The notes under the pieces are model-generated. The model ran no database searches, was not told where the DNA came from, and saw only the letters and a list, made by a program, of their open reading frames with translations. 64,000 bases of DNA from Aurantiochytrium sp. KH105 (taxonomy: Eukaryota > Sar > Bigyra > Thraustochytrida > Thraustochytriidae): positions 62,001 through 126,000 of the forward strand of contig BGKB01000130.1 in NCBI GenBank assembly GCA_003116975.1, given 5' to 3'. The position numbers and the translations under genes are program-made. This document shows, in pieces, positions 1-64,000 of this stretch (positions are counted from its first letter, which is position 1; every line of letters begins with the position of its first letter).

Positions 1-578
1 TACCTGCGCGCGTACGTGCGGTCAACCGCAGTAATAACACGCGCCTTACAGCCCTCTGCCAAAAAGTCGTAGCATCTCGACGCCGTGTCGCCATTTCCTC
101 CGGCGACAGGGGCTTGAGCGCCCTCGGACGGTCGGCCTTCTCCCCAGCCCGGCTGTACCTCTGGGACGTCGCCGGGAGCGAAAAAGCACGAGTACTCTGG
201 GGGCTCAAAGCCGTCGTCAAATGAGAAACCAATGACTTTGTCCGCGCCATACGTCAGAACGCAGGAGTCAAGACCGTCCTGCTCGGTCACGATCTCCGCC
301 GAGAGCTCGGAGTACAGATGCGGCAGGACCCTTCCCTCGCTGTCCGTGCAAAGCCCTGCGTAGCTCACGCCGGCGTCATATCTCGGGGTCGTGACGACTT
401 GCGACTCTACGATTCGCCCTGCGAAGGCAGCCATCACCACGGCAAGCACCTTGACCTTCCCCTTGAATTGTCCTGCAGGCCACGGGCCCTTGGCCGCCTC
501 GCGTCGCGCGGAGCCCTCCTCCTTGCTCTGCTGGCCATGCGCCAGCGCATTCATTCTCGCGTCGCCTCGGGACAGCAT
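1..578 (-). CDS. Unidentified protein with N-terminal hydrophobic segment, 5' part only (runs off left edge)
   Basis: An open frame runs from ATG at 578 (alternative in-frame ATG at 554) to the window edge without a stop. The predicted protein has a basic start, then a hydrophobic stretch (AVVMAAFAG) that could be an uncleaved anchor or a late signal peptide, followed by a Cys-containing, acidic, probably extracytoplasmic region with motifs such as VSYAGLCTD, GFSFDDGFEPPEYSC and SRCYDFLAEGC. Spaced cysteines and aromatic residues fit a secreted or luminal domain. I recognise no family. The last bases on the minus strand read CGCAGGTA, which could be an exon end with a GTA donor, so the gene may continue after an intron outside the window. 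Codon third positions are G/C-rich as in the confident genes, which supports coding. The start is uncertain because upstream is a GAC/CTC simple repeat. Confidence 0.5.
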   Translation of the reverse strand, partial: MLSRGDARMNALAHGQQSKEEGSARREAAKGPWPAGQFKGKVKVLAVVMAAFAGRIVESQVVTTPRYDAGVSYAGLCTDSEGRVLPHLYSELSAEIVTEQDGLDSCVLTYGADKVIGFSFDDGFEPPEYSCFFAPGDVPEVQPGWGEGRPSEGAQAPVAGGNGDTASRCYDFLAEGCKARVITAVDRTYARR

Positions 579-821
579 CCTCGACCTTGACCTCGACCTC
601 GACCTCGAGGCGCGTGCAGCGGGATGTCTGGCCTGCCCACTCATTTTGGTTCTGCTCCCGAGCTCCAGCTGAGCTCGCGAGCTTTTTATCTCGTCTGCAC
701 TGCGCGTGCACCAACCAGGCGACCGGCTCATCTAACTACTTACTCCTCCTCCTATACAGCCCCCCCAACCACCATGATCCCGAGCGCAAACACATTCGCG
801 AGCACGCACGCGCCTCGCCCG

Positions 822-852
822 CGCTCACTCGCTCGCTCGCTCGCTCGCTCGC
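822..852. repeat. (GCTC)n microsatellite
   Basis: About seven to eight near-perfect copies of GCTC in non-coding DNA upstream of the left-edge gene. Confidence 0.85.
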
Positions 853-948
853 CAGCTCCCGCACTTTATCGACTCCATGCCCTCGCTCGCCACTTATGCG
901 CGAGCTCGCTGAGCGTCGAAGAAGCAAGCTGAGCCCTGCAGCCTCACG

Positions 949-1027
949 GTCTCCGTCTCGGTCTCGGTCTCGGTCACGGTCTCCGTCTCGGGCTCAGGCA
1001 CGGTCTCGGGCTCGCGCTCGGACTCGG
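949..1027. repeat. Imperfect hexamer array (GGTCTC / GTCTCG type)
   Basis: Roughly a dozen imperfect 6-base units with substitutions (GGTCTC, GGTCAC, GGGCTC), followed at about 1034-1070 by three CTCATCTCGT-like units. Likely slippage-derived intergenic DNA. Confidence 0.75.
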
Positions 1028-1455
1028 GCAGCTCAGCTCAGCTCATCTCGTCTCATCTCGTCTCATCTCTCGTCGTCCTCGCCGTGGCCGCCCGCCTCCC
1101 GGACGCCCGCAGGCACGCGCGAGTACGGGTCGAGCCGGGCGTGCAGGCGAGGCGAGTGCGCGTCCCCGCGCCGCCAGGGGCGCTGCACGCGGTCCCGGCA
1201 CGGCGGCATCGGTGTGAGGGAGACAGCGATGAGCCCGCGGGAGTGGCGGCCAAGATGGCGGCCCTTCCGATGAGCAGCGAGCAGGAGAGAAAGAAACCAA
1301 GAATCAAAGAACAAGAGAAACAAAGAAGGGAGGATTGAAGTCGTACGAGGCGGGACTCGTTGCTGCTGTCGCGACGGTCGTGTCGCTCTTGGCTCTTCGA
1401 GTCAGTTTCTTTCTTCCTTTCTTCTCGCTGGCTCGCTGGGATCCACTTTGGCTGG

Positions 1456-1496
1456 CTGCAGCTGCAGCAGCAGCAGCAGCGGCAGCAGCAGCAGCT
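1456..1496. repeat. CAG/CTG trinucleotide run
   Basis: Interrupted CAGCAG repeat (units CTGCAG, CAG, CGG). It yields poly-Gln, poly-Ser or poly-Ala in different frames, none belonging to a convincing gene. Confidence 0.8.
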
Positions 1497-2023
1497 TGAG
1501 CTGGCAAGGCAGCTCTGGGCGCGGGTCTCGGACGGGCCCCGCGCAGACTCCGCCGCTGCTCCTTCTGAGCGCGGCTGCGGGTATGGTGAGCGCCTTCGCG
1601 TGGAGGGCGGGTGGAGGGCTTCGGGGGAAATTGCGGCGGCGCAAGGAGAGCGTCAGGGAGAAACGCCACTGGGGTCAAGTTTGCGAGATTAGGAGGAGAC
1701 AGCACTGCGACGACGGATCGCAGTGTGGAGAGAGAGGGAAGGAAAGCGAACCCGGTCCCGGCTGCGGGGCCTGGACCGAGCACGCAGAGGAGGGATCTCG
1801 CGCGCGCGTGCTTGTGGCGACAGTGCCAAGCAGCCGGTCCCGGCCTGCCAAGCGACAAAAGCCGCAAGAAAAGAGGCCGTGGCACTGGCTAATTTTCATT
1901 TCTTTAGTGGTTGGGAAAGGCGGAAGGAAGTCCGTGGAGCCGGTCAGCACGTCTCGCGAACCAGCAAGCAGCCTGGCTGCAGCCCGGCTGCCAGCAAGCA
2001 GCCGGGCTGCTGCGGCAAGAAGT

Positions 2024-4195
2024 TCATCCCACTCTGCCTCGCTTCGAAGACGAGGAGGAGGAGGAGGCAGGCCAGCCAACCTGGATTTCATGGTGAAGAG
2101 TGCCATTAATCCGAACCTTGGCTTGTATCCGCCCCGTCAGCTCCCTCACTTGGTAGCGGATCTGAAGGATTTTATTGGTCATCTGCGGGTAACATGGGTC
2201 GCCAAAGATTTCAACGAGGCTCTCATTTGTGTCAATCGACAGCGTACGGCCGCCACACTGACGGACACGGTCCTCTATGATACTCTGCACATTGAACTGC
2301 TTGCTTGTATCGGTCGGATGCCCGTAAATCGCAGCGTGGATGAGAATCGAAGGCGTCACGGGCCGCGCGTCCACATGCGCGCTTTCGCGAAAACAGTGGT
2401 TCGAGTCCGTCTGCAACTTGATCTCTCGCAGAATGCCATTGGCACGGAGCTCCACGTGAAGCAAGAGGTCCTGCGCTCCGAATCGCGCCTTCCAAGCATC
2501 TGCATTGGCAATGGGGGCTAGCGCGTCAAAGACGTTCTCGCCAGCACGAAACTCAAGTCGATCCCCGCCTTCTGCAGCAATGATCGCTCGCACGTAGTCA
2601 GAGACATCCAACGTCAAGTCGTCAATATCGTGCACAGACGTCCGTCTGCGTCGTCCTCGCCGGGATCCCCCTTGCTGGGCGCCCATGATCAGAACGGGAA
2701 CTTTGTTGTCCGTTTTCCTGACCGTGTTGCGCCCGAGTGTGGACTTGGGAGACAGTTTCGCCCCGTTAATGACCAAATTTGGACCGACGATTGGCGCTGC
2801 GACATGAACGGCGTTCACCAAATGACCATGCGCCTCGGGGGCAAGAATCTCACCCTCGCGTGCGTCCACCTTGAACGTGACTTTAAAGACGCGCTCAATC
2901 GCTTTTGTCGGGTCACCGAAAATATCGTTCAGGAGGTCTTCAGGCGTGAGTCGCAGATACTGTCCACGGCCGCGCAGATCCACCAGTCCTTGCACCTTTT
3001 CCGTCACGTTAAAGGAGCGTAGAAAGTCATGCGAGTGGCCGTACAGAGCCTTGATGATCGTCAAACGCGACCGGACGCTAGGCGACTGACCGGCGACGGC
3101 TGTACGCTTTGTTGATGCGACAGGCGGAACCTCGATGACGATCGGTTCACTCAAACCAAAATCATCTTCATCCATGATACGAGCAGACACTTCTCCGATG
3201 GCGCCTTGCAGACAATACCGAATGCGAAGGAACTTGGCCTCCCCGGGACAAGGGTCTAATGGTTCATTGCAGCGCGGAGCAAGCAATTCGAGCACGTTGA
3301 CGTCGTCTGGAACGAATATTCGCATCCCTCCGTACGTGCTTAGGATCTCCTGCAGGGGCAAGCGGACGTCCCGGGCTTTGTCCGGTTCGGTACGATGGCC
3401 AATCATTGCTACGAGAATCGAGAGTGGCGCCTTTGAGAGAGACATAAGCGCCTGAAAGGACTCCTTTAGCCAGAGTCTCCGACCGGGTGCCTGCTCAGCA
3501 ATATTGATCCCAAACGTGGGTTCCAGGATGTTGGCAATAATTTCAGTGCTCAAAGGGTCTTTTTTAAGCATGCCTTTTTGCTCGCGGCGCAACCAAACCT
3601 GTCTTGCACGCTCCAGAACGACCGTGTCCGCAGCCTCCAAGTTAGTTCGTTGCTCGAGACGCTTACTCGCTTCGACAATCTCGTCGTGAGTCAGCTTGTG
3701 AATCTTCGCCTCCTCCTCCTCTTCGTCGGGATTGTCAAGCTGGATCTCGTGAACCTCTGTGTACGGTTCTTCGAAGCGACCGTAAGTCAGCTTGCCAAAT
3801 TTGGTGACGATTCGGTTGTGACCTTTGCACAGGTCTGTGCGCCCCACACGTCGTCTCTCGCAACGACGCGACGCCCCGTTCAACTTTATTCTTGCAGCGC
3901 AAAGTGGGTATGGTAGCTTGTCGGCAATAAGAGGATGTGGCGTTGGGATGGACAGCGCCGACGGCGGCGGAACATTATACTCGCAGAGCGGACACTGCTG
4001 ATACATGTACCTCGATGGTTGAGATGGAAAGGAGATGAGCTTGCCGCAATTTCGACATCGTTCTGAAGCCTTGAGCTCAGATACTTGTCTCCGCAATGAC
4101 TTATCTCCTCTCGCCTGCCTTCGATTGGCCCTTCGCGTCCGCTGCTCTTGCGCGACCTTGCTTTCCGGCCTCCTCAGCTGCAATTCTTCAGCCAT
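2024..4195 (-). CDS. Zinc-ribbon protein with four DUF3395 (DnaJC11 C-domain)-like repeats
   Basis: 723 residues, single exon. The N-terminus is basic, followed by a zinc ribbon (C47, C50, C68, C71) and a second Cys/His cluster (C99, C112, C123, H126) spaced like a zf-C3Hc3H finger. An acidic linker and a charged helical region follow. From about residue 257 come four related units (about 257-357, 376-468, 498-599, 614-708). Their shared pattern is an I..A.YGH start, a V..I/L..L/V middle, then FGDP or LDPCPGE and a K.L.IRY...G..GE/GR end. That pattern matches the DUF3395 domain at the C-terminus of DNAJC11, which normally occurs once after a J domain; no J domain (HPD) is present here. The C-terminus is poly-Ser then basic. 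Function is unknown; nucleic-acid or protein binding through the zinc motifs is inference. Start ATG is at 4195; no better downstream Met exists before the ribbon. Confidence 0.85.
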   Translation of the reverse strand: MAEELQLRRPESKVAQEQRTRRANRRQARGDKSLRRQVSELKASERCRNCGKLISFPSQPSRYMYQQCPLCEYNVPPPSALSIPTPHPLIADKLPYPLCAARIKLNGASRRCERRRVGRTDLCKGHNRIVTKFGKLTYGRFEEPYTEVHEIQLDNPDEEEEEAKIHKLTHDEIVEASKRLEQRTNLEAADTVVLERARQVWLRREQKGMLKKDPLSTEIIANILEPTFGINIAEQAPGRRLWLKESFQALMSLSKAPLSILVAMIGHRTEPDKARDVRLPLQEILSTYGGMRIFVPDDVNVLELLAPRCNEPLDPCPGEAKFLRIRYCLQGAIGEVSARIMDEDDFGLSEPIVIEVPPVASTKRTAVAGQSPSVRSRLTIIKALYGHSHDFLRSFNVTEKVQGLVDLRGRGQYLRLTPEDLLNDIFGDPTKAIERVFKVTFKVDAREGEILAPEAHGHLVNAVHVAAPIVGPNLVINGAKLSPKSTLGRNTVRKTDNKVPVLIMGAQQGGSRRGRRRRTSVHDIDDLTLDVSDYVRAIIAAEGGDRLEFRAGENVFDALAPIANADAWKARFGAQDLLLHVELRANGILREIKLQTDSNHCFRESAHVDARPVTPSILIHAAIYGHPTDTSKQFNVQSIIEDRVRQCGGRTLSIDTNESLVEIFGDPCYPQMTNKILQIRYQVRELTGRIQAKVRINGTLHHEIQVGWPASSSSSSSKRGRVG

Positions 4196-4670
4196 GCTGC
4201 TTTTCGTCTCCTCACGCGGTCGACCCGCCTAACCCCACCGAGTCTCGTCGTGCAACGTAGAATTGCTTGCTTGGCAGCGCCACGCGTTGGGGTCAGCTTG
4301 TCAAACGGCGCGGAGTTCCGGATCCTCTCGCCAACCTCGAGCCAAGTCAAGCCAACCAAGAGGAGACGCAAAGGGAAAAGAAAAAGAGTAAATAGAAAAG
4401 CCGAGCTCGAACTTTAAGCTTAGACTATCGCAAATGCATGAAGAGTCGACGTACCTAAGGCGCGCATTCGGTGCGGACCGATCGAGCACCAGGCTGCCGA
4501 GTGAGACCGTGGGAATACAAGAGTAAAAGTATACATACAGAAGTGAAAATACATGCGACTCTGCCTTGGGGGCCAAGCGAAGTGGTCTTCGGGAGAAAAA
4601 AAAAAAGTGTAACGGATAGGCCAAGTCATGCATACATCTTTACGTGCTATAAGGGACGACCTAACATAAC
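4196..4670. other. Intergenic region between two minus-strand genes
   Basis: 475 bases holding the 5' leader of the DUF3395-repeat gene and the 3' flank of the FOP-like gene. It contains A-rich stretches (about 4368-4400 and 4596-4608). No coding signal seen. Confidence 0.6.
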
Positions 4671-7600
4671 CTATCCGAAGACATCATCACACGCCGATTC
4701 GAGCGTGTGATCGTCTACGCCGTGCTCCACAGTTTCCACGATTTGCTCATCGAGATCAATTTTAATGTGAGCGGTTGGCGCATCATCATGCTCTACAGAA
4801 ACAAGATCTGATGTGCCCGACTTTGCAGAAAGAGCGCTCTCAACGGAGGAAACGCTTTCGACCTCGGACGGAATGCTCATCTGTTCGTCGCCGTCCAGGT
4901 CCAGGTCATCGCCCTGCGCTTCGTCTTCTTCTTCGCCACCTGACTCCTCTTCAAAGTCTTCCTCGAAATCCTCCCCATAATCTTCTTCATCCTCATCTTC
5001 ATCCTCGTCCTCGCCCTCGCCATCGTCTCCGAAATCTTTCTCGTTATCCTCGTCACCAGACAAGTCATGGCTCTTTTCACCAAACACATCTTCAAGCTCA
5101 CTATGATCATCGTTTTCGACGACAATGTCTTCTGACGTGCTGAGGTTGTCAAGAGCATCCTCATCATCAGACTTGACGTCGTGGCCGTCCTCAGCATCGT
5201 CTCCTTCGCCTGAGTTGTCTAGCTCATCCATTTCGACTTCACCTTTGCGTCCAAGGAGGCCCACATTCTCCTCGTTCAGTTCCTCAGACCCCATCTGAGT
5301 AGAAGCGCCGGTTTTGGCCATAGAAGGTGCTCCAGAGAGATTGATGCCGACGTCCTCGTCGGAATTGAACGATGCGTCGAACGAGAAACCGCTTTGTTCG
5401 TCTTCATTGGGAGAAGTGATTCCTTGGCGGGGGGGCGATTTGACCGGAGACATGAGCCCAGCAGACTCCACCAAGGAAGACGAGCCAGCTCCTGCAAGGC
5501 CAGCAGAAGTGTCGTTTCGCGTGTCTCCTTCGATTTTGGAAACTTCATTGCCAAAATCTTCCTCTTTCTCTTGATCCATCGAAGCGTCTTCTTGCTCCTT
5601 GTCCTGGTCAGCCATGCTTGATTCGCTAGACTCATCGTCTAGCGAAAACGAATGTGATTCTCCGTTTGCCACATCTTGATCATCCTGAGCATGTTCATCG
5701 ATGTCAGAAACGTCGTTGCCGAGGCCTTCCTCCTCCTCTTGGGCCATCAAAGCGTCTTCCTGCTCCTTGTTCTGGTCAGCCATGCTAAATTCGCTAGACT
5801 CATCGTGTTGTGAGATTGAATGAGAGTCCCCATGTGACATCTCTTGGTCATCGTGGGCATATTCATCGATCTCAGAAACGTTGTTGCCGAGAACCTCCTC
5901 TTCATCTTGGTTCATCAAAGCGTCTTCTTGCTCCTTGTCCTGGTCATCGATACCGAATTCACTGGACTGTTCATTTTGTGAGATCGAATGAGAATTTCCA
6001 AGTGACATTGAATCCTCATGTGACATCGAATCCTCGTCTTGAACAATGTCAGAAGCTTGGTTTTTCTCTAGACCCCTGTCTTCATCATCATCTTCATCAT
6101 CTTCACTCGCGCGCGCGTCTTCTCTTCCCTGATTTGCCACATCGAAATCGTTAGACTCCTCATGTGATGCTGAGAAAAGCCCATCGTGCGACCTGTTATT
6201 TTCGCTATCATTGTCTTCGTCGCTTGCAATACCGTCCACTTCATCGCCAGCATCTTCGGCATCGCTAGCACTGTCTTCTTCATCTTTACCTTCATCTTCA
6301 CTGTTCATTTGTCCCTTTGCGATATCATGCAAATGATCGACAGAAGCTTCGGTCATGGAATGTTCGGCGACACTTTCCTCTCCAGCGTCACTATCCTCCT
6401 CATTCGCGTTCTCACTGGCTTCAACTCGCCTTGAAGCCGGTTCTTTTGGTGCAAAGGTAACACCAAACGTCTCGTCCTCGGAGTCGAAATCGCTATTAAA
6501 TCCCTCTGGTGATGCAGAAGGTTTCTCGTCCTCAAATGATAAGGCCTCAGATCTACGGGCCGATTGTTTGGTCTGCTCTTCGGACAACGTGGCTTGATCC
6601 GTTGCAACATTCGATGCTCCACGACTTACACCAAAATCCTCACCGTCGGAATCGAACGAGGCATCGAAAGCCTGTGTGGCCAGTGGTGGCACTGGAGCAG
6701 CCGCTGCTTGCGTGCGAACGGGTGACAGCGAAGCTACAGACTGACTATCCTCCTTCTTTGACGAGTGAGACTCATCGTCAAAGTCGCCAACATCATTCTC
6801 CTCGGTGTCCAAACCCATCAGACCATTGTTGTCAGATACCTCCGAGTCAACTTCGAAGTCGTCAACGTCAGACGCTGCTGAAGCAGAATCAGAAACTGAG
6901 CCCTCCGCTGCCTTTTCCTGAGCAGACGTGTTTATCATACTACCTTGAGCTGAGCTCCGACTCGCGGGAGACAAGCCTTGATCAAGGGCCTTTTCTTGAC
7001 TGCTGCTGGTACTCAATCCATCTTCATTGCCGCCGAAACTCTCGGACGAAATGGCGTCGATTGCGCCCAGAGTCTTTGGTCGGTCGGCAAAAGTCGAGGA
7101 ATTTGGGCTGGAAGACATCACAGCTTCGTGTGTAGGAGAGCCAATACTACTCAGAGATTTATCGCTCAAGGTCGAAGGCTTTGCCTCTTTGTGAGAGAAA
7201 ACCGCCGAAGACGCAAGGCTCGAGGCGTCTGAGGAATTTTGTTCAAGAGCGGATGGAGCCGCAAGGTCTCTCAATGGCCGTGTGCTCGTAGCCCCGGCGA
7301 CATCGACCTTGAAAGAGTTTAGTGACTGTCCATCTTCGGCCAAAGGAGACCCCGACAGAGAATCAGCACCAAAAGATTCGACGGCTTCCTTACTTGGAAG
7401 AACATGTACGGCTGGAACAGTCTCCGCAGGTGTGGCGAGAGATCCTTCATCAGAGTGCTCTTCTGCGTCAACACTATGCGAGTTCAGAGCTTCATCGAGT
7501 GGGGAAACCACGGAGTCGATTGCAATGGGCCCGCCCAACACATCTCGGCCAGAAGATGCTACTGACTCCGACGATGAATCGCCCTTGCCTAGAGATTTTG

Positions 7601-9086
7601 CTTCATGAGGGGATGAAAAGAACGACTGCTTGCCGATTGACCCCAAAGAGCTCTGCTCCAAGTGCAAATTGTGCGTCGTTGCAGCGTGCCCCTCATTGTC
7701 AGGCGTAGGAGGAGTTGTTGGCTGCTTTTCTGACGACGAAGGGCCAGAGACATCATGCTCGATTCCTGCCGTCGTGTGCTGAGCAGCACCTTCGTTGCTC
7801 GAGGACGCTACTGCATTGGGCGTTGCAAGACCATGAGACTCGTTTGAGTACGCCGAAGAAGGCGCTGAGTCCACAATGCTGGACAACACTGATTCACTTT
7901 TGAGTGATGCGAGGCCTGGAGATGCCGCATCTGGACTGTTTTGATCCCGTTCGGAAAGAGATTGAGCGGTCTGGCTTTGTTCGGAGGCTGCATCATCTTC
8001 CTTGTCGTACGACGCAGAGGCACTGAGGCTTGCTGTGGTATGCATCTGATCGACAGCAGGCATGCTGCCATCGTTGCTGACCGACTGATTCCCGATCTCG
8101 TTGCATGCCGAGGGAGAAGAGAGGGACCCATCCCAAATGTCTTTACCGGGTACTTTGTACTCCTTTTGCTCTTCTTCGATGTCCGACCGGCCAGAGTGCG
8201 GCGAGGAGAGGCTCTTGCGACCTCGCGCAAGATTTGACGAGGTAGCTTCACCAAACGCCTCGGGCAGAACCCGTGACTTTGCGCTCGCAATCTCGCGCGT
8301 CACGGCCTCAGGAAGAGACGCGTTCGCAAGGTTCGCCATCATGACGGGGTTCGAGTCATGAGGCTTCTTGCCATGCAAGCCTGTGGAGTTCTGGGTGCGT
8401 GGCGAGGACCCGGGGGACTGTTTGGCCCCGCTGCGGGTCGAGGTACGCCCCGACCCCCCGGAGCGCGGCGACCTGGCTGAGCGTGGCGAGCGTGGCGAGC
8501 GCAGCGAAGAGACAGAGGTCGACGAGGGCTTTGCCGGAGATCGCGGTGATACATTTGCAGACCCGGGACTCTTTGGCGTTCTACGCCCTCCAGAGTTGGG
8601 TTCCCGTGACCGCATGCCAGAAGCGCGACGATCGCCCATCGGCTTTGGCTCTGCGAGGCGTTCCAAGAGAAGATCCAGGAGAATTGGTCGTTCCGCCTCA
8701 CGCGTTGAGGTTGATGCGAATCCGAGGTCTCGGGACAGCTGCTGACGGCCAGGATATTCTGCCTGCGTCCAGGTCGCCTCGGGCATAAAGACCGAAAGGG
8801 TTCTGTCGAGTTCATAGAACTCAAAGAACTCATGCATGAGCGCGAGCAATAGCTTGCTCTCAGGGGAGCTTTTGATTTTCTGCACACGATAATTTTCCAA
8901 ATATACGCCGTTTGCGCGTTCCTGCTCATCGAGAGCCGTAAAGACGGCTGCGCGAAGTTGAGCCCGGATCGTCCCAAGGACCCCCTTCGCCTCCAACGTT
9001 CGGGACACGATATGTTTGAGCTGGTCCAGCTGTTTCTCCTCCTCATGCTCGCCCTCGGGCATCGTCTCTTGACCATCCTGCTGCAT
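4671..9086 (-). CDS. FOP/CEP43-like centrosomal protein, giant acidic form
   Basis: 1471 residues from the ATG at 9086, placed just before the conserved domain; an in-frame ATG at 9344 would add 86 Arg/Ala-rich residues that look like translated leader. Residues about 15-110 match the FOP/CEP43 (FGFR1OP) N-terminal dimerisation domain with its LisH core: a helix with GVL..IRAQLRAAVF.AL.EQE, then LLLALMHEFFEFY.LD.TLSVFMPE. In animals FOP is a centriolar-satellite and basal-body protein needed for ciliogenesis, and it is only about 400 residues long. Here the domain is followed by a Ser/Arg/Pro-rich basic stretch (SPRSPRS) and about 1100 residues of Ser-, Asp- and Glu-rich sequence. That tail has a 56-residue unit repeated three times and three FDSDxEDFGV-like acidic motifs, and it ends in almost continuous Asp/Glu. 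A basal-body or centriolar role is inferred; it fits CFAP61 elsewhere in the window. Confidence 0.82.
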   Translation of the reverse strand: MQQDGQETMPEGEHEEEKQLDQLKHIVSRTLEAKGVLGTIRAQLRAAVFTALDEQERANGVYLENYRVQKIKSSPESKLLLALMHEFFEFYELDRTLSVFMPEATWTQAEYPGRQQLSRDLGFASTSTREAERPILLDLLLERLAEPKPMGDRRASGMRSREPNSGGRRTPKSPGSANVSPRSPAKPSSTSVSSLRSPRSPRSARSPRSGGSGRTSTRSGAKQSPGSSPRTQNSTGLHGKKPHDSNPVMMANLANASLPEAVTREIASAKSRVLPEAFGEATSSNLARGRKSLSSPHSGRSDIEEEQKEYKVPGKDIWDGSLSSPSACNEIGNQSVSNDGSMPAVDQMHTTASLSASASYDKEDDAASEQSQTAQSLSERDQNSPDAASPGLASLKSESVLSSIVDSAPSSAYSNESHGLATPNAVASSSNEGAAQHTTAGIEHDVSGPSSSEKQPTTPPTPDNEGHAATTHNLHLEQSSLGSIGKQSFFSSPHEAKSLGKGDSSSESVASSGRDVLGGPIAIDSVVSPLDEALNSHSVDAEEHSDEGSLATPAETVPAVHVLPSKEAVESFGADSLSGSPLAEDGQSLNSFKVDVAGATSTRPLRDLAAPSALEQNSSDASSLASSAVFSHKEAKPSTLSDKSLSSIGSPTHEAVMSSSPNSSTFADRPKTLGAIDAISSESFGGNEDGLSTSSSQEKALDQGLSPASRSSAQGSMINTSAQEKAAEGSVSDSASAASDVDDFEVDSEVSDNNGLMGLDTEENDVGDFDDESHSSKKEDSQSVASLSPVRTQAAAAPVPPLATQAFDASFDSDGEDFGVSRGASNVATDQATLSEEQTKQSARRSEALSFEDEKPSASPEGFNSDFDSEDETFGVTFAPKEPASRRVEASENANEEDSDAGEESVAEHSMTEASVDHLHDIAKGQMNSEDEGKDEEDSASDAEDAGDEVDGIASDEDNDSENNRSHDGLFSASHEESNDFDVANQGREDARASEDDEDDDEDRGLEKNQASDIVQDEDSMSHEDSMSLGNSHSISQNEQSSEFGIDDQDKEQEDALMNQDEEEVLGNNVSEIDEYAHDDQEMSHGDSHSISQHDESSEFSMADQNKEQEDALMAQEEEEGLGNDVSDIDEHAQDDQDVANGESHSFSLDDESSESSMADQDKEQEDASMDQEKEEDFGNEVSKIEGDTRNDTSAGLAGAGSSSLVESAGLMSPVKSPPRQGITSPNEDEQSGFSFDASFNSDEDVGINLSGAPSMAKTGASTQMGSEELNEENVGLLGRKGEVEMDELDNSGEGDDAEDGHDVKSDDEDALDNLSTSEDIVVENDDHSELEDVFGEKSHDLSGDEDNEKDFGDDGEGEDEDEDEDEEDYGEDFEEDFEEESGGEEEDEAQGDDLDLDGDEQMSIPSEVESVSSVESALSAKSGTSDLVSVEHDDAPTAHIKIDLDEQIVETVEHGVDDHTLESACDDVFG
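5508..6011. repeat. 168-bp tandem repeat, three copies, inside the FOP-like gene
   Basis: Landmarks recur at 168-base spacing, for example GAATGAGA/GAATGTGA-type starts near 5650, 5818 and 5986. Each unit encodes 56 residues containing HSISQ/HSFSL, SSEF/SSES, KEQEDA and an acidic block. Copies differ by substitutions but keep length and frame, so the repeat evolves as protein-coding sequence. Confidence 0.85.
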
Positions 9087-9805
9087 CGTGCCTGCGCTCT
9101 TTCGCGCAGCGTCGCGCAGCGCCGCTTGCCTTGCCTTGCCTTTCGCCCTCGAAGTTCTTCCCCGGCCCAGACCGTCCGTCCGTTCGATCCTCCGGGCGCT
9201 CTTGCGCTCGTCCGTTCGAGCTTTGCCGCGGTGCAGGGCACCCGCCGGCCGGCCGGCCGCGCGCTGCGCCTCGACCTCGCGCCTGCGTCGCGAGCAAGCG
9301 TAGCGGGCACGCGGCGACGCTGTGCGCTTGCGGATTGCTGGCACCCTTTTCGCGCGCAGGCTGGCGCTGCCTGAGGTAGTTGGCGACAGGCAATCCCTCG
9401 CGCATCATAACTGACCGTGACCGTTTCGGGCGTAGAACGGACTACCGGCCGCCTACCGGCCATTCTTTGGCGACGCAAAGTCTGCCGTCGGGGTGGGTGG
9501 CACTGGCACTCCACTTCGCAGCCTCGCCGTCTGTCGTGAGGCATTATGGCGCCCGCCTGGTGAATTTGCACATTTGGTGAAAGCTCGCTTGGTTGACTCG
9601 CCTTCGACGAAAAGTCTTGCTGCAACAAACAGAGAAGAGCTGTATCGTTGTTGTTTGTGTGTGAGTGTGCGGCATTCACCAAGAAATTGTTTGGCCTGGG
9701 CTTGGCTTGACGTGTCGTGGCAAGGCAAGGTGTGACCCAATTTAGAATTCTGAAGAAAGCTCCGTGCTAAAAGCAGATAGTTACTTTACAAATGGGTGTA
9801 GGCTA
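9087..9805. other. Intergenic region and leader of the FOP-like gene
   Basis: About 720 bases. The part next to the FOP-like start (9087-9344) is GC-rich and open on the minus strand but gives an Arg/Ala-rich translation with no conservation I recognise. The rest shows no gene. Confidence 0.5.
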
Positions 9806-10318
9806 TTAGTACGTACTCATTTGGCGAATCGCGTGTCGTGGTCGACCTGGACGATCAGCTGCAGAGCGCTTCTGTGAAGAGGAATGAACTTTTGATGCCG
9901 GCTTGGCTGATCTTCTCGAGCTCAATGATGATACGGGGCCCTCATGGATAGACGACGAAGATGATGACGTGGATAATTTTCGAGCTTCAGACGTTGACGT
10001 GCTGGCCTTGGAGAGCGAGGAAACTCCCCGATGTGATTTTCCAAGACCACGAGAGCGTGGCGGGGAGTGCTGTTTGACGTCTTCTTCACGAAGATCATCT
10101 CCCGTGGTATTTCCCTCGTCATCCACGCTCGACTGCTGTGCTTTAAGCGCCGCGACGAGGGCTGCAAAGCGATCGTCCAGCTCTGCACTCAGCGCAGCCG
10201 CTTGCGCGTTCCCCATGGGCAGCCGCGCCGTCTGTAAGGCCTCCGCCTGCCACGAGGCCACACGCAGCTCGGCACGCCGCACGCTTAGCGCTCGAGCCTG
10301 CGCGCCGGCCCCGTCCAT
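9806..10318 (-). CDS. Hypothetical Ser-rich small protein
   Basis: 170 residues. The N-terminal 70 residues are Ala/Leu/Arg-rich and probably helical (LSAELDDRFAALVAALKAQQ), suggesting a short coiled coil. The C-terminal 100 residues are Ser/Arg/Lys-rich, basic and disordered, with a poly-Ser run. No domain recognised. GC-rich third positions in the first half and an ordered-to-disordered transition make it a plausible gene; it could also be one exon of a larger gene. It lies head-to-tail downstream of the ORF cluster at 10.5-11.1 kb on the same strand. Confidence 0.45.
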   Translation of the reverse strand: MDGAGAQARALSVRRAELRVASWQAEALQTARLPMGNAQAAALSAELDDRFAALVAALKAQQSSVDDEGNTTGDDLREEDVKQHSPPRSRGLGKSHRGVSSLSKASTSTSEARKLSTSSSSSSIHEGPVSSLSSRRSAKPASKVHSSSQKRSAADRPGRPRHAIRQMSTY

Positions 10319-11139
10319 GCTGCTATACGACGCGTCGTAGCTCCTTCGCTAACTCGTTTGCTTCTCTCCCATTGCGAGTTGAGTGAGTTGGCGGCGGTCA
10401 GCTTAAGCGCGAGCGAGAACGCTGTTTTGGCTATTCCTACGGTTTATCTACCTTGGTGTCTACATCTATCCGGTGGCACGTGCAGGTGCCATCTGTGCCA
10501 GTAAGAAGAGGGTGTACTCTAGAAATTAAGTCTCGTCGAGATCAGGGTGGCGAGACCCGAGCTTGTATCTCTCGCCTTTCGAGGGCGCAAAGGATTCCGT
10601 AGGAAGAATGTCGTCGCTCGTTGGCCGCTGACCATTTTTCAGTAGCCATACTAGGGTATTACTTATTTTTGTCGAGTTGAACGTCTGACAGCGCCTGCTT
10701 ACTTTGAAAACCAATGATTCATTGTAGCGTCCGAGGTCGACACCGACGATAGAAAGTCCAATTCGATGCTGCAAACATGTTTTAGAAAGCTCGCCGGCAT
10801 TTGATGCGGGAGGCCATCCTTCTTTTGCTTCATCTTGTCCGCCATCAACCAAGTCTTGATGGACACATCATCGACTCCGTAAATCCAACGTGAAGTAAGG
10901 TGTAGTCATCGTCGCGCATCGATCGAAAACCCTCCAGAATTGAGAATTGGAAGCCTCATGGGCGTCGAGCCTTCGTCATCCGCGCTCAAGCCGGGTCGGC
11001 TGCTTAGGTCAATCACGGTCACCACTATTTTAGTGAGAGAGTGCTGGCTCCTCACAATACACAGCTTTGACGCGGCGGCCTCGAGAGACGCCAGCAATCA
11101 CAGAAGCGGTCGGAGCAAAACCAGCCTTGCCTAGGTGAC
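10319..11139. other. Intergenic region with broken minus-strand open frames
   Basis: About 820 bases between the small Ser-rich ORF and the RhoGEF. It contains the uncertain minus-strand frames listed separately at 10526-11097 and the leader of the RhoGEF. AT content is somewhat higher than in flanking genes. Confidence 0.5.
10526..11097 (-). pseudogene. Cluster of overlapping short minus-strand open frames, possible unmodelled multi-exon gene or relic
   Basis: On the minus strand, protein-like segments occur in different frames: 11097-10906 (63 codons, containing TKIVVTVIDLSSRPGLSADD), an open stretch near 10900-10705 including GVDDVSIKTWLMADKMKQKK and ending NHWFSK, and 10852-10526 (108 codons, containing LSIVGVDLGRYNESLVFK and ending RHPDLDET). 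No single frame spans them. I could not place splice sites that join them convincingly, so this could be a spliced gene, a decayed gene or chance. No family recognised. Confidence 0.2.
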
Positions 11140-14100
11140 TTGCTGGCTGACCGACTAGCGTCGCCGCCAAGGCTCTGTGGCTTTCGCAGCAGCGCTCACG
11201 ATCAGCAACATCAGGGTAGTACGACACGGGCAAATCGAGAGATGATGGCGGCGGAGATGGACCGTGCACAGCAGGACCAGCAGAAGGCTGATTCTGAGGG
11301 TCCACAAGGCCAAGAGCACGAGCAAGAGCAAGAACCAGAGCCCTGGCACCCCTCGGAAAAGGCGGAGCAAGGATCTCAAGCCTTGCAGCTGTCGCGCGAA
11401 GAACAGCCCGAAGAAAACGATGGGGTGAAGCCGCCACCAAGTAAAGAGGACGAAGAATGGATGCAAGCTGCCTTCGAAGGCATGGGCGTCGAAGATGATC
11501 GTGACGCCGGCACTCGTGACGAGGACGATGGAGAAATGGCCACCGATCTCCCCCCTTCTTCTTCCACACTTCCCTTTGACGAAATCGCCGACACGTTCGC
11601 AGAATATGAGAATGTTCCGACTGTCGATGCAGCCCATCTCGACCGTCTCATCGAAGAGCTCGTGACCTCCGAAGCACGCTACGTGGAGTTTCTTGAATCC
11701 TTGCTCGAGGTCTATATGTCTCCGATCGAGGAGATGGACGAGCTGTGGAAACGCGAGGTCATGAACCGTCGCGAGGTCGCGGCCACCTTCTCCTACATTG
11801 GCCAAATTCGCATTTTGGGCGCAGAGCTCCTTGCTCACTTGCAACGTCGACTTGCTCGCGTACAGTCGGATTCCGATGAGAGTGCGACGAAAATCAAGAT
11901 GGCAAAAGAAGCCTGCAGTGCTGTGACCCGCTTCGCCTCGCTCTTCAAGCTCTACGCTCGTTATGCCGCGACATTTTACCGCTCGACGCAAGCGCTTGTC
12001 GAGCTTCAAGCGCAGGAACCTGGATTTGCATCATTCTTGCGCGCGCGTCAGCCAGCTGCCCGCGGGCAGAGCATTGATGCCCTTCTCATCATGCCCGTTC
12101 AGCGTTTACCTCGTTTCCAACTCTTTTTGAAACAGGTCATTGGCGCACTCGAAACATACGGCGCCGACGCTGACGAGCACAAGCACATCGCGCAGGCTGC
12201 TCTAGAGACTGCTACGCGTACGCTTGACTGCGTCGAAAATGCAATCCAGTATGTGGATAACTCCGTCCAAGACGAAAAGGACTATGGCGTCCTCGTCGAC
12301 TTGCAAGCCAGGCTTGCGGCCGACCAACTCGATGTTGTCTCTGGATTCGCGGACGGCCGCCGTTTGCTCAAGCAAGGCGAGCTCACAAAAGCGAGCAAAG
12401 AGGGCTCCAAAATGGAAAAGCTCCATTTTGTTCTCCTCACCGACATTCTCTTTTACGCAGAGTCCCGGAATCGCGACGGGAAGCTTCGACTTCGCCGCGA
12501 GCTCCCGCGGGGATCCTTCTCTGCTCACGCAGCAGAAGCTGACCGCGAGGAAGATTACGGATATGAGGGTAAACGTTTGTATATTGACACCGCCTCAAAG
12601 CGCTTGGATCTTTTCGCTTCGAGTAAGCACGAAAGAGATACCTGGCTCGAGGCATTGCAAGACATGGCACAAGAGCCGAAATCGTACGAGCAGGTCTTGG
12701 AACATGAGAAGCAGGCCGCCAAGGACGCAAAAGCGAGAGAGCGCACGGCAAATCCATCGCGTACGGACTCGGTCGAGGATCTCGGGGCCCTGGAAAGACA
12801 CAACGATTATGAAGTCACATCCACCGCAGCTGCTCAATACGCGCGGGATCTGGAAGCGGAGGCCTTTCCGCAGTCAGAGGCCATACAAGTGGACCACACG
12901 CACGCAGAGGCTGTATCAGACTCCGCGGAAGCTGCGCAGAACATCGGGACCGATGCACCTGCGTCTCTCGACGAAAACATCGACAGCGACGATTATGGCG
13001 ACCATGATCAAACCGGGGCGGATACGGAATCGCTTCCCGCCGAGATTGATGTCGAAATTGCAGATGACGCTGCCTTGGCAACAGCCGCGCTCAATTCTGC
13101 TACGCGCAACAAGGCCGCACCCCCAAGTGTATGGGATTCGCCACTCCACGAGCCAGAGTCACCGCGCGCGACGAGTGCTCGAGATTCGATTCGACGTGGG
13201 CCCACAGCACTCACCGAAGCCCTTATTGAAGGTGAACAGACATACTCGGACGAACTTTCTGTGCTTCTCCGCGTGTTTGTGCAGCCAATGCTCGATATTT
13301 CAGTGGGAGGCCATCTCAAGTACGAGTACGACCGCGCTGCGATGCGAAAGGCCCGTTCTCTGCTCGCTGGCGCCAATGTGCAAGTCTGCCTGCACTCCTT
13401 GGTCCAACTCGAACTCCTGCAGCAAGGCATTGTCGATCTTTTCCGAAATGAGTGGCAAGACTTCATCAAGCAGGCGCAGACAAGCCCCTCCCGCGCCCCA
13501 CCTGCTGTGCAGATTCCAGAGTTTGTGCCCGAGGTCTTTGAGACGATTATTGCACTTTTGGCGCTTTACTCTTCCTACATTGAGCGTCACGAGGCCTTGA
13601 TGGAAACGCTACAGCTGCCCACGATGGAGGACCTTCGTCGCTCTCTGGAGCGTCACGAGGCTTGCAAAGGCAAGCCGATGCATGTCTTTCTCAGCGCACC
13701 CGTGGCGCGACCTCTTTACTACCGCCAGCTCGTTGATGAATTTGTTCAAGCGTCCAAAGACTTTCAGAGCAGCGAGGCGATTCAGGCTCGCCTCGAACAG
13801 TGCAAAACAGCGCTTCAGGAGGTTGAGGCTCGCGTCAATGTTGCGTCCTCGCGTCATCAAAACACAGAAGACCTGCTTCGTGTTGAGCGGTCGCTCACGC
13901 CAACACGCTCTGGAATCCTCAACCGTGCAATTCGTTCAGCTTCATCGCGCAAGCTCAACTCAACCGCCCGGGCGCTGCAGAGTCTCGGGACCTCCAAAAA
14001 ATCTCCAGAAATCGTCAAGACCTCGCGGAGGCTTTTGCTCGAGGCTGACATGGTCAAGGTGTGCAGTCGGCGACCCAAGCGCCGTCACTTCTGGCTTTTT

Positions 14101-14763
14101 AACGACATGTTCATGTACGGTATTCCAGTGAGCTCGGATGTCAAGACGTACCACTTTCGTGAGGCCATTCCAATCTCCAATTGTTTCGCAGTCGCTGCTC
14201 GAGATAGGATCGAGATCTCGCGTGCGCCTGAGGCGCACCAAGCGCGCGTGGGCTCTGCCGTGCTTTCTTCCTTTGAGAGCTTGCTGGAGAATGAAGAGTC
14301 TTCGCTCGAGCAATTGGCCACGGCACGGAGCGGGTCAGAGGCAAGCCCGTACTTTGATCTCGACGTCAACGCTTTCCAAATCCGCTCAACGGTAAAGTCT
14401 TTCGTGATTATTGCGCCGTCAGTCGCAGAAAAGCATCGGTGGGTCGACGCAATAAACAATGCCGCCTCTTTTGCCTTGCGCTGTCCCGTTCCAGGAAAGT
14501 TTAAGTTCTACCTTCCGGTTCTATACCCCGTCAAGCTGTCTGGGGGCAAGTGCGGGCGCTGCAAAAAGTATGTTCTTTCCCTTGCGGTTGCTCAACACAT
14601 GGCGGTCTCATCAGATCTCCATTGCCACATTTGCGGGGCTGCCGTGTGTGGGAATTGTGCACTGCCTTGTCCCACGTTTCTAGGCTGTGCCGTGGGTCAA
14701 GTCTGCGTGAAGTGCAATGCTGAAGTGTGTAGGCGTGACCTGGAGTTTCAAGCGCTCCCATAA
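11140..14763 (+). CDS. RhoGEF with two DH-PH modules and a C-terminal FYVE-like zinc finger
   Basis: 1207 residues from ATG 11140; an in-frame ATG at 11242 (MMAAEMDRAQ) may be the true start. The first 165 residues are acidic and Gln/Glu-rich. A DH domain follows at about 168-371, with the typical LIEELVTSEARYVEFL helix and LLIMPVQRLPRFQLFLKQV motif. A PH domain lies at about 408-510, ending in the W of RDTWLEALQ. After a linker comes a second, more divergent DH (about 690-907, ALTEALIEGEQTYSDEL) and a second PH (about 955-1107, ending KHRWVDAINNAA). The C-terminus (about 1136-1190) carries paired cysteines CGRC, CHIC, CGNC and CVKC, as in FYVE fingers. DH-PH units load GTP on Rho-family GTPases and PH/FYVE modules bind phosphoinositides, so action on a PI3P or plasma membrane is inferred. 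The doubled cassette resembles FGD-type and protist RhoGEFs. Confidence 0.88.
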   Translation: MLADRLASPPRLCGFRSSAHDQQHQGSTTRANREMMAAEMDRAQQDQQKADSEGPQGQEHEQEQEPEPWHPSEKAEQGSQALQLSREEQPEENDGVKPPPSKEDEEWMQAAFEGMGVEDDRDAGTRDEDDGEMATDLPPSSSTLPFDEIADTFAEYENVPTVDAAHLDRLIEELVTSEARYVEFLESLLEVYMSPIEEMDELWKREVMNRREVAATFSYIGQIRILGAELLAHLQRRLARVQSDSDESATKIKMAKEACSAVTRFASLFKLYARYAATFYRSTQALVELQAQEPGFASFLRARQPAARGQSIDALLIMPVQRLPRFQLFLKQVIGALETYGADADEHKHIAQAALETATRTLDCVENAIQYVDNSVQDEKDYGVLVDLQARLAADQLDVVSGFADGRRLLKQGELTKASKEGSKMEKLHFVLLTDILFYAESRNRDGKLRLRRELPRGSFSAHAAEADREEDYGYEGKRLYIDTASKRLDLFASSKHERDTWLEALQDMAQEPKSYEQVLEHEKQAAKDAKARERTANPSRTDSVEDLGALERHNDYEVTSTAAAQYARDLEAEAFPQSEAIQVDHTHAEAVSDSAEAAQNIGTDAPASLDENIDSDDYGDHDQTGADTESLPAEIDVEIADDAALATAALNSATRNKAAPPSVWDSPLHEPESPRATSARDSIRRGPTALTEALIEGEQTYSDELSVLLRVFVQPMLDISVGGHLKYEYDRAAMRKARSLLAGANVQVCLHSLVQLELLQQGIVDLFRNEWQDFIKQAQTSPSRAPPAVQIPEFVPEVFETIIALLALYSSYIERHEALMETLQLPTMEDLRRSLERHEACKGKPMHVFLSAPVARPLYYRQLVDEFVQASKDFQSSEAIQARLEQCKTALQEVEARVNVASSRHQNTEDLLRVERSLTPTRSGILNRAIRSASSRKLNSTARALQSLGTSKKSPEIVKTSRRLLLEADMVKVCSRRPKRRHFWLFNDMFMYGIPVSSDVKTYHFREAIPISNCFAVAARDRIEISRAPEAHQARVGSAVLSSFESLLENEESSLEQLATARSGSEASPYFDLDVNAFQIRSTVKSFVIIAPSVAEKHRWVDAINNAASFALRCPVPGKFKFYLPVLYPVKLSGGKCGRCKKYVLSLAVAQHMAVSSDLHCHICGAAVCGNCALPCPTFLGCAVGQVCVKCNAEVCRRDLEFQALP

Positions 14764-14873
14764 CAATGACGTGGACAAAGTTTGGAAATCTAGGTATATT
14801 GTGGTAGTTCGACAAATATTCAGAATCAAGGATTCCTGTTTCTCGCGGCAAAAGACGGTCCCATTGTATGCTA

Positions 14874-17800
14874 TCATTGCAGTTGCTGCTGCTGCTGCTG
14901 CTGCTGATGGAGGAAATGCTTCGCAACAATAAGAGCCGCTCCTACGCTGCCGAGCAATGGCACTACGAGCGAGTACGGAAAGGCTTTGGGGGCTCTGTTC
15001 TCGGCATCCTCGTACCGTTTGAGAATTGCAAACGTCGCAGCATCAAGTATCGTTGGGCGCGATGTCAGCAGCATTGCTTCAGCGTCGCCGAAACAGAGCT
15101 CTCGAACACGCTCGGGAGCTTCTTGCAAGAAAAAGTCTCTGCAGAGTCTGCAAGCTTGTCGTCGAACGACTCCAACATCTTGTCTTGCGTATTTGGCGAA
15201 ACTTGCTTGCAAAGCGACGCCCGTGGGTGACCTATCGATATCTTCCATGATGCGGTACCACTGAAGCAGGCTGTCATAGGTTTCAGGGCCATAAAAATGC
15301 AAGTCGAAATTCAGCCAGGTAAAGGCATCGTCTGGCAAAGAGTTGTCCGCGTCTGCAGATCCAGAGGTTTTCTTTTCGGCCGGAGCAAGTTTTGATTCGG
15401 AGGTCTGGTCGTCGTCTTCTCGCGGAGTATCCCAGGGCTGTTCTGGAAACGCGAGATCCGGATAGTCACGTTTGATTGCCTTCTCGCCGTCTTCAACGCG
15501 AGCTCTCGCCTGCGCTCGCTCGCGCGCACGTTTCGCTTCCTCGACACGACCCGTTTTCGCCTTTTCGCCGCTCACCAAGGCGCCCATCATCCACGACGCT
15601 ATCGGCTCACGCGCAAGAATGCTAGGCATCTTTGCGCGCCGTGAGGGTGTGCCGGAATCGCCTTCGAGGCCCGTATCGCTATGTGTATCATCCTCTTCGC
15701 CAGACTCCACGTCATCATCGTCATCATCTTCATCTTCCTCCTCCTCAGCGTACTCGGTGCCTCCCGCAGACGACTGCAAACTTTTCGCCGTGAGCCGCCG
15801 CTTCATCATTGCGCGAGCTGTACTTTCAATGATTGCGACGAGCTCCCCCGCGTCGATCACTCGAGCACTCAGAGTGCATTTCCCGTCTCTGCGTCGCGTG
15901 CCAGCCATGCCAAGAAAAAAGGCATTGTCGCTTCGACCTACGATCTTGTGGCGGTACGCATACCTCGGTTCCTTCACAGCTCTACCATTCTCGGCAAGCA
16001 GTGCCGGGTCGACATGGCCGGTCTCGAGGAAAGGCAGGTTGCCCACAAAAGCGCCACGCGGGGTCCCCGCAACTGGACCAAGACAGTACTGAGCGATAGC
16101 GACCTTTGGGTCGACTCTGTCATGAATGATGGACGTTCGGAAGCTGCATCCGACTTCTGAGCCACACAGGAGCGTCGCCACCCGGCCGCTTTTCTCCTCT
16201 TGCCAGGCGAACAAAAGGTCCAAGAGCCGCGTACATTCATCCACATGATACGGCCAAGAGTGTTGCACTCTCGGATCGAGTGCGGCGCGTGATTGGGCAT
16301 CAAGTGGCCCATCGTCCAGGATGGGCTCGTCTGTGGCAACCAAGAGTACGCGCGTCGCGGCTGCTTCACTGAGAACTGCGTAGTCGAGCGCATCCCATAC
16401 CACAGCTGGCAATTTGGGGGCGTCGACGGCACGTTCGTGGGGGAGCTGCGCGAGAAGCGTCGCTGGCGAAAGAAGAAGCACGCTTGTACTGGGGCCACAG
16501 GAGCAAATGACATCCTCATCACCCGTTGATAAGCGCAGGCCGACCTGAAAGTCTCGAGCCACATCGAGCGCAATCGCTCGCACCGTTTGGTACCATGGCA
16601 CAAGGTCTGGGTCTTCGGCAAAGCTTCGAGGGGGCTCAATATCGAGGGAAGAGAGGCACATGATATTGGCTACTGAGGAAAACAGTGTCGTGAGATCTGC
16701 CAGACTCCAGAGAGATCGATACACGTTTCGGATTGCTTCCTCAATAGCTTCTCTGACTTCTCGCGTGACGTCCTTTGACAGCTCATAGGGCGAGCGGGCT
16801 TTGGCAAGACCCCGCACTGTCCATTCGAGCTCGGCCTGCGCAAAGTGCAAGTCTACCTGACCACCAAGATGCAACGCCACTCCGGGTGTGACTTTGACAT
16901 TTACTCGCGCGCGAGCTTGGCACGCATCGAACCACGCGGACCTGCTTTCATGCGTCAGCGCGTTTCGGTAAAACGCAAAGACCGCAACTTCACTTTCAGC
17001 GCCAAGAGCGATGTGCTCTGGCGATGGCATCGTGTGCACACGCGCTGTCGAGTTGCTGTCCTCTGAGAGACCTGTAACATGAAAGACATACTCTCGGTCA
17101 GGGCGGAGAGAACCTTTGAAGCAGAATCTACAAGCCCTTCTCGCATGCACCACAGGAATTCGTACTTGAATCCGCTGGCCTGAGACTTGGTCTTGGGCAT
17201 GGCAAACAAGCGCGCACGCCTCGTCGACTTCGACGAGTACAACAGCACTGTCGTGGGTGACCTGGCCCACGATTGGTCCGAGCAGAATGCGTGGCTGGCG
17301 ATCCCCGTCTGCCTCAGCTCGGACCAAGTTCGCCCGGACCGTGTCGAGAGAAATTCCCACGGATGCAAAACAAGGATTCTCCGCGTCCTCAAGAGAAGCA
17401 GTGTCATGGTGCTGAAACCCGATCTGCGCGAGGGGCTCGAGCTGAAAAGCGTCGGCCGGCTCGTCACGGATAACACGCTTCAAGGTCAGACTCCCTCGAC
17501 TTTCGGATGTGCGAAAGGCAGAGAGGAGGCTTGTGTCGTAGCATCGACTGGTGACGGGTGGCACCGTGACCTGCACAAGCGCAGCACGAGAGGTCGACTC
17601 AGAGGTCAACAATGTGCGTACAGGCCGAGCAAGCGGCCCGCCGCCACACACCAGCACAATTTCTGCGTCCGCGCGCCAGGAAAAGAGGAGGTTCAAAAGA
17701 ATCGACTGCTCCTTGGCGTTAACAGTCCACTCGTCGTAGGCCTCATCGGCATTTTCACAAACACGACCATACGGGACCACGGGGCGATCGGTGACGACGA

Positions 17801-19028
17801 CGAGGTTCTTCAGGTGCATGTGATGCTTTAGAAGCGCAGCAGTCTGCTGCCATTGCTGTGTGCTGATCAGGGGACCCACAGGCCAAGGCGTCGGACTCCC
17901 ATCCGGCTTGAATTGCGATGCACGTGAGTCTAGAAAAAGGACGGCAGACTCACTTGTTAGAGCCGCCATGAAAGTTTCCTCATTTCCTGTGCCATTAACC
18001 CCCCAAGGAATCGGGGCAACATTTGCCTCTGCGGGGTCCCAGAGGGCACGTTGATACTCGCGGAACACACGTTGCGCAAGAACGAGTAGTTTCGGTGGAT
18101 ATGCTTCGTCGGACATTGCGTAGACTCGTGAATTTCGTCTTGGCGATGGCGAAGCCTCCATATCAGACCATATCATGAGATTGGAGGTCGCTGCCAAGAC
18201 ACGTCGCACCTCCGGGTGGTTCCAGGTGTCTCGATACACTTGCCGAAGCTCCTCGCACACGCAAGACTCGATGCGGGCCACTTCAATTGGAGTGATAGCA
18301 GAGCCCGGGAGCGCCTCTCGTTTGGCGAGATGGGAGATCATGATGGCGCATCGAGAAAACTTGGCTCGTAGGTCCACTTGGCCGCCAAGGTGCAAAAGCA
18401 CGTCCAATGCGTCTGCATCCGCGCGGCGCCAGAGTGCGCCCCAAAGCTTTTGCACTTCCTCTGGAGCAGCAACGCCCACTGCATTGCCGTGGACGGCTGC
18501 CATCTGAAGGGGTTGCCTGCTTTGCAGAGTGCGCAAGGTGCCCGTACGTTCTAGCGTATCGGACCGTCGCACCCCAGAGAATACTACACGATAGCGCAAG
18601 CCCGGGTCCAGGTCCGCAATTTGAAAAACGCCTGGTGATCGGGCTGTGAACCACTGTCGCACGCGCTGCACCTCGCGTCCTCCAGGGTGCATTTTATCGA
18701 CGAGGCACACATGGCACTCAAGCTCTGCATCGCGGTCGACTTCGAGAAGAACGCGAGCGGATGATTCTGTGACGAGGCCGATGACTGGCCCAACGAGGAC
18801 GTTGGCCTCGCCAAAGCGTGCAGACGCTCCCATCATGATCCCGGAGCTACCCGCTTCATCCGGGAGCGCGGAGTCCGAATTTGCATTTGCCTGCACCCGG
18901 GCTAGTTGCGCGGTGACTGCCTCCAGCTCGTGGCGTTGAGCCGTGTGAGCCGAAGTCACTCGCTGTTCGAGCACACGCAGCTCTGCGAGGACTCCTTGCA
19001 CTTGCTGGCCCGTTTGGGCGTTGCCCAT
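14874..19028 (-). CDS. N-myristoylated tandem PhoD-like (metallophosphatase-fold) protein, probably catalytically degenerate
   Basis: 1384 residues from ATG 19028; the start MGNAQTGQ is an N-myristoylation signal, so I prefer it to the in-frame ATG at 19139. A short coiled coil is followed by two homologous PhoD-like units: an N-terminal beta domain (LVGPVIGLVTESSARVLLEV; second copy LLGPIVGQVTHDSAVVLVEV), then a phosphatase-like domain. Each copy has LHLGGQVDL (near residues 213 and 719), where PhoD enzymes have a GDQ-Y metal-binding motif, and a degenerate equivalent of the W-D-D-H motif (MIWSDMEA; second copy CLSSLDIE). An acidic linker, a charged coiled region and a C-terminal hydrophobic segment (VVPLLGSVGAALIVA) follow, then poly-Gln encoded by a CTG/CAG run. 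Lipidation and the tail segment suggest membrane association. With canonical aspartates missing, a scaffold or sensor role is more likely than phosphodiesterase activity (inference). The 3' end converges on the RhoGEF with 110 bases between. Confidence 0.8.
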   Translation of the reverse strand: MGNAQTGQQVQGVLAELRVLEQRVTSAHTAQRHELEAVTAQLARVQANANSDSALPDEAGSSGIMMGASARFGEANVLVGPVIGLVTESSARVLLEVDRDAELECHVCLVDKMHPGGREVQRVRQWFTARSPGVFQIADLDPGLRYRVVFSGVRRSDTLERTGTLRTLQSRQPLQMAAVHGNAVGVAAPEEVQKLWGALWRRADADALDVLLHLGGQVDLRAKFSRCAIMISHLAKREALPGSAITPIEVARIESCVCEELRQVYRDTWNHPEVRRVLAATSNLMIWSDMEASPSPRRNSRVYAMSDEAYPPKLLVLAQRVFREYQRALWDPAEANVAPIPWGVNGTGNEETFMAALTSESAVLFLDSRASQFKPDGSPTPWPVGPLISTQQWQQTAALLKHHMHLKNLVVVTDRPVVPYGRVCENADEAYDEWTVNAKEQSILLNLLFSWRADAEIVLVCGGGPLARPVRTLLTSESTSRAALVQVTVPPVTSRCYDTSLLSAFRTSESRGSLTLKRVIRDEPADAFQLEPLAQIGFQHHDTASLEDAENPCFASVGISLDTVRANLVRAEADGDRQPRILLGPIVGQVTHDSAVVLVEVDEACALVCHAQDQVSGQRIQVRIPVVHARRACRFCFKGSLRPDREYVFHVTGLSEDSNSTARVHTMPSPEHIALGAESEVAVFAFYRNALTHESRSAWFDACQARARVNVKVTPGVALHLGGQVDLHFAQAELEWTVRGLAKARSPYELSKDVTREVREAIEEAIRNVYRSLWSLADLTTLFSSVANIMCLSSLDIEPPRSFAEDPDLVPWYQTVRAIALDVARDFQVGLRLSTGDEDVICSCGPSTSVLLLSPATLLAQLPHERAVDAPKLPAVVWDALDYAVLSEAAATRVLLVATDEPILDDGPLDAQSRAALDPRVQHSWPYHVDECTRLLDLLFAWQEEKSGRVATLLCGSEVGCSFRTSIIHDRVDPKVAIAQYCLGPVAGTPRGAFVGNLPFLETGHVDPALLAENGRAVKEPRYAYRHKIVGRSDNAFFLGMAGTRRRDGKCTLSARVIDAGELVAIIESTARAMMKRRLTAKSLQSSAGGTEYAEEEEDEDDDDDDVESGEEDDTHSDTGLEGDSGTPSRRAKMPSILAREPIASWMMGALVSGEKAKTGRVEEAKRARERAQARARVEDGEKAIKRDYPDLAFPEQPWDTPREDDDQTSESKLAPAEKKTSGSADADNSLPDDAFTWLNFDLHFYGPETYDSLLQWYRIMEDIDRSPTGVALQASFAKYARQDVGVVRRQACRLCRDFFLQEAPERVRELCFGDAEAMLLTSRPTILDAATFAILKRYEDAENRAPKAFPYSLVVPLLGSVGAALIVAKHFLHQQQQQQQQLQ
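14884..14906. repeat. CTG/CAG run encoding the poly-Gln C-terminus of the PhoD-like protein
   Basis: Seven uninterrupted GCT/CTG units on the plus strand; on the coding (minus) strand they read CAG and give the terminal poly-Gln, so length changes here would alter the protein tail. Confidence 0.8.
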
Positions 19029-19475
19029 CGTGTGCAAGAAAAGAGTCAATCCCCTTGCCCAGCCGACCCGGCGCAGCCTCTCGTCACCAGACGTCGCCTT
19101 GGCGCAGCGGCGCGGCGGTGGCGGCGGCGGCGGCAGCAAAGACTATTTGGGCCGCTCGCTGCTTGCCGCTTGCCGCAAGTCTCTCCCCTGCCGTCACGAG
19201 GTTTGTAGTTCGAGTCCCCGTCCCAGAAGTTCATCCTGCCTCGGATGGCTACAGACAGCTAGAGCCTCTGCATACGTAGAACTTGTAGTTGATCGTGGCT
19301 TGGACTCGAAGTCACAATGACCTAACGCCGCTCAACGGTCGCAACACATGACATAATCTACATTTTGGCTTTTTTGGCGGCCACGCAGACGCCATCGCGT
19401 CGCGCGCGGCACAGCAATAGAGTGGGCTGGCAGCGTCTGGCGCTGCTCGGCGCTGGTGGGCGCATCCTTGAGAAA
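19029..19475. promoter_or_regulatory. Divergent promoter region between the PhoD-like gene and the kinase
   Basis: 447 bases between divergent starts. It includes a GGC-rich run (about 19110-19137) encoding nothing convincing. An in-frame ATG at 19365 could extend the kinase by 37 residues. Confidence 0.45.
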
Positions 19476-20667
19476 ATGAGTGCGGCGCAAAGTTTCGCAC
19501 AGCTTGAGCCTCTTGAGCAAATCGGCAAAGGCGCTACCTCGATGTGCGTCATTGTGAGCGAGAATACGGCGTTGGCCGGAATGGACGCCTTCTTTTTCAA
19601 AGGACTGTTGACTGACGGACGAGAGCTTTAAACACTGTGCGTGTAGAGTCAAGTTGTACGGTAGAAAGCCACCTCGCTCTGACGTCAACGAGGAAAAAGA
19701 TACCCAAGACAAACTCTTTGGTAAGTTCTTAGACAAGGTGATACCTTCTTTCCCGCGTACGTACGTGAAGTCTTCTGACGCGAAGGCTATGACTTTCGAA
19801 GCGGTGAAATGCATCGATATCTTTCGAGCAAAACAAGATGCATCGATGGTTAAACAGGTCATGCGCGAAAAGGAAGCTCTTGAAGCGCTTCTTTCTCGGC
19901 CACATCCATGCCTTATTCGATTCCACGGCTCCTGCAAAGACGATCAAAACCTCTACTTTCTTATGGATTGGGTTGACGGAGGTACCCTCGCTGCGCACTT
20001 GCAAAATTTTCAAAGGGGACTACCATATGCGCACGCCATGGCGTACGTGCAGCAAGTGACAAGCGCACTTGAGCATTTGCATCGTCGCGGGTGGATCCAT
20101 CGAGACCTTAAGGCCAATAATGTCGCGATCGACTCGGCGTCAAAGCGCTGTATCCTCTTCGATTTTGGTTGCGCAAAGTCTCTCGAGACGGATTCCGATC
20201 GCACAACAACTATAATTGGGCTTGGGCATCACTGTGCCCCCGAGCTCGTTCGAGAGGAGCCTCACGGGCGTCCTGCGGACATGTGGAGTCTCGGCGTTCT
20301 TCTCTTTGAGCTGGTCACGGGCGCCCCACCTTTTCCATACGTATTCGCGAATAGCACGGAGGCGCAATGCGAGGCTGTGCGAATGGCAATTTGTAAATCT
20401 GCGACACTTATTCTTGGGTCGGACAAGAACTCTGAGACTTCTTGTGCACAGGATCTCTTGAGCGGCCTGCTCGCGCAAAATCCGGCGTCTCGTCCAAAAG
20501 CCGCCGAAGCTCTTGAGCATAGCTGCTTTAAAAGCCTTGAAAAAGACTGCGATGGACTTGCAATTGCCCCCGCACCATTGAAGGAAGCGTCTTTTCCGCC
20601 GAGAAAAGAAAAAGTCGTAAAGATGGTCGAGCGGCCCTTGGACACTGATCCGTTTGCAAATTGGTGA
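19476..20667 (+). CDS. Serine/threonine protein kinase, two exons
   Basis: Exon 1 is 19476-19543 and exon 2 is 19647-20667, giving 362 residues. The splice restores the Gly-rich loop as IGKGATSIVKLYGRK across the junction, which is strong support. All kinase landmarks follow: the VAIK-type lysine in FEAVKCID, an alpha-C Glu in REKEALEALL, HRDLKANN, DFG (FDFGCAKS), an APE variant (HHCAPELV) and PADMWSLGVLLFEL. A 40-residue lysine-rich insert sits between beta strands 2 and 3. The hinge DWVDGGTLAAHL resembles PDK1-type AGC kinases (GGTL), but no PH domain is present, and the tail after the kinase is short, ending PLDTDPFANW. Classification below Ser/Thr kinase is uncertain. The upstream ATG at 19365 is an alternative start. 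Confidence 0.85.
19544..19646 (+). other. Spliceosomal intron, 103 bases, in the kinase gene
   Basis: Donor GTGCGT at 19544, acceptor GTGTAG ending 19646. Removal joins AT|A into an Ile codon and completes the kinase glycine loop. TTGACTGAC at 19608-19616, about 30 bases before the acceptor, is a good branch-point candidate. Confidence 0.85.
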
Positions 20668-21057
20668 CCATGTCTAAACAGATAATTCTAAAAAGGTGCT
20701 GAGATGACGCATTTGAGCAGACATTTGCATTTGTATGTCACTGCGAGCGGCCGGGATCAAGGAGGGGTCAAGCAGCTACTATTTCTTTTGCGGATAGACG
20801 TGTGCAAAGCCCCAATTTAGGTGTCGGTATCGGCATCTGCAGGTCTCTCGAAAGGGTCAAGAGCTATGCAAAGTCAAGACGTTACCTCTCTCTTTTCGTT
20901 CATACTTTCCTTTTATCCATTTATCCAAGCATTCATTTGTATAGCGAGCTGCCCGTCGCTGCAAGCGGTCCGCGAAGAAGCGAAGGTCAAGACGCATCAA
21001 CTATATCGGGATGTGTTTGTTTGTTTGTTTGTTTGTTTGTTTGTTTGTTTGTTCGTT
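20668..21057. other. Intergenic 3' region between convergent genes
   Basis: 390 bases between the kinase stop and the AIG1-like gene stop. It is more AT-rich than flanking genes and ends in a TTTG microsatellite. No gene seen. Confidence 0.6.
21013..21053. repeat. (TTTG)n microsatellite abutting a stop codon
   Basis: About ten TTTG units end about 5 bases from the AIG1-like gene's stop (21058-21060). In the sense of that gene it is (CAAA)n at the start of the 3' UTR. Confidence 0.9.
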
Positions 21058-22128
21058 CTAAATGAGACCTTCGGCTTGGGCGGCGTGAATTCCAAGCTCG
21101 ATACTGGCAATCACCCCCATGACGAGCGCCAGCGCGTTGATAAAGACAACGATTCCAAAAATGAAGATCATCTCGGAACGCCAGGTCGCCAACATTTTGT
21201 GCAGGAAGGGATACGGGTACTCGTTCGAGAGCCGATAGTTAACGTGCGTCATGAAGATATAATAGCTTCCGTAAAGCGCAACGAAGAGAACCGTTGCCTT
21301 GAATTCGAGCATGTGTTCACGAATAAACGCCCGTTCCTTGATGATCAGCATGTCGAAGACTGCGAGCGGCGTCTGATTAAGATGAGTGAAGAGCATTTTG
21401 GGGCCAAAACTAGTATGGCCGCGCGAGTGGTAGGTCTCGAGGACCGTCTTTCTCCATTTGGGCTCGAACCAGTTGAACTTGAGGAACAAAAGCGCAAGCG
21501 CCACACCAAAGGCACCAACCATGCCCGAACCCATGTATGAAGCCTTGAGGAGCTTGCGCGCCCATGCGATATCCTGATTGTTTGTGACGCCATAGACCCA
21601 AGCAAGTTCTGCCATGAAGCACATGTTCCAGTAAATCAAGGTGGCCAGAATGATGTGAAAGGTCAAGTACGTAAAATGACCATTGACATTCTTTCCGAGC
21701 AGATTCAGCTTGACATCTTTTTCCTCCGGAGGAGTGCTTAGCCAAATTTCCACATAAATGGTGACCCATGCAAGCAAGGTCCCCAGTCCCGTGAGCACAA
21801 CGCGCCATGTCTCCTCGGCCGCAAAAGGCGGCACAACAGGGTCTTCCATGTTGTGCACGAGCAGGGCAATCGCTGCAATGTACAGCAAAGTCCAGAGCAC
21901 CGTCTTGCGCATGACTGCTCGGAACCACTTCAGCTGCCAGTCGTTGAACCCGAAGGCATCCTTGACGACCTCTTCGACGACTTCCTCGGCGGTTTCCAGG
22001 AGCGCCTCGGCGTTCTGTTCAAGGGTCTCCAGGACAGACTTGTCTTCATCTCGGCTTGCGCTCGTGGCGTCGACCGTTGCGCTCCCAGCGCTCTCGCCGC
22101 CGCCCCGGCGCTGGCGTACGTCCGACAT
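21058..22128 (-). CDS. Polytopic membrane protein, AIG1/FAR-17a (FAHFA hydrolase)-like
   Basis: 356 residues from ATG 22128 (MSDVRQRRGGG), preferred over the in-frame ATG at 22215 because the intervening residues are repetitive QAIR units. A soluble acidic N-terminus (about 90 residues) precedes six predicted membrane segments: KTVLWTLLYIAAIALLV, a segment around VLTGLGTLLAWVTIYVEI, FTYLTFHIILATLIYW, GAFGVALALLFL, ATVLFVALYGSYYIFM and EMIFIFGIVVFINALALV. The GHFTYLTFHI stretch and the FTHLNQTPLAVFDML stretch resemble the conserved Thr-containing (KYLT...) and His-containing (LNH..HT.P) motifs of AIG1/ADTRP proteins. Those proteins are membrane threonine hydrolases of fatty-acid esters of hydroxy fatty acids. 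The family assignment is by eye and moderate. The rolling-stone-like gene near 57 kb has a similar topology. Confidence 0.65.
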   Translation of the reverse strand: MSDVRQRRGGGESAGSATVDATSASRDEDKSVLETLEQNAEALLETAEEVVEEVVKDAFGFNDWQLKWFRAVMRKTVLWTLLYIAAIALLVHNMEDPVVPPFAAEETWRVVLTGLGTLLAWVTIYVEIWLSTPPEEKDVKLNLLGKNVNGHFTYLTFHIILATLIYWNMCFMAELAWVYGVTNNQDIAWARKLLKASYMGSGMVGAFGVALALLFLKFNWFEPKWRKTVLETYHSRGHTSFGPKMLFTHLNQTPLAVFDMLIIKERAFIREHMLEFKATVLFVALYGSYYIFMTHVNYRLSNEYPYPFLHKMLATWRSEMIFIFGIVVFINALALVMGVIASIELGIHAAQAEGLI

Positions 22129-23397
22129 GACGCCCTGCTGCGCTCGTATTGCTTGCACCGCCTGGGCGGGCTGCTCTCGTATTGCTTGTACTGCCTGGGC
22201 TGCGAAGGCACGCACGCCAACGTGTTTTGGAGTGCCAAGCAGGCGGCAAAGGTAGTACTACTAGTAGGCCTACAAACCTCATAGTAGTATACTAGTATAG
22301 GCCTAGTGTACGTGCGGGGTAGGTGCACACAAGAGAGAGCCCAATGCCACCGTTCGTGTCTCGTCTCGTCTCGTCTCGCCGCATCCTGGGATTTGGGCGA
22401 ACGACGATTTCGATGTGACTAAGAGCCTGTTGGTGATATGTTTCACAGCTCTTTTGATCGCAGTGCATTTGCCTCGCCTTTGCAGAGCAGTCACCATGAT
22501 CACAGTCACCATAATCACAGTCACCATTGGCCTACTCTGCGCGTCATCATCTTTAACTAGTTTCAACTAGTTTCGAGCTAAGTGTTGCGTGTATACTCTC
22601 AAGACAATTCGGCTCTCTGAATGCAATGCAAAAGCATTTTATTCACGCTAGGTGGACTAGCTTAGCGCACGTGCAGCAAGAGCCGACTGCATGCCATACC
22701 AGTGTAAAGGTAAGAGGTTGCAGTCCCATCAGAGGACCTATCCGACCCCACGAAGGTTGGGCTCTTGAGTCGATTCATCCAGTCGAAAGACGAGAGCACC
22801 CACTGCAAATTGCCGACTCGCACTACGACACTGCGCGCAGTGACAGCAGACCGATGAACTTGACGATAAAATGACGATGAGGCGTGTGTTGTGCAAGTGT
22901 TTCCAGTTTCTTTGCTGAGCAAGATCGTCTTTCTTCTCTGTTGAGAAATAATCACGTGTGTTTCTCTTTTGAGAAATAATGACGTGTGTTGACAGCAACG
23001 CCACAGAAGCGGTAAGGTCAACCTGACACCCACGGCAAGTCTACAAGAGACTTTCCGTGGCAAATCCCGTCCTATCTTGACAGCCAGTAGCTCATGAGAC
23101 ATTGAGATAAGTCTAACAGCGTTCGCAGCATGAACTAGCACGACCAGAAGATTAGTACTGAGCAAGCTCTTCACTGCATCTTCTCGATAAACCTTTAATG
23201 TGGTGAGAACATCGAACTCCATCACCACACCAGCTTGTCTCGTCAGACCCAAAGCTACCCTGGCGTTCCTATCGTACATAGTCCTACAAGCAATCCATTG
23301 GTCCCAAGCAATTTCATCACTTTCTCACTGCTGACCACCTCGGAAGGCTATAGAATTGTTTTGCGAAATTTGGGAACACATTTTTTATCATTCATCA
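22129..23397. other. Poorly explained region between two minus-strand genes
   Basis: About 1.27 kb. It holds two TAGGCCTA palindromes (22265-22272 and 22298-22305), three near-copies of CACAGTCACCAT near 22490-22528, two CAACTAGTTTC units near 22550-22573, and the candidate minus-strand frame at 22662-23279. Otherwise no gene is evident. Confidence 0.5.
22662..23279 (-). CDS. Candidate ORF, unrecognised (low confidence)
   Basis: 205 codons without a stop. The first 90 residues look protein-like (MEFDVLTTLKVYREDAVKS, LLVVLVHAANAVRLISMSH) with a possible amphipathic or membrane helix. The second half is low quality: duplicated VIISQ/SLFLKRETH elements arise from a short DNA duplication near 22935-22990 (GAGAAATAATCACGTGTGTT versus GAGAAATAATGACGTGTGTT). 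No domain recognised. It may be a chance frame, a non-coding transcript or a relic. Confidence 0.2.
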   Translation of the reverse strand: MYDRNARVALGLTRQAGVVMEFDVLTTLKVYREDAVKSLLSTNLLVVLVHAANAVRLISMSHELLAVKIGRDLPRKVSCRLAVGVRLTLPLLWRCCQHTSLFLKRETHVIISQQRRKTILLSKETGNTCTTHASSSFYRQVHRSAVTARSVVVRVGNLQWVLSSFDWMNRLKSPTFVGSDRSSDGTATSYLYTGMACSRLLLHVR

Positions 23398-24072
23398 TCA
23401 ATCGTAAACGATCGCAGGTAGGGGTTCGTCGCCAAAAATGCGCTTCGAGAATCGCGTGTAGGCGGAGGCGGCAAAGTCGATGCTTGTTGGCCAAAAAGAC
23501 CAGCCGGTGAGCTCGCTGGTGGCGACGGCAGAGTTGCCGCTGTGCATGCCGGTGATATTTCCATCGAGCCTGACCACAACGAGCATGCGTGTGCAATGTG
23601 AGACAGCGCAGAGACGCAAGCTGTTGGAAGTGGACCCATTGAAACTCACGCCGGGCGCTACGACGCCCACCAGACTCTTTTCGTTGCCGTAATAAATGTA
23701 CGCAGCATTTCTGAGTGCTTCGCGATGCGCAGCACCTTGCGTTGCCGTCATGGTGGAGGTCCGCAGGCTGAGGCGCTGTGATAGGCGGTCCCGCGCGCTC
23801 CGCATGAGCGCTGTTCCGTAGCGGACGCTTGAGTCCAATGCGGCGACCGCAAAGGCCCAGTTCAAGAAGACTGCATTGCGAAGTGGGATGACGCTGCCGT
23901 GACGCGCCGTGAAAGCCATCACATTCCCATCCACGCTGAGGACGCATTCCACGCGCGTGCAGCGCGTGTGGATGACCAGCCGGTTGCTGCCGTGCTGATT
24001 CCACTGATCGTAGAAGAAGACAATTGTTGTCTCCTCATCTCCAATCCACGAGTCACACTGCGCCTTGGACAT
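23398..24072 (-). CDS. Hypothetical protein with an internal duplication
   Basis: 224 residues from ATG 24072 (MSKAQCDSW). An in-frame ATG at 24228 lies upstream in repeat-derived Leu/Ala/Cys-rich sequence and is unlikely. Two homologous halves can be aligned: residues about 30-90 (RLVIHTRCTRVECVLSVDGN ... FAVAALDSSVRYG) and about 150-215 (LRLCAVSHCTRMLVVVRLDG ... IDFAASAYTRF). They share CTR, a hydrophobic strand, DGN and a W..A..D..A/S pattern. Function unknown; the fold could be a small duplicated beta domain. The upstream leader carries (CTTG)n in sense. Confidence 0.65.
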   Translation of the reverse strand: MSKAQCDSWIGDEETTIVFFYDQWNQHGSNRLVIHTRCTRVECVLSVDGNVMAFTARHGSVIPLRNAVFLNWAFAVAALDSSVRYGTALMRSARDRLSQRLSLRTSTMTATQGAAHREALRNAAYIYYGNEKSLVGVVAPGVSFNGSTSNSLRLCAVSHCTRMLVVVRLDGNITGMHSGNSAVATSELTGWSFWPTSIDFAASAYTRFSKRIFGDEPLPAIVYD

Positions 24073-25016
24073 CTTTTCAGTCCCTTTCGTACGTTCGTGA
24101 TGATGTCGCGGGGACCGCAAGCAAGCACGCAAGTTAGCAAGCAAGCAAGCAAGCAAGCGGGCAAGTTTGCTCGCACGCACGCACCCACGCGCGTACGCAA
24201 GACGAGGCGAGGCGAGGTGAGGCAACACGCAGACCCCTTTTGAGAATTGCTCGCCAGGTCGCTAGTTCGCCCGTTCGCCCGGACATCGAAGAGATGGGAA
24301 AGCACGTGCACAAGCCAAGTGGGAAGGGGTGAAAAGTAACTAGTTCAGAGCTAGTGCTCAAACTATAATCCCCGTGCTTAGGACTACACGCGCGTGCAAG
24401 CAGCGCTCTCCAGGCAAACCACTGTCCGCGCAGCCGTGGCGTCGCCGCGTGGTATCCCGTACCGTCGCGCGGAGCGAGTCTGCCGCGCCGCGCGCGAGCC
24501 CCCCGCCGCGGCGGCGCTCGAGAGGCCTCCGCCGCGCAGTCTCGCGCGGGTGTCGTCGGTCGGCACCGCCTCGCGAGGCCCGGCCTGCGCGTGGGCCCAG
24601 GCGCAAGGAAAGAAAGAAATCGAAATCCCGCGCCTCATCTCGCCCCCGACAACCCCGCTCGGCCCCGCGCGGCCCCGCGCGGCTCCGCTCGGCCCCGCCC
24701 GGGCCAGCCCGGCCGGGCCCCGTCTGCGGCGGAGGAGACCCGCGGGAGCCCTTGCTCGCGCGGCCGCTGCGGGTGCGCGGAGAGAGGTAGGTGCTCGCGG
24801 CGTCTCGCCGCGTTCGCGCCCTCGGCGCTGCTGCTGCTCGACAAAAGAAGTCGAAGCAAGAAGTGACTAGCCAGGAGTCGGGCCGCGGCCGGGGAAGAAG
24901 AAGGCGCCGCACGCTGCGGCGGCGCCATCATCTTCGTCGTTGTCTTCGTCGTCCGTCATTGAAGACGACGATTGCACTTACAGCACGTACGTGCGGCGTC
25001 GCGAATCGACGAAATC
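24073..25016. promoter_or_regulatory. Divergent upstream region with an extreme GC block
   Basis: About 940 bases between the duplicated small protein (-) and the LRR/ARM/SPRY gene (+). It contains (GCAA)n at 24136-24159 and a very GC-rich block at about 24440-24790 with GGCCCCGC-like units. Long open frames on both strands here are GC artefacts. It likely holds both promoters. Confidence 0.5.
24136..24159. repeat. (GCAA)n microsatellite
   Basis: Five to six GCAA units in the leader of the minus-strand gene, flanked by related GCAAGTT and GCACGCAC sequence. Confidence 0.8.
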
Positions 25017-28000
25017 ATGGTGAAAACAAATCAGCTCGTCTGTGCGCCCAAGACACTTCCTCGTCGCGGGAGCTTCAAAATATCGCCAAAACTCCGCCTT
25101 CGAAGATCAACCTCGAGTGCGCACACCGGGGAGCGTGCAAACGTAGATCCAAAGTCGCCTCAGCAACACGTCTTCCGAAGAAAATTCTCTTTTCGCCGAT
25201 CAGGCACAAGCGCATCCTCCGAAAGCGTTCGCAAGGACGAGTTTTATGAAGGCGATGCGAGCAGCGATGATGGGTATATGGACTCCCCTCGATCCTCCAT
25301 GCGCCAAATTGATACAAGGCCGAACGGTTCCTCGTCATCATCAAGGCCAAATGGGTCTTCATCCTCGTCCAAATTAAATGTCTTGGGAAGCAAACTGAAG
25401 CGGAGTATTAGCAAGCGGTCAAAATCATCACAGAACGAGTCGGAAGGACCTGAGCAACGAGACAATCCCGACGACGATGTACAAGTAGAAGTTGAAGAAG
25501 AAGAGGGTGTAGTAGTCGTTGAAGAAGAAGAGGACAACGACGATGAAAGAAGACGGCATGGTGATATGAAAGACAAAGAAACTTCCGCGGCCTCGACAGA
25601 CGGCGTGCAAGCCCTCACACAGGCCTCAGAGTCTATTGAGGATGCTGAGAAGCGAGAAGGGGAGCGCGCCGAACAGCGTCGTAGTGCCGAGTCTTCCAAG
25701 AGACGCTCGCTTCGAGACGCCATCGACGAGACGCTCGAGTATGACCAGCTTCCCAGCGAGCTCGCCTTCGAAGAAGAAGTAAGCAATCACGCAGAGGACG
25801 TCGCACTCGCAGTCAACGGAGAAGATGTAAACGATGGATTCGCTCGTCAACGCCGGCGTCCCTCCGATAAACGGTACCTCCGGCGGCGCAGCAGCTGCTA
25901 CAAGGTTTTTAATGTTGTCGAGGCCGTCTTCTTGCACGACGATTCCTCGCTCGCGCACTGTGTAACCTCCTTTCTTTCTGTTCGTCAGCACGTGGGCCTC
26001 GCTCAGGTCTCCCGTGCGCTGCTCGAAACTGTGCGCGAGGTGCCTCTTCGTCTTGATTACAGCAAACGCGTCGTGGACCCTCAACTTTTGGAAAGTGTGT
26101 TTGGTCCACGTTCCCGCAATTCGCGCGCAACGTCATGGCGTGTTGCAGGCCTTTACTCGAGTATCTCTGACTTGCGCACCCTTTTCAACGTCATTGATCC
26201 TGGCGACCTCGAGTTCATTGGTCTTGTCAACCCACGTGTGCGATCACTCGAACCAATGCGCGCATGTACGAAACTTATGCGCTTCGAGCTTCACGGGTGC
26301 GAATCCGCGCTGAGTCTCGAACCGCTTTTGGACCTTGCTCCAACGCTTCGAGGTCTTTCTCTGCTTGCATGTCGACAGATTGAGGATGTCAGTATCGCGG
26401 AGCACCTTCCGGAGCTACGCATGCTATCAATCTTTAGGTCATCACGGATCAAGAACCTTCCCGAATTTGCACGCTCCAGTCAGCTCGAGTTTCTCAGCGC
26501 TGGCGAATGCGCTGATCTCGCCTCCATGGATCCAATTCGCTGTCTCAATCACCTCCGCGTTCTCGATCTATCGCACGTGCGCTCAGTCACGTCGCTCGAG
26601 CATCTTCGTTCTGCCTCGCAACTCCGCGTACTCATTCTGGATCGCTGCGTCAATCTGACCTCGCTCCAAGGGCTCGAGTGCTGCAATGCACTCGAGGTTC
26701 TTCGCTTGAACTTTATCTCCGAGCTACCGTCTCTGTGCGGTCTCGAGCATTGTCCAAACCTGACCTCGCTCGAACTCACGGGCCTCCGGAACATTGAAGA
26801 CCTTTCGCCGCTCGCAGAGTGTGAGAAGCTCGAGGATCTACTGTTGCTCAAGTGCTCCAAAGTAGTATCCTTGGGACCTCTCCGGAGTCTTACGCGGTCG
26901 ATGCGGCGTCTGATCATCTCGGGGTGCCAGCGTCTACAGAGCGAAGACGATGCTGGTGTAATCGAAGCCTGCACGCGTCTTATTGTCTTTGAATGCGCCG
27001 CGTGTCATCCTGGTCTGCTTATTAGTCTCATGAACTGCACGCGTCCCACGATTCTGGCTGCTGCAGAGCGGGAACTTCCTGTTCTATCGCAGTACGACTT
27101 TGAGACCGCGGCTCTTCCCGAGGTCAAGCGCCGCCTCTCTGCGGACGCTAATGCCAACGACAAGAGGGCGGCTCTGCGCGTTATTCAAGCGTGCAGTGCC
27201 AACAATCTCATGCTCTCTGCCATGGTCCGCGAAGATGTCGTCGAAGCGCTCGTTTCTTCTCTGTTTTCGGCGGAAGAATGCGCCGAGGTTGACGAAACGT
27301 GCTCGGAGCAATCGCAGGAAATGGATTGTGGTGGCGACGCCCATCGAGCGGCTGCATCCATGCGGTCACGCGACTACGTTGTTGAGGCCCTGCGCGCCCT
27401 CGGCGCCCTTATCAAGGACACAGAGTCGTCGAGACGCGTCCTTGGAGTTGCGCTGTCCGTGGAGCACATTGCTGGGCTCATTTTCGTGCCGGAGGATCTC
27501 GTCGAGGCCCGCGAAGAACTCAAGGGCGACCTTCTTGTTCCTTCGGGAACCCTTCTCGATGAGGAAAAGTGTACCGCGGAGGCCGCCCGCGTGCTGGCGC
27601 GTGTGCTTCAGCACACCCCGGCTTCGGGCCGATCGGCCCTTTCGTCGCGCATCATCGAAACAAATGCACCGCTCGTTGCCGTTGACATGATGTCAGCTTG
27701 CTCCATGGACCGCACTCGTCGTCCCCTCATCGTCTTTCTCAACACGCTCCTCGATGCAAACTGTGTCAGTTCGGCGATGCGAGAAAACCTTGCGCATGAT
27801 CTGCTCGAGGTCGGTCTCGTCGACGCTCTCCTCGCGACAAGCGAATTTGCTTCCATCGAGACGCAGATGCTCACGGTGGCTCTTCTTGCATCCGTCAGCA
27901 AAGCAGGCGATGCTGGAGTTGTTTTAATCAAGGCGCTTTGTAAGCGTAGTGGGTCATTTGATCGACTCGTGGCTCTCTTGAACAGCTCGGAAGATCGCGA

Positions 28001-31000
28001 GGTTCTTCGATCAATTGTGCAGGTGTTGCTGCAGACGCCAGTTGAGTGTACACGCACGGTTGCTCAGACGCCCAAGCTGCTCACAAGCCTTATGGCTTGC
28101 ATGCAGCGCGAGCTGCACTACGAGGATCATGCTCACTTTTCTTCGCAAAGCGAAGCCTCACTCCTTCTACTCACAATTCAATTCATGGGCGTCCTCGCGC
28201 GGCATCATGAGAGTGCATGTGTTATGATCTCAGAGGAGGCGAGCACGAGTGCGGGCGTGCGGTCTGCTCGTTCTCGCGCAGCCCCGCCATCGCGCTGCAG
28301 CCTTCCGAGCTGCCAGATTGTGAGAGAGCTCCATGGCGTCATCCTGAATGGCCCTTATGTGACTCGCATTGCATGCGCCCGGGTTCTCGTGGACCTTGCG
28401 CGTGCTTCGCAACGTTTCAAAGTCGCTCTCGTGGATTCCTTCAAGCATAGCAAGGGGCTCAAGGACCTCTTTATGCTCGCTGCGCAAGGCGCTTCGTCGA
28501 CTTCGGATGTTATGGCTGGTCTCGATCTCCTGCTCATATTGCTGGAGGAGCCAGGCGTCGCCGATCTTGGTGCGAGGTTTAGCACCGTTCAAGCAAGTGG
28601 TTTTACCCAAGGTCTCGTACGCCTCGCGCTGATGGCACGCACGCAAGACCATGTCGACGCCGTCGCGCGTGCGCTGGCCTTGATGCTCGCGTCAAGATCA
28701 CAGCGTCTGATCCATGATGGGGTGATTGTCTCTTTGGTTGGCAAGGTGCAGACGATGAACATTCACATTCAAACCCACATGCCCTGGGTGCTATCGCGCA
28801 GTCGACGGCGCTCTTCTCCAAGTCGCATGAACGCCTCGGCAAGGAACAGAGGTACTGAGCGAGCTGCTGCTCTCCGCATGCTGGTGGCGCTCATCGACCT
28901 CGGAAGGGCCGAGGACGTGGTAAAAACACTCGGCAACCTGCGGGTCTTCGACCATCTGGCGGCGAGTCTGGTCGACGATGACCATGCTTGCCGTGAGCTC
29001 GCTGTTCGGCTGCTCGAAGTGACAATGCAAATCTGTGATGATCAGAGCGACTGCGCGCGCGGGCAAAAGCAATCGGCGTCAATCCAGAAGCTCTTCATAC
29101 AGAGCATTGTTCGAAATCCGCTTTTGCCTCGCTTCCCTTCCTTGGTTCTGCAGGCCTTAATCGAACTTCTTGCCTCGGGGAGCTCCAAGGCCAGAGTCTC
29201 GAGTGCTCGCGTGCTGGCCATGGCTATTTCCCGCTGTGAAGATGTATGCCATGCATTGCTCGGCTCCCAGGAACACCTCTCCTTTGAACAGCAGGAGGCG
29301 CATCGAAGGAGCCGAGGAAGTGCAGGAAGCCGTGCGAGTTTGACCCTGAGCGGGCTGCGCTCCCTGCACAATGCAGGACCCGAGAGTCCTCAAGATGGAA
29401 GCGACAAGGAAAGCGATGACGAGGGTCAAATCTCGTGCCATGGAAGTACTGACGATGACGACGACGATGACGACAACGACATCGCCGATCCGAGAAACTA
29501 TTCTTCGAATATGCACGCATCATTGACTTCGCACAGCAGAGCGGAGCGAATGATGTCGACCGAGTTCGTGGACGAGCATCACGCGCTCCCACCTCCTCCC
29601 CCGCTAGCGCGACGTTCCTCTCGATGGAGCAGCGACTTCACCTTGGGTGGGCCGGAGATGAGCTTTCTCAGGCTTCATGTTGCTGGCGCTCAAAGGCAGA
29701 GATCACGTAAACAACAAGACTACAGGCGCGAGGTGGAGGAGGAGGCGGAGGACGAAGAACGGCATTGCGGCAGCGACGGCACGGAGGCCCGCGAGGAGGA
29801 CACGGAACAAGGCATGGGTGCCGTTGCGCATCGGGACCGGAAGGGAGGCATGTGCGCTGAGGCGCGGCCTGCTCCTCTTGTCACAACAGACAACGTAGCC
29901 CTCGATGAAGACGGAGACAATATATTCATTGCACTTCGGGTGCTTCTTATGGAGCCGTGCCTTCCTAGTAGACGGTCCGTCTCGATGGCAAAGGATGGCC
30001 TTGTGGAGGTTAGTGTTGCAGGTGGTTTGACCGATTCATGGGAGCACACCGTCGAAGACATGGGGCGGGGAACTACCTGGAGTTCTCTCTCTGCATGTGA
30101 AGCTGCGCCGCAGCCCCTTGCTGAGGAAGTCGAGGCTGGTTGTGAGCTTGTCGAGGCGCTCATCAAGGCTGACGCTTCGCGAGTCCGTACTTTAGTGCTT
30201 CAGCCCGTCGTGGACGCGCTGTGCAAACCTGACGAGGGAGCAGACCAATCCCGTGCAGTTGAGGTACTGCTAGGTCTGAGTTCCAAGGATACGTGTGAGC
30301 CCCTGGTGGCTGCTCTCGTCGACCTCGAGGCTTTTTCGGCGTTGGCCATCTATCTTTGCTCATCTGCGCTTGCTGCAGACACACGACTTCGAGGTTATAA
30401 GGCGCTCGCTGCCTTTGTCCATGGACGAAGTGACCGGCTGCTTGTGCTGGACGAGCACGCGCCCTTGCTCAAGAGTATTGTGGATAAGGTACTGGTGGGC
30501 GATGTTGATCTTTACGCATCATTCGTGGACTTGCTTGGGTCTCTGCGAAATCCGGATGAAGCTGACTTTATTGAACTTTGCGCAAGGTTTGCCGAAGCCG
30601 GGCTAGCAGATGGACTCAAACGGTGGCAGACGCGTCTGGCTGAAGGGGGCGCCTCGCGAGCCCGTTGCCGCGCCGAGGTGGATCTGGGCCGTGCTCTACT
30701 CGTTCCAGCACTGCACGGTTCCACTGCCGTGCTGGATGCCGACTCTATCGCCGATCTAGAAGACTTAGTGTCAGGTCTCTTTGCTTCGGATGAGCGCCTC
30801 GAGTTGCGAATCGCATACGGTCGTCTTCTGGGAACTCTTGACCCCGGATTTCTTGATGATGCATCGGAGGTCTTTGGCGGTACCGTTGCGCAGGGCCAAA
30901 CCTTTAGGGATCTCTCAATGCAGGAGCGCTTGTATGAGGCCGAACAACTTCGGTCGTACCATGTGGTGTTCCAGAGAGTTCGCGGATTCCCGGTCGTGTT

Positions 31001-31505
31001 TTCGCATGAAGAGATTTTCTCTATCCGTGTGCAAGAGTGGACAACATTCGCAATTCAGTCGCCGGTGGGGCGAGTGGGGCGAAACCACACGCTTTTAACG
31101 CTCAGCCACCGTCGCGTTTACTACGAGGTGGAGCTCCTCGATGAATTTGATCCGGAAACACTTGTTGGCTGGGTATCGAACCTTTTTCAAAGCGGAGTTA
31201 TCCTCGGCTATACAGCCGGAGGTGTGAGCGAAGATCCGGAGAGCTGGGGTCTTCGTCTCGGCGATCTCTTTAGCCCCAAGGACGTGCTTGGCGTTGCGGC
31301 CGACCTGGACGCGCAGATGCTTGTCTTTACTCGAAACGGCAAAACATTCGGACACACAATCAAATTACCCGGTGGTATTGACGCTGTCTTTCCTGCCGTG
31401 ACAACGAGTGATCTGCACGCATTCTTCAATTTCGGATCTCGCCCGTTCCGCTTTTCGGCACCGTCTCGCGGTTACCGTTCCGTTTTCCGTTCTGTCAATG
31501 TGTAA
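25017..31505 (+). CDS. Giant LRR - ARM/HEAT-like - SPRY protein
   Basis: 2162 residues from ATG 25017 (MVKTNQLV); an ATG at 24972 would add 15 residues. Order: a disordered Ser/Arg and Glu/Asp-rich N-terminus (about 1-280); an F-box-like helical stretch (about 300-370, SFLSVRQHVGLAQVSRALLE); a leucine-rich-repeat block (about 404-644) with repeating L..L.L..C..L..L/I units such as LRVLDLSHVRSVTSLEHL; a long helical region (about 690-1950) with ARM/HEAT character (VVEALRALGALIKD, LLVALIDLGRAEDVVKTLGN) interrupted by an acidic, low-complexity loop (about 1460-1640). A C-terminal SPRY domain (about 1998-2158) is marked by YYEVELL, VLGVAADLDAQMLVFTRNGK and FNFGSRPFRF. LRR, ARM and SPRY are protein-interaction modules, so a scaffold or substrate-adaptor role, perhaps in ubiquitylation if the F-box is real, is inference. 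No catalytic motif is seen. Confidence 0.85.
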   Translation: MVKTNQLVCAPKTLPRRGSFKISPKLRLRRSTSSAHTGERANVDPKSPQQHVFRRKFSFRRSGTSASSESVRKDEFYEGDASSDDGYMDSPRSSMRQIDTRPNGSSSSSRPNGSSSSSKLNVLGSKLKRSISKRSKSSQNESEGPEQRDNPDDDVQVEVEEEEGVVVVEEEEDNDDERRRHGDMKDKETSAASTDGVQALTQASESIEDAEKREGERAEQRRSAESSKRRSLRDAIDETLEYDQLPSELAFEEEVSNHAEDVALAVNGEDVNDGFARQRRRPSDKRYLRRRSSCYKVFNVVEAVFLHDDSSLAHCVTSFLSVRQHVGLAQVSRALLETVREVPLRLDYSKRVVDPQLLESVFGPRSRNSRATSWRVAGLYSSISDLRTLFNVIDPGDLEFIGLVNPRVRSLEPMRACTKLMRFELHGCESALSLEPLLDLAPTLRGLSLLACRQIEDVSIAEHLPELRMLSIFRSSRIKNLPEFARSSQLEFLSAGECADLASMDPIRCLNHLRVLDLSHVRSVTSLEHLRSASQLRVLILDRCVNLTSLQGLECCNALEVLRLNFISELPSLCGLEHCPNLTSLELTGLRNIEDLSPLAECEKLEDLLLLKCSKVVSLGPLRSLTRSMRRLIISGCQRLQSEDDAGVIEACTRLIVFECAACHPGLLISLMNCTRPTILAAAERELPVLSQYDFETAALPEVKRRLSADANANDKRAALRVIQACSANNLMLSAMVREDVVEALVSSLFSAEECAEVDETCSEQSQEMDCGGDAHRAAASMRSRDYVVEALRALGALIKDTESSRRVLGVALSVEHIAGLIFVPEDLVEAREELKGDLLVPSGTLLDEEKCTAEAARVLARVLQHTPASGRSALSSRIIETNAPLVAVDMMSACSMDRTRRPLIVFLNTLLDANCVSSAMRENLAHDLLEVGLVDALLATSEFASIETQMLTVALLASVSKAGDAGVVLIKALCKRSGSFDRLVALLNSSEDREVLRSIVQVLLQTPVECTRTVAQTPKLLTSLMACMQRELHYEDHAHFSSQSEASLLLLTIQFMGVLARHHESACVMISEEASTSAGVRSARSRAAPPSRCSLPSCQIVRELHGVILNGPYVTRIACARVLVDLARASQRFKVALVDSFKHSKGLKDLFMLAAQGASSTSDVMAGLDLLLILLEEPGVADLGARFSTVQASGFTQGLVRLALMARTQDHVDAVARALALMLASRSQRLIHDGVIVSLVGKVQTMNIHIQTHMPWVLSRSRRRSSPSRMNASARNRGTERAAALRMLVALIDLGRAEDVVKTLGNLRVFDHLAASLVDDDHACRELAVRLLEVTMQICDDQSDCARGQKQSASIQKLFIQSIVRNPLLPRFPSLVLQALIELLASGSSKARVSSARVLAMAISRCEDVCHALLGSQEHLSFEQQEAHRRSRGSAGSRASLTLSGLRSLHNAGPESPQDGSDKESDDEGQISCHGSTDDDDDDDDNDIADPRNYSSNMHASLTSHSRAERMMSTEFVDEHHALPPPPPLARRSSRWSSDFTLGGPEMSFLRLHVAGAQRQRSRKQQDYRREVEEEAEDEERHCGSDGTEAREEDTEQGMGAVAHRDRKGGMCAEARPAPLVTTDNVALDEDGDNIFIALRVLLMEPCLPSRRSVSMAKDGLVEVSVAGGLTDSWEHTVEDMGRGTTWSSLSACEAAPQPLAEEVEAGCELVEALIKADASRVRTLVLQPVVDALCKPDEGADQSRAVEVLLGLSSKDTCEPLVAALVDLEAFSALAIYLCSSALAADTRLRGYKALAAFVHGRSDRLLVLDEHAPLLKSIVDKVLVGDVDLYASFVDLLGSLRNPDEADFIELCARFAEAGLADGLKRWQTRLAEGGASRARCRAEVDLGRALLVPALHGSTAVLDADSIADLEDLVSGLFASDERLELRIAYGRLLGTLDPGFLDDASEVFGGTVAQGQTFRDLSMQERLYEAEQLRSYHVVFQRVRGFPVVFSHEEIFSIRVQEWTTFAIQSPVGRVGRNHTLLTLSHRRVYYEVELLDEFDPETLVGWVSNLFQSGVILGYTAGGVSEDPESWGLRLGDLFSPKDVLGVAADLDAQMLVFTRNGKTFGHTIKLPGGIDAVFPAVTTSDLHAFFNFGSRPFRFSAPSRGYRSVFRSVNV

Positions 31506-31724
31506 AGCGTGACAAGGCGAGGGGCTAGGCTTATCCCTTTTGCTATGCTTAGCTATGGTACCCATTTTTGATCCTAAGCTTATTGTTATACCTTTTTGTA
31601 TTGTAATTTGTGTGCGTTTCAGGATTCGTGACGAAGCTCTTCATCTCCAGAAAAAAAAATATGCTGAAGCGAATTGCTGTTGCAGACAAGGGAGTCTCTT
31701 GTTCGTTCGGTCGACAAGACACTT

Positions 31725-33272
31725 TCAACGAAGCGTTTTGACGAAAAGCGCAGTCTCTGGGTCGCGCTCGATGTACCCCGTGCCATCATCAGTTACAGAA
31801 AGAACTTCGCCGTTCATTGCAATGTAGACGCCAGGCTTTGTCAAGCTCCATACGGCTCCGATTGCCGTTCCGATGTTGAACAAAGCGTCAGAGTTACGAA
31901 ACTTATACGGGCGAAGTGCACCTGTGAGCACGATATAGACGTCATCAAGACCGAGAGATGCGAGCTCATCGCGCAAGAACTCGGCCGTCTCGATGAGCGT
32001 ATCCGTGCCATGCGTTACAATCACCCTTTTTGCCTCAACACGCTGGATTTCATTGGCAATAGCGAGACGATCCCCTTGCGAGATGTCCTGACTGTCCTTG
32101 CGGCACACGCTCGCAATTGCATACGAAAAAGCGGCAAGCGCATTGATCTCGCGCAAATCGCGCAAAATATTATGAATCGCTGGCTCACCGATCTCGAATG
32201 CGTAGCCACCCGACAGGCGAGGATAGTCTTTGTCAATGGTGCCACCCGTGGTGACAAAGAGCACGCCTGGGTGGTGTTCGGCGTCTTCGAGTCCTGCGCG
32301 TGGTGCAAAGCTCCCTTGCGTTGTGTGCGTGAACGCGCTTCTCGCGCTTGCCAACGCTGCAGTTCGAGGCGTGCCCCAGGCGCCATCTGACACAGATGGG
32401 CGCGGTGTTCTAAAATTTTCACTCCAAACGCTGCTACTGCTGCTAGTGCCCAGGCCATCATAGGTTTGCGAACGAGATGATGGCTTCAGCATGCCGCTTG
32501 CGCGACGTGCGGCAGTGCTCTCTAGTTCCGGAGACACAAGGTTCATAACGTCGACCAAAGCAGGAAGACGGACGCAGTGTTGCGACTTGGCAAACTCGCG
32601 CACTTCTTGCACAGCATCGCTGAGCCCGATAAAGTATCGGTGGTGCACCCACAGAGCGCAGACCGCGGCCGTGCGGACTTGCCCTGATGCGCAACAAATG
32701 AGGATATTCTCGCCTGCGCGATCGGCCTCAGTCAGTGCTGTCAGGATCTCAGCGCACGCCTTTTTCTGCTGCAACGAAGGCACATGGTCCACACGCTTCA
32801 CGCGCTGGTCATCGCGCAATTCGTCAAGCAGAGAGACGCCCTCTCCAACAAAACGTGCAAGTTCGCCATCCGAAAGGAGTACCAAGAAGCGCTCAATCTT
32901 GCTTTTGCCATCGACTACACCATCGATCCACTCGCGCACGCTCTTTGCGGAGACGCCTTCGATCCACGAGGATTCGGGTCTCCGCTCAGGCTGGCCAGCG
33001 GCCTTTCCCTTTGCCGCCAACGAGTTCGCATCGTCGTCCTCTAGCTCGGTGTTCTGAATGGCCGTTGTAGTTGTAGTAGTCTGAGTCACGTTGCGACGCG
33101 GACGCGACGGCCCTGACGCAGGGCGTGGGCCTCCCGGAGCTGCAGCGGCCCAGACGCGGTCGTCGCGTCCGCTGGCGGGCGCAAGGTTGGACGCTGCTGC
33201 TACAGCAACGTCTGCATCGTCGCGAGGGGTCGTGTCTCTCGCGCCCGCGTCGTCGCCCTGCCAGACCTCCAT
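31725..33272 (-). CDS. Fusion of a PTP/dual-specificity-phosphatase-like domain with an asparaginase N-domain
   Basis: 515 residues, single exon. After a disordered N-terminus (about 1-95), residues about 100-250 resemble a dual-specificity phosphatase. A hydrophobic strand leads into a CX5R loop (ILICCASGQVRTA, nucleophile near residue 193), then an alpha helix and GLSDAVQEVREF. A Ser/Thr/Pro-rich linker follows. Residues about 337-515 match the N-terminal domain of L-asparaginase/GatD-type amidohydrolases, with both catalytic signatures: VTTGGTIDKDY and VTHGTDTLIETAEFL, then LTGALRPYKFRNSDALFN and a GVYIAMNGEVL strand. The usual C-terminal asparaginase domain is absent; the protein stops soon after. 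Whether it hydrolyses Asn or Gln amides, dephosphorylates a substrate, or does both is unknown. The 5' end is divergent from the SPX-MFS gene. Confidence 0.85.
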   Translation of the reverse strand: MEVWQGDDAGARDTTPRDDADVAVAAASNLAPASGRDDRVWAAAAPGGPRPASGPSRPRRNVTQTTTTTTAIQNTELEDDDANSLAAKGKAAGQPERRPESSWIEGVSAKSVREWIDGVVDGKSKIERFLVLLSDGELARFVGEGVSLLDELRDDQRVKRVDHVPSLQQKKACAEILTALTEADRAGENILICCASGQVRTAAVCALWVHHRYFIGLSDAVQEVREFAKSQHCVRLPALVDVMNLVSPELESTAARRASGMLKPSSRSQTYDGLGTSSSSSVWSENFRTPRPSVSDGAWGTPRTAALASARSAFTHTTQGSFAPRAGLEDAEHHPGVLFVTTGGTIDKDYPRLSGGYAFEIGEPAIHNILRDLREINALAAFSYAIASVCRKDSQDISQGDRLAIANEIQRVEAKRVIVTHGTDTLIETAEFLRDELASLGLDDVYIVLTGALRPYKFRNSDALFNIGTAIGAVWSLTKPGVYIAMNGEVLSVTDDGTGYIERDPETALFVKTLR

Positions 33273-33996
33273 TTACAATCTGGGACTGCCTGTCAGGGGG
33301 TCCGGTTCATCATTGTGAAGGCAGGTAGGTTCCTTTCGGCTCCTTCTGGTATACAATGGTAGCAATGGACTGCTTCGCTGCAGATGAAAGATGGTGAGCA
33401 GGCAGGCCTGTTGGCGCATTGCTGTCAAAATCAGGAGGCATCGTTGTTTGTGAGTTGGGTTCCCTGATGAGCTTCGTGATTTGAGTTTCGTGGTTGGAAT
33501 TTACTACAAGCTAGGCCTGCCTTGGCCCACGTTCAAGATTGCGATCTCAACGACGACGACGACGATTTTGCGAATGACCAAGCTCACGTACTATATCGCA
33601 AAGAGCGATGCTTTCAAGGCTGCCCTTGGATTCAGTTTATAAAAAAACAAAGCTGCGCAGATGTTGACTTTTCCAGATGGATTTCTTTTGACATCAAGAT
33701 GCATGCATGCACGACCCTGATATCCCGCTGCCTCCTCGCCTCGGCATTCGGCCGGCCAAGAGTGAGAGAGAGAGCATTGACCGTCCGTCTTGAGCTTGCC
33801 AATTTCCTGTGCAGGTGGTATACACTCCGCTGCGACGGCCTCGCCGAGCTCGCTGGGCATGGGAGAAGATTCGAGAGATAGCATAGGCCTAGCTAGGCCT
33901 AGAGATGAATGTCACTGTCAGGTGAACATGTGCGGCCGCAGACCTCGATCAATCAATTTATCAATCAATCAATCATCAATCACTCATCGCGCCGCG
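33273..33996. promoter_or_regulatory. Divergent promoter region, phosphatase-asparaginase / SPX-MFS
   Basis: 724 bases. It contains TAGGCCTG at 33512-33519, paired TAGGCCTA palindromes at 33884-33891 and 33894-33901, and a TCAA-repeat leader (about 33950-33985) just before the SPX-MFS start. No gene seen inside. Confidence 0.5.
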
Positions 33997-36900
33997 ATGA
34001 AGTTTGGGAAGCACTTTGAGCGCGAGCTGGTACGTCGCGGCAGGCAGGCAGGCAGGCAGGCAGGCAGACAGGCAGGCAGACGCTCGGACAGGCGGAGACG
34101 CACTCGAGCTCGGTCTGTTTCAGGCGCGTCCTCATTGAGGCGCCCAAACGGATGCCGGCCGAGCGGGTGCTGGAGTCGTTGAGACTCAGTTGTGACTCGA
34201 GCGAGGAGACCCCAGGGAGTAGATTTCCTTTGCGAATGCGAGCGCATGGGTGCATGCGTGCAAGCAAAGGCGTAGAGCGCTCTTCTTGCTTCGCCTCTAT
34301 TGGTCTGAAAAATAAGATTAATGCGGCTCCTCGACCAAGAATGATCGATGAGATTGACTGACGTGACTTTTTCCTATGACTTGCAGGTCCCGCAATGGCG
34401 ACAACATTACATCCAGTACAATGATCTCAAACATTGGATCAAGAAAGCGGAAAGCTCCGGCGACGCAGACACCAAGGACTTCAACCAAGAGGTCGAGGAG
34501 CAAGTTAGCCATGTCATGCGATTTTACAAGGAGCAGCGAGCGGTTCTGCAATACGATCTTGAAGCCGCCGAGCGACAGCGCGCCCTCCTCGCCCAAAGTC
34601 GAGAGCCTCGCCGAGCTCAACGTGCTCACCGCGAGTCTCTCCTGCTTGAATACCACCGCTTGGGCGAACAGTTGCTGCAAATCTTTCACTATTTGGAGCT
34701 CAATTCGACAGCACTGCGCAAAATCACCAAAAAGTTCGACAAGCGCATCAATGTTGCGAGCGCCAATCTTCTCAACAAAGTAGAGACTGAGCAGGACTCC
34801 CCACTGGCTGAAAATCTGAAGCGCATGAAAGACTTTTCGTTGCTACAGCCCTTTGTGAGCAAAATCCGCGAAGGCATCACAGATGTTCAGTCAGCCCTGC
34901 GAGCCACCATGGCGAAAGACAAACACGCAACGCCACACGGCCACGCGCCTTCGAACGCGCAGTTTGGTTCTGCATGGTCCGAGATTCCAGCGGTCCGCTT
35001 CAAGCAATACAAGAGGCACGGTCATGCCATTTTGCAGGATCTCTCTGCCCTGCGTGAAAAGCTGCAGGAGTCAACGTCGTTCCTCGACTTCTTGTCCTCG
35101 CAAGCGGCAATTCCGTTCCACCGTCACATTATGCGCAGCCAAAGCGCTATCTCGCGCGCCAAACGTCATCAGATTGCTCCACTTCTGGGAGAAGCTACCG
35201 GAGATACATCAAGCCTGTCGCTGCAAATCGACGGAAAACCGGGGGAGCAAGGCGGCGTTGTCCCTGTCCCTCCCCACAAGCCCGACACGATCGAGGCCAA
35301 GGGCAGCTACAGCGATGCGGCCCTCACGGACTCTGAGGACGAGGATGAGGAGGATGACTTTCTCTCCGAATACATCAATTTGGCATCGACTTTCTTTTAT
35401 CTAGCCAACTACAATGTCTGCCTGCCGACGTCCGGCGAGTACGCGGCGCACATGGGGCTTGATGCATCCATGTCGGGAGTCATCGTGGCCATGACGCCCG
35501 TGGCTGCCATGCTGTCCGCCATTGCTTACAGTTACTGGTCGAACTACAGCTTCAAGGCGCCGCTCCTATGCAGCACGTTGCTGCTTATTTGTGGCAATCT
35601 TTTGTATGGACTGGCCTGGGATGCCGACGTTACCGTGATGATTCTTCTTGGGCGCTTTGTGACGGGCCTTGGCGGCGCACGCGCAGTGAATCGAAGGTAC
35701 ATCGCCGACAGTATCAGTATGGAGCATCGCACGCGCGCATCTGCCGCCTTTGTAGCAGCTGGTGCCCTGGGTATGGCCTCTGGTCCATTTTTGGCAAGCA
35801 TTTTCAGCGGGATGGATCTTGTCGTACTTGGTCTCACCATGAACGAAATGACAGCCCCGTCATTTTTCATGGTGGCGATCTGGACTCTTTACGGGTGCCT
35901 CGTGATCTTCTTCTTTAAGGAGCCGCGCCGAGAGACAGGCAAGTCAAAGAGCCGCCCGAGCACGCCACAGAGCTCAGTCGCGGGGGATAGTTCCGCCTAC
36001 GATGAGTTTTTCGATGATGATGACGACGATGACTCCTTGCTGGACGTGATGGAAGCGAATGCTCTCCATGCACAGGAGTCGTCCTTTCATGGCGCGACCT
36101 TTACTTCAACCACGCCATCCATGGATGATCCTTGGGGGCGAACTCGCAAAGGTCTCTTCAACCAATCTTCAGAGGACGAGGCCTTCAACGATGGCATTGA
36201 CATTGTGCTCGACGCACCGCCGATTACGCCGCCCGCAGACGGTGGACCGGTTGATGATGATGAGGATGCGGCGCTCCTGGAGGATGCTGGGGCTTCGTCC
36301 CCACTTACTCGAGATCGGGCCCATGATCACCAGTCTCGAGGAAGCTACGGTTCATTCGTGAATGGAAACAGTGTGACGCTGTCGCAGCAACAGCTTCGAA
36401 GCCCCGTCGAGTACAAACCGCTACTTTCAAAGGAACATTTGCGTGCGCGCCGGCGCAAGTTGCGCACCCGCCTCACCGTTCTTTGTCTTTGGATCATTTT
36501 TTGGGTCAAGCTCGTTCAAGAAGCTCTGCTTACAGCGTTACCGCTCACGCTTCCATACTTTTTGTCCTGGGGACCCGGGCGGGTGGGCATCCTCATGGCT
36601 TGTCTCGGGCTGTCTGTGGTACCTTTCAACGTCGTCGTGGTTCAGTTGTCTGGCCGCTTTGACTTGAGCGACAGCTTCTGGGTTCGCGGCCTTCAGATTC
36701 CTCTCATCGTGGGTGCAAGTCTGCTTGCGTGGGACGCGGCCCGTGATGAAGCCCTTCTCTTCGTTGGCTTCTTTATTGTGTTCATTTCGAGTCAGGTCAT
36801 GGAGGCCGTGGTCATGGCGTTATTCAGCAAGGTGATTGACGCAAAGCTTGCGGCTGGTACGTTCAATAGCGGACTTCTCGCGACTGAATCAGGAACATTG

Positions 36901-37035
36901 GGGCGCGCGGTTGGCAATGCAATCATTACATTGCTTCACAATGGTACGCCCTTAGGGTTGCATCGAAACCTGTATGGACTCGACGCAATCGTCACGATCC
37001 CAACTTTGCTCGTGTCTCTCTGGCTTTGCAAGTAG
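33997..37035 (+). CDS. SPX-MFS transporter, vacuolar phosphate transporter (PHT5/VPT)-like, two exons
   Basis: Exon 1 (33997-34029) encodes MKFGKHFEREL; exon 2 (34387-37035) continues VPQWRQHYIQYNDLKHWIKK, rebuilding a canonical SPX N-terminus. The product is 893 residues. The SPX domain covers about 1-260 and includes the inositol-pyrophosphate pocket helix LNSTALRKITKKFDKR (about 113-128). After an acidic linker, an MFS permease begins near residue 345 (EYINLASTFFYLANYNVCLP), with the loop GRFVTGLGGARAVNRRYI typical of SPX-MFS proteins. A long acidic/Ser-rich cytosolic insert splits the two six-helix halves, and the second half starts near LTVLCLWIIFWVKL. In plants and fungi such proteins load phosphate into vacuoles under inositol-pyrophosphate control. 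The same role is inferred here, with possible relevance to polyphosphate storage. Confidence 0.9.
34030..34386 (+). other. Spliceosomal intron, 357 bases, after exon 1 of the SPX-MFS gene
   Basis: Donor GTACGT at 34030, acceptor TTGCAG ending 34386, phase 0 (CTG|GTC). Branch-point candidate TTGACTGAC at 34354-34362, 24 bases before the acceptor. The intron holds a GGCA microsatellite. Confidence 0.9.
34039..34082. repeat. (GGCA)n microsatellite inside the SPX-MFS intron
   Basis: About ten GGCA/GACA units begin 9 bases after the intron's 5' splice site. Confidence 0.85.
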
Positions 37036-37218
37036 GGACCGGCCACGCTCGCAGGCACACTTCGCTCGCTTTAATGAAAAGTTCCGGTCGGTTATCATTG
37101 TCGACTCTGGTACCTACGTCTTACTGGTCTGCCTTTTCTTCTTTCATTTACTTTCTGATTTTTTTTATACTGTACAATGAGAAGGAGCAAACAAATATCA
37201 TGTCATGTCATGTCATGT

Positions 37219-38631
37219 TCAATTCGAGCTGCCAAAGTCTGACATCTCCCACAGCTGTGAGGTGTCGTCATCTTTGAACTCGCAAGTTTCGTACATGAAG
37301 CAGCGCTTGTCCTTGACATCGAGAACAGCAAAATTGCAATTTGATTTGCGAGCGCAGGTGCTCAAGCACTTGCGAGCGTTGGTCGTCTTGAATGTACCCA
37401 CGCGATCCCCCGTGCAGCCAAGCGCATTCTCAGCAAACGAGTCAAGAATGTCGTCTTTCTCGTAGAGCTCATGTCCTGCATTTCCAGTGGCCGTTTCACA
37501 TTGGTTCTTCTTGTACAGCATGCACGTTTCGTTGGCGATATCAATGAGCGAGGTGCGGCAGCCGGCTTTGGCGAGGCAGGCCCAGAAGCACTCCTTGGCA
37601 CTGATGGTGTCAATCGTCTTGAAACTCGTTGTATCTGCATTTGCACACTGTGTGCCGACTGTGGCGGCCTGGACCAGCTCGTCCTGACTTCTCTCTGTGG
37701 GAGCCTTGGTAGGTGCGTTCGTTGGTGCTGAGGTCGGCGCTGGTGTGGAGACGACCATTTTCGGGGATTCTAGGGTCGTGCCAATGACGCCCTCGATCCA
37801 CGAAAGATATTGCGAGTTGCGCATGTAAACGCCAAAGTAGCCGAAGTCAGCACATCCTTTGCCATAAGTGACGACGCCAACTTGGGTGATTTTACCGTCC
37901 GAGTCTTTGTAGAAAAGAGGTCCGCCCGAATCGCCCGTGCATGCGTCTTGGTTGTATGTGTCCGAGTACCCCGCGCAAATGTGGTCGTCTGTAATAAAGT
38001 CGTACGGGACGGAACAATTCTCGTTGCTGACAATGGGTACCTCTGTCTCCATGAGCTGATCGGTGAAAACTCCGCTCCCAGCTTCTTCAAAACCCCAACC
38101 GATTACATTCACTACCTGGCCAACCGCTTCGAAAGGCGCGGTGAAGGGAAACTGGTTCAAGACAATGGGTTCAATGTCCTTGACAGGTTTGTTCAATTTG
38201 AGCAAAGCAAGGTCATTGTCTTTATCGTCAACCCAGTCGGGATGCCGAACGACCTGCTTGACCTTGCGAATGACGCCAGCGTTTACATCTGAAATGTCAT
38301 ACGCGCCAATCTGGATGCGATTCGGCGCCACATACGGGACGCAGTGTGCGGCAGTAAGTACCCATCGCTTGTGAATCAACGTACCCCCGCAATTGGGCTG
38401 ATACCCTGTTGGGGATGCCTTTCGTTTGAACTGCAACGACGCCATCCAGCCGTAGTCGCTGTCTTCTGGCACTTCCCATCCACCGACAATTCTTGTGGAC
38501 ATAAGTTTCCGTCCTGCTGGTTTTTTACTTGTGAGCCGGCGCAAGCCTCCTTCGCGGGCGACGACATCGTTCACGCTCGAGAGCGCAACGAGCAAGGCCA
38601 AAGCAATCGTTGCAGCGCATCTCGACCGCAT
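37219..38631 (-). CDS. Secreted trypsin-like serine protease with two C-terminal PAN/apple-like modules
   Basis: 470 residues. A signal peptide (CAATIALALLVALSSVNDVVA) and basic propeptide end at STR|IVGG, the typical zymogen activation site. The S1 domain (about 47-285) has the full triad: TAAHC, DNDLALLKL and GDSGGP. DACTGDSGG places Asp at the S1-pocket position, predicting cleavage after Arg/Lys. Cysteines for the conserved disulphides are present. A Thr/Pro/Ala linker (TPAPTSAPTNAPTKAPT) then leads to two Cys-rich repeats (about 330-390 and 405-465). Each has a C...F/T.T...A.ECF/KCL..C....C pattern like PAN/apple modules, which bind carbohydrate or protein. A secreted, self-tethering digestive protease suits an osmotrophic or bacterivorous protist (inference). 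The 3' end converges with the SPX-MFS gene. Confidence 0.92.
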   Translation of the reverse strand: MRSRCAATIALALLVALSSVNDVVAREGGLRRLTSKKPAGRKLMSTRIVGGWEVPEDSDYGWMASLQFKRKASPTGYQPNCGGTLIHKRWVLTAAHCVPYVAPNRIQIGAYDISDVNAGVIRKVKQVVRHPDWVDDKDNDLALLKLNKPVKDIEPIVLNQFPFTAPFEAVGQVVNVIGWGFEEAGSGVFTDQLMETEVPIVSNENCSVPYDFITDDHICAGYSDTYNQDACTGDSGGPLFYKDSDGKITQVGVVTYGKGCADFGYFGVYMRNSQYLSWIEGVIGTTLESPKMVVSTPAPTSAPTNAPTKAPTERSQDELVQAATVGTQCANADTTSFKTIDTISAKECFWACLAKAGCRTSLIDIANETCMLYKKNQCETATGNAGHELYEKDDILDSFAENALGCTGDRVGTFKTTNARKCLSTCARKSNCNFAVLDVKDKRCFMYETCEFKDDDTSQLWEMSDFGSSN

Positions 38632-40337
38632 TTTCCTTCCTTGTGCAATCTGCTCTTCTTCTTCTTCTTCTCCTTCGTCTGATTCTTGTTGTTAGGTGTC
38701 TCAGGTTCACGCACGCACGCACGCGCACACGGGCGCGAAGACCTCTTTAAATTTCCTGGTCGCACTTTCCTGGGCCGTAATCCCAGGCGTCGTTGCGGCT
38801 TTGGCGCAATCCTGGTTTGATCTGCTGGCTGACTGGCTGGCGCTTGTCCTTTATATGATGTCTTCTCTTCTTCCCGATCGCTTGCTGCGCGACTCCTTAG
38901 AATTCGCGCGGCTTTCCCTGCCCCTTTCCGTCTCCCCCTCCCCCCAAAGAAACGCTGCAGCTGCGCGGAGTACACGAAGATGGCCGGGACCGCGCCGAGG
39001 TCCGCGCTCGGCTCAGTACACACACCCTCTTATGCGTTTCGAGTAGCTGCACTCTAGGGCACTGACCCTCTGTGGCGCGAGATGGGTCCGCGCCTGCTGA
39101 TCCGCGCCGGGCGATTTCGGGGGACGCTCGTGCTTGATGCGAGGCGCGCGAGGCGCGCTTCCTCTCTCACTTTCTGTCGCTCTTGATTCGATCACGCGCT
39201 GCGCTCAGACTTTCTGGACTGCAAGACTGTTGAATCGTGATTTCTGGAGAATCGGTCACCCAAGGTCGGAGACTGACCGACCGCGGCGAAGCATTAACAA
39301 GCAAGACTGACCCTCCGACCTCGAAGAGAAAAGGTCTGGTCATGGCATGGTGGGTTAGAGGACTTCTTGCATTCACTGTCAAGGGAGGGAAAATGGGGTG
39401 CAATCTAGTAGTTGTAGTAGTTGTTCTTGTTGACTCCTTTCGCTCATTCTGACCACGCACGAATGACAGGGTAGGCATCCTTTAAAGTTTCAATGTATTG
39501 TGAAGATCGCGGCTTGTGTTTGAATACATGTTTGAATATCCCTGGCAAGTCAGCTGCTTCGTGCTTCTTCTTACGCTTGCAATGCAAAGGTCTTAATCTT
39601 GGGCAAGGCGGACATATTGCACTCCACTACGTGCGCCATACGAGGTCAATGTGCAGAGTCTCGATTTGTCTTATCAATGGACCCTGTGAAGCTGCATGTC
39701 TCCATTTTTGCAAAGAACTCAAGCAAGGAGAAGACGGCGACGCTGATTCTCGAGTTGAGCATTCCTCTCACTTGCTCTCTTTTTACTGTTTGGCTCCGTG
39801 CTACAACATCATGGGACTTGAAGGCATCTACGGAATCTTTATCGCTACGAGCTGCAGAAACAAAGCAAACCGTGACTTTTCGCGAGCCACCATGCTTTCT
39901 TCATTTGTCTCCCGCTGCAAGCTCTCACGTCGCATCGACCTGCCCTTCAGCCTGCCTGGGACCCGTCTGCGACTAGGCTAGAGCATACCTAACGATCACG
40001 ACAGGGCCTAGCCGGTGCCTAGGGAGGCCTAAGCCTCGTCGCCTTCGTCTTTTGCGCGGTGGGTGGTGGTGGTTGGTGGCCGCCAGATCGAAAAGGTCAA
40101 CGGCGCCAGTCCCCTGGCGGCGCGGCGGCAGGCGTGCGTACGTACGTGCGGGCAGGCAGGCAGGCGGGGACTTGAGGCGACGGCACGCGCGACGCGGAAA
40201 GCGGGCCCCAGACAACCGGTCGGTCGGTCTGTCTTTCTGCTTGTGGCCGAGGCGGCGCAGCGGCAGTCTGTCTTGGCGCACTCTTTTTCTTTTCTTCTCC
40301 ACTGCAGACCATACCCTTCGATTCCGGACGAGACAAG
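38632..40337. other. Long intergenic interval between protease and CTP synthase
   Basis: About 1.7 kb. It includes the protease leader, an uncertain stretch at 39444-39990 (listed separately), aggccta at 40025-40031 and a GC-rich leader with GGCA units just before the CTP synthase start. No confident gene. Confidence 0.5.
39444..39990 (-). other. Unresolved protein-like open segments, possible short multi-exon gene
   Basis: On the minus strand a frame ending at a TGA at 39444-39446 reads ...GIFKHVFKHKPRSSQY then TLKDAYPVIRAWSE, which looks like a genuine C-terminus. Higher up, another frame reads FKSHDVVARSQTVKREQVRG and VFSLLEFFAKMETCSFTG after a pyrimidine-rich TTTCTGCAG that could be an acceptor. 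A GTAAGA donor-like site lies between them. However, a plus-strand frame at 39599-39976 is also open for 125 codons (FVLSMDPVKLHVSIFAKNSS), so even the strand is not certain. I could not join exons in a consistent phase, and no family is recognised. Confidence 0.25.
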
Positions 40338-42242
40338 ATGTCGCAACGTAAGGATGCTCACCTCCGGGCGAACTCGCCCATTAACCTCCGCGCCGAGACG
40401 CGTTTCATTTTCGTGACGGGTGGCGTCGTGTCCGGCTTGGGCAAGGGAATTACCATCTCGTCCATCGGCAGGCTGCTCAAGGCCAGCGGCGTCTCGGTGA
40501 CGAGCATCAAGGTGGACCCGTACCTGAACGTGGACGCCGGCACGATGGCGCCCCAGGAACACGGAGAGACCTTTGTGCTTGATGATGGCGGCGAGACCGA
40601 CCTCGATCTCGGAAACTACGAGCGCTTCTTGGACGTCATGCTCACCCGCGACCACAACATTACCACGGGCAAGGTGTACCAGTCAGTCATCGAGCGCGAG
40701 CGCAAGGGCGACTTTCTGGGTAAGACGGTGCAGGTGGTGCCGCACATCACAAACGAGATCCAGGACTGGATCGCACGTGTTGCCCAGATCCCCGTCGACG
40801 GCACGACGAACCCGCCCGATGTGTGCCTCGTGGAGGTCGGCGGCACCGTCGGTGACATTGAGTCGATGGTCTTTTTGGAGGCCATTCGCCAATTCCAGTT
40901 CCGCGTGGGTCGCGAGCGCTGCTGCCTGGTGCACGTGTCTCTGATTCCCGTTCTCGGTTCCGTTGGCGAGCAAAAGACCAAGCCCACCCAGCACGGCATC
41001 AAGGAGCTCATGTCTCTGGGCCTCAGCCCGGACCTCATTGTCTGCCGCTCGTCCGAGGTCGTCGAGGAGTCGACGCGGAAAAAGATTAGCCAGTTCTGCC
41101 ACGTGGCGCCTTCGTGTGTGATTAGTGTGCACGATGTGAGCAACATCTATCACGTTCCCCTCATCCTCGAGCAGCAAGGTCTCCACACGATCATTCGCGA
41201 GTCGCTGGGCTTGGAGAAGATGTCTGAGAAGCTTGACCTCGACACCTGGCGCAAACTGGCGCAAACTGTCGACGAGGCCAAGGACGAGGTCGTCATTGCC
41301 GTCTGCGGCAAGTACACTAGCCTGCACGACTCGTACCTGAGCGTGCTCAAGGCGCTGAAACACTCGGCCATTGCTGAGAACAAGGTCCTCATTACGTCTT
41401 GGATTGAATCTTCTGACCTTGAGGAGGAGACCAAGGCCGCTGACCCTTCGACCTACGCCGCTGCCTGGGAGAAGCTGCGCCAGGCCGACGGTATTCTCAT
41501 TCCTGGCGGTTTTGGCTCGCGCGGTGTAGAGGGCAAGGTCGCCGCCGCCAAGTACGCTCGCGAGGGCTGCGTGCCTCTTTTGGGTGTCTGCCTGGGCATG
41601 CAGGTCATGGTCATTGAGTACGCTCGCAACGTGCTCGGCTGGACCGACGCTGCATCTGCCGAGGGCGACGAGAACACCTCGCACAAGGTCATTATCAAGA
41701 TGCTTGAGCACCACCAGGGCCAGATGGGAGGCACCATGCGCCTTGGTAGCCGGCGCACGAATCTGCACCCTCTTCCAGACTCGTGCGAGCAGGCCAAGTC
41801 CGTTGCCAGCGCCATTTACGAGGGCGCGTCGCACGTTCTCGAACGTCACCGCCACAGATACGAGGTTAACCCCTCATACATTGCGGACCTCGAGAAGGGC
41901 GGTCTGTACTTTACCGGCAAGGACGAGGCCAACGAGCGCATGGAAATGACCGAGCTTCCGCGCAAGGTGCATCCCTTTTACTTTGGTGTGCAGTTTCACC
42001 CAGAGCTCAAGTCTCGCCCGCTCCGCCCCTCTCCCCCTTTCCATGGCTTTCTCTTGGCTGCCTGCAAGTCTTTCACATCGCACTATGGTGTCCCCGAGTC
42101 GACGGCCACTCCTATTGTGGCGCCGCTTCCCACGCCGCGCAGCGTCAAGCGCAAGGACTCTGTCAGCGAGTTCCGCGATACCTCTGGGGCGCCAGGCGTT
42201 GCCAAGATGAAGCGTCCTCGTGTCATTTCTGACAGCAACTAG
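40338..42242 (+). CDS. CTP synthase
   Basis: 634 residues. CTP synthase makes CTP from UTP, ATP and glutamine. The amidoligase domain (about 20-295) starts [16 protein letters not shown] and has the [10 protein letters not shown] and [13 protein letters not shown] signatures. The class I glutamine amidotransferase domain (about 318-585) contains IPGGFGSRG, the Cys nucleophile in LLGVCLGMQ and the His/Glu pair in GVQFHPE. Length is close to animal and fungal enzymes (about 590); the extra comes from about 20 residues before the TGG motif and a basic, Ser/Pro-rich tail (about 600-634) of the kind phosphorylated in eukaryotic CTPS. Start ATG 40338 follows a GC-rich leader; the next Met lies inside the catalytic domain. 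The 3' UTR begins with a long CTTG microsatellite. Confidence 0.97.
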
Positions 42243-42301
42243 ATTTACTCCTGGGCCAATGGATCGATCGGCGCACGTATCTTGCTTGCTTGCTTGCTTG
42301 T

Positions 42302-42366
<65 letters not shown>

Positions 42367-43147
42367 TTACCAAATTGCTTAAGTGCCGGAAAATAATCAC
42401 ACCTAATACAACAAACCATACGTAGGATCGACTTCGTTGCATTTCTTGACCTCGTCTTATTCTCCTTTCATTGTATGTCTTCAGATAGCATGGTGAAGGT
42501 GACCATGCTCGGTCGCTCTGTCCAGCGACCGCCGGGAGGGCCACGAGCGCATTTCGCCCTCATCTTCGACTGTGGGTCTCTTGCTGGCATCAAACAAACT
42601 CCAACGAACCAAGCGTTTTCTCCGGACGACCGAGCGACTTGGCCTCGGCTCACGTTTTTTCTTTGGCAACGGAAAGACGACAATGTCCTGCGACTCTGCC
42701 GGCGACTCGGTCCGCAGCCCTTGAGCTTACGCCGCCTTCTCCAGCGCCCCGAATCGGGTTGTCCTCCTCTAGGCCTCCTCCTAGTCTTTCTGCTAGTAGC
42801 AAGTAGGGGCCCCGCGGGTTGATCGACTGATCGCCTGCCGCCTTCAACGGCGAGCATATCCCGAGCGAGGACGAGCGGGCGAGCGAGCGCGCGACCGAGC
42901 GAGCGAGCGCGAGCGTGCGGGCGTGCGGTGAGCGGCCAGGCGCGCGCGCGGAGAGCCCGCCTGTCGGCTGGCGCGGCCTCGGGCCCGGCGGAGCTGCGCG
43001 GCGGCTCGGCTCGGCGCGGCGCGGCGAGGCCTGCCTGCTCGATCCGGGGCGGCCTTCGCTGGAGTTCGTCGGGAACAGAGACGCCGCGGGGCGCCTGCTT
43101 GTGCGGGCTCGCGCGGGCGGCGCGCGCGCGCGCGGAGGAGGGGGAAG
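42243..43147. promoter_or_regulatory. Intergenic region upstream of Rpt4
   Basis: About 900 bases. It contains the CTTG repeat, a candidate motif TAGGCCTC at 42770-42777 and a GC-rich leader with GCGAGCGAGC units (about 42872-42914) before the Rpt4 ATG. Open frames on both strands near 42480-42860 have no protein character. Confidence 0.5.
42281..42365. repeat. (CTTG)n microsatellite in the CTP synthase 3' flank
   Basis: About 21 units with one TTTG variant, beginning 39 bases after the stop codon. It is the longest simple tetranucleotide tract in the window. Confidence 0.95.
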
Positions 43148-44326
43148 ATGGTGTCGGCGGAGCAGGAGCGCAATGAGGTGCTCGACGAGTACCGGCGCGT
43201 GCTGATGAGCCACCGCGAGATGGAGTCGCGCGTGAAGGCGATGCGCGCCAAGATGAAGGAGCTCTCCAAGGACTACGAGAAGACCGAGGACGACCTCAAG
43301 GCGCTGCAGAGCGTGGGGCAGATCATTGGCGAGGTTCTCAAGGAGCTCGGCGAGGAGCGCTACATCGTCAAGGCCTCGAGCGGGCCTCGCTACGTCGTGG
43401 GCGTGCGCAAGAAGGTGGACAAGGCCAAGCTGGTCTCCGGCACCCGCGTCTCCCTGGACATGACGACCTTGACGATCATGCGGGCTCTGCCGCGTGAGGT
43501 TGACCCCGGCGTGTACACAATGATCGCAGACGAGCCAGGGTCCATTTCGTATACCGAGGTGGGTGGGCTCAACGAGGAGATCCGCAAGATGCGCGAGACC
43601 ATCGAGCTGCCGCTGACGAACCCGGAGCTCTTTTTCCGCGTTGGCATCAAGCCGCCAAAAGGTGTTCTCCTCTACGGACCTCCCGGCACTGGCAAGACGC
43701 TGCTGGCACGTGCGCTCGCCTGCAACTTGCAGGCTACTTTCATTTCGTGCGTGGCCAGTGGCGTTGTTGACAAGTACATTGGCGAGAGTGCGCGTCTGAT
43801 CCGCGAAATGTTCAACTACGCGCGTGACCACGAGCCTAGCGTCATGTTTTTCGACGAGATTGATGCCATTGGAGGCCGCCGCTTCTCCGAGGGTACCTCG
43901 GCCGATCGCGAGATTCAGCGGACGCTCATGGAGCTCCTCAACCAGCTCGATGGCTTTGATTCCCTCGGCAAGGTCAAGGTCGTCATGGCGACCAACCGTC
44001 CGGACATTCTCGATCCTGCATTACTGCGCCCTGGTCGCCTTGATCGCAAGATTGAGATCCCTCTCCCCAACGAGGCCTCGCGCATTGAGATTCTCAAGAT
44101 CCACTCGAGCAAGGTCGCCAAGCGCGGCGAGATCGACTACGAGTCCGTCGTCAAGATCGCCGACGGTTTCAACGGCGCCGATCTGCGCAACGTCGTCACC
44201 GAGGCCGGCCTTTTCGCCATTCGCGACGACCGCTCCTACATCATCGAGACGGACTTCATGAAGGCCGTGCGCAAGATGGCCGAGCTCAAGAAGCTCGAGA
44301 CCAAGCTCGACTATAGCAAAGTATAA
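43148..44326 (+). CDS. RPT4: 26S proteasome regulatory particle ATPase Rpt4 (S10b/PSMC6)
   Basis: 392 residues, close to the usual length (about 390). Rpt4 is one of six AAA+ subunits of the proteasome base ring that unfold ubiquitylated substrates. An N-terminal coiled coil (about 1-65) is followed by an OB domain and the AAA+ module. Walker A is GPPGTGKT (near 178) and Walker B is [11 protein letters not shown]. The SRH stretch is [27 protein letters not shown], here given as a family signature of less than full length: [20 protein letters not shown]. The segments [20 protein letters not shown] and [20 protein letters not shown] are diagnostic for Rpt4 rather than other Rpt subunits. The C-terminus ends KLDYSKV. 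An (AAAC)n repeat follows the stop. Confidence 0.97.
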
Positions 44327-44345
44327 AAAGATGAACTCAGAAAAC

Positions 44346-44380
44346 AATCAAACAAACAAACAAACAAGCAAACAAACATA
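44346..44380. repeat. (CAAA)n microsatellite in the Rpt4 3' flank
   Basis: About seven CAAA units with one CAAG variant, starting about 20 bases after the Rpt4 stop codon. Confidence 0.9.
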
Positions 44381-44755
44381 CCAACAAAGACAACCTCGCC
44401 CAGTCAGCCCCTCCCCCCCATTCAGCTCCCCGTTCAGCCCCCTAACATTTCCTCCTGTTCGCTCGCTTGCTCGCTCGCTTGCTTGCTTGAGGGCCCCGTC
44501 TATGCTATGCTGTGCTATACTGTAGGTACCGCCGGGAAAAACCCGCCCCGATTCACTGTCACTGCCAGTCTCAAGTCGGCGTCGCCAGTAGGCCTAACTC
44601 GTAGGCCTCCCGCTAAAACCAACCACGACCTACGTATACATAACCACGCCATCTTTGCGTTGCGCTCGTTCATTCATTCCTGCATTCTCGCCCTCGCGCA
44701 CCCGCGCCGCCGCGCCCGCGCGCCGCCGCGCCCGCCCGCCCGCTCGCTCGCGCCA

Positions 44756-44829
44756 NNNNNNNNNNNNNNNNNNNNNNNNNNNNNNNNNNNNNNNNNNNNN
44801 NNNNNNNNNNNNNNNNNNNNNNNNNNNNN
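44756..44829. other. Assembly gap (74 N)
   Basis: A run of undetermined bases between extremely GC-rich repeats, consistent with a sequencing or assembly failure. Its true length is unknown. Confidence 0.99.
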
Positions 44830-44881
44830 CCCGCCGCCGCTCCCGCCGCCGCTCCCGCCGCCGCTCCCGCCGCCGCTCCCG
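44830..44881. repeat. 12-base tandem repeat CCCGCCGCCGCT
   Basis: Four copies and a partial, directly after the gap. In the frame of the following gene they read Pro-Ala-Ala-Ala units, so they may be coding if the true start lies in or before the gap. Confidence 0.9.
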
Positions 44882-44907
44882 CGCGCGCGCGGCCTCCGCG
44901 CGCGGGC

Positions 44908-46968
44908 ATGGAGGCGAGGCCCCTCGCGCGGGCCGCGCTCGGCGCCGCCCGGGCCGGCGACAAGCGACGGCGGCTGGGCGAGCTCGGCGACGGCGACGGG
45001 CGCGCCCCGCGCGGGGTCCACAGGGGCGTCGAGGAGGACGAGGAGGACGAGGAGGAGGACCACCTTGTTCTGGGCGGGGCGAGCCCGCGCGAGCTCGCAG
45101 ACGCCGAGGGGAATATTCTCGAGGAGGAGCGCATGCACATGGGCGGCGACGACGACGACGACGATGTCCGCGACGATGGGAATGACGACAACGGCGACGA
45201 CGACGATGATGACAATAGTGACGACAATAATGATGACAATGTCATCCACCACCGACATCTCATGAGTGATGCACGCGGTCATCATCATCCTCACCACGAT
45301 GAAGGGCGTCACTCCCCCCGACACCCAGACGATGTGGTGCACCGGAGTAGGCAGAGGTCTCACGACGTACGTCGTTCTCATGATGAAAAGATGAATCGCG
45401 GCGGGAGCGCGCTCGATCCTCGAGATAGAGTCATGGTTCATCATCACCACCAGCATCAGCATCAACATCAGATCCAGTCGCATCAGCATCAACATCAACA
45501 TCAGATCCAGTCGCATCAACACCAACATCAGCATCAGCTTCCGCTCCAGCATCATCAACATGCGCAGCAGCAGCATCACCAAATTACCCACCAGCATCAT
45601 CAACAACAACATTCACACCAGCAGCATCACCAATACGGCGACCAGGACCGTGTCCAGGATGATGAAGATGAAGATGATGGTGAAGATAACGACGACGATG
45701 CGAACGACTCTGTCGAGATACATGGACAACATCTGGCTGATGACCCCGGGCGAGGGCGGGCTGGTCACAGTGGTAACGTGAACGGCCATCCCGCAGATGA
45801 GGATGAGGCGGCAGCTGCCGAGGCCGAAGCAGAGCACGAGGCAGCCGCTGCCGCGGCAACGGCGGTTCACCACTCGGTCAATGCCTCGCATGATCATCGG
45901 GTTCCTGCTCATATGGCAGACCTCGATCTCCCGGACGGCGCCGCAGTCGCAGCCGCCCATGCCGCGCGAGAGCATGAAATGCTTAACGCCCGACTGCTCG
46001 ATTCTTCGCGCGTACGCTCTCGCAAGAGGGTGTGCCAATATATATACTGCACACGAATCGCGCGAGGCGCAAGTCAACTATGCATCAAGCATGGAGGCGG
46101 ACGGCGATGCCAATTCGAAGGCTGTGATCGCGGCGCCGAATCGGGTACGCCACAGTTTTGTAAGGCTCATGGCGGCGGGCGGCGCTGCGAGATCGACGAC
46201 TGCGACAAGGCGGCGCGTGGAGGATCCAAAGTTTGCATCATCCATGGCGGCGGTAGAAGGTGCACTGTCGACGGCTGCACGCATGCTGCCGTGGGTCGCA
46301 CCAAACATTGCATCGCCCACGGAGGAGGGAAGCGCTGTCAGTACCCCGACGGCTGCAATAAGGCCGCGCAAACGCCTGGTAATATGTGCAAAGCCCACGG
46401 AGGAGGTCGCCGCTGCCAGCATCCTGGCTGCATTCGTAGCGCCGAGGGCGGGACTGCGGCAGGAAGCCACCATCTTTGCAAAGCGCATGGCGGAGGTCGA
46501 CGCTGCAGTATCGAGGGCTGCAATCGCTCTGCGCCTGGGAGCAAGGCCTTTTGCCGCCACCATGGTGGCGGAAAGACCTGCATCGTTCCGGGGTGCAACA
46601 AGGCGTCTCGTGGTCATTCCGAACATTGCATTGCTCATGGAGGCGGAAAGCGTTGCCATCACATGAACTGCACCAAGGCTGCAGTCTCTCCGACTGATTT
46701 TTGTGTGGCCCATGGAGGCGGAAGGCGGTGTCAAATTAGAAATTGTACCAAGGCGGCGCGGGGTGGCTCTGATCTTTGCCGGAGTCATGGTATCCGGCCT
46801 CGTTCTGCGACCGATTCCGATCGCGATTTCGGTGACCTTGTCCCTCATCTTGACCTTGGTCATGCCACGCAGCCTCCTTCGCATTTGCTACATGATAATC
46901 ATGGAATGCAAGTTGTCGACCATCATGACATTGGAGGCCCCGGTGCAGATCCCTTGGCTTTGGGCTAG
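44908..46968 (+). CDS. HGGGRRC (WRKY19-like) zinc-finger array protein with His/Gln-rich region, ten fingers
   Basis: 686 residues from the first ATG after the gap; the frame stays open upstream to the gap, so the N-terminus may be longer. Order: a GC-encoded Ala/Arg start; long Asp/Glu and Asn/Asp runs; a His/Gln-rich block (about 175-250) built from HQHQHQ and IQSHQHQ units; an acidic/Ala-rich stretch; then ten consecutive fingers (about 375-635). Each has the form C-x4-5-C, about ten residues, C-x2-H, then GGG(R/K)(R/K). Examples are CQFEGCDRGA...FCKAHGGGRRC and CIVPGCNKAS...HCIAHGGGKRC. These fingers are abundant in stramenopile proteins annotated as WRKY19-like and are thought to bind zinc and nucleic acid; no real WRKY domain is present. 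A nuclear regulatory role is inferred. A paralogue follows on the same strand 560 bases downstream. Confidence 0.85.
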   Translation: MEARPLARAALGAARAGDKRRRLGELGDGDGRAPRGVHRGVEEDEEDEEEDHLVLGGASPRELADAEGNILEEERMHMGGDDDDDDVRDDGNDDNGDDDDDDNSDDNNDDNVIHHRHLMSDARGHHHPHHDEGRHSPRHPDDVVHRSRQRSHDVRRSHDEKMNRGGSALDPRDRVMVHHHHQHQHQHQIQSHQHQHQHQIQSHQHQHQHQLPLQHHQHAQQQHHQITHQHHQQQHSHQQHHQYGDQDRVQDDEDEDDGEDNDDDANDSVEIHGQHLADDPGRGRAGHSGNVNGHPADEDEAAAAEAEAEHEAAAAAATAVHHSVNASHDHRVPAHMADLDLPDGAAVAAAHAAREHEMLNARLLDSSRVRSRKRVCQYIYCTRIARGASQLCIKHGGGRRCQFEGCDRGAESGTPQFCKAHGGGRRCEIDDCDKAARGGSKVCIIHGGGRRCTVDGCTHAAVGRTKHCIAHGGGKRCQYPDGCNKAAQTPGNMCKAHGGGRRCQHPGCIRSAEGGTAAGSHHLCKAHGGGRRCSIEGCNRSAPGSKAFCRHHGGGKTCIVPGCNKASRGHSEHCIAHGGGKRCHHMNCTKAAVSPTDFCVAHGGGRRCQIRNCTKAARGGSDLCRSHGIRPRSATDSDRDFGDLVPHLDLGHATQPPSHLLHDNHGMQVVDHHDIGGPGADPLALG

Positions 46969-47528
46969 GCTAAACAAACACCTTTGAAAAGAGTAGTATA
47001 CCAAGGCCTCAGGCTCGCTCCGCCCGGTCCATAATATGAGTATCTTATTGAGTATCAATCATCCAAATCTATCGCCTTGTCTTGTCAGCAGTCCCAAACT
47101 AGCCCTGGAACTGTCAGACGGTAAAGAGGCGACTCATGTCAACTCGTGAACCTTGGTCTGGGCCTATATTATTCCCTCCCTCCCTGACCTTGACTCGGCC
47201 CTTACTACGACTTTACCTTGCGTTACGACTACACTTGCACCTGAACTTCCGCTCCCGATGAAAATCATTTCATGAAAAAAAAAAATGAAAATTGAAAGAA
47301 TGAATCGAAATGAAAGAAAGAAAGAAGGGAGGCCGCGGCGTGCACGCGTTGTTGCGAGCTCGCTGCGTGCGTCACTTTGCGGCGCCATGCAAAGACCAAC
47401 TCAGGAGATGCGCGCACGGCGCGGTACATGCTTGGAGAGGTGCTTTGCGGGCCATAAGGTCGAGGAGGATACTTAGTTCGCAAAAGCCAGCGACATAGAA
47501 AAAAGAAAATCAGGCACGCCGCGGCGCC
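46969..47528. other. Intergenic region between the two zinc-finger genes
   Basis: 560 bases with short A-rich and GAAA-rich stretches near 47275-47330 before the second gene. No additional gene seen. Confidence 0.6.
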
Positions 47529-48797
47529 ATGGCGGACAACGCGTTGGTAAGGAGCCAAAGCGTACAAAGCGCACCACTTTCAAGAAGGGAGGTAGAAGAC
47601 ACGGATGAAGGGCATCAGGGCGGGTCGAAAAGACCCCGAGATGCTCTCGATGATATCCTCTTACAAGGCCAAGACTTTATTTTTGGGCGATCTACACACG
47701 AAAGTCGTCCTGACGGCAACATTCTTGATTTAGAAGACTCGTTCAAGACTAGTATCGCCCATGAAGAGCACGACAACTTTGCAAGCAAGATTAGCAGCAC
47801 ACAGGAGGAGGATGACTTTGCTAGCGCGAGTGCACCTGATCATGATCTTGATCTAGCAGGAGCATTTCAGGTTGATCAGAGTGCATTAGCAGACCGTGAA
47901 CAAGACATGGTATCAACGAGGAATCGCAGGGTGCAGCGACGATGTATTTTTCCAGGTGGATGCTCTTCACAGGCTCGTGATTGTCGCACAATGTTATGCT
48001 TCGCTCACGGTGGCGGGCGCATGTGCGCTGTTGAGGGTTGTTCGCGACAGGCAGTGCGCGCAAGGCCCTCTGCAACCCGTCCTGGGCTGTGCAAAAGGCA
48101 CGGAGGCGGGCACAGATGCGTGGTCGAAGGCTGCAAGACGGCCGCACGGGCAGGCAAAAAATATTGTCGAAAACACCAAAAGGAGCAGCCGGAGGTTTAC
48201 TCCGGTCTACCAGAGCAGCGGCCAACCTGCTCGGACGAAAGTGGATGCTCAAAGTTTTCGCAGCATGGAACACCCTTTTGCATTGGGCACTTTCGCTTTG
48301 TACCTTGCGTTGAGAACCTCTGCACGGAACGCGCTCCAATGCGCAGCGATGGAAATCATCGTTGCCATTTGCACGGAGGCGCCTACCCGCGCTCTCAACA
48401 GTCTTGGGCTGCAAGCCAGCGCAAGATGTTGGCGTGGCGAGCTCGTTCATCATTAAAACAAGGCAAAGAGCAGTCTAGGGACTTAAATCCTGCCATGATT
48501 CCAGCATCTTCTTCGTTTCCTTCGTCAGAAGCTTCGTCATTATCCACGTCCAAACGCAGGAGACTCTGTGGCGTCGAAGATTGCACACGACAGGCTCGGG
48601 ATAAGACTTCCATGCGATGCATTCGTCATGGTGGCGGTAAACGATGCCAGGAACACGGGTGCCCCAATTCTGCTCTGGGCGGCTTCAATAAATGTGCGGC
48701 ACATGGCGCTGGAAAACGCTGTGCGGCACCAAATTGCAGCAAACTTTCGCGTCCTTCCGCCTCCTTTTGCGCTTTGCATCTTTCGGTGAAAACCTAA
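47529..48797 (+). CDS. HGGGRRC (WRKY19-like) zinc-finger protein, eight fingers in two groups
   Basis: 422 residues from ATG 47529 (MADNALVRSQ). A disordered acidic N-terminus (about 1-130) is followed by five finger units (about 138-285): CIFPGGCSSQ, CAVEGCSRQA, CVVEGCKTAA, a divergent CSDESGCSKF and CVENLCTERA. A Ser-rich basic linker (about 290-340) precedes three more fingers (about 345-418): CGVEDCTRQA, CQEHGCPNSA and CAAPNCSKLS. Several fingers keep HGGG(R/K); others have lost the GGG (KHQKE, GHFRF, LHLSV). Compared with its upstream neighbour it lacks the His/Gln block and its fingers are more divergent. The pair probably arose by an old tandem duplication (inference). Likely nucleic-acid binding. 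Confidence 0.85.
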   Translation: MADNALVRSQSVQSAPLSRREVEDTDEGHQGGSKRPRDALDDILLQGQDFIFGRSTHESRPDGNILDLEDSFKTSIAHEEHDNFASKISSTQEEDDFASASAPDHDLDLAGAFQVDQSALADREQDMVSTRNRRVQRRCIFPGGCSSQARDCRTMLCFAHGGGRMCAVEGCSRQAVRARPSATRPGLCKRHGGGHRCVVEGCKTAARAGKKYCRKHQKEQPEVYSGLPEQRPTCSDESGCSKFSQHGTPFCIGHFRFVPCVENLCTERAPMRSDGNHRCHLHGGAYPRSQQSWAASQRKMLAWRARSSLKQGKEQSRDLNPAMIPASSSFPSSEASSLSTSKRRRLCGVEDCTRQARDKTSMRCIRHGGGKRCQEHGCPNSALGGFNKCAAHGAGKRCAAPNCSKLSRPSASFCALHLSVKT

Positions 48798-49470
48798 CAT
48801 AGACCTGTGAGTGCATCAGCCCAGCTCTCAAACACCAACTCTCTCGCAGATGCCTAACTTCTGGCCCAACTGGCCCCAAGCGCTAGCAGTGCAGCCTACT
48901 AGCCGAGTTCTAGCCTACTCTTGGTTCCCGGATAGCTGCGCTACGGCCCGCGCCGGGTCCAGGCCGCGCCGCATCCTAAAGAATGATTATAAGGCCCCTC
49001 TCATGTTCAATCGAATGTTGCAGCGCGAACTGACAGTGAGACAGTGAGCGCGTCCTGAGACTGGCATATAAGCAAGCCTGAGACAGAGCTGGCTTCAGCT
49101 GAGCTAGACCGACTGCCAGTGAGCCTGACATGTGAGACTGAGCTGAGCCTGCACTGCAACGTAGGTCAACGGCTCTCTTTTTGCTGCAAGCACACATGTG
49201 CAACAAAGCGCCGCGCAGGCGAAGTGCTCGCGCGCTCGCTCGCTCACTCGCTCACTCAGCGTAAGCAAGCAAGCAGGCGGGGGCGGGCGGGTGGGCAGGC
49301 AGGTGATATCTGCCGCGAGCGCTCAACGCAGCTGCGTCCACCCTGAACGGGAAAGGGTGCGTTCGTTGTACAAAGGTGCGAACCTCGCATCGCCTCGTCC
49401 GTCATTGGGAGCAGCTGCTCTCACTTTACCTGCGCGTGCGCGCCACTTCGAGACCGCCGCGAGAGACATC
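48798..49470. promoter_or_regulatory. Intergenic region and leader of CFAP61
   Basis: About 670 bases. Irregular GAGCCTGA/GAGCTGAG-like repeats occur at about 49060-49160 and CGCTCGCTCACT plus GGCAGGCA units at about 49228-49300. An open frame upstream of the CFAP61 start (from 49198) is repeat-derived. Confidence 0.55.
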
Positions 49471-52400
49471 ATGTCGTCCTCGTCGATGATGGCAGCTGGC
49501 AGTGCGCCTCCCGAAGCTCTGACAATTCGTCGCGCGGAAGCTGAGGATGCACACCGACTTGCCGAGCTTGTCGACGCCGAAGCGTGGCTCAAAAGCGCCG
49601 AAACGGGATCAATTACAAGCGCATACTTTGAGGACAGCTTCGTGAGTGAAGTGTTGCCTGGGTCTTTACTGTGCGTTGCGGTCGAGGACGCGCAAGGTCA
49701 AATCGTTGGCTTTGCTGCCTTTGATGATCGTCCAACACGAGGTTTTGCCTCGGCGGAGCAAGCTTGCGCAGCCATTGAGATGCCAGGTGCGGACTCTGCA
49801 AACACCATTTTTCTCACTTGCTGGGGATCTCAGGAAGACATTAGCGCAGCTTGCCTTGATCTGTGCATGCGCACACTCTTTGACACGCTGCCACGAAGCG
49901 ACTATGTTGTCATCATGTGCCACCCCCGGTGCCGCGACAAAGAGCTTTTCCGAGACATGTATTTCGACGACGCTGGCATTTACGATTCGAGTGATGCTAA
50001 GGACGAAGGGGCACAGTGGCTTGTTCTCTGCTCTGGAAGAACGAGCTGGAGACTGAACCTGGATACAAGGCCCGCCCAAGTCGAGGACTACGATGACCTC
50101 GTAAAGATCTTTGATGCCCAAAGTCAGATTCTCACCAAGACCTTTGGAGAGTTCTTCCTGGCGGAACTGATTGAGGCACAGGATGAAGATAATCGCGCCG
50201 TAGCGGCAACTCTGCGTGGGCGCGCTGTCGGCATGATGTGTCTCACGACGCAAGTCGACGTCGGTCTTTTGCAGAACAACTTTGAACTGGACGCCTTTGA
50301 CAATCTCGTTGCCTCGAGCGAAGTATCTGCAGAGAACGAAGCTGCCTTTGGTAGTGAAGCAAAGCTTGCGGAGCGTGCTTCCGAAAACGTCTTTGCCATC
50401 TCTGTATTTTGCATCGCTGAGGAACATAGGTCAAGAACGCGTGATGTTCTCATTGCCGCATTCGAGTCTTTTCCGGGCAAAGAATACCTTGCACTGACCT
50501 TGCCATGCGAGGTGCACGAAAGCGCATTGCTGCCTTTTTTCACCGCGATTGCACCTCGAGACGGTACAACGCTTTCTCACAGCCTCTATGTTCTCCACCG
50601 GGACGCGCTCCGCGTGCTCAAGGCAGCTGATTTTGAGCTCGATGGTGCGATCGAGGCCAAGACTGGCTCCGAAGGAAAGGACGATGCGCACGTCTCAGTC
50701 CCGCGTTGGGTTGGCGGCAGTCAGATGCGCGTTCGCGTCTCGGACATGAGTCAGCTCGATCAAAGCGCCATAGCAAGCCTTCTCGATGGCCTGGAGATGA
50801 GCGAAGAGGCCCAGAACCAGGCCGCCCATTCGGACAACCAAGCTCTGATGGTCGAGGTTCTTGGCCAGCTCATCGGGTTGGTCGTGTTGCAACCGGGCGT
50901 CAATCCCGATGAGCTCGAAAAGCTCGGCCAAAAGTTTCACATGGAAGCTGTCCAGGGAATCCCGACGTCAGCCGCACAGCGAAGGCGTCTCCGGATCAGT
51001 GCAGTTCTGCAAATGTCACTGCTTCCCATTTTCAACCAATTCGCTCGGCTCATCCTCCAAGAGGTGATGCGCCAGGTCAACGTGCACGGCCTCATCTTTC
51101 AACTCTTCCCCGGGCAGCTTCCACCCGTGGCAGTTGTTGAAGAAATGGTACCACTCCGCCCGAGACGAACGTTTTCGCTGCAGCGTGCACGAAAGCTGCG
51201 TCACGTGCACGAGCCCCCAGAGGAGAACACGCGCTTTTCACTCTTTATGCTTTCGCGTGCTGCACTCTCAGAGCCGCGTCTCACTTTGAATGCGCGTATT
51301 GTGGTCGTCGGCGCGTCGACTGCAGGTCTGTCTTTGCTGGAGGAGCTGCTTACGATTCCTCATGCGCATTTTCCCAAACTCACCCTCATTGCACCCGGAG
51401 GAGTTGCTGATGAACGCTTTGATGGAGTGCGCGGACTTTGCACACAGGGTACAAGTGCTCCTGGCGCGTACGATTCGCGTTTTCTGGACCGCCTTGGACT
51501 ACGGGAACGCGTCACCATCGTAGAAGAGCGAATGCTTTTCATTGAGCGCGAACCACAGGCCGTGGTACTGGCAGACGGCTCCTTGTTGCAGTACGATTTC
51601 CTCGTGCTTGCCACAGGCCTACAGGACACTTCGTTGCATCGACTGTGCGACGTCAAGCATGCAGAACTTGCTAACTCCAAGTCTCTCGCGGAATCTGCAT
51701 ACTCGGTTGGTGGAAACCCCCGAGAAGCTGTTTTCCTGCGAAGGGCGATCCAGGCGAAGCACGTCAAGGTCAAGGCGCAAACCCTGGTGTATGGTGCCAC
51801 GCTCGAAGCGTACGCAGTTGTACAGTCTCTGCTGGATTGGGGTCTGCCAGGAGCGAGCATCACCATGATCCATCCACCGGACGCCCCCTGTCCGTTTTCG
51901 CGTGACACTTGGATTTCGGAGCGCGTCGCGCAAGCTGTCGAAGCTGCTGGAGTCGTCGTTGTCCAAGGACTTCGCTTGGTTGGCGTTACCCGAGATCCTG
52001 GCACAGGCGCCGTGTGCCAAGCAAGTTTCTTGAAGGAGACCAAGGCGCAAGCGGAAGAGCAAAGCGAAGACATCCCCACCGGCACGGAAGGTTCGAGCTC
52101 CGAGGACCCCGAGTCTGAAGAATCAAAATTAGAAGGTGCAGCATCGGGCGCCTCGGCACCATTCGAGGCCTCGGGCAGTGTCAGTACGAATGCAAGGGTT
52201 TTGCTCCGCGAATCAAAGGAGGCCTACGAGACGACAGCGCCGGGAGGGGAAGACGAATCCTTGGAGGTCATGAAGTGCCGTCTCTTTATCACGGCAGACA
52301 CGAAGAACGTGGACCCTGACATTTTTGCATCGGTGAACGACACGGGCCTCGTTTACGATGGTCGCATGGTAGTGAATAGCTGCTTCCAAACAGTTGATTC

Positions 52401-53286
52401 TCGCATCTTTGGCTGTGGCACAAACACCAAGTTCTCACGAAGATACCGGGCCCCGCTGACAATCGAGCACCACAGCTCACGTGAGGTCGGGGCACGCATT
52501 GCCGCGAGTCTGCTCCGCTTTGTTGATCCGCTGCGCTCCAGCGAGGCTGCGAAGGAAGGCCTTCCCGATACTCTTCCCGTGTGGTCGATGCCTCACGTGA
52601 AGGCGCACAATGTCGAGCTTCCTGGCAAGGTGTCCTATTTCCATGCGTGCACACCGGGCTGGGACGGCTCCGCACGGCACTCTGTGCTCGAGACAAAGTC
52701 CGAGACGGGATTCTGTCGACTCGAGGTGACTCACGCTGGTTACCTTGCTAGCGTCTCTTACGGTATTAGCGAGGAGGCGATTCTCGCGCGGAGCGAAGGC
52801 CAGTCATTGAGTGCTGCCCGCATTCGCGCGCTCAAGAACCGAACAGTGCCTGTCGATCAACTTGTCGGCCTCCATCTTTCGTATTTGAACGGGATCGAGG
52901 ACCAGCTCGCGCGTGGTCGAGTCGAAGATCTTCTTGAGTTTCTCTCTCAGGACTGGGCTTCCGCTTTGTATCACGATCGCTTTGGCAGCTTTTGTCGCGA
53001 CTTGCAAGGATTCTTTGCCAGTGAGGCAGATCGGGACCTTAAGGATGTTGTGCGCCAGCTTACTGCGACATATGCTTCGGAGACTGCCGAGGAGCTCGAT
53101 ATTGCTGCGCAGCGCAGTCAGCTCATTGGCCCATCGGGCCAGGCTCTGCCAGGTCTCGCCAAGAAATCGATTCAAGCTCGTGTCGTGAGTTTCCTTCGCA
53201 GCAATGCCGATCTACTTGACATGTACGCGCTCCCGGCGCTTCGTTCGCCTCATTTCGGTGCTTCGGCAAGACTTGACAAGAAGTAA
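49471..53286 (+). CDS. CFAP61: Cilia- and flagella-associated protein 61
   Basis: 1271 residues from ATG 49471 (MSSSSMMAAG), chosen because the conserved N-terminal strand LTIRRAEAEDAHRLAELV follows directly. CFAP61 belongs to the calmodulin- and spoke-associated complex at the base of radial spoke 3 in motile axonemes. Diagnostic stretches include VEDYDDLVKIFD, KTFGEFFLAELIEAQDEDNR and a VGMMCLTTQVDVGLLQNNFE-type segment, all highly conserved with animal CFAP61. The N-terminal half carries two GNAT-like units (about 15-180 and 205-400). A Rossmann FAD/NAD-like domain begins near residue 610 (VVVGASTAGLSLLEEL), is interrupted by an acidic Ser/Glu insert (about 855-930), and ends with the HHSSREVGARIAASLLRF helix. 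Presence implies a motile flagellated stage such as zoospores. Confidence 0.93.
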   Translation: MSSSSMMAAGSAPPEALTIRRAEAEDAHRLAELVDAEAWLKSAETGSITSAYFEDSFVSEVLPGSLLCVAVEDAQGQIVGFAAFDDRPTRGFASAEQACAAIEMPGADSANTIFLTCWGSQEDISAACLDLCMRTLFDTLPRSDYVVIMCHPRCRDKELFRDMYFDDAGIYDSSDAKDEGAQWLVLCSGRTSWRLNLDTRPAQVEDYDDLVKIFDAQSQILTKTFGEFFLAELIEAQDEDNRAVAATLRGRAVGMMCLTTQVDVGLLQNNFELDAFDNLVASSEVSAENEAAFGSEAKLAERASENVFAISVFCIAEEHRSRTRDVLIAAFESFPGKEYLALTLPCEVHESALLPFFTAIAPRDGTTLSHSLYVLHRDALRVLKAADFELDGAIEAKTGSEGKDDAHVSVPRWVGGSQMRVRVSDMSQLDQSAIASLLDGLEMSEEAQNQAAHSDNQALMVEVLGQLIGLVVLQPGVNPDELEKLGQKFHMEAVQGIPTSAAQRRRLRISAVLQMSLLPIFNQFARLILQEVMRQVNVHGLIFQLFPGQLPPVAVVEEMVPLRPRRTFSLQRARKLRHVHEPPEENTRFSLFMLSRAALSEPRLTLNARIVVVGASTAGLSLLEELLTIPHAHFPKLTLIAPGGVADERFDGVRGLCTQGTSAPGAYDSRFLDRLGLRERVTIVEERMLFIEREPQAVVLADGSLLQYDFLVLATGLQDTSLHRLCDVKHAELANSKSLAESAYSVGGNPREAVFLRRAIQAKHVKVKAQTLVYGATLEAYAVVQSLLDWGLPGASITMIHPPDAPCPFSRDTWISERVAQAVEAAGVVVVQGLRLVGVTRDPGTGAVCQASFLKETKAQAEEQSEDIPTGTEGSSSEDPESEESKLEGAASGASAPFEASGSVSTNARVLLRESKEAYETTAPGGEDESLEVMKCRLFITADTKNVDPDIFASVNDTGLVYDGRMVVNSCFQTVDSRIFGCGTNTKFSRRYRAPLTIEHHSSREVGARIAASLLRFVDPLRSSEAAKEGLPDTLPVWSMPHVKAHNVELPGKVSYFHACTPGWDGSARHSVLETKSETGFCRLEVTHAGYLASVSYGISEEAILARSEGQSLSAARIRALKNRTVPVDQLVGLHLSYLNGIEDQLARGRVEDLLEFLSQDWASALYHDRFGSFCRDLQGFFASEADRDLKDVVRQLTATYASETAEELDIAAQRSQLIGPSGQALPGLAKKSIQARVVSFLRSNADLLDMYALPALRSPHFGASARLDKK

Positions 53287-53753
53287 AAAGTATCTCTTAT
53301 GTGCACGAAATTGTTTGTCTGGCCTGGGTCGACAGGCGATCTCCGCGTTCTTTCCTTTTTTTGTTTTTTTTGAAAAAAGTTAAGTTGGTATACATTGGAC
53401 GGCACTTCAAGACGTCAAAGTTCTAGACGCGAAACCATCGGAAAAAGCAAATTGGAAGAGAGAAGAGAAAGAGGAAGTATAAAAAGTCGACGCCCTTTCT
53501 TGTGGGTGGGTACCCAGGGTGCACATCCTACGGATTTAACATGATCTCTTTTTCTTTTGTCTTTTCTCACGCCGCTTCTTGACACCCAACTTACTTCGTT
53601 GGCCCGGAAGCGGTCGATCTATGCATACCTTTTTATAAAAAATAAAAAAAAGTGAACCTACGCTGTGTTTGGGGGCAACGAACGCAAGAGTAAAAACATA
53701 CCTTGGTAGAAAATACAACATCATCATCACTTTTATCATCATCACCAGCATCA
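53287..53753. other. Intergenic region between convergent genes
   Basis: 467 bases, AT-rich relative to neighbours, with T- and A-homopolymers (about 53358-53380 and 53633-53652) that may serve 3'-end formation. No gene. Confidence 0.65.
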
Positions 53754-54992
53754 TTAGGCAGATGCAGCATTCGTTGCGTCAGCGCCCTTTACCTCTTTCC
53801 ACTTGCAGCGGAAAAAACAGACAGCAACATAACGAACGCCCTTGGAAATAGGCAGGCCATGATGCCACACGAGAGCATCGAGACAACAAATGTCTCCAGG
53901 TTGGAGCACGTAGGTTTGCTCCGGCTGCTCACCCTTTTCGTTTCTTGGGCCATCCCAAATCTTGATCCCGGGCCAATCATGCGGGTCGTCGGTGGGAAGC
54001 GCGACAATAAGACTGCCATCACACTTTGCACTATCGACGTGCTTGCCAAACTCTTGTTTACCTTCGACAGGGATGTACTTTGTGACAAAGCTGTTGAGCG
54101 CGTACACTTCGGCATTCTTGAGACCGTGAAGCTCCTCGTACCAGCTCTTAAAACGAAGCCTGCAGCGCTCCATCACGGGTGCCATGCAGTCGCGAAGAGG
54201 CTCCGTGATGGGCACTTGCGGGCTCCAGTGCTCGTGGCAATCCATGTAACAAGACTGCGTCCAATTCTTGTACCTGCTGTATTCTTGGAGTTGTTGCTCG
54301 TGATAGTACTTTTTCACGCCCTCAAAAGCTTTGGCGAGCTCCTCTGCGGGCACGACGTCACGAATGCAGGCATGTCGAGGCTTTGTGGTCTTTCGAGCTG
54401 CCGCAGACGTTTTGCGACGCAAGAAGGCACCAAGCTGAACAATGCTTGCACTGAAGCCGACAGCCTCAACCGCAGCGACGAGGTCGGTATCCTTGACAGT
54501 CTGCTCCACGAGAGCATTTGCAGACGCAGTCTTTGCGGAGGCCATGGCTTCCTGAACGCCCGGGACAGCCTTGAGAGCGCGAATGACGGTGGCCCCACAA
54601 TTTTTGTCACACATCATGCCGTCTACGCGGAGTTTCACGCGGCGCACCTTTGTCTCGGGCTCGGCGATCTTGGCAGCGAAGCCAATGGCATCTACTGCTG
54701 CCACAAGGTCCTCGTCTTTGACCGCGGCCTCGACGACCGCGGTGGCGCGCTTGGTGGCAGCGACCGCGGTGGCCTCGACAACGCCCGGGACGTCGCGCAG
54801 CGCGCGCTCCACGGCGGTTCCGCAGTTCCCTTGGCACATCATGCCCGACACGTACATGTCGACGCGCCTCCGCGCTGCGCGGGCCTTGTGCGCCTCCCTC
54901 GCGCCGCGCTGCCTCGCGAGCACGAGCGCGCCGGCGACCGCGACGGCCGCGGCCGCCCACATGCCCGTCGGCCCATCTGCGCGCGCGGCCAT
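53754..54992 (-). CDS. Membrane-anchored fusion of two HMA-like domains and a 2OG-Fe(II) oxygenase
   Basis: 412 residues. An N-terminal hydrophobic segment (MWAAAAVAVAGALVLA) and a basic stretch suggest a membrane anchor or organellar leader. Two heavy-metal-associated-like domains follow (about 42-110 and 117-185). Each has GMMC-x3-C (GMMCQGNCG and GMMCDKNCG) instead of the usual GMxCxxC, with typical VERALRDVPGV and VIRALKAVPGV helices. After a linker comes a prolyl-4-hydroxylase-like 2-oxoglutarate/iron oxygenase (about 205-400). The HxD iron ligands are in GKHVDSA, the distal His in LVWHHGLP and the 2OG-binding Arg in SKGVRYVAV. This would couple metal-binding modules to an iron enzyme; metal delivery or redox sensing is conjecture. 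The substrate is unknown. It is divergent from EBP2 across 484 bases. Confidence 0.87.
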   Translation of the reverse strand: MAARADGPTGMWAAAAVAVAGALVLARQRGAREAHKARAARRRVDMYVSGMMCQGNCGTAVERALRDVPGVVEATAVAATKRATAVVEAAVKDEDLVAAVDAIGFAAKIAEPETKVRRVKLRVDGMMCDKNCGATVIRALKAVPGVQEAMASAKTASANALVEQTVKDTDLVAAVEAVGFSASIVQLGAFLRRKTSAAARKTTKPRHACIRDVVPAEELAKAFEGVKKYYHEQQLQEYSRYKNWTQSCYMDCHEHWSPQVPITEPLRDCMAPVMERCRLRFKSWYEELHGLKNAEVYALNSFVTKYIPVEGKQEFGKHVDSAKCDGSLIVALPTDDPHDWPGIKIWDGPRNEKGEQPEQTYVLQPGDICCLDALVWHHGLPISKGVRYVAVCFFRCKWKEVKGADATNAASA

Positions 54993-55476
54993 TCTGCTCC
55001 TTTATCCGCCGCGCGTCCTCTCCCGCCCTCTCCTCTCCCTCCCTGCCCACGCGCGCGCTCGCCGGCTCGCCTGACCTCGCGCCCGAGCTCGCCGCGCGCG
55101 TCCCTCTCCGCCGCGTCCTCGCGCGCCGTTTTCCGTCTCTGCTGCCGCCTCGTTCTCGTTGTGCCGACGCGGCGCGGCCCAAAACGCGTTGCGCGGCCTA
55201 AAACGCGTTGCGCGGCCTAAAACGCGTTGCGCGGTCCGAAATGCGTTGCGCGGCCCGCCTGCTGTGTGTGTGGAGAGGGGAGGCGGGTGGGTGGCGGCGG
55301 CGCAGAACCGCTTGGCCGAGTCGAGAGCGCGGAAGGCGGCGAGGCGCGCGGGCGAGGGCGCGGGCGAGCGGCGCGGGCGAGCGGCGCGGGCGGCGCGAGG
55401 CAGGCAGCAGCGAGCGAGGCGAAAAGCGGGCCCGGGCGCGAGACCGATCAGATCAGATCAGATCGATTCAGGCGCC
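54993..55476. promoter_or_regulatory. Divergent promoter, HMA-oxygenase / EBP2
   Basis: 484 GC-rich bases between divergent starts, with a 19-base tandem repeat (55171-55258) in the middle and a GATCA/GATCAGATCA run (about 55446-55465) just before the EBP2 ATG. Confidence 0.6.
55171..55258. repeat. 19-base tandem repeat (GCGCGGCCTAAAACGCGTT), about four to five copies
   Basis: Units carry small changes (CCCAAAACGCGTT, TCCGAAATGCGTT) and an MluI-like ACGCGT palindrome in three copies. It sits centrally in the divergent promoter, so it is either a regulatory array or a minisatellite. Confidence 0.88.
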
Positions 55477-56601
55477 ATGGTGAAGCGGCAGAAGAAGGGC
55501 GCGACCCGCGCGCGGACCTCGCCGGAGGACGCGCCGGGGTTCGTGGCGCCCGAGGCTGCCGACGTGGAGCAGGACCTCGCGCTCGGCGAGAGCGGCAAAC
55601 ATGTCCTGGCGCAGATCGCCAACGTGCGCAAGGCCATGAAGAAGAACAAGAAGAAGATGAGCAAGGCTGCCCGTGAGGAGGAAGACGACGGCGGCGACGA
55701 CCTCGTGGCCGCAACAGGCTCGGGAGCCAACGACGAGGACGCCGGCTACGACTCGGAGGAGGAGGCGCTGCGAAGAATCAAAGCAGAGCGCGCTGCTCTT
55801 GCTGCCGGTAAAGACGTTCGCAAGGCTGGGGCTGGCGCGGCTGATGCGGAGGGCAGTGGCGAAGACGAAGACGAAGACGAAGATGAGGACGAGGACGAGG
55901 ACGAGGAAGAGGCGCAAATGTTGAAAGACGAAGCCGTCTTGCAGAGACTCGAGGACTTCAAGCTCAAGGGTCCTTTTGCAGAGACGCTGGCGGTCGTCGC
56001 CGAGGAGCCAAGCGAATTCGACGACGCCGAGGATGACCTCAAGCGAGAGGTTGAGTTCTACAACCAAGCGCTTCGCGCAGTCAAGATTGGACGCACACAC
56101 CTCGACGAAGACAAGGTCTCGCACATGCGGCCAATCGACTATTTTGCAGAAATGATCAAGAGCGATGAGCACATGGCGCGTGTCAAGCAGAACCTCCTCT
56201 TTGAAAAGAAGAAGATCGAGGCCTTTGAGCAGCGCAAGCAGCAACAAGAATACAAAAAGTATGCCAAAAAGCTTCAGGCCGAAAAGCAAAAGGAAAAGGC
56301 AGCTTGGAAGAAACGCGACAAGGAGCTCGCGCACGAGTTCAAGGCAAAGGGCGCTGTCGAAGGTGCCATTGCTTCCACGCGCCGAGGCAACAAGCGAGAA
56401 CGCGAAGACGCTCCTGCCGGAAGCCCTGGTGCCGGTCGTTCTGGCCCCAACAAGAAACGTCAGCTCAAGAACGAAAAGTACGGTTTCGGTGGACGTTCTC
56501 AGCGCAAGAACGATGCCAAGAGCGTTGGCTCCATGTTTACGCAAGAAAACGGCCGCGGTGGCAAAAAGGGTCGCCCTGGCAAGTCGCGCCGGGCCAGGTG
56601 A
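55477..56601 (+). CDS. EBP2: rRNA-processing protein EBP2
   Basis: 374 residues from ATG 55477 (MVKRQKKGATR). EBP2 is a nucleolar factor for 27S pre-rRNA processing and 60S subunit assembly. The N-terminus is basic then acidic with a perfect Glu/Asp run (about 128-146), as in other EBP2 proteins. The conserved region (about 190-300) includes REVEFYNQALRAVK, MRPIDYFAEMIKSDEHM and the long charged helix KQQQEYKKYAKKLQAEKQKEK. The C-terminal KNEKYGFGGRSQRKND motif corresponds to the family's KFGFGG box, followed by a basic GRGGKKGRPGKSRR tail. The longer upstream open frame (from 55159) is translated promoter repeat and was not used. Confidence 0.95.
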   Translation: MVKRQKKGATRARTSPEDAPGFVAPEAADVEQDLALGESGKHVLAQIANVRKAMKKNKKKMSKAAREEEDDGGDDLVAATGSGANDEDAGYDSEEEALRRIKAERAALAAGKDVRKAGAGAADAEGSGEDEDEDEDEDEDEDEEEAQMLKDEAVLQRLEDFKLKGPFAETLAVVAEEPSEFDDAEDDLKREVEFYNQALRAVKIGRTHLDEDKVSHMRPIDYFAEMIKSDEHMARVKQNLLFEKKKIEAFEQRKQQQEYKKYAKKLQAEKQKEKAAWKKRDKELAHEFKAKGAVEGAIASTRRGNKREREDAPAGSPGAGRSGPNKKRQLKNEKYGFGGRSQRKNDAKSVGSMFTQENGRGGKKGRPGKSRRAR

Positions 56602-56966
56602 AATATCGTGTAGCTCTTCATATAATCAACCATGTACGTGTGCGAGGATTTCCAGGCGCCATGAGAGAGCCTTGATTGTCTTTGTTTGTAAGAAGTGAGG
56701 TTGTGGCGGCGGTTTAAGGTAGGCATGTTCCGGCAGGCCGGCGATAGCACTCTAATGTATGTGGGCGAGAAATCATAATAATAAGTAGAAAGAAAAGCAA
56801 ATCGACAGTAAATTCATCGATCAACGAATCGCTCATCGCGCACAATGCATTTGATGCTTTGCGATGAGAGACCTGTTGCGATTGTGCTGACAGCAATGAG
56901 AGCGCCACTTTCTGGAAAAGTTATAGCTTGCGCACGTGATATGCTTTCTAAGCCTCGAACCTCAAC
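56602..56966. other. Intergenic region between convergent genes
   Basis: 365 bases between the EBP2 stop and the rolling-stone-like gene stop. No gene or repeat of note. Confidence 0.65.
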
Positions 56967-58353
56967 CTAGCCTTCGCTGAGCAAAGGTGTCTCGGCGTTG
57001 GCCGTAGCAGCAGAGGCGCTTGCGCCTGTGCGACCTTCCGCAGCACCGAGACCATTCCCGTCTTCATAGGCATTGCTTCCTTCAAGCATTCGCTCGTCCT
57101 CATGTCGTGCCTCTTCGGTTGGCCTTAATCGCACGGCACCCTCAATTGGATGCAGCAGGGGTGAGGTCCAGGCATACTGTCGCAGAGTTACAAGAAGGCA
57201 CGAAAAGTAGTATGTGGCAATAACGCTCATCAGAGTTGCGATCAGCTTGGGATATGATTCGAGCTCGAGCGGTAGGAAATGCGCGTCACTGTACACGAGA
57301 TAGGCTTTGCCCTTTAGCTTCTCGATGACAAGCATGGCAAAAAGGTACGCTGTGCACAAATAGGAGACCCACATCCACCGCGAGCTATGCAAGACAATTC
57401 GGTTCATCGACCACTCGATGAGCATAAGTGCCGCGTTGAGCGAGGCAAAAATACGCATCAGAGGTCGGTGAGGGCTTGGAAAATCAAAGTGCGTGCCGCG
57501 GTCCAAAAAGATCCAATAGGTAAAACAGAGAAAGAGCGACATGGGAAAGGCAACCTCGTAAAGACACACCATAACGACCTCGTAGCGGGCAACAGTCCCA
57601 TCACGACGGGGATTCTTGATGGAGACAAAGGTCGCCATTACAAAGTACAGCGTGTATAACACAAAGGTCCATGGCTCAATATATTCCAGATCGTCGCAAC
57701 ATGACTTGTCGCGGAAAAAGTATACCCACATGGCTATGCGTTGACGTTGAGAAGCGATGATATGCAAACGAGCGAGCAGATGAGCAAGCAGGCAAGGCAA
57801 ACAGTCAAGGGAGAGAGAGAGAGAGAGAGAGAATTGTCAGCGAATATTCAAGCGTTTGCGCCACCATTAGCTCGACAAACCAAAACGTACTGATACAGTA
57901 TGCGACTACCCCGAGTCGATAGAGTCCCAAGGTGAACCTCGAAATTACGCCCACATGCGAGCCATGGCGCAGATCGAGTGGTGACACGGTGCTCCAAAAA
58001 TCGCACTCGAGCTGATTCTGCCTCTTGCGCGCTGCCAGCATTTCTGCGTGCGAGTCATCGGGGTCGCTTGATAGACCTTCGTCACGAGACATTGCGCTCG
58101 CTGGTGTCTTGAAGCCGACGTTCTCTACGCCCTCTGGATCTTGCGCTGCCGCCTGGTGCGCACGCGAAGCCATGTGCCAATGATATGCTCCCGTCAGGAG
58201 CATGAGGAAGGCCAGCACGCCGAGCAGCTCGCCTGCCGCGTCCTTGTCCTCCAGCGCGCCCGACGGGTCGAAGCCGTCACCAAGACCCATCATCGGCTGC
58301 TGCTCGCGCTCGTTCGCAGGTCTTCGTTCTGCGTCTGTGCGCGCGCGGGGCAC
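56967..58353 (-). CDS. Rolling-stone (Rost)-like multi-pass membrane protein, two exons
   Basis: Exon 1 is 58353-57891 and exon 2 is 57733-56967 (minus strand), giving 409 residues. Splicing joins LYRLGVVAYCI to TMWVYFFRDK and rebuilds a membrane helix. Seven hydrophobic segments are visible: AGELLGVLAFLMLLTGAY near the N-terminus, then helices at LYRLGVVAYCITMW, FVLYTLYFVMATFV, VCLYEVAFPMSLFLCFTYWI, FASLNAALMLIEWSM, VSYLCTAYLFAMLV and IATLMSVIATYYFSCLL. The order and the YEVAFP...YWI and LN....EW motifs resemble rolling-stone/AIG1-superfamily proteins of unknown biochemical role. The C-terminus is acidic and Gly/Ala-rich and ends TPLLSEG, containing a dileucine-like sorting motif. The start could also be the Met at 58293. 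Family assignment is by pattern only. Confidence 0.68.
57734..57890 (-). other. Spliceosomal intron, 157 bases, in the rolling-stone-like gene
   Basis: Minus-strand donor GTACGT (57890-57885), acceptor CATAG ending at 57734. The junction A|CC makes Thr and keeps frame. CCTTGACTGT (57810-57801) and a CT-rich tract (57832-57811) fit branch point and polypyrimidine tract, although the branch-to-acceptor distance is long (about 67 bases). Confidence 0.8.
57811..57832. repeat. (GA)n microsatellite forming the intron's CT tract
   Basis: Eleven GA units on the plus strand; CT on the transcribed sense strand inside the intron. Confidence 0.9.
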
Positions 58354-59323
58354 CAGAGCACGGGCAAGCCAGCGAGCAAGCTACAGCGCCTACCTGATGG
58401 CCACCTCTGGTAGGCAGAGCAGGATCGCGACTGCGCGGCAGCTCTGGTCTGTGCAGCAACTGCAAACGAACTTTGGATTTAGCACAACTGGGCTACGTCC
58501 ACATGCCACTAGAAGGGAAGGGGAGTCCGCCGTCAGACCTTCCATGGACGAAGTACGAACTGACTACCTGTCAGAGTCGGAGGTCGTCAACGGGAGCGCA
58601 AAGAACGTGACTTTGTAGCCTGCCAATTCGAGGGATTTCGAATCGAGCAGCACGAAGACCGCGGCGACGCCAGTGCGTCAACATGAAAGTCAGGATTTCA
58701 AGTGGCCTCGTGCTTTCACAATTTACTAACATCTCCGTTATGCTCTCGCCAAATCTTGACGTGATTGGTTCTGCCAACAATTGGTTCCAGTCTTCTCGTA
58801 CGAAGGCTTGTCCGAAAGTCCTGAGATAAAATCAGATGAAAGCCACGATTCCGCGGCTTTAGAATTAACCCAGCCTCGCAGGACCGAATGCGTCACGGTC
58901 TTCTGCATCAGAGGAGCATCATCACTCTTCCCGACGCCACCACCAGGCTCTCTTGCTCACGCATTAGACCTTGTTTCGCATGGCAATGCCTGCATTCCTC
59001 CCTTCCTTCCTCCGGCCGCGAGCTCGACAAAAGCTACACGGCTCGGAAGTAGACGCGGGAGATCCATCGTGCGCACGCAAAGACCACATTTGAGTGATCT
59101 ACAGGCCCGGCGGCGGCTGCTCAGAAAAGGCGCGCGGCGGCAGAGCCCGATTGATCTTGCGATAGAAAGCGAGCGAGCGAGCGCGCGTAGGCTGCAGCGT
59201 GCACGCGGCCCGAACAGGCACTGCCTCGGGCAAGAGCTCCAACGCAGCGTCGCGCGTCCAAAGCAGTAGCACCTAGCACCTAGCAGCAGCAGCAGCAGCA
59301 GCGGAGCTGCGAAGGAATCTAGG
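58354..59323. promoter_or_regulatory. Divergent region between the rolling-stone-like gene and HslV
   Basis: 970 bases. Open frames on both strands (for example 58781-59269) have no protein character. GCGAGCGAGC and CAG repeats near 59168-59300 lie in the HslV leader. No gene supported. Confidence 0.5.
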
Positions 59324-60040
59324 ATGTTGGCAGCAGTATCCAGAATGGCAGCGCCTCGGCTCTCGACCGTGAGCCGCGGCGCAGCCATGGCAACGCCGCT
59401 GCGCAGCGTCGGCGTGGCCCGGGCCATGAGCTCCAGTGCCTTCTCCAACGAAATGCACGGAACCACCATCCTGTCTGTGCGTCGGGGAGGCAAGGTTGTC
59501 GTCATTGGCGATGGGCAGATCTCGCAGGGCAACTCTGTTGTCAAAGGCAATGCTATCAAAGTACGGCGTCTGGGAGGCAGCAGCGACAAGAATGGTGGAG
59601 AAAATGTCGTGCTGGCAGGCTTTGCCGGCGCCACTGCTGACGCGCTGACCCTGCTGGACCGCCTCGAGAAGAAGCTCGAGCAGTACCCTGGCCAGCTCAC
59701 TCGCTCTTGTGTTGAGCTCGCCAAGCTCTGGCGTACCGACAAGTACCTGCGGCGTCTGGAAGCCATCATGATCGTCGTGGACAAGGACGTTTCTCTTACT
59801 CTTACTGGCAACGGCGACGTTCTGCACTCACCAGATGGAGTCATTGCTGTCGGCTCGGGCGGTCTTTTCGCGCTCTCTGCAGCGCGCGCACTCTCTGGCC
59901 TCGACGCCCCGGATCTCTCTGCTGAAGAGATTGCCAAGCGTTCAATGGACGTGGCTTCTGAACTCTGCGTCTTCACCAACAGCAACTACACGATGGAAAC
60001 GATTGAAGCCAGCAGCGAGTCCAAGGTCCCTAGCGCCTAA
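59324..60040 (+). CDS. HslV: Mitochondrial HslV-type ATP-dependent protease peptidase subunit
   Basis: 238 residues. The first 45 residues are Arg/Ala/Ser-rich without acidic residues until the end ([20 protein letters not shown]), a typical mitochondrial targeting peptide. Mature HslV would begin at the Thr of HG|TTILSV, the N-terminal threonine nucleophile. [61 protein letters not shown] and ALSAARAL are the family hallmarks. HslV forms a dodecamer capped by the HslU unfoldase; HslU is not in the window. HslVU persists in mitochondria of several protist groups but not in most animals and fungi. A short Gly/Asn/Lys insert ([11 protein letters not shown]) replaces the tight turn before the GFAG strand. 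The 3' end converges with the CaMKK-like kinase. Confidence 0.95.
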
Positions 60041-60614
60041 CTTTGCTTCTTTTTCTTTTTTTCTTTTGCAAAAGAAAGAGTGCGGCGTTGGCCACTAGAT
60101 TAGAACCGTATGCCCTTAGCATCATCGCAGTGCCCATGGCGCTCGAAACAAGCCGGGCAATCTTTTACTGGACACAGCGCGCGACCGCTCCAAGGTCCAG
60201 CTCTGTATGTACTCCGGAGAAGAGAAACATTGTTTTCGCCCTACTTTATTCTCTCATCACCAAAGAAACAACCAAGAAAGTATGAGATGCCCAAGGCGAT
60301 TCTTGCGTAGACTTTCGGCTGACTTGCGTGCTCTATGCGTCCTGTGCTTTGTAGGGTAACCCAAAATGACTGTCAACAAATGATCCTCATGTGCAAGCAG
60401 GTTTTTCATTAAAATACATTTTCCAGACTTGTAAGCAGATCAAGGCTTTCTTGGTCGAAAGACAAGATCGACATGTCTTGTTACTCCTACATTCTCCAGG
60501 GGTCTCAGGCGCTTCACCTTTTGTAATGTATTTATTTTTGTAAAAGGTACAAGGTGCTTGCGACTTTTGAGAGCAAAATGACAAAAATGAAAATGAAAGA
60601 GCAATAGCGATATC
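60041..60614. other. Intergenic region between convergent genes
   Basis: 574 bases, AT-richer than the flanking genes, with a T-rich stretch (about 60046-60068) after the HslV stop. No gene recognised. Confidence 0.6.
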
Positions 60615-63227
60615 TCAGGTTTTTTTCGAAGCGCTTGATAAGCCATCAGGTGCTACAGGTGCCGCAGGTGCTGCAGGTGCCGCAGGTGCTGCAGATGGCT
60701 GGTTCTGCTTTTTTGCGGCTGTGACTGCATCTGTCCGACGCTCCATCATCTGACGCAGCGGTTCGGGACGCAGCTGCCGGGTTGGCAGCGAAAGCGGTCG
60801 GGTTTCAGGCCGTTCTGACCTAACGCCCATGCTCGTGTCAAGACGCAACCCAAAATCTGGCAGAGGCACGACCATGTCACCACCGTCACTCCCAGCGCCG
60901 ATGCTGCTTCCGGTCTCATTGCGGCCAAGGCGACTCGACGATGGACTTGCCTGCTCAGCGAAACGACTCAAGTTTCCAGCGGCAGCGGCGCTGTTCGGGG
61001 TCTTCGAGGGAGTAACTGCTGCAAAAGGGCTATTTGTACCCTCGCTGAGATTCGATGCAGCAAAAGTAGTTCCGGCAGTGCCATCGCTGTCGTGAATCCG
61101 GTCATTGGTGGTTGTGGTAGTGGTGGTGACCACCTTTGGTTGTATGCGCTCCGGGGCCGGGGAGGTTAGCGCATTCATGAAAGCAGAAGTTGTCCATGAT
61201 TTGCTGCGCACCATTGGCGTAATGCCAACAGACAGATCAACCTCTGTGACGGCTGCGTTAACTTCGTCTTGCGTGGGAACAATAAAGTCGCGGTAGGCCT
61301 GAGAGAGCTGAGCAAGCTTGGCGCCCTGGCGGACCCAATCGCTCGATTTGATGCCTGGAATATCCAGACGCTCATAAGACCGTTTGGCTAGCATACGGTC
61401 CAAGAGTTGCATGGCTTCTGGGCTCACATGAGAAACCAAGGTGTCAGGAAACCTCAGTGGCATTGCACGAATGAGCTTAAAGATTCCCTCTCTTGTATCC
61501 GCGAGGAAGGGGACGCATCCAAAGAGCATCATGTAGAGCGTAATGCCGGCGGCCCAAAGATCAGCAAGCTTGCCTTTGTACTGTACATCATTGAAGTTGT
61601 CAAAGTTGCAGGCTTCAGGAGGGAAAAACGCATACGTTCCGATAGGTGGCGAATTCATGTCATCGTTGTGCTGCACTTTCTCAATTCCACTCGGTGTTGG
61701 CGGGTAGAGAATACCACGCAACCGCCGCATCTCTTCAGAGTCCGGATTAAGTCGCTCGGCGGCAGCGGCGGCGCGGGGCGTAATGAACGGAATTGCACCC
61801 ATGCGCGGCGTCTCCACCTGCGAAAGCATGGTGAGCAGACCGCTTGCCTCACTGCGCCGACTTTCGCGCTGACTTTCACTTGCCAGTCCGCGGCGCTCAT
61901 GATGATATGAACCCCCATCGTCATCCTCCTCTTCTTCGTTGAGGCCTTCACTTATTGCGTCGTTCAAGATCTCGTCACCAAGATGAAATTGCATCGATGG
62001 AGACTCGAGATTTTCCGTTGTAAGCGTCAGTTTCGGCAAGTCTACCTCCAGCTGCAGCGACGAGGGCGCGAGAGAACTCTTCTCGCTTTTCTCCGACTCC
62101 ATCTCCTCTTCGTGCTGCTGCGGCTGCCGTTGCCCTCCTATTGAAAGCGGGGGAGGCGGGGGCTCAGGGATGGGGGCGCTGGCCTCCCCGTCGTCGTCGA
62201 GCCGCTCGTCTTCAGACCCCCCGGCGGGAATGAGGCCAACGAGAGCGCCGTTGCCGGGTCCGAATGCCGCGGAGCGATCGACTCGCGTCAGATCATCGCA
62301 CGCATCGGAGCTGTTCCCAATATCGGTGTCTCCATTAAAGACATGGGTAGAGTCGGCATCATACTCGTCGTCCTCATCGTCCTCATTGTCGCTAATCTCG
62401 TCTTCTAGCTCCACGGGCTCGCAAATAGCAGAGACGCCAAAGTCGTTGATTTTGAGTAGTCCCGTCTGCGTCACGAGCAAATTGGAAGGCTTGATGTCAC
62501 GGTGAACAATGCCGTGAAAGTGAAGATACTCGATACCTTTGATGAGCTGTCCAAAGAGGTCGCGTGCGCGCGCCTCCTCGAGTGGTTTGTTACCTTCGAG
62601 TTGGTCGCCCATTATGGGCCCACCATTTACGTACTGCATGACAAGGAAGATACGGTTGTGCTGCGGGAGATCAAGAATCTCGTGCAGTTGTACAATATTC
62701 GGGTGTTGTAGCTTCTTCATGATGGCAATTTCGCGGGCAATGGGCGCTGCGGCGCTGGCGAGGAGGCCAGAGCTTCGCGCGCGGCCTCGTCGCAGTGTAA
62801 GCCTTTTGCGGATGATCTTGACAGCCCATTGGTTGTTGCTCGCGTCCACTGCGAGCCGCACTTGGGCTTGTGATCCCTGGCCGAGGATCTTGGTCAGCGT
62901 GTATTGGTTTACAACGAGCTCGCCCGTCTCAGGCATGCCTTCGAGGCCTGTTTCCAGCTGCTCATTGGGCGGGTGAAGGTTGTGATTGCTTTTGTTGTGA
63001 GGATGAACGGGGTGGCGATGATTATGCAGCGCGTGAGCGGGCTGCCCTAGCTGCTGCTGCTGCTGCGGCATCTGTTGAAAGCCTTGCGTCTGCGCGCCCG
63101 GCACGCCGGCGAGCCGCTGGCCCGTCAGCGGCTCGGGTGCAGGTGTTGCGTCCGGGGGCAAGGCCTTCCCGTCATCCTTCTTGTAAGCGTCCGCCTCTCG
63201 CGACGGCGAAGACGACACGCACCCCAT
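60615..63227 (-). CDS. CaMKK-like serine/threonine kinase with a large activation-loop insert, probably acylated
   Basis: 870 residues from ATG 63227, chosen because it starts MGCVSSSPSR, a dual myristoylation/palmitoylation signal; the frame is open to 63593 but upstream sequence is repeat-rich. A Gln/His-rich N-terminus (about 50-100) precedes the kinase domain: ILGQGSQAQVRLAVD, WAVKIIRKR, an insert typical of CaMKK/LKB1-activating kinases, VMQYVNGGPIM, HGIVHRDIKPSNLLV and INDFGVSA (near 262). The activation segment then expands to about 255 acidic, Ser/Pro-rich residues before GTYAFFPPEACNF (near 527) and DLWAAGITLYMMLFGCVPF. This interrupts the loop carrying the activating phosphosite. 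The C-terminal 200 residues are Ser/Thr-rich with repeated APAAPAAPVAP. Upstream activation of AMPK/SnRK1-type kinases is the inferred role, at the plasma membrane. Confidence 0.85.
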   Translation of the reverse strand: MGCVSSSPSREADAYKKDDGKALPPDATPAPEPLTGQRLAGVPGAQTQGFQQMPQQQQQLGQPAHALHNHRHPVHPHNKSNHNLHPPNEQLETGLEGMPETGELVVNQYTLTKILGQGSQAQVRLAVDASNNQWAVKIIRKRLTLRRGRARSSGLLASAAAPIAREIAIMKKLQHPNIVQLHEILDLPQHNRIFLVMQYVNGGPIMGDQLEGNKPLEEARARDLFGQLIKGIEYLHFHGIVHRDIKPSNLLVTQTGLLKINDFGVSAICEPVELEDEISDNEDDEDDEYDADSTHVFNGDTDIGNSSDACDDLTRVDRSAAFGPGNGALVGLIPAGGSEDERLDDDGEASAPIPEPPPPPLSIGGQRQPQQHEEEMESEKSEKSSLAPSSLQLEVDLPKLTLTTENLESPSMQFHLGDEILNDAISEGLNEEEEDDDGGSYHHERRGLASESQRESRRSEASGLLTMLSQVETPRMGAIPFITPRAAAAAERLNPDSEEMRRLRGILYPPTPSGIEKVQHNDDMNSPPIGTYAFFPPEACNFDNFNDVQYKGKLADLWAAGITLYMMLFGCVPFLADTREGIFKLIRAMPLRFPDTLVSHVSPEAMQLLDRMLAKRSYERLDIPGIKSSDWVRQGAKLAQLSQAYRDFIVPTQDEVNAAVTEVDLSVGITPMVRSKSWTTSAFMNALTSPAPERIQPKVVTTTTTTTNDRIHDSDGTAGTTFAASNLSEGTNSPFAAVTPSKTPNSAAAAGNLSRFAEQASPSSSRLGRNETGSSIGAGSDGGDMVVPLPDFGLRLDTSMGVRSERPETRPLSLPTRQLRPEPLRQMMERRTDAVTAAKKQNQPSAAPAAPAAPAAPVAPDGLSSASKKT

Positions 63228-63336
63228 CTTCGACCTCTGCTCGAGCGCCCGCGCAGCGCCCGCGCAGCGCCTGCCAGCGCCCGCGCAGCTTGCGCAGCTT
63301 GCGCAGCCCGCGGCGCCGTGACCGATTTTGGCAGCT

Positions 63337-63361
63337 GAGAGAGAGAGAGAGAGAGAGAGAA
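63337..63361. repeat. (GA)n microsatellite
   Basis: About twelve GA units in the leader of the CaMKK-like gene (CT in its sense strand). Confidence 0.9.
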
Positions 63362-63797
63362 GAAAAAGAGGCAGTGACCCCAAATCTGCTTTAGGGGCCG
63401 TGATTCGGGCCTCCTTTTCTGCCCGGCTCGTCGTCTTGTCGGCTGGCTGGCTGCTGCCGCTGCTCCTGCGTGCAGAACGATGATGAAAATGATGCACTTT
63501 CTTGGCAACCTGAAATGGTGAACCTCGAGGCGCTTGCCTTTCGTAGGTTGTACTCCATGGTTCCAGCTTTGCTTGCAGCAGCTTGCTCGACAAACCTAGG
63601 GCGAGGATGTGATGATCGTTTTGTTATGATCGCTAGCCTACGGAAAGAATGCAACGATGGCGAGTGTGCCAACATTCGCTGCCCTATGGTCGCCCCGTCC
63701 TGCACTTCGTTGATGGCAGTAAGGTGGCCAATGTCCTCGTTGTTCGCTGTCGCGCACATCATGCTTGTTTGCGTCCCTCTTCACTCTGCATCCATGA

Positions 63798-63826
<29 letters not shown>
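63798..63826. repeat. (TTGC)n microsatellite
   Basis: About seven GCTT units, the same unit as the long tract after CTP synthase. Confidence 0.9.
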
Positions 63827-63829
<3 letters not shown>

Positions 63830-64000
63830 GCAAAATCGCCGTCCAAGGGTAAGCTCGTTACGCTCGCTCGATCCCTCGTTCAACACTGCAATCGTCGCGG
63901 CCACGACGCTTCTATGCATAGCCTTCAGGTCGGTCGATGCAAGCTGTGAAAAGGTCCGAGGCGCTTGGATCCTGTGGTGATCCGGCCTCTCTGCTTTCTG

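Follow-up and report, generated by a model that had tools for sequence, protein, structure and literature searches.

The window, by which we mean the whole 64,000-nucleotide stretch of Aurantiochytrium sp. KH105 DNA analysed here, carries on its minus strand a frame that runs without interruption from position 33272 to position 31725 and encodes 515 amino acids followed by a stop. Delimited from stop to stop, this frame opens with an ATG directly preceded by an in-frame TAA; from the base composition, about 1.5e-5 open frames of 515 codons would be expected by chance in all six reading frames of 64 kb. The window also contains genes of eukaryotic type, encoding an SPX-MFS transporter, a RhoGEF-PH protein, CFAP61 and EBP2, which identify its DNA as eukaryotic, as well as genes for a trypsin-PAN protein and CTP synthase. 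On the plus strand, an open frame of 2180 residues (24963-31505) encodes leucine-rich repeats and a C-terminal SPRY domain, and two adjoining frames (44644-46968 and 47499-48797) match a WRKY19 zinc-finger model, with eight matching stretches in the first.

The 515-residue product (31725-33272, minus strand, as for all features below) is composed of four segments. An Ala/Thr/Pro-rich N-terminal tail (residues 1-94; 32991-33272), which has no Pfam match and is weakly coding over codons 41-120, precedes a DSP/PTP-like domain (residues ~104-245; 32538-32963) delimited by Pfam DSPc, a CDKN3-like profile and Foldseek. A Ser-rich linker (residues 256-329; 32286-32507), predicted to be disordered with pLDDT values below 50 for nearly all of residues 207-332, then leads into a short-chain asparaginase domain (residues 337-511; 31740-32264), defined by Pfam PF00710, the Rhodospirillum rubrum asparaginase RrA (8uoo) and Foldseek. 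An earlier note on this DNA, made from the sequence alone, had described two domains sharing one uninterrupted frame, a CCASGQVRT loop (residues 193-201), both asparaginase threonine signatures (TTGGTID, residues 341-347, and THGTDT, residues 420-425), a Ser-rich linker between the domains and a missing asparaginase C-terminal domain, and the analysis bears out each of these points. No C-terminal asparaginase domain follows the N-domain in the frame, which stops at 31725, and the next gene in the 3' direction lies convergently on the opposite strand, ending at 31505; the intervening 219 bases are too few for the second domain of an asparaginase of 300-400 residues.

A codon-usage score, trained on three frames nearby and computed in 40-codon blocks across all six frames, ranked the fusion frame best in every block of codons 121-280 and 321-480, with a margin over the opposite strand of just 0.01-0.02 per codon for codons 161-240. 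Block 281-320, within the linker, scored -0.17, lower than other frames. The linker is thus an open frame whose coding status lacks independent support.

Residues 337-492 match the Pfam asparaginase N-terminal domain (PF00710) with an E-value of 2.3e-22. In sequence searches of the PDB, the eight best matches to this half are all RrA entries (E 3.3e-24, for 8uoo, to 4.2e-23), and asparaginases other than RrA begin at E 1e-9. An AlphaFold model of the domain, based on an alignment of 57 of 80 loci, has pLDDT block means of 79-97 except at the first residues, and the top 25 Foldseek matches, among the best 50 of 1485, are all RrA chains. NCBIfam models for class 1 asparaginases score far under threshold (best score 57.2 bits against a cut-off of 314.3). 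RrA is the prototype of the active single-domain "short-chain asparaginases" (scASNases) described in 2024, tetramers whose chains complete one another's active sites (PMC10949315). The earlier note had regarded a lone N-domain as anomalous; the match to the RrA family removes the anomaly, since RrA enzymes are active with a single domain, the query nests among scASNases in phylogenetic trees, and absence of the C-domain is therefore a trait of the family. The query shares with RrA its predicted fold and an N-domain without a C-domain. It differs from RrA, and from the stand-alone chains of 160-180 residues that characterize scASNases, in being a 515-residue fused protein in which a domain of ~175 residues sits behind another domain, and in occurring in a eukaryote. 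Class 1 asparaginases of types I and II, and GatD, have an N-domain homologous to that of the query but carry further domains. Thraustochytrids, a stramenopile group, are reported to possess separate type I asparaginases of 371-382 residues (PMC7641610).

Conservation of the asparaginase active site was assessed against 84 relatives and, for most positions, in a wider alignment of 104 rows. Thr345 (32238-32240) corresponds to the RrA nucleophile Thr16 and is Thr in 82 of the 84 relatives. Lys348 and Tyr350, in the Lys348-Asp349-Tyr350 segment (32223-32231), correspond to RrA Lys19, a residue special to the family, and Tyr21 (84/84 and 83/84, respectively; 94/104 each in the wider set), which lie on a hairpin that completes the site of the neighbouring chain (PMC10949315). 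Asp393-Ser394 (32091-32096) align with the substrate-binding Asp57-Ser58 of RrA (PMC10949315), which are present in all 84 relatives and in 103 and 104 of the 104 wider rows, and Thr423-Asp424 (32001-32006) align with Thr87-Asp88 (84/84 and 83/84; 104/104 and 92/104). These seven positions are thus all kept in the query. The exception is Arg503 (CGC; 31764-31766), which replaces the catalytic Lys158 of RrA, a lysine in 83 of the 84 relatives and in 104 of 111. The substitution K158M reduces RrA activity to 0.0% (PMC10949315, Table 3), and the same source rates Lys158 as just moderately conserved across scASNases. A one-base sequencing slip was excluded as the origin of the change by the CGC codon, which is more than one base away from a Lys codon, and by the presence of Arg in two relatives. 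Asn26 of RrA, which together with Tyr21 from one chain completes the site of another chain (PMC10949315), is aligned with Gly355, within a stretch in which Asn is not the rule among the 84 relatives either. Compared with these relatives, the query contains five extra residues (496-500) ahead of Arg503 and further insertions near residues 374-378 and 436-441.

The 84 relatives comprise the best 80 of at least 494 prokaryotic matches and four short plasmid genes; matches occurred in 52 plasmid records, of which eight were used, half with short genes and half with long ones. In every one of the 84, the frame ends 154-182 codons past the start of the match, which leaves no room for a C-domain in any of them. 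Several show open frames upstream in GC-rich DNA, but each of the four plasmid copies with annotation stands alone as a gene. On a 93-row tree, for which the program flagged long branches and unsettled bootstrap values, the query falls on the scASNase side of a branch with 98/84 support, apart from eight rows labelled as class 1, four of them long asparaginases from plasmids and four of them viral stretches, the latter labelled irrespective of a C-domain.

To this set we added relatives found in genomes of the same phylum (Patescibacteria) and class as L024, a metagenome-assembled genome of Candidatus Saccharibacteria (18 of 379 genomes at E ≤ 1e-15; 8 of 392 at E ≤ 1e-22). The second tree, with 24 of the 84 earlier rows and with five partial rows left out, places the query in an eight-row clade (support 99/96) together with L001 (from the haloarchaeon Halalkalicoccus), L024, L146, L147, L166, L167 and L168. 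The query is 46-53% identical to the six Saccharibacteria-like rows of this clade in the genome searches and 42-48% by tblastn. Searches of the order and class around L146 added no relative, the single match among 7 and among 45 genomes being L146, which sits on a contig of 3,936 bases, so that its bin may be wrong. The Lys158 column is variable within the clade, with Arg in L146 and L166, Phe in L024, Lys in L147 and L001, and Asn in L167 and L168, both of which have shortened ends that make the alignment there unsure. Given the Arg common to L146 and L166, the Lys-to-Arg change probably predates the fusion. Taken as a whole, the placement suggests that the asparaginase domain was gained from bacteria of a Saccharibacteria-like lineage, a direction that we infer as the simplest reading of the tree.

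Some bacterial scASNases present features of their own. Six rows from the phylum of L024 (L151, L152, L153, L158, L164 and L170) form a separate scASNase-like clade (support 100/99) and are possibly non-enzymatic relatives; in the wider alignment, Ser replaces Lys19 in 6 of 104 rows and Tyr replaces Asp88 in 7 of 104, and L170 has both changes. In genome G598 (L175:2196-4509), the scASNase gene L147 starts 11 bases past the stop of gatA (NCBIfam E 8.9e-184), with gatC (1.8e-24) upstream on the same strand, and may supply ammonia or recycle asparagine for tRNA amidation; a GatA-like gene lies near one of 111 scASNase genes. On a Parasedimentitalea plasmid (L004:2950-4878), a scASNase gene is directly followed by one for aspartate ammonia-lyase, an arrangement that fits breakdown of asparagine to fumarate.

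The N-terminal half had been called PTP/DSP-type in the earlier note, an assignment upheld by several lines of evidence. Pfam DSPc matches residues 175-227 with an E-value of 8.7e-4 in the whole protein and of 1.3e-4 with the domain alone, the latter at 22.3 bits and hence under the gathering score of 33.5, and a DUSP-like tRNA-phosphatase model ranks second (E 0.046); the CDKN3 Pfam model itself gives no match. A CDKN3-like profile, built from 12 of 20 loci (eight minus-strand loci were left out) and the L106 sequence (identical to L107), scores 21.0 bits, whereas 2000 shuffles of this half reach 7.3 at most. A PDB sequence search at E-values up to 5 returned 17 sequences, of which 14 are phosphatases (E 0.004-0.05 for the foremost, with Tk-PTP and ShufPTP at the top) and the other three are viral glycoproteins (E ~2). 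The predicted structure (pLDDT 70.9, pTM 0.67) adopts a PTP fold, and its 12 Foldseek matches in the PDB at E ≤ 1e-3, among the best 50 of 792, are all PTP, DSP or KAP chains. The alignment behind this model includes six viral CDKN3-like rows, which may favour that fold; they represent 6 of 10 viral loci, the other four repeating the aligned region of L127 or L132. An earlier model without DSP rows has a similar helix-strand order; its pLDDT averages 44-71 per block for residues 110-199 and stays under 50 beyond residue 206. By sequence profile and predicted fold, the phosphatase half is a remote member of the DSP family. It resembles CDKN3/KAP-like and atypical DSPs (PF05706 and PF00782; Tk-PTP, ShufPTP, DUSP28, KAP) in its CX5R loop, its alpha/beta order and these remote profile and fold matches, but differs from them in having Cys in place of His, a shortened acid loop and an Asp that is not placed.

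The P-loop CCASGQVRT (residues 193-201; 32670-32696) contains the presumptive nucleophile Cys194 and Arg200, and thus an intact CX5R, and its Cys, Gly and Arg columns are invariant across the query and ten viral rows. The His that precedes the catalytic Cys in PTPs is Cys193 in the query, so that HC has become CC, as had been noted before. Alanine occupies this position in 4 of 12 bacterial CDKN3-like loci. Replacement of the His by Phe in DUSP3 lowers kcat/KM 19-fold (cited in PMC5679558), and the natural His-to-Tyr change of DUSP28 is described as not the main cause of its low activity (PMC5679558). The general-acid Asp column is filled in all 11 bacterial rows and in all ten viral rows (six of them distinct), whereas the query, whose acid loop is short, has a gap there in both HMMER and MAFFT alignments. 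By inspection, Asp162 (32787-32789), at a plausible spacing of 32 residues before Cys194, is the sole nearby candidate for a general acid. Ser166 was considered as a replaced general acid and tentatively set aside, as the viral relatives are suggestive of Asp162. Searched with the phosphatase half, plasmids, phages and viral contigs yielded no match, and 22 scASNase-holding genomes yielded chance-level matches only (9 of 22 at E-values up to 1, best 0.04). Separately, the Anaerolineales genome that contains L011 encodes a CDKN3-like phosphatase domain (PF05706, E 8.3e-19) within an 802-codon frame (L106:1351-1815).

Among 120 prokaryotic loci, which cover 111 distinct scASNase genes and include nine stretches retrieved a second time, no PTP was found fused to or neighbouring a scASNase gene within the DNA covered (CDKN3-like profile, E 0.01). 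Three scans of viral contigs yielded no asparaginase-phosphatase fusion; six viral asparaginase matches are distant (23-33% identity), and the four placed in the tree fall outside the scASNases. PHROGs and PADLOC gave no match. The claim of the earlier note that no described protein has this pairing stands for the open-licence papers searched, among which, judged by their listings, none concerns a PTP-asparaginase fusion. A partial parallel is PTP-NADK (PF22741), which by its Pfam description joins a DSP-type domain to a small-molecule enzyme, NAD kinase. Its enzyme partner is different and the query has no match to PF22741, so the parallel is one of analogy only. Both halves of the query belong to known families; what looks new is their pairing, together with a scASNase subclade poor in the catalytic lysine.

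The explanation that we favour, tentatively, is that a transferred scASNase domain behind a DSP-like domain binds asparagine or aspartate, is weakly active or inactive as an asparaginase and is tied to a regulatory or vestigial phosphatase. A scASNase domain of the Saccharibacteria-like clade would have been gained by gene transfer and joined behind the DSP-like domain. It very likely folds and oligomerizes like RrA, with the Lys348/Tyr350 hairpin completing the site of a neighbouring chain, and the safest expectation is that such an oligomer would bind L-Asn or L-Asp. By analogy with RrA only, a domain with Arg503 in place of the catalytic Lys probably hydrolyses asparagine weakly or not at all. 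Since its signature is altered and a general acid is not evident, although the CX5R loop is preserved, the DSP-like half is likelier to be a weak phosphatase or a phospho-binding module than a strong enzyme. More speculatively, joining the two halves might couple phospho-signalling to the level of asparagine or aspartate, or direct the oligomer towards a phosphoprotein. Several points weigh against parts of this explanation: Arg may substitute for a lysine that is itself rated moderately conserved (PMC10949315), the change from HC to CC is not necessarily fatal to a phosphatase (as DUSP28 and the Ala in 4 of 12 bacterial loci indicate), Asp162 could be the acid, the neighbour-lent Asn26 of RrA is aligned with Gly355, and L146 may be mis-binned.

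One alternative is a bifunctional enzyme, in which Arg503 takes the place of Lys in asparagine hydrolysis, the DSP half uses Asp162 or another acid, and nitrogen metabolism is coupled to signalling. The seven other active-site positions that are kept, the intact CX5R, the location of Asp162 32 residues ahead of the Cys and the occurrence in two bacterial relatives of an Arg that may therefore be functional all agree with this possibility, which we nonetheless regard as rather unlikely, since RrA K158M is dead (PMC10949315), the Asp column filled in 11 bacterial and ten viral rows (six distinct) is a gap in the query, and the DSP match lies under the Pfam threshold. At the opposite end, the fusion could be nominal, with the DSP-like half a decayed remnant and the protein working through its scASNase half alone. 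That half's altered signature residues, its modest model confidence and its remoteness from all relatives found, with plasmids, phages and viral contigs giving no match, would be expected of such a remnant, yet the frame remains open across the DSP with weakly coding-like codon use and the loop Cys, Gly and Arg are kept; we regard this account as unlikely. Still less probable is that a metabolite-gated phosphatase or phospho-reader resides here, in which a Lys-less asparaginase fold senses Asn or Asp and the tetramer state controls the PTP-like domain. Finally, the gene model itself might mislead, either because two adjacent genes give rise to separate transcripts or because an intron alters the linker. 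The lack of coding signal over linker codons 281-320 and a Met at residue 261 within the linker would accommodate this, but 515 codons follow one another without a stop on one strand and in one frame, and, short of splicing, a first gene would lack a stop codon, so that we deem an artefact very improbable.

The frequent replacement of the catalytic lysine in the subclade raises the question of whether its members use Arg to hydrolyse asparagine or are confined to binding it. If the metabolite-gated reading were true, it would link amino-acid supply with phospho-signalling in a protist. The founding paper on scASNases describes the family from bacteria, and its main text does not contain the string 'eukaryot' (PMC10949315). 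The results presented here now place a short-chain asparaginase in a eukaryote. Should the fusion be expressed, it would combine the folds of an amino-acid enzyme and a phosphatase in a new pairing.
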